Assembly: GCA_028139285.1 (NCBI GenBank)
Contig: JAOINI010000009.1
Span: 1-40,008, forward strand
DNA: 40,008 nt
Origin: Candidatus Pelagibacter sp.
GTDB taxonomy: Bacteria; Pseudomonadota; Alphaproteobacteria; Pelagibacterales; Pelagibacteraceae
Direction: 5' to 3'
Shown here: piece by piece, positions 1 to 40,008 of the stretch
How the letters are laid out: every line of letters begins with the position of its first letter
How positions within the stretch are numbered: position 1 is the stretch's first letter
Program-made: the position numbers and the translations under genes
The notes under the pieces: generated by a model
What the model saw: the letters and a program-made list of their open reading frames with translations, nothing else
What the model was told of the DNA's origin: nothing
Database searches by the model: none

Positions 1-941
1 GTTAAAGGTTCTGCTGTAATAGCTACTAGTCCAGCTAGTGCACCGTTAAGCATCATCACAATATCCGTTTTTCCTCCGATTAATCTTGTAATTGCGGCTC
101 CGGTAAAAGTACCTGCAGCTCCAGCTAAATGGGTATTAACAGCAATTTTTGAAATTGCATTTACGTCATCAAAAGTTCCCATAGCTAATTGACTGAATCC
201 ATTAAATCCGAACCAACCAAACCATAGTAAAAATGTTCCTAAAGTTACTAAAGGAATGCTTGAGGCAGCAAAAGGTTGCATAGATTTTTTTTCACCCTTT
301 CTACCAAATCTGCCCTCTCTCGCACCTAATACGATTACTCCTGCTAGTGCTGCTGCACCTCCACACCCATGAACAAGAGTTGATCCAGCAAAATCTGAAA
401 AGCCACCGCTAGCTAACCAGCCGCCTCCCCATTGCCATCCCATAGAAATTGGATAGATAATTCCAGCCATGACAGCTGCAAAAATGAAGAATGGCCAGAT
501 CTTAATTCTCTCTGCTACTGCACCAGAGACGATTGAAGCTGTTGCACACACGAACATGGTTTGGAAGAACCAGTCAGAGTAGCCTGAATATCCTGTTTCA
601 GCATCTGACGAGTCTGTCCAAATGGTAAATGAACCTACATAACCACCTTCTGGCACTCCGTAAGCTAAATTATAGCCTACTAAAAAGAATACGAGTGAGC
701 ATATAGCGAATTTTCCTATATTTTTCGCGGCTATTGTCGATACACTCTTTGTAGTCACTAATCCACTCTCAAGCATACAGAAACCTGCTGCCATGAAAGC
801 AACTAGCACTCCACCTAAATAAAATCCTAGTGAGTTAAAAATATATTGTCCCTCTTGAGACATTGTAGTTTCTGCATAACTTTGAGAGCTGATTAGTAAA
901 GCAGAAATACAACCTAATAAAATGAAAGTTAATTTTTTCAT
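1..941 (-). CDS. amt: Ammonium transporter Amt (3' end outside window)
   Basis: Inner-membrane Amt/Rh channel that imports ammonium. I translated it without interruption for 313 residues from the ATG at 941 to the window edge, so the last quarter is missing, including the second pore histidine. A cleavable signal peptide (roughly residues 1-23, ending SYA) is followed by the Amt core. The motif DFAGSTLVH puts the first pore histidine at residue 191. It is a close paralogue of the amt at 1099-2391: the segments LVGYNLAYG, AERIKIWPFF and GWQWGGGW are shared. It follows that gene on the same strand after a 157-nt gap holding a hairpin, so it may have separate or attenuated expression. Its Shine-Dalgarno candidate is a run of five G four bases before the ATG. 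The family call is secure; substrate preference between the paralogues is unknown. Confidence 0.95.
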   Translation of the reverse strand, partial: MKKLTFILLGCISALLISSQSYAETTMSQEGQYIFNSLGFYLGGVLVAFMAAGFCMLESGLVTTKSVSTIAAKNIGKFAICSLVFFLVGYNLAYGVPEGGYVGSFTIWTDSSDAETGYSGYSDWFFQTMFVCATASIVSGAVAERIKIWPFFIFAAVMAGIIYPISMGWQWGGGWLASGGFSDFAGSTLVHGCGGAAALAGVIVLGAREGRFGRKGEKKSMQPFAASSIPLVTLGTFLLWFGWFGFNGFSQLAMGTFDDVNAISKIAVNTHLAGAAGTFTGAAITRLIGGKTDIVMMLNGALAGLVAITAEPL

Positions 942-1027
942 GTTTCCCCCTTTTTTTTGATGACTTGATATCAAATTTAAAAGTTTTGATGCATGAATTA
1001 AATGCATACGAGGTTTGTAAAATAAAT

Positions 1028-1060
1028 AAGGCCTGGACGGGGGATCCGGAACCAGGCCTT
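1028..1060 (-). terminator. G+C-rich hairpin between the two amt genes
   Basis: A perfect 9-bp inverted repeat (AAGGCCTGG at 1028-1036, CCAGGCCTT at 1052-1060) encloses a 15-nt loop and stands out in AT-rich surroundings. On the minus strand it follows the stop of the upstream amt by about 40 nt and is followed by a moderately U-rich stretch, so a terminator or attenuator is the simplest reading. On the plus strand it is also followed by a T run. The loop holds the palindrome GGATCC and, on the minus strand, five C that could pair with the five-G Shine-Dalgarno of the next amt. Confidence 0.65.
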
Positions 1061-1098
1061 ATAATTTTTCCCAACTAACGAGGGAGGGAACTGTTTAA

Positions 1099-2391
1099 TT
1101 AGTCTCTTATACCGTAAGCTATTACACCGACTTCTGCTTTGTCAGTTCCTAGTCTTTCAGCTTCTTTACTAATTCTTAATCCAACTGTATTTTTTATAAT
1201 TTGGAAAACAATTAGTGAGACTACGAATACGAACACCACAACTGAGATTGTTCCTAAGAATTGTGCTCCAAAAGTAACATCTCCATTTGTTAATGGCACT
1301 GCTAATGTACCCCATACTCCAGCTACTAAGTGTGCTGGGATGGCTCCAACTACGTCATCAATTTTCATTTTGAACAATAGTTTTGTTGAGAAGTACATTA
1401 ATACTCCTGCTATTGCTCCTATGAAGATTGCAGCTAACGGACTTGGTGTTAATGGCTCTGCCGTAATACCAACTAATCCAGCAATCGCGCCGTTTAGCAT
1501 CATCACTACGTCAGTTTTTCCACCAATTACTCTTGATACTGTTGCAGCGGCTAATACACCACCACCTGCAGCTAAGTTCGTATTGATATAAATTGTTGCA
1601 ACTGCTGAAACGTCTTCTAAAGTTCCAGAAGCTAACTGTGATCCACCATTAAATCCGAACCAACCTAACCAAAGTATAAATACTCCTAGAGTTGCTAACG
1701 GAATTGATGATGCAGCAAATGGTGCCATAGGTTTAGCCTCGCCTTTTCCAGAGAATCTACCAGTTCTAGCACCTAATACGATCGCACCTGCAAGAGCCGC
1801 AGCTCCTCCAGCAGCATGTACTAATGTTGAACCAGCAAAGTCTGAAAATCCAGCAACCGATAACCATCCGCCGCCCCACTGCCAGCCCATTGAAATTGGA
1901 TAGATAATTCCAGTTAAAATTGCGGCAAATAAGAAAAATGGCCAGATCTTAATTCTTTCAGCTAACGTACCAGATACGATTGACATTGTAGTAGCACAAA
2001 ACACCATTTGGAAAAACCAATCAGAACCATCAGAATATCCTGTCTCTAATGATGAGTTATCACTCCATGGTGTAAATGAGCCTATATATCCACCTTCTGG
2101 GATACCGTAAGCTAAATTGTAACCAACTAACCAGAACATTACTCCGGCAATTGAATATAAACCTATATTTTTAGCGCAGATTGCTGAAACAGATTTTGAT
2201 GTTACTAACCCAGACTCTAACATTGCGAAACCTGCGGCCATCCACATGACCAAGAAACCTGACATTAAAAATAATAGGGTATTAAAAATGTATTGTACTT
2301 CTGCAGACACTGTAGTCTCAGCATATCCAAGACCTGCAAAGCCAAAATAAATAGCTGCACCTGCGAAGAAGTATCCTAAGTATTTTTTCAT
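1099..2391 (-). CDS. amt: Ammonium transporter Amt
   Basis: Full-length 430-residue Amt/Rh family ammonium channel of the inner membrane. Residues 1-24 look like a signal peptide ending GYA, as in many bacterial Amt proteins. The twin pore histidines are visible as His192 in DFAGSTLVH and His354 in AHLVAGVWG. The conserved GWQWGGGW, GWFGFNGGS and MMLNGAIAGLVGITA segments are all present. Length is normal for the family. It is first in a tandem pair with a paralogue downstream at 1-941. A good Shine-Dalgarno (AAGGGAG) precedes the ATG. No glnK or glnB gene lies alongside within the window. In this lineage amt expression is expected to respond to nitrogen limitation, but I see no clear sigma54 or NtrC site. 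Confidence 0.97.
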   Translation of the reverse strand: MKKYLGYFFAGAAIYFGFAGLGYAETTVSAEVQYIFNTLLFLMSGFLVMWMAAGFAMLESGLVTSKSVSAICAKNIGLYSIAGVMFWLVGYNLAYGIPEGGYIGSFTPWSDNSSLETGYSDGSDWFFQMVFCATTMSIVSGTLAERIKIWPFFLFAAILTGIIYPISMGWQWGGGWLSVAGFSDFAGSTLVHAAGGAAALAGAIVLGARTGRFSGKGEAKPMAPFAASSIPLATLGVFILWLGWFGFNGGSQLASGTLEDVSAVATIYINTNLAAGGGVLAAATVSRVIGGKTDVVMMLNGAIAGLVGITAEPLTPSPLAAIFIGAIAGVLMYFSTKLLFKMKIDDVVGAIPAHLVAGVWGTLAVPLTNGDVTFGAQFLGTISVVVFVFVVSLIVFQIIKNTVGLRISKEAERLGTDKAEVGVIAYGIRD

Positions 2392-2485
2392 TACTAACTC
2401 CCTTGTTAAGCGAGCCTTATAGGATTTTAAAAACTGAAAAAGAATTGAATTGTCTTAATTTGAGCTATGCAGTTTTTGCAAGTAG

Positions 2486-2522
2486 TTTAGCCCTTATTTG
2501 AGATTTTCAAATAAGGGCTAAA
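2486..2522 (-). terminator. 16-bp hairpin after hup
   Basis: A perfect 16-bp inverted repeat (arms 2486-2501 and 2507-2522) with a 5-nt loop lies just downstream of the hup stop codon and upstream of the amt start. Position and stem strength suggest that it ends hup transcription or protects the mRNA 3' end. Neither strand has a good U tract after the stem, so a classical rho-independent terminator is not certain. Confidence 0.55.
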
Positions 2523-2530
2523 TTAAACGT

Positions 2531-2806
2531 TTATCGGTTAAACATTTCTTTCAAGCTTTTAGCTGGTAAAAACTTAACTTTCTGAGATGCAGCAATTTGA
2601 ATGGACTCACCTGTTCGCGGGTTTCTTCCTACCCTAGCTTTTCTTTTTGCTACTTTATAAGTACCAAATCCAGCTATTTTTACAGTGTCGTCATTCTTTA
2701 AAGCATCTAAAATTATAGTCGTTATTGAGTCAAAAGTTCTTTCAGCGTCAGCTTTGCTTTGACCTAATGTGGACGATATTTTTGCAACTAATTGTTTTTT
2801 GTTCAT
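2531..2806 (-). CDS. hup: DNA-binding protein HU
   Basis: Small basic histone-like protein of 91 residues that bends and compacts nucleoid DNA as a dimer. The family signature is nearly complete: GFGTYKVAKRKAR at 46-58, then GRNPRTGE at 60-67, where the proline of the DNA-intercalating arm sits, and a C-terminal KVKFLPAKSLKEMF. Length is exactly typical. It is a single-gene unit on the minus strand with a strong hairpin downstream and an AT-rich, dyad-containing region upstream. An IHF subunit is the main alternative; the overall sequence is closer to HU, and only one such gene is in the window. Confidence 0.95.
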   Translation of the reverse strand: MNKKQLVAKISSTLGQSKADAERTFDSITTIILDALKNDDTVKIAGFGTYKVAKRKARVGRNPRTGESIQIAASQKVKFLPAKSLKEMFNR

Positions 2807-2844
2807 TTATGCCCCTTAGTTATTTACTAATCTCTATAAAAATC

Positions 2845-2925
2845 CAATAAAATCAACATTTTTTTGGTGTTTCACGTAAATATCAACACAATATATTGTA
2901 TGGTCAAAAATCGTTGATTTTATTG
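2845..2925. repeat. 13-bp inverted repeat in the rseP-hup intergenic region
   Basis: CAATAAAATCAAC at 2845-2857 and its exact reverse complement at 2913-2925 flank a 55-nt spacer that also contains the 12-bp palindrome ACAATATATTGT at 2888-2899. The left arm lies where the hup promoter should be. It could be an operator, or a chance match in AT-rich DNA. Confidence 0.45.
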
Positions 2926-2948
2926 ACTTATTTGATCATAAAAATGGC

Positions 2949-4067
2949 TTAAAATAAGCCTAAATCTCTCAAATCATTAAATGTTGTAAAAAACATTAAA
3001 GAAAGTAGTAAAAAAAGACCGATTCGAAAAAAACCCTCCTGGGTTTTTTGAGTTAGAGGTCTGCCTAAAACCTTTTCAAAAGCATAAAACATCAGGTGTC
3101 CTCCATCTAACATAGGAATAGGTAACAAATTGATAAATCCTAAGCTAATCGATATGTAGGCCATAATACTTAAAAAAGCTATAAAGCCAAGTTTTGCAAC
3201 TTGGCCAGTGATTTTAGCTATTTTTATAGGGCCGCCTAGTTGAGTAGTATCTCCCGTACCCTTAAACATTGAAATAATAAAATTCCATGAAGCATCAATT
3301 ACAAACCAAGTCTCTTTAAAAGCATAAAGCAAAGCAGTTGCTGGGCCTAATCTTTCTCTATTAATCTCGTCATTTAGTGGAGCTATTTTTATACCTATAA
3401 TCTTTTTATTTGCTTTATTGCCTAAAGAATCCTTCCCTTTAATTATCTGAGGTTTTACAGAAAATGTAATTTCACTGTCATTTCTTAATATGCCAATGTC
3501 AATTATCTCTGATGAAGAGGAATTAATGAAAGCGGAAACTTCCATAATGCTATTTACATCTTTGCCATTTATAGATTGAATAATATCTCCTGACTTAATG
3601 CCTGCTTCTTCAGCAGGACTTTCCACTTGAACCTCTTGTATTTGAGCAGGAGTAAAATCTTTTCCGGCAAACATGTAAATGAATGCAAAAATAAATATTG
3701 CTAATAAAAAATTTGCAAAAGGGCCAGCCGCTACTATTATAGATCTTTGATATAAAGGTTTGACTACAAACAATTTTTTTTGATCTTCTTTGCTATATTT
3801 TTTTAATAATTCTTCTTGCTCTGCTTGGCTAAATACATTTCTATCTCCAAAAAATTTCACATATCCGCCTAACGGAATAAGACAAAACTTCCAACGAGTT
3901 CCTGACTTATCATTAAAGCCAAATATTTCCTTGCCAAATCCTATAGAAAAATCTGTGACTCCGACTCCGTACTTCTTTGCATAGTAATAATGGCCATATT
4001 CATGGATAAAAACTACAACTGTAAGTAGTATTATAAAAGGAATTATAAATGAAATTAAAATTTCCAT
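2949..4067 (-). CDS. rseP: Site-2-type intramembrane metalloprotease RseP
   Basis: M50 family zinc protease that cleaves membrane-embedded substrates, classically the anti-sigma factor RseA or signal-peptide remnants. The active site HEYGH (His22, Glu23, His26) lies in the first membrane segment. A single PDZ domain covers about 125-205. The third zinc ligand motif LDGGH is at 320-324 in a C-terminal membrane segment. At 372 residues it has one PDZ domain, where E. coli RseP has two. It is not beside dxr, cdsA or bamA, its usual partners. Its start overlaps the end of a lysR gene by 13 nt, and AAGG lies about 8 nt before the ATG. No sigmaE or anti-sigma gene is nearby, so its substrate is unknown. 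Confidence 0.92.
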   Translation of the reverse strand: MEILISFIIPFIILLTVVVFIHEYGHYYYAKKYGVGVTDFSIGFGKEIFGFNDKSGTRWKFCLIPLGGYVKFFGDRNVFSQAEQEELLKKYSKEDQKKLFVVKPLYQRSIIVAAGPFANFLLAIFIFAFIYMFAGKDFTPAQIQEVQVESPAEEAGIKSGDIIQSINGKDVNSIMEVSAFINSSSSEIIDIGILRNDSEITFSVKPQIIKGKDSLGNKANKKIIGIKIAPLNDEINRERLGPATALLYAFKETWFVIDASWNFIISMFKGTGDTTQLGGPIKIAKITGQVAKLGFIAFLSIMAYISISLGFINLLPIPMLDGGHLMFYAFEKVLGRPLTQKTQEGFFRIGLFLLLSLMFFTTFNDLRDLGLF

Positions 4068-4945
4068 TCGTTTACCTTGCTAAAAAGAAAATTTCTAAAA
4101 GCCATAAGTCTTGCATTATTTTTAAGTGATGCAGGATAAACAAAATGTGTTTCGGTAGGTTTGCCTGGCTCATTTGGTAAAACTTTTGTAATTCCACTTT
4201 GGTTGTGAGCTATATAATCAGGTAGCGCAGCTAAACCTACGCCGCTTTGAACTGCTAGTAATAAACCGTAAACACTATTTACTTTCATTAAGGACTTCCT
4301 TTTTTTCCCATCCTTCGAGCCAACTTTTAATACCCAATCAGGATTATAAACAGGTGATGGTGCTCCTTTGCCATAAGTAATAAATTTATGTTTATCTAAA
4401 TCTTTTAGTGTTTTTGGATAACCGTTTTTTTCCAAATATTCATTTGAGCCGTAAATATGATAATTAAAATCTACGAATTTTTTTTGTATCAAATTCAACT
4501 GTTTGGGTCTTCTCATTCTTATTGCTACATCAGCTTCGCGTGTTGCTAAATCAAGTTCTCTATCATCAAAAATTAATTCAATTTCTATGCCAGGATGTAG
4601 ATCCATAAATTCTTTAATTCTTGGAGTGAGCCATGTAGTTCCAAAACTCACTACGGTAGTTACTACGAGTTTTCCATTTAATTTATCTTTTTGACCACCT
4701 AAATTTGACTCAACATCTTTTAATTTAGAAATGACCTCATGAGCCGATTTAAAAAGATACTCACCATTTTCCGTTAGAACTAACCCTCTTGCATGTCTTT
4801 CAAATAATTGAACTTTAAGATCGGCCTCTAACCCTTGAATTTGGCGACTTATAGCAGACTGACTTAAATTAAGAATTGTTGAGGCTTTTGTAAAACTAGA
4901 AGCTTCAGCAACAGTATGAAAAATTTTTAATTTGTCCCAATCCAT
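4055..4945 (-). CDS. LysR-family transcriptional regulator
   Basis: Regulator of 296 residues. The winged helix-turn-helix is at the N-terminus (residues 1-65; the core reads FTKASTILNLSQSAISRQI), followed by a LysR substrate-binding domain from about residue 90. LysR proteins bind a small-molecule inducer and usually control a neighbouring gene. Here it lies between acuI (17 nt upstream) and rseP (13-nt overlap), all on the minus strand, so it is probably cotranscribed with both. The arrangement does not identify its target; acuI is one candidate. The effector cannot be read from sequence. Confidence 0.92.
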   Translation of the reverse strand: MDWDKLKIFHTVAEASSFTKASTILNLSQSAISRQIQGLEADLKVQLFERHARGLVLTENGEYLFKSAHEVISKLKDVESNLGGQKDKLNGKLVVTTVVSFGTTWLTPRIKEFMDLHPGIEIELIFDDRELDLATREADVAIRMRRPKQLNLIQKKFVDFNYHIYGSNEYLEKNGYPKTLKDLDKHKFITYGKGAPSPVYNPDWVLKVGSKDGKKRKSLMKVNSVYGLLLAVQSGVGLAALPDYIAHNQSGITKVLPNEPGKPTETHFVYPASLKNNARLMAFRNFLFSKVNEWKF

Positions 4946-4962
4946 TTATATATGATTATAGT

Positions 4963-5964
4963 TTATTTATTTGGATTTACTATAGCTCTTCCAAAAAACT
5001 CGCCCTTTAAAAGCTTTGGATAAGTATCTAAAAGTTCAGTAAACGAAAGTTCTTTAGTAAATGATTGAACTTTAGAAAAATCAATCAATTTGGCTGCTTC
5101 CCCCCAGACAAACTCTCTTCTTTTAATTGAAGATCCAGACGAATCGATACCCCATAATTTAACTCCCCTAATTATAAAAGGCATAACATTAGTATTGATT
5201 TTTATTCCTCCTGCATTTCCACAAGCGGCAATAATTCCACCCGGTTTTGTTTGGGCAAATATTTTTGTTAAAGCAGAGCCACCTACAGTATCAACAACTC
5301 CATCCCAAACTCCTTTTTCTAAAAGCTTGCTTTCTCCCTCAAATTCTTTTCTGTCAATAATATTTTTTGCACCTAAGTCTTTCAGATAATCATTTTTATC
5401 TTTTTTTCCTGTTACAGCATGAACGTCATATCCCATTTTAGATAAGATCATCACAGCAATACTTCCAACACCTCCAGTAGCACCAGTTACCAAAACATCT
5501 TTTACTTTTTCACCTAGCAACAATTCTTCTTTAGCTTTGACTGCAAAAGAACACAAAAGAGCGGTAAAACCTGCTGTGCCTAGCATCATAGACTTATGAG
5601 TATCTAAATCTTTTGGTATTTTAATTAAAAAGTTTGCGTCAACTTTAGCGTACTGAGCAAAACCACCAAAGAAAGCTTCTCCTACCCTAAAACCAGTCAA
5701 AATTATTTTATCATCTTTTTTAAATTTATTATCTTCACTTTCAACTACGGTACCTGAAAAATCTATACCTGGAACGAAGGGAAATTTTCTAACAATCTTG
5801 CCTCCATTATTTAAAATTAATGCATCTTTATAATTAAGACTTGAATAATCTATTTTGACTAAAACATTTCCATCTTTAAGATGACTCGTGTCGATTTCTT
5901 TAATTTCTCTTGTAAATTTTTCGTTTTGATTATCTATTACTACAGCTTTAAATTTTTGAGACAT
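4963..5964 (-). CDS. acuI: Acryloyl-CoA reductase-like MDR oxidoreductase (AcuI/YhdH family)
   Basis: Zinc-free medium-chain dehydrogenase/reductase of 333 residues. The GroES-like part contains SSLNYKDALILN and VPGIDFSGTV. The nucleotide-binding motif is GATGGVGSIAV near 160-170. This is the YhdH/AcuI subfamily pattern, whose characterised members reduce acryloyl-CoA to propionyl-CoA with NADPH. In marine bacteria that step detoxifies acrylate from DMSP breakdown. No DMSP demethylase or lyase is adjacent, so the DMSP link is an inference from the family and habitat. The gene starts one base after the folE stop and precedes lysR by 17 nt, fitting a folE-acuI-lysR-rseP transcript. A generic quinone reductase role is the alternative. 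Confidence 0.8.
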   Translation of the reverse strand: MSQKFKAVVIDNQNEKFTREIKEIDTSHLKDGNVLVKIDYSSLNYKDALILNNGGKIVRKFPFVPGIDFSGTVVESEDNKFKKDDKIILTGFRVGEAFFGGFAQYAKVDANFLIKIPKDLDTHKSMMLGTAGFTALLCSFAVKAKEELLLGEKVKDVLVTGATGGVGSIAVMILSKMGYDVHAVTGKKDKNDYLKDLGAKNIIDRKEFEGESKLLEKGVWDGVVDTVGGSALTKIFAQTKPGGIIAACGNAGGIKINTNVMPFIIRGVKLWGIDSSGSSIKRREFVWGEAAKLIDFSKVQSFTKELSFTELLDTYPKLLKGEFFGRAIVNPNK

Positions 5965-6579
5965 TTATTTTTTGATATATCTTAAATATCTATTTTGAAT
6001 ACCTAAGTCTTCTTTGAAAGACCCTAAAAAATAGTTAGTGACTGTAGTAGCTCTCTCTTTTTTGATGCCCCTCATGGTCATACATTGATGAGCAGCATCA
6101 ATAGTAACTGCCACTCCTTTCGCGTTTAATGAATTCATTAAAGTTTTAGCAATCTGCATTGTTAGTCTTTCTTGAGTTTGAAGTCTTTTAGAGAATATTT
6201 CTACCGTCCTCGCTAACTTGCTTAAACCTACAACCTTTTTGTTAGGAATATAAGCGACATGTGCTACTCCAATTATAGGTGCCATATGATGCTCGCAATG
6301 ACTTTCAAGTGTGATATTTTTTTCCACCACCATATCGTCATAACCCTCCACATCTCCAAACGTTTTGGATAAATCGGCTTCAGCATCTTGATGATAGCCT
6401 TTAAAATATTCCTTAAATGCTTTAATTACTCTCTTTGGTGTCTCAATAAGACCTTCTCTGTTTGGATCTTCTCCTATCCATTTAAGAATAGTTTTAAATG
6501 CCTCTTCGGCCTGTTTATCCGAAACTTCAGGCTTTTTTGAGGATGATTTATCTGCGTCTTTAACTAACTTCATAACCAT
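5965..6579 (-). CDS. folE: GTP cyclohydrolase I
   Basis: Converts GTP to 7,8-dihydroneopterin triphosphate, the first committed step to tetrahydrofolate and a possible route to queuosine precursors. The protein has 204 residues. Zinc ligands are visible as Cys95 and His98 in SHCEHHMAP and Cys166 in HQCMTMRG. The active-site region GLSKLARTVEIFSKRLQTQE is at 118-137. It abuts acuI with no gap and is divergent from hisI. The listed ATG gives MVMK; the ATG two codons on is equally possible. A folate enzyme fits the C1 economy served by the gcv operon elsewhere in the window. Confidence 0.96.
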   Translation of the reverse strand: MVMKLVKDADKSSSKKPEVSDKQAEEAFKTILKWIGEDPNREGLIETPKRVIKAFKEYFKGYHQDAEADLSKTFGDVEGYDDMVVEKNITLESHCEHHMAPIIGVAHVAYIPNKKVVGLSKLARTVEIFSKRLQTQERLTMQIAKTLMNSLNAKGVAVTIDAAHQCMTMRGIKKERATTVTNYFLGSFKEDLGIQNRYLRYIKK

Positions 6580-6647
6580 TAGGTTTTATAGGACATATTT
6601 GATTAATGCAAATTGCTATTTTGTCTTTTTTTCATTATTTTACCCTC

Positions 6648-7115
6648 ATGTTCAAAAAGAGAGAAAGCGTATTTGAGGTAGAAGAAGGAAAATTTCTTTC
6701 TCCTAAATTTGATAAAGATGGACTTATTCCGGTGACTACCACTGACAGTGGATCTGGTGAATTATTGATGCATGGTTACATGAATGAGGAAGCTTTAAAA
6801 AAAACAATTGAAACTAAAGAAGCTTATTATTGGAGTAGATCAAGAAAAGATATATGGCACAAAGGAAAAACAAGTGGTTTTGTGCAAAAAGTTATTGATT
6901 TAAGAATTGATGATGATCAAGATGCATTATGGATGTCAGTAGATATTGGAAATGGAGCGAGCTGTCATGTCGGATATAAATCATGTTTTTACAGATCAAT
7001 ACCTTTAGGAAAAATCAAAAATTCTGAAGCAATAGAGTTACAATTTAAAGAAAAAGAAAAAAAATTTGATCCTGAAAAAGTTTACAAAGGTCAACCAAAC
7101 CCAACAAAGTTATAA
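6648..7115 (+). CDS. hisI: Phosphoribosyl-AMP cyclohydrolase
   Basis: Third step of histidine biosynthesis: opens the adenine ring of phosphoribosyl-AMP. It shows YWSRSRKDIWHKGKTSG, matching the family WSRSR...KG-T-SG signature, and the metal-binding CHVGYKSCF segment. There is no HisE fusion, so the pyrophosphohydrolase is encoded elsewhere. An in-frame ATG at 6606 would add 14 mainly hydrophobic residues and leave only 26 nt to the divergent folE. I prefer the ATG at 6648 because it leaves room for two promoters and gives a normal N-terminus, but neither has a clear Shine-Dalgarno. It leads a three-gene run with the oxygenase (2-nt gap) and DUF2237. Confidence 0.92.
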   Translation: MFKKRESVFEVEEGKFLSPKFDKDGLIPVTTTDSGSGELLMHGYMNEEALKKTIETKEAYYWSRSRKDIWHKGKTSGFVQKVIDLRIDDDQDALWMSVDIGNGASCHVGYKSCFYRSIPLGKIKNSEAIELQFKEKEKKFDPEKVYKGQPNPTKL

Positions 7116-7117
7116 TA

Positions 7118-7726
7118 ATGAAAATAATAAGTCCATTTGGTCCAAAAATAGCTAAATTAAAATTTTCTAATAATTTAATAAATAAGATTAATGCAGAAGT
7201 TGATTTAATAGTAAATAAAAAAAGTTTACTTAAAAAACTTGATTATTCAAAAAAATTAGTTGGACGGGTAAAACAGGAATTTCAATTACCAAAACCTTTT
7301 ATAAAAAAAAACTTAGAAAAAGTAATATCTAATGAAGTAAAAAAATATATTTTTAAAACTATTGGAAAAAAAGTAAAAAAAATTTCAATTAAAAATTTTT
7401 GGATAGTAAGACAATTTAATAATGAATATAACCCAATACATTACCACGATGGACACATATCTGGTGTGGGTTACTTAAAAATTCCAAAATTTGTTTCAAA
7501 GGGCTATAAAAAATCAAAAATCGATGGCACAATCGATTTTATAAATGGAAATAAGATGTTTTTGAGTGATAGTATTTACAATCATCAACCAAAAGAAGGA
7601 GATGTAATTCTTTTTCCACATTATTTGATGCATACAGCGTATCCATTTAAATCAAGTGGGGAAAGAAGATCCTTTTCATTTAATCTGGAAATAGATAAAA
7701 AAATTGCTAATGTTTTTTCAAAATGA
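7118..7726 (+). CDS. Putative 2OG-Fe(II) oxygenase
   Basis: Protein of 202 residues resembling the small non-haem iron, 2-oxoglutarate-dependent oxygenases found in marine bacteria and their phages. The C-terminal half has the family pattern: HYHDGHISGVGYL at 108-120 with His108 and His110 as candidate iron ligands, His172 in LMHTAYPF, and Arg183 in the RxSxSFN-like segment that should hold 2-oxoglutarate. The N-terminal 90 residues are lysine-rich and not recognisable. It starts 2 nt after hisI and overlaps DUF2237 by 4 nt, suggesting translational coupling. The substrate is unknown; hydroxylation of a protein, sugar or small molecule is equally possible. Confidence 0.75.
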   Translation: MKIISPFGPKIAKLKFSNNLINKINAEVDLIVNKKSLLKKLDYSKKLVGRVKQEFQLPKPFIKKNLEKVISNEVKKYIFKTIGKKVKKISIKNFWIVRQFNNEYNPIHYHDGHISGVGYLKIPKFVSKGYKKSKIDGTIDFINGNKMFLSDSIYNHQPKEGDVILFPHYLMHTAYPFKSSGERRSFSFNLEIDKKIANVFSK

Positions 7727-8100
7727 GTAATGAATTTCAAAAAAATGTTTTTGGCGAGCCTTTAGAACCTTGCTCTAATGATCCATTAACAGGTTGGTTT
7801 AGGGATGGATGTTGTAATACAGATAAAAATGATAGAGGTATTCATACAGTTTGTGCAAAAGTGACAGATAAATTTTTACTTTGGTCAAAGAAGGTAGGTA
7901 ATGATTTGATTACACCTCATCCTGAATTTGGATTTCCAGGTTTGAAAGATGGTGACTGCTGGTGTGTTTGCGCAACTTGGTATGCTAGAGCTATTGAAGA
8001 GGACGCAGCATGCTCAGTTTATTTGAAAAAAACAAATATTAAGACTTTAGAACTTATACCAATTGAAAAATTAAAAAAATTTGCTGTAGATTTATCTTAG
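7723..8100 (+). CDS. DUF2237 family protein
   Basis: Conserved protein of 125 residues with the DUF2237 pattern across its full length: NVFGEPLEPCSNDPLTGWFRDG at the N-terminus with CC following, a HTVCAKVTDKFL segment, GNDLITPHPEFGFPGL, and DGDCWCVCATWY. Seven cysteines, several paired, suggest metal binding, but no biochemical function is known to me. It overlaps the 2OG oxygenase by 4 nt, so the two are probably coupled. Its 3' end overlaps the convergent TPR gene by 4 nt. Confidence 0.9.
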   Translation: MSNEFQKNVFGEPLEPCSNDPLTGWFRDGCCNTDKNDRGIHTVCAKVTDKFLLWSKKVGNDLITPHPEFGFPGLKDGDCWCVCATWYARAIEEDAACSVYLKKTNIKTLELIPIEKLKKFAVDLS

Positions 8101-8582
8101 TAAACTTTTGAACCTTTAGTTTTAATTATTAATTCAAGTTCACTATATTCTTTACAATTACAACTTTTAAGAACTTCTAATCTCTCGTTAGCTTTATCTA
8201 TTCTATTAGTTTGCACATAAAGTTCACCTAAATATTCATTAATACCATTATGATTAGGTTTAAGACTTAAACCTTCTAAATAAAACTTTTCTGCTTTTTC
8301 AAAATTTCCAGTTTTTCTAGTTGTGTATCCCATGTAATTAAGAATATCTGGATTTTTTTTATCTGATTTGTATGCTTTTTCTAATTTACTGAAAGCTTGA
8401 GAATAAAGTTTTTTGGCTTTTTCTGTTTTTTCCTTTTTTTCTAATTTACCAGCTCTTTTAACTAATTTAACAGCATCCTCGTACAGCGATGTCTCGTTAG
8501 AGGAGCTGCTGCTATCGCTTCCAGCTGCAAACAAACCTGTACTTAACATTAAGGAAAAAGTTATTATAACTAAATATTTCAT
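8097..8582 (-). CDS. Exported TPR-repeat protein
   Basis: Protein of 161 residues with a clear signal peptide (MKYLVIITFSLMLSTGLFAAG) and a serine-rich linker of about 10 residues, followed by two to three tetratricopeptide-like helical repeats. The clearest is ILNYMGYTTRKTGNFEKAEKFY near 81-102, with its partner helices after it. It is probably a periplasmic protein-protein interaction module. The C-terminal tail has CNCKEY, two cysteines that might form a disulfide. It is convergent with DUF2237 and stands just downstream of the minus-strand SDR gene. The partner is unknown. Confidence 0.85.
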   Translation of the reverse strand: MKYLVIITFSLMLSTGLFAAGSDSSSSSNETSLYEDAVKLVKRAGKLEKKEKTEKAKKLYSQAFSKLEKAYKSDKKNPDILNYMGYTTRKTGNFEKAEKFYLEGLSLKPNHNGINEYLGELYVQTNRIDKANERLEVLKSCNCKEYSELELIIKTKGSKVY

Positions 8583-8613
8583 TAAATCTTTTTAACTTTT
8601 TTAAACAAAATTG

Positions 8614-9324
8614 TTATGCGACAGATGAGCGTCCTCCGTCTACTCCAAATATTTGACCTGTTATCCAGGAGCTCTCTTCTGTAAGAAGGAACTTAGCAAC
8701 AGATGCGGAGTCAGCTCCCTCACCTATTCTTTTCATTGGGTGCATTTTAGCAATACCCTCAGCAACTTTTTCATTTTTAAGTAAAAAATTTGAAATTTTA
8801 GAGTTTGTCAAACTGGGGGCAATACAGTTCACTCGAATATTCGGGGCGAACTCAGCAGCTAAAGCCAAAGTCAAACCCTCTATTGCACCTTTTGCTGATG
8901 AAACAATTGCATGATTAGGAAAACCTTGTTTTACGGCAACTGTTGAAAATAAAACTATTGAACCTTTATTTTTTTTCAAATTATCTGCTAAAGACTTGAT
9001 TGTCTCTGTTGCTGAAATAAGATTGAGGTTAAAAGACTGCATGAAATCACTTTTTTTTGTTAACTTTAATGGCTTCAAATCTATAGAACCTACACAAAAA
9101 GCAAGACCATTAATTTGTTCATCTTTTAAATCTGCTAATATTTTTTCAGAAAAATTTTCTTCGAGAACATCACATACAGTAAATGTTGAGTTTAATTCAT
9201 TGGCTAGTGCCGATAAGCTAGACTCATCTCGACCAACTAAGTGTAATTCCTCGTTACTCTCAGCTAATTTCTTTGCCAAAGAGGATCCAATCGATCCTGT
9301 TGCACCTAAAATTACTTTTTTCAT
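8614..9324 (-). CDS. SDR-family protein lacking the catalytic tyrosine
   Basis: Short-chain dehydrogenase/reductase fold. The glycine motif GATGSIGSS at the N-terminus should bind NAD(P), and the C-terminal GQIFGVDGGRSS is typical of FabG-like SDRs. The active site is unusual: where YxxxK is expected the sequence reads VSSAK, so lysine is kept but tyrosine is replaced by valine. A serine upstream is present (LFSTVAV). I start at the ATG at 9324, which puts the glycine motif at the usual place; an ATG at 9339 would add five residues. It is divergent from the photolyase at 9409 and shares an 84-nt intergenic region containing a dyad, suggesting joint control. It may be a non-catalytic or atypical SDR. 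Confidence 0.88.
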   Translation of the reverse strand: MKKVILGATGSIGSSLAKKLAESNEELHLVGRDESSLSALANELNSTFTVCDVLEENFSEKILADLKDEQINGLAFCVGSIDLKPLKLTKKSDFMQSFNLNLISATETIKSLADNLKKNKGSIVLFSTVAVKQGFPNHAIVSSAKGAIEGLTLALAAEFAPNIRVNCIAPSLTNSKISNFLLKNEKVAEGIAKMHPMKRIGEGADSASVAKFLLTEESSWITGQIFGVDGGRSSVA

Positions 9325-9352
9325 AATTAAAAATAACATTATTAACGGTTAT

Positions 9353-9378
9353 TTACATGCAAATAATGACGCGTGTAA
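9353..9378. promoter_or_regulatory. Candidate operator dyad between SDR and photolyase
   Basis: TTACATGC at 9353-9360 and GCGTGTAA at 9371-9378 form a 7-of-8 inverted repeat with a 10-nt spacer, and another TACA follows at 9381-9384. It is centred in the divergent intergenic region of two genes of the light-damage block. The symmetric TTACA/TGTAA ends resemble binding sites of dimeric regulators, including MerR-type proteins. No regulator gene is adjacent, so this is only a candidate. Confidence 0.4.
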
Positions 9379-9408
9379 TATACAAATAAAATATGTATTT
9401 TAATACCT

Positions 9409-10890
9409 ATGAAGCTTTTTATTATTTTAGGAAATCAATTATTTAACCCAAAATATCTATCTGATTATAAAGATCACATTTTTTTTATGGCAGAGGACTA
9501 TGGTTTATGTACTTTTGAAAAGCATCATAAATTAAAAATTCTTCTTTTTTTGTCTTCGATGAGATCTTTCAAAGACGAACTTAAATCAAAAAATTTTAAT
9601 GTAATTTATAAAGATGTGAATAAAGATTTTAAATTATCCTACGAAAAAAAATTAGAAAAGACTATTAAAGAAAAAAAAATAAGAGAAATTACCTTTTTTG
9701 AAATTGAGGATAAATTTTTTGAAAAAAGAATATTGAATTTAGGAAAAAAAAATTCACTTAAGATCAACCAAGTTAGATCTCCAATGTTTTTAATGGAGAG
9801 ACAGGAGTTTAAAGATTACCTTTCTAAAAATAAACGGCCTTTCATGGCAAATTTTTATAAAATTGTAAGAACAAAAATGAATTTATTGATGAATAAGAAT
9901 GGAACTCCAAAAGGGAATAAATGGAGTTTCGATGAGGAAAATAGAAAAAAACTTCCAAATACTATTAAAGTTCCTACAATTTCTAAGGCAAAAGAGACAA
10001 AGGAAACTATTACTCTTAAAAAATTTGTAAATTCTAATTTTAAAGACCATCCAGGTAATACTGATAAATTTTGGTTTCCAACAACACGAAAAGACGCAAG
10101 TAAATGGCTTGATGAGTTTTTGAAAGAGAGAATAAAGCTTTTTGGGGATTATGAAGATGCAGTGACAGATAAATCAAATACTGTTTTTCATAGCGCGCTA
10201 AGCCCACTAATAAACTTAGGTTTAATAGCCCCTGAAGAAATAATAGAGAAATTAAGAAAGATTGAAAATAAAGTACCTATGAATTCCTTAGAAGGATATA
10301 TTAGACAGATTATAGGTTGGAGAGAATTTATGAGAGGAATTTACCAAAACTATGATCAAAGATTGGATAACACTAATTTTTTTAATCATAAAAGAAAAAT
10401 GAAAAAATCTTGGTATGACGGAAATACTGGTTTAGATCCGTTAGATCATGCAATCAATAATGCTAAAAACTATGGCTGGTCACATCATATTGAAAGGCTA
10501 ATGATATTGGCAAATATAATGAATCTTTGTGAGATAAATCCTAAACAAGTTTATAAATGGTTTATGGAAATGTTCGTAGACTCATCTGACTGGGTAATGG
10601 CGCCAAATGTTTATGGAATGGGATTATTTAGTGATGGTGGAATATTTGCAACAAAACCTTATATTTGTGGATCTAGTTATTTTCTTAAAATGATGCATTT
10701 TAAAAAAGGTCCTTGGTGTGATGTAATGGACGGATTATATTGGAAATTTATAGATAGACATAAGAAATTTTTCTTAAAAAATCCGCGCCTTGCAATGATG
10801 GTTAGGGTTTCTGAAAAAATGAATAAAGAGAGAAAAATACGAATTTTTAAAGCTGCCAATAATTTTATAAAAGAAAATACTAATGGTTAA
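9409..10890 (+). CDS. FeS-BCP-type photolyase/cryptochrome without the FeS cysteines
   Basis: Protein of 493 residues of the bacterial (6-4) photolyase/CryB branch. An alpha/beta antenna-like domain (about 1-135) precedes a helical FAD domain. Family landmarks are the paired histidines H359-H360 in GWSHHIERLM, the DSSDWVMAPNVYGMG segment, DGGIFATKPY and a C-terminal LYWKF. The branch is named for a [4Fe-4S] cluster held by four cysteines (C350, C438, C441, C454 in Agrobacterium PhrB). Here the C350 position is Pro344, the loop carrying C438/C441 is shortened, and only Cys437 remains at the last position. Other cysteines (34, 374, 420) do not align with ligands. It should still bind FAD and repair UV photoproducts using light, but substrate is inferred. 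It overlaps DUF393 by 8 nt. Confidence 0.9.
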   Translation: MKLFIILGNQLFNPKYLSDYKDHIFFMAEDYGLCTFEKHHKLKILLFLSSMRSFKDELKSKNFNVIYKDVNKDFKLSYEKKLEKTIKEKKIREITFFEIEDKFFEKRILNLGKKNSLKINQVRSPMFLMERQEFKDYLSKNKRPFMANFYKIVRTKMNLLMNKNGTPKGNKWSFDEENRKKLPNTIKVPTISKAKETKETITLKKFVNSNFKDHPGNTDKFWFPTTRKDASKWLDEFLKERIKLFGDYEDAVTDKSNTVFHSALSPLINLGLIAPEEIIEKLRKIENKVPMNSLEGYIRQIIGWREFMRGIYQNYDQRLDNTNFFNHKRKMKKSWYDGNTGLDPLDHAINNAKNYGWSHHIERLMILANIMNLCEINPKQVYKWFMEMFVDSSDWVMAPNVYGMGLFSDGGIFATKPYICGSSYFLKMMHFKKGPWCDVMDGLYWKFIDRHKKFFLKNPRLAMMVRVSEKMNKERKIRIFKAANNFIKENTNG

Positions 10891-11242
10891 AGTTTTTTTT
10901 AACAATTCATGTAATATTTGTAGAGCCGAAATCAATCATTACAAAAAACATAGTGATAACAGTGTAGAATGGATTGATGTAACTAATAATGAGGAAGCTC
11001 AGAAAGTTACCTCAAAATCATATAAAGAACTTTTAAGAAGAATGCATGTTGTACAAGATGGTAAAATAATTGATGGGGCAGAGTCTTTTTTAATAATTTG
11101 GAAAAATGTTCCTAAATATAATTTTTTATATAAAATATTTAAAATTAAACCTCTATTTTTTATATTAAATATTTTCTATGAGATTGCAGCTTATTTTCTA
11201 TTTATAAAAAATAAACACCTTCTGAAAAATGAAAAAAGCTAA
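10883..11242 (+). CDS. DUF393 (DCC family) thiol-disulfide protein
   Basis: Protein of 119 residues with the thioredoxin-like DCC family start: FFNNSCNICRAEINHY puts a CxxC pair at Cys10 and Cys13. DGAESFLIIW follows the usual mid-domain pattern. The C-terminal 40 residues are hydrophobic and may associate with the membrane. Members are predicted thiol-disulfide oxidoreductases, but their partners are rarely known. It overlaps the photolyase by 8 nt and DUF2256 by 14 nt, so the three genes form one operon. DCC proteins often accompany photolyase genes in marine bacteria; a role in redox maintenance of that system is inference. Confidence 0.9.
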   Translation: MVKVFFNNSCNICRAEINHYKKHSDNSVEWIDVTNNEEAQKVTSKSYKELLRRMHVVQDGKIIDGAESFLIIWKNVPKYNFLYKIFKIKPLFFILNIFYEIAAYFLFIKNKHLLKNEKS

Positions 11243-11354
11243 TTTTCCTAAAAAAACTTGCCCAGTTTGTAATAAACCTTTTGCATGGAGAAAAAAATGG
11301 AGACTTAATTGGGATAGAGTAAAATATTGTTCGAAAAAATGTTCTTCAAAATAG
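11229..11354 (+). CDS. DUF2256 zinc-ribbon microprotein
   Basis: A 41-residue protein read directly from the DNA: ATG at 11229, TAG at 11352-11354. It has two cysteine pairs (Cys11/Cys14 in CPVC, Cys34/Cys38 in CSKKC) around the motif FAWRKKWRLNW, which is the DUF2256 signature. Four cysteines with this spacing suggest one bound zinc. The gene overlaps the end of DUF393 by 14 nt and stops one base before the convergent photolyase-like gene. From memory, DUF2256 genes commonly sit next to cryptochrome/photolyase genes, which fits here. Function is unknown; a small partner or nucleic-acid-binding factor is possible. Its length puts it below usual gene-calling cutoffs. Confidence 0.9.
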   Translation: MKKANFPKKTCPVCNKPFAWRKKWRLNWDRVKYCSKKCSSK

Positions 11355-11355
11355 A

Positions 11356-12492
11356 TTATTGTAATTTAAAACTTGTCAAAATTTTAGGAATGTTATTTTT
11401 AAAATTAAAAAATCCTTTATTAGAAAATTGCCAAGAAAATTTGTCTTCCTCACTCAAAATAAAGTTTAATTTTAAACTTAGCTTTTTTCGAATAGTATTT
11501 AAAAAAGAAAAATTTTCTCCTATGCATGGGTGAACTACATCAAAAGAGTTAATTTCAGTTATAAGAGTTTGAAATTTTACTTCATCTATGATTTGTAATT
11601 CTTCAAATCTTTTTTTTTGATCATTAATTATTTCTGACTTATAGTCTAGGACCTTTTGTTCAAGCTTTAGCTTTCGAACATCATTACTAAGTAAAACTAA
11701 GTAAATATTTTTATATTTTTTTAAATTTTTATTTTCTAAATTTAATTCGTTTTCAAAAACTAGTAAATTTTCATTTGAATTATCTTCTGTAATAAAATCA
11801 AGTGAGTTTAATTTATATTCTCTTTTATCTGTTACAGGTAAAGCGTTCTCATTTAATTTAACATTCTTATATTTATTATTAGTAAACTTGCTTATATTCC
11901 ATGATTGAGCAACGTAGTGCTTTCCTTTAGTTTGAAGTCCAGCAACCCATCTCCAACTCAATGTGTTTGAAGCAGCATCACCATCGAATAAATGTTTCAT
12001 AAAGAATTCTGCTCCTTTTTGCCAGGGTAGATTTAAAGTAAATATCCAAATGCTAGCAAACCACATTCTTGTATGATTATGTAAATAATTATTTTCTTTC
12101 AGCTCTTTTACCCAATCATTAAAACATTCAATTTGAGTTTCACCATTGATTGCTTTTTTATAATTGTCATCTTCCTTAAATCCTTTTAAATCCTCTATAA
12201 AGTCAGTCCAAACTTTAGGTCTTAGCTCCAGCCAACCTTTCCAATAAACTCTCCAAAATATTTCTTGGATATATTTTTCAACTTTTTGATATGGAAACTT
12301 TGATAAAACAGTTTTGGCTACCTCATACTCAGTAATTAATCTATGGGAGATATAAGGTGATAAGCAAGATACATTTGATTTGTCTTTTGGCCCTAAATCA
12401 AAATTTCTTTTGAAACTATAATTTGCTAATTCACTGTTTATAAAAGTATCGAGCTGTTTTAAAGCTCCATCCCTTGAAATTTCGAATTTCAT
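11356..12492 (-). CDS. Photolyase-related flavoprotein with domains in reversed order
   Basis: Protein of 378 residues. Residues about 20-205 match the class I photolyase/cryptochrome FAD-binding domain: VSCLSPYISHR (41-51), EIFWRVYWKGW (77-87), YLHNHTRMWFAS (136-147), DGDAASNTLSWRWVAG (170-185). Unlike normal photolyases, no antenna domain precedes this; it begins almost at residue 1. Instead, residues about 240-378 form an alpha/beta-looking region starting LLVFENELNLEN, which resembles the first strand of a photolyase antenna domain, and ending KGFFNFKNNIPKIL, reminiscent of the antenna-to-FAD linker. This suggests a circular permutation. It ends an msrA operon and starts on the stop codon of the preceding gene (ATGA). 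DNA repair or blue-light sensing are both possible. Confidence 0.88.
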   Translation of the reverse strand: MKFEISRDGALKQLDTFINSELANYSFKRNFDLGPKDKSNVSCLSPYISHRLITEYEVAKTVLSKFPYQKVEKYIQEIFWRVYWKGWLELRPKVWTDFIEDLKGFKEDDNYKKAINGETQIECFNDWVKELKENNYLHNHTRMWFASIWIFTLNLPWQKGAEFFMKHLFDGDAASNTLSWRWVAGLQTKGKHYVAQSWNISKFTNNKYKNVKLNENALPVTDKREYKLNSLDFITEDNSNENLLVFENELNLENKNLKKYKNIYLVLLSNDVRKLKLEQKVLDYKSEIINDQKKRFEELQIIDEVKFQTLITEINSFDVVHPCIGENFSFLNTIRKKLSLKLNFILSEEDKFSWQFSNKGFFNFKNNIPKILTSFKLQ

Positions 12493-12692
12493 CAGTCTTC
12501 GTCATCCCTCCACCCATCGATAAAAAGTTTCCAGCATGCAAAAGAAACGCAAACAATTCCGACGCAAAAACCTAAAAGTACTCCATTATGCTTGCCTAAA
12601 TATATTGATCCATAATGAGTGCTTAGTATTGGCGGCACAACTAATATTGCACCAATAATTAAGTATCGAACTGCGAAGGGTGGTCTTTTCAA
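12492..12692 (-). CDS. Small two-helix membrane protein
   Basis: Protein of 66 residues with two predicted membrane segments, YLIIGAILVVPPIL (10-23) and LLGFCVGIVCVSFACWKLFI (39-58), and an acidic tail WRDDED. I do not recognise a family. It overlaps DUF4864-like by 4 nt at its start and the photolyase-like gene by its stop codon, so it is firmly within the msrA operon. A role in anchoring or supporting one of the neighbouring proteins is conceivable but unproven. Confidence 0.75.
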   Translation of the reverse strand: MKRPPFAVRYLIIGAILVVPPILSTHYGSIYLGKHNGVLLGFCVGIVCVSFACWKLFIDGWRDDED

Positions 12693-13144
12693 ATTGAATT
12701 TCCTTGATCAAGTGGCATTGAAACTGCAGTTGTGAACCAGCAATTAAAACAATTTTCCTCATTACCTTTACTTACGTGCCATTCATAAAAAAATTGTTGC
12801 TTCTCATCGCTTAATACTTTTACTCCGTAAATAAATTTATTTTCGGTATTAGTAATTAAATCTATCTTATGTGAAAAATGGTTTAAAAGTATTCTATAAT
12901 GAACATCATAAAGCATAATTCTAAATCTAGGGTATGGCCCAGTCATTTTTTTATTATCGGGATGAGCAAATATCCATGTTTGTTTAATGCCGTTATCTTT
13001 GTCATCATTATTTTTAAGAGCATCTAATTGTATTTTAATAACATCATAAGCAGATAAATTTTCTGCTGGTTTTATCATTTCTGCATTTACTGAATTAACA
13101 AAACCTAGAAAAAAAATTGCTAAAATTATTTTTTTCAATTCCAT
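12689..13144 (-). CDS. Exported protein, probably DUF4864
   Basis: Protein of 151 residues with a signal peptide (residues 1-21, ending VNA). The mature part is a small globular domain: VIKIQLDALKNND, then IKQTWIFAHPDNKK, then GPYPRFRIML, and ending with NCFNCWFTTAVSMPL. The pattern of a helix with QLDAL followed by WxFAHP resembles DUF4864, but I am only fairly sure. The CFNC pair may form a disulfide. It overlaps msrA by 10 nt and the small membrane protein by 4 nt, in an operon that ends with the photolyase-like gene. Location should be periplasmic, as for MsrA. Confidence 0.7.
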   Translation of the reverse strand: MELKKIILAIFFLGFVNSVNAEMIKPAENLSAYDVIKIQLDALKNNDDKDNGIKQTWIFAHPDNKKMTGPYPRFRIMLYDVHYRILLNHFSHKIDLITNTENKFIYGVKVLSDEKQQFFYEWHVSKGNEENCFNCWFTTAVSMPLDQGNSI

Positions 13145-13704
13145 ATTCTTCTCAAGGTATCTTCTCTTTTACACCCATTTTTATACATCAGATAACGAAT
13201 AAAATTTTTTTCATAATAATCTTGGTGATAATCTTCTGCTGGATAAAATTTCTTAAATTTCCAAACTAAAGTGACTATTTCTCTATTAAATTTACTTTCT
13301 AAATTTTTAAAAGATTTATCAATAAATTCTTTCTCAAGTTGATTCTGAAAAAAAATTACTGATCTATAGCTTTTACCTTTATCACAAAACTGACCCTCCG
13401 AATCAAAAGGATCTATATTTCTCCAATAAATATTTAAAAGTTGTTCATAACTTACAACTTTGGAGTCATATGTTATTTCTATAGCCTCCACGTGGCCAGT
13501 GTCTTTATATATTACATCTTGATAAGTAGGATTTTTTAAGTGACCTCCTGAATATCCTGAAATTGACGATAACACTCCTTCTATTTGATCAAATGACTCT
13601 TCCATACACCAAAAACAACCGCCAGCAAAATAAGCCTTTTTTTCCTCCGCATGCAAATTTAAACTTAAGGAAAGTATAGTGACAAAAAGTAAAATTTTTT
13701 TCAT
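13135..13704 (-). CDS. msrA: Exported peptide methionine-S-sulfoxide reductase MsrA
   Basis: Repairs oxidised methionine, S epimer. The catalytic motif GCFWC is at 29-33 with nucleophile Cys30. GYSGG, the YKDTGHVEAIEITYD segment and the YPAEDYHQDYY motif are all present. Residues 1-19 form a signal peptide (ending LHA), so the enzyme acts in the periplasm, which is less common than cytosolic MsrA. Resolving cysteines could be Cys104 (in GQFCDKG) and Cys178 near the C-terminus. It leads a minus-strand operon of four overlapping genes that ends in a photolyase-like flavoprotein, which links protein and DNA photodamage repair in one transcript. No msrB is present. Confidence 0.95.
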   Translation of the reverse strand: MKKILLFVTILSLSLNLHAEEKKAYFAGGCFWCMEESFDQIEGVLSSISGYSGGHLKNPTYQDVIYKDTGHVEAIEITYDSKVVSYEQLLNIYWRNIDPFDSEGQFCDKGKSYRSVIFFQNQLEKEFIDKSFKNLESKFNREIVTLVWKFKKFYPAEDYHQDYYEKNFIRYLMYKNGCKREDTLRRIWN

Positions 13705-13728
13705 ATTGTAAATGATATATTAATAATT

Positions 13729-14043
13729 ATGGAAAACGATGGATTTATTGTCATAGAAGGAATTCATGAAAATCCTAACAATATAAATACTTTAGACGAA
13801 CAAACAAAAGTTGTTCATGGTCCTTATAATAAAATCGAAGCTGAGAAAGTGGCTAAAGGCTTAATCCAAAAAAATATTGACAATTTTTATCATAGAGCTT
13901 GGGTAATAAATAAAAATGTTGAACTCAACAATGTTTGTGAAGAATGTAAAAAAGAGGATGACAGCGTAAAACAAAATTTTATCATGTATAGTTTCAAAAT
14001 TTGTAACAGCTGTAATTTAGCTAAAACTATTTTTCCCCTTTAG
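13729..14043 (+). CDS. Hypothetical protein with C-terminal CxxC pairs
   Basis: Protein of 104 residues that I do not recognise. The N-terminal part looks globular (FIVIEGI near 6-12, then a basic amphipathic helix KIEAEKVAKGLIQKN at 35-49). The C-terminal part holds two cysteine pairs, Cys70/Cys73 and Cys92/Cys95, spaced like a zinc ribbon. It is divergent from msrA with only 24 nt between the start codons, so they probably share a regulatory region. Its end overlaps the convergent Yip1-like gene by 4 nt. The open frame is consistent with a real gene, but support is limited to position and the cysteine pattern. Confidence 0.6.
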   Translation: MENDGFIVIEGIHENPNNINTLDEQTKVVHGPYNKIEAEKVAKGLIQKNIDNFYHRAWVINKNVELNNVCEECKKEDDSVKQNFIMYSFKICNSCNLAKTIFPL

Positions 14044-14561
14044 AAACCTTTAAATAAAACAATTATCAAGAATAAAAAAAACGCTTGAAACAACCATGAA
14101 ACAACTACAACTCCAAAAGCTTTCCAAAGACTTTCATAGTCTAGCGCAGATTTAACCGCTACGACCATACAAGCTAGCATCCAAAATGCAGAACCTATAA
14201 AAGTCACGGTCATCAATTCAGGTGTGACCCCAAAAACTCTAATTAGACCAGGTGCACTCGAAAAACCTATAGTTCTTAAAAGTTCTCCGTGATCACTTTT
14301 TGTATTTGGATCTCTAAATAATTTAACTCCTACAAAATAAATTACATAAGCCCAAACATACCAGCTGAGTAAAGATAAAGCCGGGGCTACTAAAAAATTT
14401 GATGCTCCTAAGTGTATTGAACCAACCCCGGCAGCTAAACTCGACAAAACAACTACAACACCAGCTTGGAAAGTTGCTTTTTTATCTTTTTCAACTTCCT
14501 CGTATAGCTCGATGTCTATTTTGATAGCTCTGAAAATTCTAATTATAAATAAATTAATCAT
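14040..14561 (-). CDS. Yip1-like membrane protein
   Basis: Protein of 173 residues with about five predicted membrane segments, starting after a charged N-terminal segment (IDIELYEEVEKDKKA). The arrangement resembles bacterial Yip1 domain proteins: a GELLRTIGFSSAPGLIRV loop between membrane helices and a final segment ending LFKGF. Function of bacterial Yip1 proteins is poorly known. It overlaps the hisN-like gene upstream by 4 nt and is convergent with the 13729 gene. Confidence 0.75.
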   Translation of the reverse strand: MINLFIIRIFRAIKIDIELYEEVEKDKKATFQAGVVVVLSSLAAGVGSIHLGASNFLVAPALSLLSWYVWAYVIYFVGVKLFRDPNTKSDHGELLRTIGFSSAPGLIRVFGVTPELMTVTFIGSAFWMLACMVVAVKSALDYESLWKAFGVVVVSWLFQAFFLFLIIVLFKGF

Positions 14562-15352
14562 TTTTTTGCAAAAGGTTTTAGTAATCTTAGAATCTTCTTA
14601 TGTAAAGCTTTATTAGATGAAGCTATAATGTTGCCTCCATTTTCAGCAGGCTCATTTTTCCAATTAGTTACAATTGCTCCAGAATTTTTTATAATCGGAA
14701 TTAATGGTAAAATGTCATAAGGTTTTAAATTTGCCTCAATAACGGCATCTACTTTACCTTCAGCTAACAAACAATAGTTTAAAGCATCAAATCCAGCTAA
14801 CCTAAAAGACCAACCAAATTTTTTAATAACCTTTTTTTGTCTCTCGTAACTAAGAGTCCCATGAAAGTTTCCAATAATTTTAACAGTTTTTAAATTACTG
14901 TTATTGGAGCATTTAAGAGTTTTTCTTTTGTTATTTCTGTATAGGTAAGATTTTTTCTGATCATTTATATAAAATTTACTTAGCTCTGGAAAATTAGCTA
15001 AACCAATTTTTGATTTTTTATTAAATGATAAGCTTATAAGATTAGACCATGTAGGTGCTCCAATAACAAATGCTCTTGTGCCATCTATTGGGTCGATAGA
15101 CCATTGATAGTTATTATTTGAGACTTTATCTTTAAATTCCTCTCCGATAATAGAGTCGTTAGGAAATTTTTTTGTAATTAATGATCTAATAAATTTTTCG
15201 AAAGATTTGTCAAAATTAGTGACTGGATCGTAATTTTTTTTATTTTCAGATTTATTATTTACTTTAATTAAAGAATTGGATTTGTTTTTATAGAATGAAT
15301 TAAGTTTTAAAGGTAAAGATTTTAAAAAATTAAAAGTATTTTTATAATTCAT
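14558..15352 (-). CDS. hisN: Inositol monophosphatase family, probable histidinol-phosphatase
   Basis: Magnesium-dependent phosphatase fold of 264 residues. The metal-binding motifs are all present: DPVTNFDKSFE, IIGEEF, the core WSIDPIDGTRAF, and KPYDILPLIPII near the C-terminus. The GTRAFVIGAPTW form of the core is characteristic of HisN-type histidinol-phosphatases, which do the penultimate step of histidine synthesis when no HisB phosphatase is present. hisI lies 8 kb away, so histidine genes are scattered here. Related family members act on inositol phosphate or phosphoadenosine phosphate; histidinol phosphate is favoured but not certain. It overlaps the Yip1-like gene by 4 nt and follows tspO by 18 nt. 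Confidence 0.82.
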   Translation of the reverse strand: MNYKNTFNFLKSLPLKLNSFYKNKSNSLIKVNNKSENKKNYDPVTNFDKSFEKFIRSLITKKFPNDSIIGEEFKDKVSNNNYQWSIDPIDGTRAFVIGAPTWSNLISLSFNKKSKIGLANFPELSKFYINDQKKSYLYRNNKRKTLKCSNNSNLKTVKIIGNFHGTLSYERQKKVIKKFGWSFRLAGFDALNYCLLAEGKVDAVIEANLKPYDILPLIPIIKNSGAIVTNWKNEPAENGGNIIASSNKALHKKILRLLKPFAKK

Positions 15353-15370
15353 GAGTGTATATAGCTTAAT

Positions 15371-15835
15371 TTAGTTTAAAATAAAAATACTAAAATTAAG
15401 AACTAAAGCATATGAGCTCCATAAAAGATAAGGGATCATTAATAAAAAACTCATCCTATCCTTTAGGTAATAAACTTTCATCAAAAGAACTATAAAAACT
15501 AAAATTATAATTAAATCTAATAAAGCTAAGCCAATTTGATGAAATCCAAAGAAAATTATACTCCAAATCATATTAAAAAATAGGTGCACAAAATATAATT
15601 TTAATATTTTGTTATCATAATTATTTATCCAAACGCGCCAAATAGCTACTGACATAAGAATATATAAAGTTGTCCATACAGGGCCAAACACCCAGCTTGG
15701 GGGATTAAAACTTGGAAGAATAATCTGAGAGTACCAAGGTTCTTTAAAAGTCGCAGTAGTGAAACCTCCGATTCCAGATGCTAAAAACGTTAACAATAGA
15801 AATAAAGTTAGAGATAAATATTTATTCTTAGTCAT
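15371..15835 (-). CDS. tspO: TspO/MBR family membrane protein
   Basis: Translocator protein homologue of 154 residues with five predicted membrane helices. Family signature is clear: WYSQIILPSFNPPSWVFGPVW between helices one and two, followed by LYILMSVAIW. In Rhodobacter TspO modulates pigment and tetrapyrrole gene expression in response to oxygen and light; in other bacteria it responds to stress and can degrade porphyrin in light. Here it is first in a tspO-hisN-Yip1 run and is divergent, 21 nt apart, from an SDR gene. It sits inside a block with photolyase-like genes, SOD and lipid modification, consistent with a photo-oxidative role. Confidence 0.93.
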   Translation of the reverse strand: MTKNKYLSLTLFLLLTFLASGIGGFTTATFKEPWYSQIILPSFNPPSWVFGPVWTTLYILMSVAIWRVWINNYDNKILKLYFVHLFFNMIWSIIFFGFHQIGLALLDLIIILVFIVLLMKVYYLKDRMSFLLMIPYLLWSSYALVLNFSIFILN

Positions 15836-15856
15836 ATTTTAAGGTATAACTAATTT

Positions 15857-16609
15857 ATGTCTCAAAATCAGAAAAAAATATGGATTACTGGAGCGAGTAG
15901 TGGAATAGGAAAGGCTGTAGCTGAAAAATTTGCTAATGAAGGATGGAAAGTTGCTGTATCTGCTAGAAGAAAAGAACTACTTGATGAGCTAGCTAAAAAT
16001 CCAAATATTGAATCATTTCCATTAGATGTAACAAATCGATCACAAATAAATGAAGTTTTTAAAAATATTAAAGATGAGTTTGGTGATTTAGATTTATGTT
16101 TATTTTCAAGCGGAACATATGAACCAAAAGATGAACAAAGTATAGATCCAGATAAAATAAAAAATGTAATGAACGTAAATTTTTTAGGTGTAATCGATTG
16201 TGTGAAATCCGTTGAGGATTACTTTAAAAATAGAAGGTCTGGACATATTTCTATAGTCTCGTCTATAGCTGGTTACAGGGGACTTCCCAATTCAAGTGGT
16301 TATGGGCCTTCAAAAGCTGCTTTAACTAATTTTAGTGAAAGCATTTATTTTGACTTTAAAAAATTTGGAGTAAGAGTGTCAGTGGTGTCACCTGGTTTTA
16401 TCAAAACTCCATTGACAGATAAGAATGAATTTCCTATGCCATTCTTAAAAACTCCTGAATATGCAGCAGAAAAAATTTTTAATGGTCTAGTTAAAGGAAA
16501 TACTTTTGAAATTCATTTCCCTAAAGGATTAACTTTAACTTTAAAATTTCTAAGAATATTACCTTACAGACTTTATTTATTTTTAGTGGACAAGTTGGTT
16601 AAACGATAA
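15857..16609 (+). CDS. SDR-family oxidoreductase
   Basis: Classical short-chain dehydrogenase of 250 residues with the intact active site: ITGASSGIGKA cofactor motif near the N-terminus, NVNFLG, SIVSSIAG with the catalytic serine, and YGPSK with catalytic tyrosine and lysine. The C-terminal 30 residues are hydrophobic (LTLKFLRILPYRLYLFLVD), suggesting membrane association and a lipid-like substrate. SDR genes of this type occur in the conserved gene group with COG2907, DUF1365 and CFA-type proteins in other proteobacteria; here it is convergent with sodB with no bases between stops. Substrate unknown. Confidence 0.92.
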   Translation: MSQNQKKIWITGASSGIGKAVAEKFANEGWKVAVSARRKELLDELAKNPNIESFPLDVTNRSQINEVFKNIKDEFGDLDLCLFSSGTYEPKDEQSIDPDKIKNVMNVNFLGVIDCVKSVEDYFKNRRSGHISIVSSIAGYRGLPNSSGYGPSKAALTNFSESIYFDFKKFGVRVSVVSPGFIKTPLTDKNEFPMPFLKTPEYAAEKIFNGLVKGNTFEIHFPKGLTLTLKFLRILPYRLYLFLVDKLVKR

Positions 16610-17194
16610 TTAAAGAAGAGACTCAACGTACTCCCAATTTATTAATTTATCGAAAAAATTTTCTAAATAAGCTGGTCTTTTATTTCTATAATCTAAGTAA
16701 TAAGAATGCTCCCAAACATCGCAACCTAATATTGGTTTCATATTGTGAATTAAAGGATTTTCAGCATTAGGTGATTTGGAAACCACAAGCTTGTCCTCTT
16801 TTAAAGATAGCCAACACCATCCAGATCCAAACTGTGAAACTCCAGCCTTTATAAATTCTTCCCTAAATTTTTCTAAACTTCCAAAATCTTGTTTTATCTT
16901 ATTTTCAAGTTTAGATGGAACATTTCCTCCACCATTAGGTCTCATACACTTCCAAAAAAGATTATGATTCCAGTGTTGACTAGCGTTGTTAAAAATACCT
17001 GTTTTTTTTTCGGCAGAAGCTTTTTTAATTATATCTTCCAAAGATAATTTTTCATAATCAGAACCTTTAATAAAATTATTGAGATTTGTAATATATGTCT
17101 GGTGGTGTTTACCGTGATGTAAATCCAAAGTTTGCTCTGACATTATTGGAGAAAGAGCTGAATGAGCGTAATCTAGTTTAGGAAGCTCAAACAT
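16610..17194 (-). CDS. sodB: Superoxide dismutase, iron type
   Basis: Converts superoxide to hydrogen peroxide and oxygen. The protein has 194 residues. Metal ligands by alignment to E. coli SodB are His26, His77, Asp159 and His163. FNNASQHWNH has the iron-type glutamine position, and DVWEHSYYLDY is the family signature. No signal peptide is seen, so it should be cytosolic. It follows DUF3833 on the same strand with a 1-nt gap and is probably the last gene of the flavoprotein-DUF1365-cfa-DUF3833-sodB run, which puts superoxide defence with lipid modification in one transcript. Metal preference between Fe and Mn cannot be proven from sequence alone. Confidence 0.96.
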   Translation of the reverse strand: MFELPKLDYAHSALSPIMSEQTLDLHHGKHHQTYITNLNNFIKGSDYEKLSLEDIIKKASAEKKTGIFNNASQHWNHNLFWKCMRPNGGGNVPSKLENKIKQDFGSLEKFREEFIKAGVSQFGSGWCWLSLKEDKLVVSKSPNAENPLIHNMKPILGCDVWEHSYYLDYRNKRPAYLENFFDKLINWEYVESLL

Positions 17195-17195
17195 A

Positions 17196-17720
17196 TTAAT
17201 CTTTTACAAACATTACTGTTAATTCTGCAACTTTGATCCCAAATTTAGTCATTGTCGCTCTATTAATTGCTACACGTTCATCCTGCATGAAAATCCAATC
17301 ATCAAAAGTAATTTTAATATTTTTACCTTTAACCGGTACCAGCAATACATATTCGAATTTAAAAGCTGGACCATACGAATATCCTTTAGCTGTTCCAACT
17401 ACATCAGATGCTGTTCCTTCATAGTTATGTTCATCAATTTTTTTAATAGTCCATTGACGAGTTTGTCTTTCCCCATCATTCCAATCAAAAACTTCGTCTA
17501 AAATTAATTGAGAACCATCCCATTTTCCGTTTAAATCAGCTTTAAATTGTCTCGTAACTTTTCCAGATCTATTTTGTAATACTCCCCAAGCTTTGACATT
17601 ACCCGATAAATAATTTTCGATTACAAGTCTTGGTTTTTGTTCTTTAAAATCTGTCGGTTTCATTTTATTTGCGCATCCTGTTGTTAAAATAAGTAAAAGT
17701 AATCCTATTAATTTTATCAT
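17196..17720 (-). CDS. DUF3833 lipoprotein
   Basis: Protein of 174 residues with a lipoprotein signal: hydrophobic residues 3-13, then LTTGC with the lipidated Cys16. The mature part is a lipocalin-like beta-rich domain matching DUF3833: YLSGNVKAWGVLQNRSG, WDGSQLILDEVFDWNDG, the TASDVVGTAKGYSYGPAF segment and a final FDDWIFMQDERVAINRATMTKFG. DUF3833 genes regularly accompany CFA-type and DUF1365 genes, and a lipid-binding or lipid-carrier role is inferred. It lies 5 nt downstream of the cfa gene and 1 nt upstream of sodB. Confidence 0.9.
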   Translation of the reverse strand: MIKLIGLLLLILTTGCANKMKPTDFKEQKPRLVIENYLSGNVKAWGVLQNRSGKVTRQFKADLNGKWDGSQLILDEVFDWNDGERQTRQWTIKKIDEHNYEGTASDVVGTAKGYSYGPAFKFEYVLLVPVKGKNIKITFDDWIFMQDERVAINRATMTKFGIKVAELTVMFVKD

Positions 17721-17725
17721 TGCGA

Positions 17726-18907
17726 CTATTTATTAGACATTGAGAATTGAATCAAGTTAATGTTTCTGGACTTAAAGCCTCCCTCACAATAAGATAAATA
17801 AAATTCCCACATACGTTTAAAATAATCATCAAAGCCAAGCGGGCTTATTTTGTCCCAAACACCTATAAAGTTTTTCCTCCAAGCAGCCAATGTTTTAGCA
17901 TAATCATCAGAATAAGCATTTATCTTTTCAAGTTTAAGGTCATTTTTCTTTATAAGTTTTTCTATGAAATTTATTGAAGGCAAAAATCCACCTGGAAAGA
18001 TATATTTTTGAATAAAATCCTCATTCGCTTTATATCTATCGAATAGTTCATCTTTTATAACAATTCCTTGAATAGCAGCAGTACCGTTATTATTGAGAAC
18101 TTTCTTAATTGTTCCAAAATATTGGTCCATATATTTTTCACCAACAGCTTCAATCATTTCTATTGAAGCAACATGATCATATTTTTCTTTAAGATCTCTA
18201 TAATCTAAAAACTTAACATTAACTTTATTATTTAATCCCGAGTTAAAAATTTTCTTTTTGGTAAAATCATATTGATTTTTTGAAATTGTAATACAATCAA
18301 CGCTAACATCATAGTTTTTCGCCAAAAATTCAGCAAAACCGCCCCAGCCACAACCTATCTCTAAAACCTTATTCCCCTCTTTTATTTTTAATAAATTTAT
18401 CAGTTCTTGAAATTTATTTTTTTGAGCATTTTCTAAATTGTCTTTTTCATCTTTATATAATGCACTTGAATAAGTAAGAGTTTTATCAAGCCACAAAGAA
18501 AAAAACTCATTGCCTAGATCATAATGTTTCGAAATATATTTTATACTTTTTGATTTTGTATTTGATACGAACATTTTTTTAATAAAATTTTTAATTTTTT
18601 GTAATTTTAGACTTCCAGAAAAAGAGTAAATTGTATTAATATTTCTCGCCGTAAGCTCAATTAAGTCAGTTAAATTTGAAGTATAAAAATCTTTTTTCAT
18701 ATATGCTTCGCCTAAAGCTGAACTTCCGCCCATAACAACATTAAGGTAAAAATGTGGATTATTTATTTTTATATCTGAAGATAATTTACTTTCTAAATCA
18801 CCGAAATGAAAAACTTTTCCATCGTAATTGATTAGTTTTAAATTTCCCTGTGAAATACTCTTTAATTTGTTTAGGACGAATTTTTCTGAAAATTTAATAA
18901 AACTCAT
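17726..18907 (-). CDS. cfa: CFA-type SAM-dependent fatty acyl methyltransferase
   Basis: Cyclopropane-fatty-acyl-phospholipid synthase family, 393 residues. The SAM-binding motif VLEIGCGWGG is at 181-190. The C-terminal SYCEGGFKSRNI carries Cys374, equivalent to the conserved cysteine of E. coli Cfa. The protein would add a methyl or methylene carbon from SAM to unsaturated acyl chains in the membrane. Next to DUF1365 and a COG2907 flavoprotein it may instead belong to a pathway for methylated or furan fatty acids, which protect against singlet oxygen in Rhodobacter; that is inference. It shares one base with the DUF1365 stop (TAATG). Confidence 0.92.
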   Translation of the reverse strand: MSFIKFSEKFVLNKLKSISQGNLKLINYDGKVFHFGDLESKLSSDIKINNPHFYLNVVMGGSSALGEAYMKKDFYTSNLTDLIELTARNINTIYSFSGSLKLQKIKNFIKKMFVSNTKSKSIKYISKHYDLGNEFFSLWLDKTLTYSSALYKDEKDNLENAQKNKFQELINLLKIKEGNKVLEIGCGWGGFAEFLAKNYDVSVDCITISKNQYDFTKKKIFNSGLNNKVNVKFLDYRDLKEKYDHVASIEMIEAVGEKYMDQYFGTIKKVLNNNGTAAIQGIVIKDELFDRYKANEDFIQKYIFPGGFLPSINFIEKLIKKNDLKLEKINAYSDDYAKTLAAWRKNFIGVWDKISPLGFDDYFKRMWEFYLSYCEGGFKSRNINLIQFSMSNK

Positions 18908-19665
18908 TAATATTCCTCATAACTTAAATTATTTTTAATTTTAACTTCTCTTTTTCTATATATCGCTCCTTTTTTCCACAAAAGTAATGCTTCATAATGT
19001 ATCGAACCTATAATTTTAATTGTCATTAAAGGATATTTGAAAAAATTTTTTATAAGCTGTTTAGAAGTAAATTCTTTTTTTTCTCCAGTTTGGGTAGCTG
19101 TTAAAATCGTTCCTACTGTATCAGTTTGTTTAATATAAACCGATAGCTTATCGTTTGGATTTAATAATTTAAAATTATAATAGGTTTCCATATCCATAAA
19201 AGGTGATACGTAAAATTTTTTTTTACATTTTTGTGAAATTTCTTCGTTATCTTTAATCTTAAAAATGTAAGTATGTTGCTCATTAAAAGTATTTTTAACC
19301 TCATAAAAAATTGCTTTTAGTTCATTTTCCTCATAACAATAAAATATACTTAGAGGATTAAAGACGTACCCAAAAATTCTCGGGTAACAAAGTATTTTAA
19401 TTTTATTAATTTTTTCTCCAATGTTAAACTTTTTTATATTAGAAAGTACCCATTCTTTTAAGCTACTGCCGTCACGTTCTCCATGGTCTTTGTCATAGAA
19501 GCTAAAAATATTAAATTTATTATGTGAGAAAATACTTATAGAACTATCCAATTGATGGATCTCATCCAAATCAATTAGCAAAGAAAAAGTTTTATATTTT
19601 AAAAAATGTCTTACTGGTTTGAATCTCGTATGAGTTACTTCGCCATTATAAATATAAGAGTTCAT
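18907..19665 (-). CDS. DUF1365 family protein
   Basis: Protein of 252 residues matching DUF1365: it begins IYNGEVTHTRFKPVRHFLKYKT, then FLINL-like core with LLIDLDEI, then a CYPRIFGYVFNPLSIFYCY segment and FYVSPFMDMETYYNF. The pattern RIFGYVFNPLSIF is diagnostic of the family. In Rhodobacter the homologous gene lies beside a CFA-type gene in the sigmaE/ChrR singlet-oxygen regulon. The biochemical activity is not established. Start and stop each share a base with a neighbour, indicating translational coupling with the flavoprotein gene and cfa. Confidence 0.92.
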   Translation of the reverse strand: MNSYIYNGEVTHTRFKPVRHFLKYKTFSLLIDLDEIHQLDSSISIFSHNKFNIFSFYDKDHGERDGSSLKEWVLSNIKKFNIGEKINKIKILCYPRIFGYVFNPLSIFYCYEENELKAIFYEVKNTFNEQHTYIFKIKDNEEISQKCKKKFYVSPFMDMETYYNFKLLNPNDKLSVYIKQTDTVGTILTATQTGEKKEFTSKQLIKNFFKYPLMTIKIIGSIHYEALLLWKKGAIYRKREVKIKNNLSYEEY

Positions 19666-20891
19666 TAAATTTTAAAGTTACGTATTAAATCTATAGACGA
19701 TTTTAATCCATCTTCATGAAAACCGTAACCAAAATAACTTCCACAAAACCATGTCCTTTTTTTACCTTGAATTAATTTTAAATCTTTTTGTAATTCAGTA
19801 TTTTCTGAATTCAAATAAGGATGAGTAAAGTTAACTTTTTTAATGATAGAATTATCATTAATTTTACAAATAGGGTTTAAAGTTAAAAAATAGTCTTTAG
19901 AGGTTTGTAAATTTTGTAGTTTATTTAACCAATAAGTAATACAAGTCTTTTTTCCATCTGAAACTGAATTCCAACTAGACCAAGCTCTTTTTCTACGAGG
20001 CATCAATATTTCGTCAGTATGAAGATAAGCCTCGTTTTTAACATAATTAAATTTTTCCAATATATTTTTTTCTTGTTCGGTGGGTTTTTCTAACATTCTT
20101 AAACTTTGATCTGCATGGGAAGCTAAAACTACTTGATCATAATCAACATACTCATTTCCAATAATTAATCTAATATTATCATCACTTCTAATTAATCTAT
20201 CTACTTTGTAATTTTTAAAAATTTCCCCACTAATTTTATCTGTAACTTTTTTAACGTAAGCTCTGCTTCTATTTGAAACCGTAAACCATTGTGGCCTATT
20301 TTTAAGTTTAAATAAGCCATGATTAGTAAAAAAATTTAGAAAAAATTTTAATGGCATTTCTTTTGCTTTATTAAAAGGCATTGACCAGATAGCTGCAACC
20401 ATAGGGATTAAGTGATAGTCAATGAAATAATTTGATAACTTTTTTTTATTCAGAAAACTGCCAAGGGTTTCCTCTTTAACTTCACTTTCTAGTAATTTTG
20501 GGGCAGTTTTATAAAATGAAATTATTTCTCTAATCATATTTAAAAATTTTAAATTAAGAACATTCAATTTATTAGCAAAAAGACCTCCTAGACCACTTCC
20601 ACTATATTCAACATTGCTATTTTTAATTGATACAGAAAATGACATATCGCTTTTTTCATAAGGAACTTTTAATTCATTGAAAAAATTTACTAAGTTTGGA
20701 TAAGTAACCTCATTAAAAACGATAAAGCCTAGATCTACTGGAACAATCTTATTGTCTTCTTCAATCTCGTGGGTAAAAGAATGGCCTCCAAAATGATTAT
20801 CTTTTTCGTATAGATCAACTTTATATTTTTTTGAAAGAAAATACGCAGAAGACAATCCTGAGATACCTGAGCCGATTACAGCAACTTTCAT
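19665..20891 (-). CDS. COG2907-type FAD/NAD(P)-binding amine oxidase-like protein
   Basis: Flavoprotein of 408 residues. The dinucleotide motif VIGSGISGLSSAYFL is at 4-18, followed by the ribose-binding acidic end YEKDNHFGGH and PVDLGFIVFNE. The C-terminal FAD-binding motif is WFCGSYFGYGFHEDGL. This is the COG2907 subfamily related to carotenoid desaturases and amine oxidases. In the same gene order elsewhere it is linked to modification of membrane fatty acids, perhaps desaturation. It starts 9 nt after the gcvP stop with no visible promoter or Shine-Dalgarno, so it may be read through from the gcv operon. It leads the overlapping set with DUF1365 and cfa. Confidence 0.9.
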   Translation of the reverse strand: MKVAVIGSGISGLSSAYFLSKKYKVDLYEKDNHFGGHSFTHEIEEDNKIVPVDLGFIVFNEVTYPNLVNFFNELKVPYEKSDMSFSVSIKNSNVEYSGSGLGGLFANKLNVLNLKFLNMIREIISFYKTAPKLLESEVKEETLGSFLNKKKLSNYFIDYHLIPMVAAIWSMPFNKAKEMPLKFFLNFFTNHGLFKLKNRPQWFTVSNRSRAYVKKVTDKISGEIFKNYKVDRLIRSDDNIRLIIGNEYVDYDQVVLASHADQSLRMLEKPTEQEKNILEKFNYVKNEAYLHTDEILMPRRKRAWSSWNSVSDGKKTCITYWLNKLQNLQTSKDYFLTLNPICKINDNSIIKKVNFTHPYLNSENTELQKDLKLIQGKKRTWFCGSYFGYGFHEDGLKSSIDLIRNFKI

Positions 20892-20900
20892 TAAAAAAGA

Positions 20901-23768
20901 TTAAGCAGCTTCATCTTTATATTCATCCATTGAAGGACATGAACATACTAAATTTCTATCTCCAAAAACGTTATCTACTCTAGCGACGGGTGCCCAATAT
21001 TTATTATTTTTTACATACTCAGTTGGAAAAGCTGCTTCCTCTCTTGAATAAGCATGTTTCCACTCACTGGAAGCTAACTCAACATAAGTATGAGGAGCAT
21101 TTTTCAGTGGGTTATCTGTTTTGTCAAACTTTGAAGATTCCACTAAATTTATTTCTTTTTTAATTTTTATAAGTGCATTACAAAATTTATCGATCTCCTC
21201 TAAATTTTCACTTTCTGTAGGTTCAATCATGATTGTACCAGCAACAGGCCAAGACATTGTTGGAGCATGGTAACCAAAGTCAATTAGTCTTTTTGCTAAA
21301 TCCTCCTCGGAGATTCCTGAATTTGCTTTGATTGGTCTGATATCTATAATACATTCATGTGCAACATTTCCATTCTTACCAGTATAAAGAACTTTATAAT
21401 CTTTAGATAATTTTTTTGAAATGTAATTTGCATTTAAAATTGAAACTTGTGAAGCTTTTTTCAATCCTTCAGCGCCCATCATCTTTATATACATCCAAGA
21501 AATTGGAAGTATACTTGAGCTTCCCCAAGGAGCAGCTGATACAGCTCCCATTCCATTCTTAGGGCCAGCTTCTTTAATAATCTCGTGTGTTGGTAAAAAA
21601 TCAGCTAAATGCTTAGCGCAAGCAATAGGACCCATTCCTGGTCCACCACCACCATGCGGTATACAAAATGTTTTGTGTAAATTAATATGACATACATCTG
21701 GTCCAAATTTTCCTGGTTTTGCAACGCCTACTAGTGCGTTTAGATTTGCTCCGTCCATATAAACTTGCCCACCATGCTTATGAATAACTTCGCAAATATC
21801 AATAATTTTTTCCTCAAATACTCCATGAGTAGAGGGGTATGTAACCATTAAAGCAGCTAAATCTTTTGAGTGTTTTTCAGCTTTATTTTTAAGATCATCT
21901 ATGTCCACGTTTCCATCATCGTCACAATTTACCACAACCACTTTCATACCACACATTTGGGCACTGGCTGGATTAGTTCCATGAGCTGAGTCTGGAATTA
22001 GACAAACGTTACGATTTTCTTGTTTATTATTTTTATGGAATTTTCTTATAGTCATTAGACCTGCATACTCTCCTTGAGCTCCAGAATTAGGCTGTAAAGA
22101 AACCGCATCATACCCTGTTATTTCTTTCAAATCATTTATTAGATCATTGAAAAGAATTTTATATCCTTCCATTTGATTTGTAGGAACAAAAGGATGTGGA
22201 AGTGAAAACTCCTTCCAGGTAATGGGAATTAATTCTGCAGTTGCATTGAGTTTCATTGTGCAAGATCCCAAAGCAATCATTGACCTATTTAGTGCAATAT
22301 CACAATCTTCGAGTTTCTTTAAATATCTTAACATTTCAGTTTCAGAGTGGTACTTATTAAAAACTGGGTGAGTTAAGTATTTTGAAGTTCTTAGAAGATT
22401 TTTGGGAAGATTATCTAGTTCAACTTTTATATCTTGTTTAACAATTTTAGAAATTCCAAATAACTTTAGTAACACATTCACATCATCAAGTTTTTTTGCT
22501 TCATCAAACGCAATTGATAAATGTTCTTTATCAACTTTTCTCAAGTTTATATTCTCTTTTAAAGCAGCTTCATATATAGAAACTGTTTTTTCATTGGTTT
22601 TAATTGTAACGGTATCGAAGAAATGATCTGATAAAATTTTGTAACCACCTGCTTTAATATTATCAGCAAAAATTTTGGCCAATTTAGAAGTTCTATTCGC
22701 TATTTTAAGTATTCCTTCAGGTCCATGATAAATTGCAAAAGCAGCAGAAATGATTGCTAATAACGCTTGAGCAGTACAAATATTACTTGTAGCTTTATCT
22801 CTACGTATGTGTTGCTCCCTAGTTTGTAAAGAAAGTCTGTAAGCCTTTTTTCCGTGTCTATCTTTTGAAACACCTATAATTCTTCCCGGCATTGATCTTT
22901 TGAATTCCTCCTTTGTAGCAAAAAACGCTGCATGAGGTCCGCCGTATCCCATTGGGATACCAAATCTTTGAGCACTACCAACAGCGATATCAGCTCCAAG
23001 TTCAGCTGGAGTTTTTAATCTAGCTAAGGCTAATAAATCACAAACCAAAATAGCTTTTCCATTTTTTTTGTGTATCTGACTTATGCTTTCACTAGGATCA
23101 TTAATCTCACCTAAAGTTCCTGGGTAAGATAAAACTCCACAAATAATATCTTCATTAATTTTTACTAGTTCTGTTGCTTCATCACCAATGATCAATTCTA
23201 AACCAAAAGGATTTGTTCTTGTCTTTATAAGATCAATTGTCTGTGGGTTGCAATTACTTGAAATAAATATTTTTTTTGAATTAGTCTTATCTAATCTCTG
23301 GCTTAAACCTACTGCCTCTGCTGTTGCTGTAGCTTCATCTAATAAAGAAGCATTAGCTATATCCATGCCTGTTAAGTCGATTATTGATTGTTGAAAATTT
23401 AATAACATTTCAAGACGACCTTGTGCCACTTCAGGCTGATAAGGTGTATAAGATGTGTACCACCCTGGATTTTCTAAAATATTTCTTAGAATTACATTAG
23501 GTGTGATAGAATTATAGTACCCCATCCCAATAAAATTTTTAAAGATTTTATTTTTTTTTGATATAGATTTTAATTTTTTTAAAGCATCGTTTTCTGACAT
23601 TGGCTGGTCGATCTTAAGATCATCTTTTAATAAGATTTTTTCTGGCACAGTATTGCTCATTAGGTCCTCTAATGATTTGTATCCAACGTATTGCAACATT
23701 TTGGACTGATCTTCTTCGGAAGGACCAATATGTCTTTTAATAAATTCTTTTGAATTATCGTCAATCAT
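20901..23768 (-). CDS. gcvP: Glycine dehydrogenase (decarboxylating), P protein
   Basis: PLP-dependent P protein of the glycine cleavage system, 955 residues, a single-chain (alpha plus beta) type. It decarboxylates glycine and passes the aminomethyl group to lipoyl-GcvH. The PLP lysine is Lys699 in INLHKTFCIPHGGGGPG. N-terminal landmarks are RHIGP near residue 15 and MGYYN plus YTPYQPE around 80-115. It starts one base after the gcvH stop, in the gcvT-gcvH-gcvP operon controlled by a glycine riboswitch. Product C1 units feed tetrahydrofolate. Dihydrolipoamide dehydrogenase is not encoded here. Confidence 0.98.
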   Translation of the reverse strand: MIDDNSKEFIKRHIGPSEEDQSKMLQYVGYKSLEDLMSNTVPEKILLKDDLKIDQPMSENDALKKLKSISKKNKIFKNFIGMGYYNSITPNVILRNILENPGWYTSYTPYQPEVAQGRLEMLLNFQQSIIDLTGMDIANASLLDEATATAEAVGLSQRLDKTNSKKIFISSNCNPQTIDLIKTRTNPFGLELIIGDEATELVKINEDIICGVLSYPGTLGEINDPSESISQIHKKNGKAILVCDLLALARLKTPAELGADIAVGSAQRFGIPMGYGGPHAAFFATKEEFKRSMPGRIIGVSKDRHGKKAYRLSLQTREQHIRRDKATSNICTAQALLAIISAAFAIYHGPEGILKIANRTSKLAKIFADNIKAGGYKILSDHFFDTVTIKTNEKTVSIYEAALKENINLRKVDKEHLSIAFDEAKKLDDVNVLLKLFGISKIVKQDIKVELDNLPKNLLRTSKYLTHPVFNKYHSETEMLRYLKKLEDCDIALNRSMIALGSCTMKLNATAELIPITWKEFSLPHPFVPTNQMEGYKILFNDLINDLKEITGYDAVSLQPNSGAQGEYAGLMTIRKFHKNNKQENRNVCLIPDSAHGTNPASAQMCGMKVVVVNCDDDGNVDIDDLKNKAEKHSKDLAALMVTYPSTHGVFEEKIIDICEVIHKHGGQVYMDGANLNALVGVAKPGKFGPDVCHINLHKTFCIPHGGGGPGMGPIACAKHLADFLPTHEIIKEAGPKNGMGAVSAAPWGSSSILPISWMYIKMMGAEGLKKASQVSILNANYISKKLSKDYKVLYTGKNGNVAHECIIDIRPIKANSGISEEDLAKRLIDFGYHAPTMSWPVAGTIMIEPTESENLEEIDKFCNALIKIKKEINLVESSKFDKTDNPLKNAPHTYVELASSEWKHAYSREEAAFPTEYVKNNKYWAPVARVDNVFGDRNLVCSCPSMDEYKDEAA

Positions 23769-24149
23769 TTAACTTGGGTTCTCCTTACAAAATTTATCAT
23801 ATTCGTCTTTTGACATAAGGGAGTCATACTCACCTTTATCTTTTATCTTTAACTTAAAAAACCAGCTCGCACCTTCAGGGTCAGTATTCACGCTCCCTGG
23901 GTCATCTGCAATAGCTTTATTTCCCTCTGTAATTTCTCCAGAAATTGGAGAATAGACATCACTCGCAGCTTTAGTAGACTCTACAACAGCTGCTTGACCC
24001 TCTTTTTCTACGGCTTTTCCTGCATCAGGAACCTCCACGAAAACAATATCACCGAGCATTTCTGTTGCATGCTTAGTTATTCCTACTGTAGCAACGTCTC
24101 CTTGCAATGAGACCCATTCGTGTTTTTTAGAAAATTTTTTTTCACTCAT
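23769..24149 (-). CDS. gcvH: Glycine cleavage system H protein
   Basis: Lipoyl-carrier protein of 126 residues that shuttles the aminomethyl intermediate between P and T proteins. The lipoylation site is Lys60 in [10 protein letters not shown], followed by VYSPISGEI and GSVNTDPEG, all conserved. It has normal length. It lies 12 nt after gcvT and directly abuts gcvP, so the three are one operon downstream of the glycine riboswitch. GAAACG-type sequence before the ATG is not a strong Shine-Dalgarno. Confidence 0.98.
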
Positions 24150-24161
24150 ATTCGTTTCCCT

Positions 24162-25256
24162 TTATTTAACATAACTTTTTTTATAAAATGGAAGTTCAGA
24201 AATCTTACCCCCATATTTTTTTCCTCTTACTTCAAGCTGAATAGATGTACCTATTTCGGAAAATTCTGATTTAACATATCCCATTGCAACTGGAGCGTTC
24301 ACGCTCGGGCCAAAAGTACCACTTGTAACGAATCCTATTTCATTATTATCTGATGAAAAGATTTTCGTATTTTCTCTAGCTATAACTTTTCCATCTGGTT
24401 TTATACCAACTCTAATTTTTTCACTTCCGTTTGCTAATAAATTTTTTATTTTTTCCCATCCATTAAATCCTCCAACTTCTTTCCTTTTTTTTGCTATGGC
24501 CCATTTTAAATTAGCCTCTACCGGATTTATTTTTTCATTTAAATCATGACCATATAAACATAGACCTGCCTCTAATCTTAATGTATCTCTAGCTCCCAAA
24601 CCTATCGGTTTAACTTCATTTGAAATTAAGTAATCAATGAGCTTTTCAACTTTTGTGTTTGAAATTGAGATTTCAAAACCATCTTCACCTGTATATCCAG
24701 ATCTTGTTACATAAAGATTTTCACCTTCATACTCAAAATTACTTCCTGTCATAAATTTTAAATTAGCTACACCCGGAATTAATTTTTCTAAAATCTCTAC
24801 AGATTTGGGTCCTTGTAACGCTATTAAAGATAAATCGTTGTTTAAAAGATGTTTATGATTTTTTTTTAAAAATTGTGAAATTTGTTTAATATCGTTTTCC
24901 TTACAAGCTGCGTTTAAGATTATACAAAAACCTTTTTTGGTTCTTGTGATAATTAAATCATCAATTATTCCACCTTCGTTATTTAATAAAAAAGAATATT
25001 TTGAATGGTTAACTTTTAAATTTTTTAAATCTGCTGGTATAATTTTTTCTAAAGACTCAATTAATGTTTCATCACCTTCTAAAAAAAATTGTCCCATATG
25101 TGACACATCAAAAAATCCAGCGTGTGTTCTTGTAGAAATATGTTCCTTAACAATACCATCTTTATATTGAATAGGCATTTCATAGCCGGCAAACGGAACA
25201 AACTTTGCTCCTAAATTTTTATGATAATTATATAAAGCTGTTTTTTGTACTTCCAT
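24162..25256 (-). CDS. gcvT: Aminomethyltransferase, T protein
   Basis: Tetrahydrofolate-dependent T protein of glycine cleavage; releases ammonia and yields 5,10-methylene-THF. Conserved segments are FAGYEMPIQY, FFDVSHMGQF, TRSGYTGEDGFEI and LRLEAGLCLYG near the middle. I start at the ATG at 25256: it has a Shine-Dalgarno-like GAGAG five bases upstream and gives the usual N-terminus. An ATG at 25268 lies only four bases after the riboswitch and would add MRVI. The gene is first in the gcvT-H-P operon. Expression should rise with glycine through the tandem riboswitch, whose linker can pair with its ribosome-binding site. Confidence 0.96.
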   Translation of the reverse strand: MEVQKTALYNYHKNLGAKFVPFAGYEMPIQYKDGIVKEHISTRTHAGFFDVSHMGQFFLEGDETLIESLEKIIPADLKNLKVNHSKYSFLLNNEGGIIDDLIITRTKKGFCIILNAACKENDIKQISQFLKKNHKHLLNNDLSLIALQGPKSVEILEKLIPGVANLKFMTGSNFEYEGENLYVTRSGYTGEDGFEISISNTKVEKLIDYLISNEVKPIGLGARDTLRLEAGLCLYGHDLNEKINPVEANLKWAIAKKRKEVGGFNGWEKIKNLLANGSEKIRVGIKPDGKVIARENTKIFSSDNNEIGFVTSGTFGPSVNAPVAMGYVKSEFSEIGTSIQLEVRGKKYGGKISELPFYKKSYVK

Positions 25257-25265
25257 AATAACTCT
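25256..25265 (-). promoter_or_regulatory. gcvT ribosome-binding site, complementary to the riboswitch linker
   Basis: On the minus strand this reads AGAGUUAUUA and covers the Shine-Dalgarno-like GAGAG and the first base of the gcvT AUG. The 10 bases are the exact complement of UAAUAACUCU in the linker between the two glycine aptamers (25333-25342). This supports both the start choice at 25256 and translational control. Confidence 0.6.
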
Positions 25266-25272
25266 CATTTAA

Positions 25273-25435
25273 CCCCATCTGTCTATGTACCTGAGAGATT
25301 TAATCCTTCGGTGAGGCTTTCGCCTGCTTTCCAGAGTTATTACGGTAACGGTCCTTTTGCCTGAGAGTTTCCGGGGTGGTTGCTCCTTCGGCGCCAAAAT
25401 GGTCTCTCCCGTTACGAAGCGGACTCTCCTCTAAA
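25273..25435 (-). ncRNA. Tandem glycine riboswitch
   Basis: Two glycine aptamers in the gcvT leader. On the minus strand, aptamer 1 (about 25335-25415) is closed by a UAACGG/CCGUUA stem and has GCCGAAGGAGCAA, CCCCGGAAACUCUCAGGCAAAAGGACCG in segments. Aptamer 2 (about 25273-25332) has GGAAAGC, CACCGAAGGAUUAAAU and CUCUCAGG, with closing UCUG/CAGA near AGACAGA. These are the conserved core motifs of the class, whose ligand is glycine, and the location before gcvT-gcvH-gcvP is canonical. Glycine riboswitches have been reported in SAR11. There is no terminator hairpin between aptamer and start, so control of translation is favoured. The exact 5' end is not determined. Confidence 0.96.
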
Positions 25436-25462
25436 TATAGTAAAAAGTCAAATGCAAATTAT

Positions 25463-26326
25463 TCAGGTCTTGCTATGTTTTTTATCAAAACTCTTTAATA
25501 TTATTGCTAAAATGATGACTGTTCCTCCGAGAAATACACTAATTGGAGGAATTTCATTAAGGAATAACCAAACCCATAGCGGGCCACATAGTGTCTCCAT
25601 TAACATTAGAAGACCTACTGTCGCTGAAGGCGTTGTCCTAGATCCGATTGTAATACAAATAAATCCCAGCGCTAATTGGGGTACTCCCAATAAGAATCCC
25701 ATAAAAATATCATGTTGAGTAAATTGAAAAGACTCAGATAAAAAATAACCATATATCAAACTAAATATTCCAGAGTAAAACATGGCTGGTACCATATCTA
25801 CCTTAGAATTTTTTCTTATTATCATCACATAAATCGCAAAGTTAATAGGTATTGCTAATGCAACGATGTTTCCAAACAAAGAGCCTGTTGATATTGAGTC
25901 ACCAACCATGATCAGTATTCCACTCATAGCTAAAAAAATTGAGCTAGTTCCAATTATTGAAACTTTTTCTTTTAGATAAAAATATCCAAAAATAGCTAAG
26001 AACATTGTCTGAGTGCTAATTATAAAAACAACATTTGCAACTGTGGTATTAGTCATGGCTATAACGAAAGCTACAAAACTAAAAGACATAATCAGACCAC
26101 CCAAAACTCCAGGATATCCAGAATCTTTTATAATTTTAAAAGTATTTTTTTTGTAAATACTTATTAAAAATATTGAAAGTGCTAATAAAAAAAAGAATGA
26201 TCTTAAAAAAAGTATTTCCCATACAGTTGATTGTTCAAAAGATCTAACAATAAATCCTCCCCAACTTAAACAAAAACCCCCAAATAAAAGTAAAATGTAT
26301 CCAGGAATTTTATACAAAAAATACAT
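25463..26326 (-). CDS. EamA/DMT-family transporter
   Basis: Integral membrane protein of 287 residues with ten predicted helices arranged as two EamA repeats, the second beginning near residue 145. Segments such as GFCLSWGGFIVRS and VGLLMLMETLCGPLWVW are typical of drug/metabolite transporter permeases, which export amino acids or other small metabolites. The substrate cannot be told. It lies 30 nt upstream of the glycine riboswitch on the same strand and follows the MATE gene with no gap. Confidence 0.9.
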   Translation of the reverse strand: MYFLYKIPGYILLLFGGFCLSWGGFIVRSFEQSTVWEILFLRSFFFLLALSIFLISIYKKNTFKIIKDSGYPGVLGGLIMSFSFVAFVIAMTNTTVANVVFIISTQTMFLAIFGYFYLKEKVSIIGTSSIFLAMSGILIMVGDSISTGSLFGNIVALAIPINFAIYVMIIRKNSKVDMVPAMFYSGIFSLIYGYFLSESFQFTQHDIFMGFLLGVPQLALGFICITIGSRTTPSATVGLLMLMETLCGPLWVWLFLNEIPPISVFLGGTVIILAIILKSFDKKHSKT

Positions 26327-27652
26327 TTAAAATTTTTTTAAAATATTTTTAAAATAAAATTGTAAAGTAGCTGCTCTAAATATCATAAACAGTAAAAGAG
26401 AAAACCATATACCATGATTTCCGAGGTATCTAGTAAGTAAAATAGAAACTCCAATGTAACCTAGCACGGAAACAATCATCGCATTTCTTATCTCTTTTGT
26501 TTGAGAGGCACCAATAAATATACCATCTAATTGATAGCAAAAACATGCAACTGGAGGAATTATTATGACCCATAAAATATGTTGAAAAGAAATAAATCTT
26601 AAAATTTCAATGTCGGTGATAATATATATTATTTCTTTAAAAAAGATTAAATAAAATAGAGAAATTATCACTGCAGTAATAAAACTTAATTGTATTGAAT
26701 TTTTTACTACAGTTAAAAAAGATTTTTCATTTCTCCTACCTATTGCAAAACCTACAACGCCCTCAGTTGAGAAAGCGTACGCATCTAAAAAAAATGCTGC
26801 TAGGATTATGAATTGTAGTAAAATTGTATTTACTGCAAGATAATCATCTCCTATTTTAGATCCTAAATAAGTGATCCATAAGAATGAAAAAGTAAGAAAT
26901 AAAGTTCTTATAAAAATATCTAAATTTATATTAAAAAGTTTTATAATTTTTGATTTGATAATTAAATTATCAAACCTAGGTATAACTTTAAATTTTTTTG
27001 TAATGTAATTGTAAGTAAAAATTAAAAAAATTGTTACAGTTAAATAACTTGCTATTAAAGTGCCCAGAGCAACTCCAAGTACGTTTAAATCAAAAGTCAA
27101 AACTAACAAGGAGCTAAAGACAATATTTAATATCGACATTATAATTATTAAAAGACTTGAGATTTTGGTTTTTTGAATTCCTAAATAAAATCCAATTAAG
27201 ATATAAATGACAAGTTCTGCTGGAACAGAAAAAACTCTCACATTTAAATACGTATTAATTAAAACTTCAGTATCATTAGAAGTAGAAAAAAAATGGTTTA
27301 TTGCACTTTTAATCAAAGGGATAAAAATAAGAATAATAAAAGCAACTATTAAAGCAATTACAAAATTTCTGAGTAAAGTTTTAACTATTTCTCTATAATC
27401 GCTCCTTCCATAAGCCTGAGCAACTATACCTACTGTTCCCATCCTTAAAAACCCAAAGCTCCAAATAATCATCGTCATCACAGAAGTGGCAACACTAGTT
27501 GCAGCTAAATATTTAGTTTCACCAAGATTTCCCATTAATCCAGTATCAACCATTCCCACTAGTGGTATAGCTATGTTTGAAAAAAAAACCGGTATGGACA
27601 ACAAAAATATTTGTTTTTTTGAAAATTTTGAAGAGCTTTTTAATAGTTCCAT
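26327..27652 (-). CDS. MATE-family efflux transporter (DinF-like)
   Basis: Membrane transporter of 441 residues with about twelve helices in two halves. The N-terminal repeat has IPLVGMVDTGLMGNLGETKYL and the GIVAQAYGRSDYREI segment, both typical of DinF-type MATE proteins. These export cationic toxins or metabolites in exchange for Na+ or H+. It immediately precedes the EamA gene on the minus strand (25463-26326), with no bases between, and is divergent from terC by 47 nt. The substrate is unknown. Confidence 0.93.
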   Translation of the reverse strand: MELLKSSSKFSKKQIFLLSIPVFFSNIAIPLVGMVDTGLMGNLGETKYLAATSVATSVMTMIIWSFGFLRMGTVGIVAQAYGRSDYREIVKTLLRNFVIALIVAFIILIFIPLIKSAINHFFSTSNDTEVLINTYLNVRVFSVPAELVIYILIGFYLGIQKTKISSLLIIIMSILNIVFSSLLVLTFDLNVLGVALGTLIASYLTVTIFLIFTYNYITKKFKVIPRFDNLIIKSKIIKLFNINLDIFIRTLFLTFSFLWITYLGSKIGDDYLAVNTILLQFIILAAFFLDAYAFSTEGVVGFAIGRRNEKSFLTVVKNSIQLSFITAVIISLFYLIFFKEIIYIITDIEILRFISFQHILWVIIIPPVACFCYQLDGIFIGASQTKEIRNAMIVSVLGYIGVSILLTRYLGNHGIWFSLLLFMIFRAATLQFYFKNILKKF

Positions 27653-27699
27653 TTTATACTTTAATATATTCTAAGAACCTTATATACATTGTATCTCGA

Positions 27700-28317
27700 A
27701 TGTTAGAGCAAGTAATTATCTCAATACAAATTATCCTCATAGACATAGTTATGGCCGCAGATAACGCGATCATAATAGGTTTAATCGCTGCTGGGTTCGC
27801 AACAGAAAACAGAAGAAAGATTATAGCATGGGGTGTCGCTGCAGCTTTTTTATTTAGAATTATTTTCGCTTCTGGAGCTAATTATTTATTTGAATTTGCC
27901 TGGATTAAAATTTTAGGAGGTGTTTTACTTTTATGGGTAATTAATAACTTAAGACAAGACTTTTTTGGTAAAAATAAAATAAAAACGCCGCAGCTAAAAT
28001 CAGGTGAAACTAAAAGTTTTAGTGTTGGAGTTTATCAAGTTTTAATTGCTGATCTTACATTAAGTTTTGATAATACAATTGCAGTGGTAGCAGCTTCTAA
28101 AGGTAATTTTCATTTAATGGTTATAGGTTTATTGTTATCAGTATTTCTAATAGCTACTCTTGCAAGTTATTTTGCTGAGTATATCAAAAAACATATTTGG
28201 CTTGGTTATTTGGGTTTATTTGTAATTTTGATAATTTCAATTCAATTAATTATTGGGGGACTAGTAAACTATGAAGTCCTTTCAATAAACGAAAAGTATA
28301 AGTTTTTATTTTTATAA
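27700..28317 (+). CDS. TerC-family membrane protein (YjbE type)
   Basis: Membrane protein of 205 residues with the twin TerC signatures: MAADNAIIIGLIAAG near residue 17 and DLTLSFDNTIAVVAAS in the second half. Aspartates in these helices are thought to bind metal; several YjbE/TerC proteins export manganese or bind metals. The ATG at 27700 starts just before the first membrane helix; an upstream in-frame ATG at 27577 would run into the divergent MATE gene and is rejected. Its last base overlaps the start of the flavoprotein gene. Confidence 0.9.
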   Translation: MLEQVIISIQIILIDIVMAADNAIIIGLIAAGFATENRRKIIAWGVAAAFLFRIIFASGANYLFEFAWIKILGGVLLLWVINNLRQDFFGKNKIKTPQLKSGETKSFSVGVYQVLIADLTLSFDNTIAVVAASKGNFHLMVIGLLLSVFLIATLASYFAEYIKKHIWLGYLGLFVILIISIQLIIGGLVNYEVLSINEKYKFLFL

Positions 28318-29285
28318 TGATAGACTTTTGTATTATAGGGTCAGGTATTTCTGGCTCTACAATAGCCAACTTTCTCTCAAAAAAATACTCTGTGCAAATA
28401 CTTGATAAGGCAAGAGGGCCAGGTGGAAGAGCCTCAAACAAAAGATTTAAAGATAATTTAAGTTTTGATCATGGTGTTCAATATATTTCCCCAAAAACTC
28501 AAAAATTTAAAAATTTTGTAAATCAACTGAGTAAAAAAAAAATTTTAAAAATTTGGGATGGAGATCATTTAGATTTTACCTTCGAAAAAAAGGAATATAA
28601 TCAAAAGTTCATAGGAAGAATTGGCAATAATGCAATTTCTAAATATTATTTAAAAGGTATTAATCAAAAATATCAATCTCAAGTAAAAAATATTTTCTAT
28701 AATAATTTTTTTTGGGAAATTACATTAACAACTAATGAAGTAATTAAGTCAAAATCAATTATTTTTACATGCCCTTTTCCTCAACTAAAAATTTTAGCTA
28801 AAAAATATTTAAATAAAAAAATTTTAAATCTCAAGATAGATATGGAGCCAAACATAACAACTATGATTGCTATTAAAAATCAAAAAGATATTCCAATTAG
28901 TAGCATTAAATTTAATGATGATATTTTAGCATGGGTTGCATATGAGAATAGTAAAAAAAGGTTTAAATCATCAGTTAGTCTATGGACAATACAATCAACA
29001 GTAAAATGGGCAAAAAAGAAGATAAATATTTATAAAAAAAATAATAAAGTTGAAAACTTATTAGTATCTAAATTCATTGACTTTACAGGAATAAAAAAAG
29101 ATAAAATAATATTTAAGAAAACTCATGGCTGGAAATACTCTTATAATTCAAAAGGTTCGCCTTTTAAAAGTTATTGGGATAAAAAAACAAGAATTGGAGT
29201 ATGTGCAGATTGGTTTATTGGATCTAAAGTAGAAAGTGCTTGGTTAAGTGCCAATGATCTGGCAAAGAAAATTTTGCGTTTTTAA
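28317..29285 (+). CDS. Renalase-like FAD-dependent oxidoreductase
   Basis: Flavoprotein of 322 residues (COG3380 type). N-terminal FAD motif IIGSGISGSTIANFL is followed by DKARGPGGRASN and FDHGVQYIS, a combination typical of renalase-like and related amine oxidase-fold enzymes. A CADWFIGSKVESAWLS segment near the end completes the FAD site. Renalases oxidise wrongly reduced NAD(P)H isomers, but bacterial homologues are diverse. It shares one base with terC and is convergent with acnA, 4 nt apart. Its lysine content and AT bias match its neighbours. Confidence 0.85.
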   Translation: MIDFCIIGSGISGSTIANFLSKKYSVQILDKARGPGGRASNKRFKDNLSFDHGVQYISPKTQKFKNFVNQLSKKKILKIWDGDHLDFTFEKKEYNQKFIGRIGNNAISKYYLKGINQKYQSQVKNIFYNNFFWEITLTTNEVIKSKSIIFTCPFPQLKILAKKYLNKKILNLKIDMEPNITTMIAIKNQKDIPISSIKFNDDILAWVAYENSKKRFKSSVSLWTIQSTVKWAKKKINIYKKNNKVENLLVSKFIDFTGIKKDKIIFKKTHGWKYSYNSKGSPFKSYWDKKTRIGVCADWFIGSKVESAWLSANDLAKKILRF

Positions 29286-29289
29286 TGCT

Positions 29290-31962
29290 TTAATTAAGCA
29301 TGTTTCTTAAAACATACTGAAGTATTCCACCATTTTTATAGTATTCAACTTCATTAGCTGTATCGATTCTGCATAGAACTTGAATTTTTTTACTTGTTCC
29401 ATCTTTATATTTTATCTCACATGTCACTTCTTCTCTAGGCTTTACTCCGTCTTTTATGTCAATCACTGTTATAAGTTCAGCGCCTGTTATATTTAATTTT
29501 TTTCTATCGAAGCCATCTTTAAATTGTAGAGGCAAAACACCCATACCAACTAAGTTTGATCTATGTATTCTCTCAAAACTTTCCGCTAAAACAGCTTTTA
29601 TTCCAATTAATTTTGTACCTTTTGCTGCCCAATCTCTTGAAGAGCCAGTTCCATATTCTTTACCAGCTATTACAACTAAATCATCATTTCTCTTTTTATA
29701 TTCCATCGCAGCTTCATAAACGCTCATGGGTTTACCCTCTGGATATAATATTGTGAACCCGCCTTCTGTGCCTGGAGCCATTTCGTTTCTAATTTTAACA
29801 TTGCCAAAAGTTCCTCTCATCATAACCTCGTGATTTCCTCTTCTAGCACCATAGGAATTAAAATCTTTTTGCTGAATTTGATATTTTTCAAAATAATCTC
29901 CTGTAGGGCTCTCCTTTTTTATACTTCCAGCCGGCGATATGTGGTCTGTTGTGACCGTATCTCCTAGAACTAATAAAATTCGAGCATCATTTATTGGTTT
30001 AAATCCCTCAGGTTTATCAGGAAGATCATCGAAGAATGGTGGTCTTTTCACATAAGTTGAATTTTCTTGCCAATTATAAATATCACTATCTACAGTGTTT
30101 ATTTCTCTCCATTCCTTAGGGCCTTCTGAGACATTAGAATACCTTTTTTTAAACATTTCAGAATCTAAGGAAGTTAACATAATTTCTTCAATCTCTTTAT
30201 TGCTTGGCCAAATGTCTTTAAGAAAAACATCTTTTCCATTTTTATCTTTTCCTAGAGATGATTTATATAAATCAAAATTCATAGTTCCTGCAATCGCATA
30301 TGCAACTACTAACGGAGGTGAAGCTAAATAATTTGCTTTAACATCTGGACTTATTCTACCCTCAAAATTTCTATTACCAGATAAAACTGAAACTGCGTAT
30401 AAATCGTTTTGATTTATTGCATCAGAAATATCTTTATTTAATGGACCAGAATTTCCAATACAAGTAGTGCACCCGTATCCAACTAAGTTAAATCCTAATT
30501 CATCTAGATATTTGTTTAAACCAGCTTTCTCTAAATAATCTGTTACAACTTGTGAGCCTGGTGCTAGGGAAGTTTTGACCCAAGGTTTTACTTTTAATCC
30601 TTTCTCATAAGCTTTCTTTGCTAAAAGTCCTGCACCTATTAGAACACTTGGGTTTGATGTGTTAGTGCATGATGTTATTGCAGCAATTACGATATCACCA
30701 TCTGTAATTTCAAAATCAACTCCTTTAACTTTAGCTGTTACTTGTTTATCTCTTTTTGTATTTTCCTTATAAACCTTAGCGAAATCAGTTGCAGAGTTTG
30801 TTAATAGAACTTTGTCTTGAGGTCTTTTAGGTCCTGATATGCTTGTGACTACTGTGCTTACATCTAATTTAACAACGTCAGTGAACGAAATGTCGTTATT
30901 TGCCCACAATCCTTGCTCTTTACAATAATTCTCAACTAAAGAAATAGTTTGATCATCTCTACCCGATAATTTTAAATATTTTAAAGTTTCATTATCTACA
31001 GGGAAAAATCCACAAGTTGCTCCATATTCAGGAGCCATATTAGCTATTGTTGCTCTATCTGCTAATGTAAGATTTTTTAATCCTTCCCCATAAAACTCTA
31101 CAAATTTTCCAACCACACCTTTTTTTCTCAAAATTTCAACAATAGTAAGTACTAAGTCTGTTGCAGTTGTACCTTCTTTTAATTTTCCTTTAAGCTCCAC
31201 ACCAATCACTTCAGGTATTAGCATTGATATTGGCTGACCCAACATTGCGGCTTCAGCTTCAATACCACCAACTCCCCATCCCAAAACTGATAATCCGTTT
31301 ACCATTGTAGTATGACTGTCAGTTCCTACTAATGTATCTGGATAAGCATATAAAACGCCATCACTTTTAGATGACCACACCACTTTGGATAAATATTCTA
31401 AGTTAACCTGGTGACATATTCCTGTACCGGGAGGTACTACCCTAAAGTTATCGAAAGCTTTTTGTCCCCATTTTAAAAATGAATATCTTTCCCCATTTCT
31501 AGAAAATTCTTTTTCAACATTTCTTGCAAATGATTTCCCAGATGCATATTCATCTACCATCACTGAGTGGTCTATTACTAAATCTACTGTAGAAAGAGGA
31601 TTAATCTTTTCAGGATCTTTATTTTTATTTTTTACAGCATCTCTCATAGCAGCTAAATCAGCGACTGCAGGTATCCCGGTATAATCTTGCATCAAGACTC
31701 TTGCTGGCCTATATGCGATTTCGGTATTTGATTTTTTCTTCTTTAACCAGTCTTTAATTGCTAAAATTTGGTTTTCGTCAACTGAAACTCCATCTTCATG
31801 TCTCAATAGATTCTCAAGTAAGACTTTTAAAGATATTGGTAGTTTAGAAATCCCCTCTAATCCGTTACTTTCTGCTTTTTTTAAACTAAAAATTTTAAAC
31901 TCTTTGCCAGATGATGAGATGCTATCTAATGATTTAAATGTGTTTTTACTATTAAATTTCAT
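29290..31962 (-). CDS. acnA: Aconitate hydratase A
   Basis: TCA-cycle aconitase, interconverting citrate and isocitrate; 890 residues, AcnA/IRP type. The [4Fe-4S] ligands are visible as Cys432 in ITSCTNTSNP and Cys498 and Cys501 in GCTTCIGNSGP. The N-terminal DHSVMVDEYA and VGTDSHTTMVNGLSVLGWG segments are conserved, as is the swivel-domain GKEYGTGSSRDWAAKGT near the C-terminus. It is on the minus strand 3 nt after a LysE gene; the two may be cotranscribed. The exposed cluster is oxidant-sensitive, in contrast to the cluster-free photolyase nearby. Confidence 0.98.
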   Translation of the reverse strand: MKFNSKNTFKSLDSISSSGKEFKIFSLKKAESNGLEGISKLPISLKVLLENLLRHEDGVSVDENQILAIKDWLKKKKSNTEIAYRPARVLMQDYTGIPAVADLAAMRDAVKNKNKDPEKINPLSTVDLVIDHSVMVDEYASGKSFARNVEKEFSRNGERYSFLKWGQKAFDNFRVVPPGTGICHQVNLEYLSKVVWSSKSDGVLYAYPDTLVGTDSHTTMVNGLSVLGWGVGGIEAEAAMLGQPISMLIPEVIGVELKGKLKEGTTATDLVLTIVEILRKKGVVGKFVEFYGEGLKNLTLADRATIANMAPEYGATCGFFPVDNETLKYLKLSGRDDQTISLVENYCKEQGLWANNDISFTDVVKLDVSTVVTSISGPKRPQDKVLLTNSATDFAKVYKENTKRDKQVTAKVKGVDFEITDGDIVIAAITSCTNTSNPSVLIGAGLLAKKAYEKGLKVKPWVKTSLAPGSQVVTDYLEKAGLNKYLDELGFNLVGYGCTTCIGNSGPLNKDISDAINQNDLYAVSVLSGNRNFEGRISPDVKANYLASPPLVVAYAIAGTMNFDLYKSSLGKDKNGKDVFLKDIWPSNKEIEEIMLTSLDSEMFKKRYSNVSEGPKEWREINTVDSDIYNWQENSTYVKRPPFFDDLPDKPEGFKPINDARILLVLGDTVTTDHISPAGSIKKESPTGDYFEKYQIQQKDFNSYGARRGNHEVMMRGTFGNVKIRNEMAPGTEGGFTILYPEGKPMSVYEAAMEYKKRNDDLVVIAGKEYGTGSSRDWAAKGTKLIGIKAVLAESFERIHRSNLVGMGVLPLQFKDGFDRKKLNITGAELITVIDIKDGVKPREEVTCEIKYKDGTSKKIQVLCRIDTANEVEYYKNGGILQYVLRNMLN

Positions 31963-31965
31963 TGG

Positions 31966-32553
31966 CTATACATAGAACAAAATTACACAAACGATAAGTA
32001 AAAAAGACATTGTATAATTAAAATTCTTTATAAATTTATCACTTGTGGCGAATTTTCTCATATATTTTCCCATTAAACACCAGGTTGTTTGGCTTCCAAC
32101 AGCCATCAAAAACCATACAAATGTTAAAACAATTGAGTCTCTTAAATAGTTATTTTGTGTATCAATAAATAAAGAAATTGAGGTCAGTCCAACTATAATA
32201 CTTTTGGGATTTACGAATTGAAACCAAAAAGTATTTAAAAAAGTTACTGGTTTTGGATCAATTTTTTTATCTTTTGTTTGTCCTGCAAAAGATAATTTGT
32301 ATGCCATATATAATAAGTAGATTGATCCTAATATTTTTATTGTAGTTTGAATAAATGCATACTTTTGAAAAATAGCTCCAGATGTAAGTTGCAAAAGAAT
32401 AATTAAAAGCGTCCATCCGATAATTACTCCAAGCATAGTGGGAATGGCTTTTCTAAAACCAAAATTAAAAGCTGTATAAGATGTCATAATATTATTTGGA
32501 CCAGGGGAAAACGCGGTTGCAATACCGAATAATATTAATGGAAAAAGTTGCAT
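31966..32553 (-). CDS. LysE/RhtB-family exporter
   Basis: Membrane protein of 195 residues with six predicted helices. The family signature is at the N-terminus: GIATAFSPGPNNIMTS, followed by GFRKAIPTMLGVIIGW. Members export amino acids or related compounds. A second conserved segment, FQFVNPKSIIVG, is at about 110-121. It is 3 nt upstream of acnA and 6 nt downstream of the cytochrome c' gene on the minus strand. The substrate is not determinable. Confidence 0.92.
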   Translation of the reverse strand: MQLFPLILFGIATAFSPGPNNIMTSYTAFNFGFRKAIPTMLGVIIGWTLLIILLQLTSGAIFQKYAFIQTTIKILGSIYLLYMAYKLSFAGQTKDKKIDPKPVTFLNTFWFQFVNPKSIIVGLTSISLFIDTQNNYLRDSIVLTFVWFLMAVGSQTTWCLMGKYMRKFATSDKFIKNFNYTMSFLLIVCVILFYV

Positions 32554-32559
32554 TTTAAT

Positions 32560-33009
32560 TTAATGAGGCGCTCTAAACTTACTATGACAAGCCGAACAAT
32601 TGCTCCACATTAATTCTTTCTGCGCTGCTCTTAGATCTTCAGCAGTCTCAATAGCTTTGGCAAGTTTTATCATATCATCTGATGCTTTTTTCATTAAAGC
32701 ATTGAATTCATCTTTATTTTCCCAAATGCTCGGTAGTGCCCCTGTTTTAAACCCCTCTTTTGTATTTTCAGGAAAATAATCTAGTAATTTTATATAATTA
32801 TCTGAAATTTTTTTCATTAAAGGTTTAGCCTCCTCGATTCTTTTAGATTTCAATAATATGGATATTTTTTTAGCGTTTTGATAGTTTTCGCTAAACATTG
32901 CTTTTCTACCTTTAATAATTTCTTCCACAGTCTGAGCATTAGCAGAAAAAGAAAAGCTTAAAGAAAAAATAATAATAAGTGTTTTTATTATTTTTATCTT
33001 TCGTATCAT
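32560..33009 (-). CDS. Cytochrome c'-type (c-556) protein
   Basis: Periplasmic haem protein of 149 residues. Residues 1-25 are a signal peptide ending ANA. The haem-binding motif CSACH (Cys138, Cys141, His142) is close to the C-terminus, as usual in four-helix cytochrome c'/c-556. The sixth-ligand methionine of c-556 types may be Met34. It lies 5 nt after the DUF411 gene on the same strand and near a divergent cytochrome b561, so the three may form a small redox set. Electron partner unknown. Confidence 0.92.
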   Translation of the reverse strand: MIRKIKIIKTLIIIFSLSFSFSANAQTVEEIIKGRKAMFSENYQNAKKISILLKSKRIEEAKPLMKKISDNYIKLLDYFPENTKEGFKTGALPSIWENKDEFNALMKKASDDMIKLAKAIETAEDLRAAQKELMWSNCSACHSKFRAPH

Positions 33010-33014
33010 AAAAT

Positions 33015-33497
33015 TTATATTGTCATGAATACTGAAGATTTCCCATCTTTAAGTTGATAAATAACATAGGGCTCATCTTTATCACCTGGCATTCCTGGTG
33101 TGCCAATAGGCATTCCAGGTAAAGCTATACCATCAATATCTGGTTGCTCTTTTAATAATTTATTTACTGCCTCAAACGGGACATGTCCTTCAATAAAGTA
33201 TTTGCCCATAATAGTAGTATGACAAGACTGCATTTCTAATGGAATATTATATTTTTGTTTTATTGTATGAAGGCTTCTCATATCTGTTTGTTTTACTTGA
33301 AATTTTTCTTCTTCTAAAAATAAAACATACCCATAACAACATCCGCATGAGGGTGTCTTAAAAACTTCAACAATTTGTTTATTATTAATATTTGCTAAAG
33401 CGTCTTTTTTATCTGTGACAAAATTAAAGATATAAAAAACAGAGAATAATACTACTGTAAAAATACCAAATTTAGATATGGTGTTTTTAAATGACAT
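33015..33497 (-). CDS. DUF411 protein, probably copper-related
   Basis: Protein of 160 residues with an N-terminal membrane anchor or signal sequence (about 9-27) and a DUF411 domain: VFKTPSCGCCYGYVLFL with three cysteines, MQSCHTTIMGKYFIEGHVP and GIALPGMPIGTPGMPG. The cysteine-histidine-methionine richness fits metal binding, and DUF411 members are found with copper resistance genes. It should act on the periplasmic side. Located 5 nt upstream of the cytochrome c' gene and divergent, by 18 nt, from cytochrome b561. Confidence 0.9.
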   Translation of the reverse strand: MSFKNTISKFGIFTVVLFSVFYIFNFVTDKKDALANINNKQIVEVFKTPSCGCCYGYVLFLEEEKFQVKQTDMRSLHTIKQKYNIPLEMQSCHTTIMGKYFIEGHVPFEAVNKLLKEQPDIDGIALPGMPIGTPGMPGDKDEPYVIYQLKDGKSSVFMTI

Positions 33498-33515
33498 GTC
33501 TAATTATAATTAATT

Positions 33516-34046
33516 ATGAAGATTTTTAACAGTCAGAATGAATATGGCCTATTGGCCAAATTGTTCCACTGGGTCACATTTATTGTCCTAATAGCCCAAG
33601 TTCCTTTTGGATTTTATTTGGTAGGGCTTGAATTTTCTGATGAAAGAATTGAACTTGAAAATATACATATCCTTGTTGGAATAACTGTTTTTTATCTTAC
33701 TTTGTTTAGACTAATTTGGAAATTTTTTAACCAAAGTCTATCAGAAACTAAAAGTTTTTTTAAAGGACAAGTCTTCATTGGAAAGGCTAACCATTTTTTG
33801 CTTTATGTAACTATTTTTTCCATAACAATTTCTGGCGTTCTTAAGAAACTTTATATGGGAGAAACTCTTAATTTTATATTTTTTAAATACGGATTTGAGA
33901 AAGATAATTTTGTTTTAGCTGATGCTTATTACCAAGTTCATATTTACGCTAATTACTTATTATTAGCACTTGTAAGTCTGCATATACTTGCAGTGATTGT
34001 TCATCATTTTATTTTTAAGGATAAAATCTTAAACAAAATTACTTAG
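33516..34046 (+). CDS. Cytochrome b561
   Basis: Membrane dihaem protein of 176 residues with four predicted helices. Candidate haem histidines are in KLFHWVTF (His17), NIHILVG, KANHFLLY and the C-terminal VSLHILAVIVHHFIF. The fold transfers electrons across or along the inner membrane, often to or from periplasmic c-type cytochromes; superoxide oxidation is known for one E. coli member. It is divergent from DUF411 and convergent with DUF4396 (4-nt overlap). Direction of electron flow is not known. Confidence 0.92.
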   Translation: MKIFNSQNEYGLLAKLFHWVTFIVLIAQVPFGFYLVGLEFSDERIELENIHILVGITVFYLTLFRLIWKFFNQSLSETKSFFKGQVFIGKANHFLLYVTIFSITISGVLKKLYMGETLNFIFFKYGFEKDNFVLADAYYQVHIYANYLLLALVSLHILAVIVHHFIFKDKILNKIT

Positions 34047-34480
34047 TGGCAAGCTTCGTTGAACTTTTTTAATCTCCAATAATTATATGGCCAAGGCGTA
34101 ATAAATCCAACAGCTAACATTATCGGCACAACCCACCAAGTTAAAATAGCTCCTCCTGTAAGAAAATAATCAGTAGCATTCATGGCGATTTCCATGCTTA
34201 CCATTGAGATTAAACTCATTCCAACAGCTGTTTTAAAAGCTAACTTAAAAGAAAAGTTTTGTCTTAATAAAATAATTGTTTCTAAAATTATACTTGTAAT
34301 AATTCCGTTAATTATCGCTAGAACCATAATTGCTAATACAGGAAAGGGGATTTTAGTTAATTGAAAAAACAAAATAGTTCCAAAATCACCAATAGAGCAA
34401 CCAAGTAAACACCAAAATGTATTTTTGGCACTTCTGGACCAAGTGTGTTTGCAGCTCCAATGAAAAGTTTCAGAACTCAT
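34043..34480 (-). CDS. DUF4396 membrane protein
   Basis: Membrane protein of 145 residues with about four helices. The start FHWSCKHTWSRSAKNTFWCLLGCSIGDFG with its two tryptophans, three cysteines and two histidines is the DUF4396 hallmark. The central segment SMVSMEIAMNATDYFL is also typical. Cys/His residues at the start suggest metal or haem contact, but function is unknown. It overlaps the 112-residue membrane protein upstream by 4 nt and cytochrome b561 (convergent) by 4 nt. Confidence 0.85.
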   Translation of the reverse strand: MSSETFHWSCKHTWSRSAKNTFWCLLGCSIGDFGTILFFQLTKIPFPVLAIMVLAIINGIITSIILETIILLRQNFSFKLAFKTAVGMSLISMVSMEIAMNATDYFLTGGAILTWWVVPIMLAVGFITPWPYNYWRLKKFNEACH

Positions 34481-34815
34481 GATAAAAAATTCGCAAAATA
34501 CTTATGAATGAAAAAACCTAAAGTTAATAGGAGTATTCCAGTGCCATAGATCATCCAAAAATTCATATTGAATTGTTTTGCGAAGAAAAAAGGAAGAAAA
34601 AATAAGTAACTTACTGGTACAGCAACTAAAATACTTTTTGCATACAAGACTGTTTTTTCAACGTTGGAATGTTCAAAATAAACAAAAGCAATCGCAATTA
34701 ATGAAGCCATAGGTAAGGCAATTATAAAACCTGCCATCCTAGGGTTTTGACCTGCAAGCCATGATGAGAAGGCTATAATTAATCCAGCAAACAAAGCTTT
34801 TAGTGCAAATATCAT
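34477..34815 (-). CDS. Small membrane protein, DUF3147-like
   Basis: Protein of 112 residues with four predicted helices and no charged core. NPRMAGFIIALPMASLIAIAF between helices one and two resembles DUF3147 proteins, and the final segment GFFIHKYFANF is short and basic. Function unknown. It overlaps DUF4396 by 4 nt and abuts csaA, so csaA, this gene and DUF4396 probably form one unit. Confidence 0.7.
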   Translation of the reverse strand: MIFALKALFAGLIIAFSSWLAGQNPRMAGFIIALPMASLIAIAFVYFEHSNVEKTVLYAKSILVAVPVSYLFFLPFFFAKQFNMNFWMIYGTGILLLTLGFFIHKYFANFLS

Positions 34816-35151
34816 TTAGGCAATATCTAATCCATTATCAGTTTTCTGTGATGGATGCACTAGGACAACTTTTCCGTCCTTTTCAATTGCGCCAAGCACT
34901 AAAACTTCTGATGTAACGCCAGCTATATTTTTTGTCGGAAAATTACAAACCCCAATTACCTGTTTACCTACTAAATTTTCAGGAGTGTAATAGTGAGTAA
35001 TCTGCGCTGAAGATTGTTTAATGCCTATCTCTTTTCCAAAATCTACCTTAACTACTAATGAAGGTTTTCTTGCTTTCTCATTTACTTTTACCTCTAAAAC
35101 AGTACCAACTTTAATCTGCACTTTCTTAAAATCATCATAAGTTATTTCCAT
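34816..35151 (-). CDS. csaA: CsaA-like tRNA-binding domain protein
   Basis: Single OB-fold protein of 111 residues. It matches CsaA: FKKVQIKVGTVLEV near 9-22, KPSLVVKVDFG, IKQSSAQITHYYTPENLVGKQV, and CNFPTKNIAGVTSEVLVLGA. Members bind tRNA structurally and have been described as export-related chaperones in Bacillus; the cell role is not settled. It is preceded by AAAGG about 6 nt before the ATG. Downstream genes abut or overlap it. The strong terminator at 35172-35195 separates it from livJ. Confidence 0.9.
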   Translation of the reverse strand: MEITYDDFKKVQIKVGTVLEVKVNEKARKPSLVVKVDFGKEIGIKQSSAQITHYYTPENLVGKQVIGVCNFPTKNIAGVTSEVLVLGAIEKDGKVVLVHPSQKTDNGLDIA

Positions 35152-35171
35152 AAATTCCTTTCTATAAATAA

Positions 35172-35195
35172 AAAAGGGGGCCTAAGCCCCCTTTT
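35172..35195 (-). terminator. Rho-independent terminator after livJ
   Basis: A perfect 10-bp stem (AAAAGGGGGC at 35172-35181 with GCCCCCTTTT at 35186-35195) and 4-nt loop, followed on the minus strand by a U-rich tail. It lies 21 nt after the livJ stop, marking the end of the liv transcript. It is the best terminator in the window. Confidence 0.92.
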
Positions 35196-35215
35196 AAATT
35201 AGTTAAGCAAATGGT

Positions 35216-36319
35216 TTACAGTTCTTTGTATTTACCTTTGCTCCACTCATAAAATACATAACCTGGTAAGCTCACGTCACCTTTTCTGTCAAAGCTTAGT
35301 GAACCGATTACAGTATCAAACTTACCTTTTCTCATTACTTTAAGAACTTTAGCAGGATCGTTTGTTCCAGCTTGATTAGCAGCTTGTTCGAATACTTGTA
35401 ACGCAGCATATGAATAAAGAACATAACCTTCTGGCTCAATACCAGCAGCTTTAAATTCTTTTACAACACTTGCAGCAGCAGGGTTATTTCTTGGATCTGG
35501 AGAGAAAGTCATTAAAGTACCTTCGCCTGCATTTCCTGTTATATCCCAATACTCAGCTGTAACTAATGCGTCACCGCTGATTAATTTAGTTTTCATACCT
35601 TGATCTCTCATTTGTCTTACGATCAAACCACCTTCTGTGTGGTAACCACCAAGATATACTGCATCAATGTTATTTGATTTTAGTTTTGAAACTAAAGCAG
35701 AATAGTCTTTTTCACCTGCTGTATAAGCTTCGTACATAGCTTCTTTAAGGCCAGCTTTCTTCATGTTTTTTCTAGTCGCATCTGCTAAACCTTTTCCGTA
35801 AGCAGTTTTATCATGAAGGATAGCTACTTTTTTACCTTTGTAGTTTTCAGCTAAGAATTTACCAGCAACTTCACCTTGCTGATCATCTCGACCACAAACT
35901 CTAAAAGTATATTTACCACCTTTATCCGTTAACGCTGGATTTGTTGAAGCTGGTGAAACTTGAATAATTCCTTCTTCATTGTATACCGCTGAAGCTGGAA
36001 TTGAAGAACCAGAGCAGAAGTGACCTGCAACGTAAGCTACACCTTGACCAGCAAATTTGTTGGCTACAGCAACAGCTTGTTTAGGATCGCAAGCATCGTC
36101 TCCGATTTCTAATTTTACTTTCTCACCATTAATTCCACCTTTTTTATTAACGTGCTTTAACCACATTTCAGCACCAGCTTTTAACTGAGCACCAAATGAA
36201 GCATACTGACCTGACATTGGTCCAGCAGAAGCAACAACAACGTCAGCTTTAGCTGATACTGTTGCAAGCATTAATGTTCCGGCAATTAATGAAAGAAGTT
36301 TATTGAACGTTCTTAACAT
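35216..36319 (-). CDS. livJ: Branched-chain amino acid-type ABC substrate-binding protein
   Basis: Periplasmic type-I binding protein of 367 residues. Residues 1-25 form a signal peptide ending AKA; the mature part starts DVVVASAGPMSGQYASFG, as in LivJ/LivK. It has the bilobed pattern of the family, with VSPASTNPALTD and FRVCGRDDQQGEVAGKF. It is last in the liv gene order, 78 nt behind livF, preceded by AAAGGGA at the start codon and followed by a strong terminator. A separate promoter for high expression is likely. Ligand may be leucine, isoleucine, valine or a broader set. Confidence 0.95.
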   Translation of the reverse strand: MLRTFNKLLSLIAGTLMLATVSAKADVVVASAGPMSGQYASFGAQLKAGAEMWLKHVNKKGGINGEKVKLEIGDDACDPKQAVAVANKFAGQGVAYVAGHFCSGSSIPASAVYNEEGIIQVSPASTNPALTDKGGKYTFRVCGRDDQQGEVAGKFLAENYKGKKVAILHDKTAYGKGLADATRKNMKKAGLKEAMYEAYTAGEKDYSALVSKLKSNNIDAVYLGGYHTEGGLIVRQMRDQGMKTKLISGDALVTAEYWDITGNAGEGTLMTFSPDPRNNPAAASVVKEFKAAGIEPEGYVLYSYAALQVFEQAANQAGTNDPAKVLKVMRKGKFDTVIGSLSFDRKGDVSLPGYVFYEWSKGKYKEL

Positions 36320-36397
36320 ATTATTTCCCTTTGTTATTAATTAATTAATTATTGATATTGAACACCTTAATTACAATCTTGTAAATATGAAAAAAAG

Positions 36398-37117
36398 TTA
36401 ATTTTTTGCCCCACCTTCGAGATAAGCGGCTTGTATGTCTTTATTTTTGAGCAACTCTTGGCCAGAACCCTTAATGGTCACTTTGCCATTAACTAAAACA
36501 TATGCTCTGTCTGCAAGCTCCAAAGCTTTTTTAGCATTTTGTTCAACTAAAAAAATAGTAACATTTTTTTCTTTATTAATATTTTTTATTGAAACAAAAA
36601 TTTGATTAACTAATTTAGGAGCTATCCCTAGTGAAGGTTCATCTAATAAAAGCACTTTAGGTTTACTCATTAGTGCTCTTCCAATAGCTAGCATTTGTTG
36701 TTCTCCTCCTGAAAGTGTTCCACCTCTCTGAGTTTTTCTATCGCTTAACACAGGAAATAAATCATAAACTTCCTTAATATCGTTTTCAAAATACTTCCCT
36801 TTTTCATTTGCATGAGCACCTAACCTTAAGTTTTCTTCTACAGTTAATCTTGAAAATATTCTTCTTCCTTCAGGAACTTGGCAAATACCCATATCAACAA
36901 TTTTGTGGGGCTGTTTGTTCTCAATATTCTCACCGTTAAAAACTATATTTCCTCTTTTAGCTTTATTCACGCCACTAATAGTCATTAGCAAAGTTGATTT
37001 ACCTGCTCCGTTAGAGCCAATTAAAGAAACAATTTCACCATCATTCACGTCAAGATCAACTCCTCTCAAAGCTTGTATCTTCCCATAAAATGTTTCAACA
37101 TTAGAAATTTTAAGCAT
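36398..37117 (-). CDS. livF: Liv-type ABC transporter ATPase LivF
   Basis: Cytoplasmic ATPase of 239 residues. Walker A is IGSNGAGKST near 33-42, signature LSGGEQQ at about 138, Walker B VLLLDEPSLG, and the H-loop position is replaced by FLVEQN, as typical of LivF. It pairs with LivG to drive uptake. Start shares a base with the livG stop region. A 78-nt AT-rich gap follows before livJ. Confidence 0.96.
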   Translation of the reverse strand: MLKISNVETFYGKIQALRGVDLDVNDGEIVSLIGSNGAGKSTLLMTISGVNKAKRGNIVFNGENIENKQPHKIVDMGICQVPEGRRIFSRLTVEENLRLGAHANEKGKYFENDIKEVYDLFPVLSDRKTQRGGTLSGGEQQMLAIGRALMSKPKVLLLDEPSLGIAPKLVNQIFVSIKNINKEKNVTIFLVEQNAKKALELADRAYVLVNGKVTIKGSGQELLKNKDIQAAYLEGGAKN

Positions 37118-37908
37118 TATTCATCTACTCCTAAGTAGGCTTCAATAACTTCTTTACTATTTTTAGTTTGATCAGCTGTGCCTTCAAAAATCTTTTTACC
37201 ATAATTCAAAACAACAACATGATCAGAGATCCCCATTACTACACTCATATCATGTTCAATTAATAAAATTCCCGTATGTTTTTCTGTTTTGATAAATTTT
37301 AATAATTTATTTAATTCTGCAGATTCTTTTGGATTTAATCCCGCAGCTGGTTCATCTAAACACAATAATCTTGGCTCGATACACATCGCACGAACAATTT
37401 CTAATTTTCTTTGATCACCATAAGGCAGGTCTCCAGCATTATCATCTGCTCTATGAGTTAAACCAATAATATCTAACCAGTATTTTGCTTTATCAACTGC
37501 CTGCTGTTCTTTATCTCTATAGGTCTTAAGATTAAGTAGACCAAATAAAGAATAACCCGAGGCAACCATTAATTCATTGTGTTGAGCCACTAGCAAATTT
37601 TCAAGCACAGACATTGCTGGAAATAATCTAATATTTTGAAAAGTTCTAGCTACTTTTGCAACATAAGCTATTTTAAAATCTGTATATTTTCTTAATGAAA
37701 TTTTACTATCCTCTTTGTGTAAGAACATTTGACCGTTAGTAGGTTTATAAAATCCTGTTAGACAATTGAATACAGTAGTTTTCCCTGCACCGTTAGGTCC
37801 AATGATAGACGTAATTTGATTGTTTTTTGCATCAAAACTTAAATCATCAATTGCAGTCAAACCACCAAACTTCATTGTCAAATTTTCTACTGATAATAAA
37901 TTGCTCAT
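37117..37908 (-). CDS. livG: Liv-type ABC transporter ATPase LivG
   Basis: Cytoplasmic ATPase of 263 residues. Walker A is IGPNGAGKTTVFN, then FQNIRLFPAMSVLENL in the Q-loop region; the signature is the LivG variant LPYGDQRKLEI; Walker B is LLCLDEPAAGLNPKE and the switch histidine is in LLIEHDMSVV. It overlaps livM by 4 nt and shares a base with livF, so livM-livG-livF are translationally coupled. Confidence 0.96.
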   Translation of the reverse strand: MSNLLSVENLTMKFGGLTAIDDLSFDAKNNQITSIIGPNGAGKTTVFNCLTGFYKPTNGQMFLHKEDSKISLRKYTDFKIAYVAKVARTFQNIRLFPAMSVLENLLVAQHNELMVASGYSLFGLLNLKTYRDKEQQAVDKAKYWLDIIGLTHRADDNAGDLPYGDQRKLEIVRAMCIEPRLLCLDEPAAGLNPKESAELNKLLKFIKTEKHTGILLIEHDMSVVMGISDHVVVLNYGKKIFEGTADQTKNSKEVIEAYLGVDE

Positions 37909-39173
37909 TTCTTATCTCCGTGCATAAGAATAGTAGGTTTTCTGTTTGCTAAAATTCCTTTTGGTTTAAACACCATAATTAAGACCATCGCTCCACCAAA
38001 AGCGATCATCCTGTATTGCTCTAAATCTCTGAACATTTCTGTAATTCCTATTAAAAAAATTGATGCGAGAACTACTCCAGTTTGCGAGCCCATACCGCCT
38101 AATACAACAATAGCAACAATGATTGCGGACTCAATGAATGTAAAACTTTCTGGACTTATAAATGCTTGTCGCGTTGCAAAAAATGAACCAGCGAAACCAC
38201 CAAACATAGCTCCAATAGCAAAAGCAGTTAGTTTTGTGTTTGTAGGGTTTACACCTAATGATTTACATGCGATCTCATCTTCTCTTAAAGCTTCCCATGC
38301 TCTACCAACAGGAAGTTTTCTTATTTTTAACGTAAAGTAATTTGTAATTAAGGCTAAAACTAAAATTAAATAGTATAGAAATATTATTCGGTGCATTGTT
38401 GAATATTCAAGATTGAAAAACAAATGAAAACTTGTTTCTCCTTCATCTGGAGATCTTTTAAAAGGTAATCCAAAAAAAGATGGTCGTGGTATTCCAGTGA
38501 TACCATCAGGACCGTTTGTTACTTCATACCAATTGATCAAAATAATTCTTATTATTTCTCCAAATCCTAAAGTAACAATTGCAAGATAATCTCCTCTTAA
38601 TCTCAAAACAGGAAAGCCAAGTAAAATTCCAAAAAAAGCTGCAAACAATCCTGCCAAAGGTAAACAAATCCAAAAAGACCAACCGAATGTTGTGGCGATC
38701 AATGCATAAGAATATGCACCAACTGCATAGAAAGCTACATAGCCCAAGTCAAGAAGACCAGCCAAACCAACAACGATATTTAATCCCCAACCAAGCATGA
38801 TGTAAGTTAAAATCATTATCGCTACATCCATAAAATATCTGTCAGTAAAAGGTAAAAAAGGAAATACAACAGCAAATAAAATTGCGGTAATTGCAAAGTG
38901 TTTTGCTTTATCCTCTGTTATGGCTGAAAATTTAGAGGCTAGCTTTGAAAAAATAGTAAATTCAGTTGTTCTAGCTGAATTTAAATTGATTAAAAATCGA
39001 CCTAAAATACAAAGTCCAACTAATACAAAAACGACACCCCATTGAGGAGTAATAAATAAACCTTCTCCTTTGGATGCAGTTCTAAGACCAACTATCGGGC
39101 CAAACAAAGCTAAAGCGATAAAGCCTGTAAATAAACTATCTTTAAATGACTGAATAATATCTTTCTTTTCCAT
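37905..39173 (-). CDS. livM: Liv-type ABC transporter permease LivM
   Basis: Inner-membrane permease of 422 residues. An N-terminal extension of about 100 residues with two or three extra helices precedes the conserved core: MLGWGLNIVVGLAGLLDLGYVAFYAVGAY, then LGFPVLRLRGDYLAIVTLGFGEI, and GRAWEALREDEIACKSLGVN, the loop that contacts the ATPase. The family core is about 300 residues, so the N-terminus is longer than average but seen in other LivM proteins. It shares one base with livH and overlaps livG by 4 nt. Confidence 0.95.
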   Translation of the reverse strand: MEKKDIIQSFKDSLFTGFIALALFGPIVGLRTASKGEGLFITPQWGVVFVLVGLCILGRFLINLNSARTTEFTIFSKLASKFSAITEDKAKHFAITAILFAVVFPFLPFTDRYFMDVAIMILTYIMLGWGLNIVVGLAGLLDLGYVAFYAVGAYSYALIATTFGWSFWICLPLAGLFAAFFGILLGFPVLRLRGDYLAIVTLGFGEIIRIILINWYEVTNGPDGITGIPRPSFFGLPFKRSPDEGETSFHLFFNLEYSTMHRIIFLYYLILVLALITNYFTLKIRKLPVGRAWEALREDEIACKSLGVNPTNTKLTAFAIGAMFGGFAGSFFATRQAFISPESFTFIESAIIVAIVVLGGMGSQTGVVLASIFLIGITEMFRDLEQYRMIAFGGAMVLIMVFKPKGILANRKPTILMHGDKK

Positions 39174-40008
39174 TAAACCTTCTCGATATCAGGTTTTCCA
39201 AGAAATCCAGTTGGAAAGAAAATTAAAACTATAATTAGAACACTAAAAGCTGCAACATCTTTGTATTCTATTGAAACATATCCAGACCACATTGTTTCTA
39301 TTAAACCAATTAGTAGTCCACCTAACATTGCTCCAGGTAAAGAACCAATTCCTCCTAGCACTGCAGCGGTAAAAGCTTTTATTCCTGCTAAAAACCCAAT
39401 ATAAAAATCAATTACACCGTAATAAAGAACAAACATCATTCCAGCTACTGAAGCTAATGAAGATCCAATAATAAATGTTATAGATATTGTTCTATCTACA
39501 TTAATTCCTAGTAACGCTGTCATTGTTCTATCTTGTTCACAAGCTCTCTGAGCTCTACCTAAATCTGTTTTTGTAATAAGATAAGTAAAAATACCCATCA
39601 AGATAATTGTTAAGATAACTATAAAAATTTGAAGATAGCTTACTGTTACAACAAACTCAGAGTTTTTAAAAAATTCTAAACCTCCAGAGATTAATGGCTG
39701 CATTGGTTTCACTCTTGCACCTTGAGCAACTTGAACATAGTTTTGAAGTACAATTGACATTCCTAAAGCAGAAATAAGTGGAGCTAGTCTAAAAGATCCT
39801 CTTAAAGGTTTGTAAGCTAATTTTTCTACTGTCCAGCCATAACAAGCAGTGAAAAGCATAGCTATTAGCAAAACTAAAAGTAAAATTATTGGTAATGCCA
39901 CTCCAGTTAGACCAAAGATTATAAATGAAATTAAAGCAACAAAAGCTCCGATCATAAAAATATCTCCATGAGCAAAATTAATCATTCCAATAATTCCATA
40001 AACCATTG
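39173..40008 (-). CDS. livH: Liv-type ABC transporter permease LivH (5' end outside window)
   Basis: Partial permease: 277 residues run from the window edge to the stop at 39173. The visible start MVYGIIGMINFAHGDIFMIGAF is internal to LivH, where about 20 residues normally precede it, so the true start lies past 40008. Conserved features include GRAQRACEQDRTMTALLGIN, the ATPase-contact loop, and KAFTAAVLGGIGSLPGAMLGG. Its stop overlaps the livM start. Upstream regulation is not visible. Confidence 0.95.
   Translation of the reverse strand, partial: MVYGIIGMINFAHGDIFMIGAFVALISFIIFGLTGVALPIILLLVLLIAMLFTACYGWTVEKLAYKPLRGSFRLAPLISALGMSIVLQNYVQVAQGARVKPMQPLISGGLEFFKNSEFVVTVSYLQIFIVILTIILMGIFTYLITKTDLGRAQRACEQDRTMTALLGINVDRTISITFIIGSSLASVAGMMFVLYYGVIDFYIGFLAGIKAFTAAVLGGIGSLPGAMLGGLLIGLIETMWSGYVSIEYKDVAAFSVLIIVLIFFPTGFLGKPDIEKV

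What the first reader, a model, noticed from the sequence alone, without database searches (positions are those of the whole stretch)
11356..12492. Photolyase relative with FAD domain first and antenna-like domain second
Normal photolyases have an N-terminal alpha/beta antenna domain and a C-terminal FAD domain. Here the FAD motifs start near residue 20 and end near 205, and a separate region from about 240 to 378 looks alpha/beta. It opens with LLVFENELNLEN, resembling the first antenna strand, and closes with KGFFNFKNNIPKIL. That suggests circular permutation rather than simple truncation. I recall similar longer proteins in other alphaproteobacteria, so the architecture may be a conserved but little-studied family. 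The gene ends an msrA operon.
Basis: partly seen in the sequence, partly recalled or inferred. Interest (0 to 1): 0.72.

Follow-up and report, generated by a model that had tools for sequence, protein, structure and literature searches.

The report
Back-to-front DNA repair photolyase in SAR11
An ocean SAR11 bacterium carries a probable light-driven DNA repair enzyme whose two halves stand in the reverse of the usual order; this kind of enzyme is already published, and the evidence here suggests that its second half is a worn-down light-antenna domain.

The parts
11356..12492 (-). NewPHL-type photolyase gene, 378 aa plus stop
11818..12492 (-). N-terminal catalytic (FAD) domain, residues 1-225; Pfam FAD_binding_7 match at residues 75-199 (11896-12270)
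11773..11817 (-). linker, residues 226-240, the least confident stretch of the model (block mean pLDDT 71 at residues 231-240)
11458..11772 (-). alpha/beta core of the Z-domain, residues 241-345, antenna-like fold
11383..11457 (-). conserved C-terminal motif of the Z-domain, residues 346-370 (contains KGFFNFKNNIP)
12492..12692 (-). 66-aa TTG-start ORF directly upstream, its stop overlapping the photolyase start codon by one base; only a sub-threshold Pfam match (DUF6460)
12689..13144 (-). DUF4864-like ORF, sub-threshold Pfam match (16.3 of 27.1 bits)
13135..13704 (-). msrA (peptide methionine sulfoxide reductase)

Best explanation
It is a NewPHL-type photolyase: an N-terminal catalytic domain that should hold FAD, followed by a C-terminal Z-domain. 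Inferred mechanism: reduced FAD absorbs blue or near-UV light and passes an electron to a cyclobutane pyrimidine dimer (CPD) held in the active site, which splits the dimer; two tryptophans of the classical photoreduction chain (W180, W157) are kept. From published work on relatives the substrate is a CPD in single-stranded DNA. The Z-domain is most likely a degenerate photolyase antenna domain now standing after the catalytic domain, perhaps through fusion of an overlapping pair of a FAD gene and an antenna gene; its conserved C-terminal motif probably packs on the catalytic domain, which lacks the canonical C-terminal tail. Shown here: the sequence, the domain order, predicted folds, profile matches, the tree. 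Inferred: FAD content, repair, substrate, lid role, fusion route.
Confidence: 0.8

Rival explanations
1. A NewPHL photolyase whose Z-domain is an unrelated Rossmann- or HUP-like domain recruited after loss of the antenna; no domain-order inversion.
For: Foldseek ranks PPAT chains above PhrB (E 2.8e-3 against 0.016) and no match reaches 0.001; direct Z against canonical antenna finds nothing; USP and Can2 lie within 2 Z units of the best photolyase row.
Against: The profile match to stand-alone antenna-like proteins that sit beside FAD-only genes, the existence of FAD-first fusions with such a domain, ranks 1-9 of VIA all photolyases or cryptochromes.
Confidence: 0.22
2. The catalytic domain has lost repair and works as a light sensor (cryptochrome-like), perhaps tied to the oxidative-stress gene msrA in the same gene run.
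For: The gene follows msrA, not a repair gene, on its strand; cryptochromes share the fold.
Against: Positions equivalent to CPD-binding residues of class I photolyases (recalled correspondence) are kept in 163 of 163 relatives (E77, W80, N139, M143, W182); relatives are reported to repair CPDs in ssDNA (PMC9426592 passages).
Confidence: 0.06
3. The short FAD-first form is ancestral (the SPL-as-ancestor view) and the C-terminal domains of NewPHL, fusions and split pairs are separate later additions.
For: The view is in print for SPL (passages of PMC9649867 and PMC9498864). Branches inside the FAD-first group are weak (91/42, 89/32) and the root is not settled by my tree.
Against: The C-terminal domains share a profile signal and all FAD-first rows lie on one side of a branch.
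Confidence: 0.2

Closest known systems
NewPHL / Phr7 (reported in Dinoroseobacter shibae, Methylobacterium mesophilicum, Prochlorococcus HL and LLI)
   Same: N-terminal FAD domain, C-terminal Z-domain, no N-terminal antenna, no four-cysteine set (against passages of PMC9426592 and PMC13274461).
   Different: Sequence: 35-40% identity to most non-SAR11 rows of alignment A1; shorter (378 aa against mostly 385-446 aa). The named proteins themselves were not compared here.
Phr4/Phr5 and Phr6 of picocyanobacteria (reversed domain order, PMC9426592) and the split or fused relatives found here
   Same: FAD part first, antenna-like part second or in the next gene; same side of the tree branch.
   Different: Phr4/Phr6 carry Fe-S cysteines (PMC9426592); the window protein does not; its Z-domain is far diverged from their antenna part.
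Short photolyase-like proteins (SPL)
   Same: [quoted passage not shown] PMC13274461 uses NewPHL and SPL together.
   Different: Window protein has a second C-terminal domain; the SPL paper itself was not held, so I cannot say whether its SPL set has one.
Class I CPD photolyase
   Same: Catalytic-domain fold and kept active-site positions.
   Different: Antenna domain stands first there; the distal tryptophan and C-terminal tail are absent in the window protein.

Membership tests
NewPHL / Phr7 | FAD-binding photolyase domain at the N-terminus with no antenna domain before it | tested here: met
   Pfam match 75-199 and nothing before; PDB alignments start at query residue ~6-8 against photolyase residue ~179-227; structure 1-219
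NewPHL / Phr7 | separate C-terminal Z-domain | tested here: met
   second alpha/beta domain 241-374 in the model, aligned in full with 99 relatives
NewPHL / Phr7 | no cysteine set for an Fe-S cluster | tested here: met
   three Cys (43, 123, 323), conserved in 0.15, 0.68 and 0.04 of 163 rows
NewPHL / Phr7 | groups with the characterised D. shibae and M. mesophilicum proteins | not tested
   those sequences were not fetched; alphaproteobacterial kin (e.g. Tateyamaria P0154, Niveispirillum L163) fall in the same 100/100 group
NewPHL / Phr7 | FAD content, photoreduction and light-dependent CPD repair in ssDNA | not testable with these tools
   bench assay needed
Class I CPD photolyase | N-terminal antenna domain (PF00875) followed by FAD domain | tested here: not met
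   no PF00875 match at E 1; 64.1 of 506 bits in the photolyase equivalog NF007955
CRY-DASH | NCBIfam TIGR02765 over its cut-off | tested here: not met
   48.8 of 317.05 bits
Photolyase antenna domain (for residues 241-345) | antenna fold (strand order and superposition) | tested here: inconclusive
   [not shown]
Photolyase antenna domain (for residues 241-345) | sequence relation to antenna domains | tested here: inconclusive
   through Phr5/6-like proteins P 5.5e-6 and 1.1e-7; directly nothing; SAR11 rows alone nothing
Photolyase antenna domain (for residues 241-345) | binds an antenna pigment | not testable with these tools
   low conservation of the core (3 of 105 positions at 90%) speaks against a kept pocket but is no test

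The most novel reading that the evidence does not exclude
The Z-domain of NewPHL photolyases is a degenerate antenna domain that reached the C-terminus through fusion of an overlapping phr4/phr5-type gene pair. Split pairs, FAD-first fusions and NewPHL would then be stages of one series in which the antenna gave up pigment binding and became a lid for the FAD domain, so that this class of ssDNA photolyase arose by domain-order inversion and not from a primordial short ancestor.
Probability: 0.5. Interest if true: 0.5.

Novelty: new member of a known kind. Interest (0 to 1): 0.33.

Why it matters
It places an ssDNA-type photolyase class in SAR11, among the most abundant bacteria of the sunlit ocean (abundance recalled; 74 of 118 genomes of the family searched), and gives a testable account of what the Z-domain is and how an inverted photolyase could arise.

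Tried and rejected
Simple truncation: rejected; the catalytic domain is present from its start and about 150 residues follow it. Defence gene: no PADLOC match. Phage origin: 10 phage-collection records match, 0 over 80% of the query, all under 60% identity, the listed matches ending at query residue 193. A solved NewPHL structure: none seen by sequence; the A1 profile hits 19 PDB sequences at E 1e-5, best 84.8 bits, over the catalytic part; the SAR11 Z profile hits 0 up to E 10. Superposing the Z-domain of the full model on an antenna domain in place was not possible (no coordinates are given). Several VIA rows align the last Z helices to catalytic-domain residues around 402-446 at 5-8 A rmsd; I draw nothing firm from that. 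The original NewPHL and SPL papers are not held; what I say of them comes from citing papers or recall. Literature searches were made; that the Z-antenna link may be new rests on these alone, and PMC9426592 already calls the Z-domain an atypical, short photolyase domain.

Faults of mine and dropped rows: the query named DUF2256 was translated in the wrong frame and the 66-aa query was one letter, so their counts there are void. One search kept 11 of 18 canonical rows for the antenna profile (the rest did not fit my patterns) and left out P0249 (77 aa). The NewPHL set dropped rows of 360 aa or less. The A1 alignment holds 15 of 80 SAR11 loci and 84 of the 120 proteins. One search crashed and was rerun.

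Full report
What is there. The ORF at 11356-12492 lies on the minus strand and encodes 378 aa. The window is SAR11: of 582 relatives found the best 80 loci were kept; the top ones are Pelagibacteraceae single-cell genomes at up to 97% identity over the full length. The protein is found in 74 of 118 genomes of the family of a SAR11 relative at E <= 1e-40, and near full-length FAD+Z proteins at E < 1e-110 in 23 of 398 genomes drawn from the phylum. Of 80 SAR11 loci, 72 carry the DPRP gene, 60 the DCC1-like gene, 59 msrA and 61 the DUF4864-like gene; loci cut by contig ends count as misses.

The bridge. In four alphaproteobacterial genomes (L098, L099, L100, L101) a FAD-only ORF is followed by an overlapping or adjoining ORF of about 130-145 aa that reads like a small antenna domain. 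In Deinococcus sp. QL22 the two are separate and overlap by four bases, while three other Deinococcus plasmids carry them fused, FAD first; two Persicobacter plasmids carry a shorter FAD-first fusion. [quoted passage not shown]). A profile of 16 stand-alone domains hits 5 of 398 genomes: G032, whose split pair is that of L101, and four others (E 2.8e-5 to 8.7e-4) where the hit lies in an open frame of 465-786 aa; for G433 it lies just upstream of that frame's FAD hit, as in a canonical photolyase, and for the other three I go by frame length.

Tree. Among FAD domains of 51 rows, the 25 FAD-first rows lie on one side of a branch against 22 class I-like and 4 DPRP rows (98/94), and the 15 NewPHL rows form one group (100/100). 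Branches inside the FAD-first group are weak (91/42, 89/32), fused and split rows each need two changes, the program warns of long branches meeting where the Persicobacter rows join NewPHL, and class II, class III, DASH and animal rows were not included.

What it works like and what it is. The anatomy is that of NewPHL/Phr7. PMC9426592 (passages read) describes Phr7 as N-terminal FAD domain plus C-terminal Z-domain, shown to be a CPD photolyase acting on single-stranded DNA in D. shibae and M. mesophilicum, and as closest to Phr4 and Phr6, which have reversed domain order. PMC13274461 (passages) speaks of NewPHLs or SPLs that repair CPDs in ssDNA and have an inverted domain topology. The original NewPHL paper is not held. 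I file the gene as a new member of a known class; substrate and activity are carried over from relatives, not tested.

Does the second domain work as an antenna? In 163 rows, 3 of 105 positions of its alpha/beta core are conserved at 90% or more, against 7 of 25 in the C-terminal motif 346-370 and 86 of 205 in the catalytic part 1-205. This favours a structural role at the catalytic domain over pigment binding; it is an inference and no pocket was modelled.

Place in the cell. Of four SAR11 genomes searched for PF03441, three carry three matches (a class I-like photolyase, this gene and the DPRP-type gene) and one carries the latter two; how complete these genomes are is not told. The one class I-like protein I scanned scores best with the photolyase equivalog (353 of 506 bits) and lower with DASH (176 of 317). 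Whether this gene is the cell's ssDNA photolyase was not tested.

Noticed in passing
window 9409-11354, + strand: A gene run converging on the finding: a DPRP-type photolyase relative (PF04244 plus weak FAD_binding_7), a DCC1-like thiol-disulfide oxidoreductase and a 41-aa DUF2256 protein (11229-11354), overlapping one another.
   Followed up: partly
L098, L099, L100, L101 and Deinococcus loci L149, L157-L159: Stand-alone or fused antenna-like domains that Pfam barely or not at all recognises (PF00875 at E 0.1, sub-threshold, for one; none for the other tested), next to FAD-only photolyase genes.
   Followed up: yes
L150 and L160 (Persicobacter plasmids): FAD-first photolyase fusion in Bacteroidota with a short C-terminal domain, in records with almost no annotation.
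   Followed up: partly
L038 and L143: Relatives with an interrupted reading frame: L038 (SAR11) stops at 334 aa although the match runs on; L143 has an in-frame stop in the match.
   Followed up: no
phage records: Unannotated records named as Listeria, Enterococcus and Staphylococcus phages hold photolyase FAD domains; some may be host DNA in the record (my guess). Two Acinetobacter phage records have an annotated phrB.
   Followed up: no
window 13729-14043, + strand: A 104-aa ORF beside msrA, divergent from it, with a sub-threshold DUF4170 match (16.6 of 25 bits); found near the photolyase in 59 of 80 SAR11 loci.
   Followed up: no
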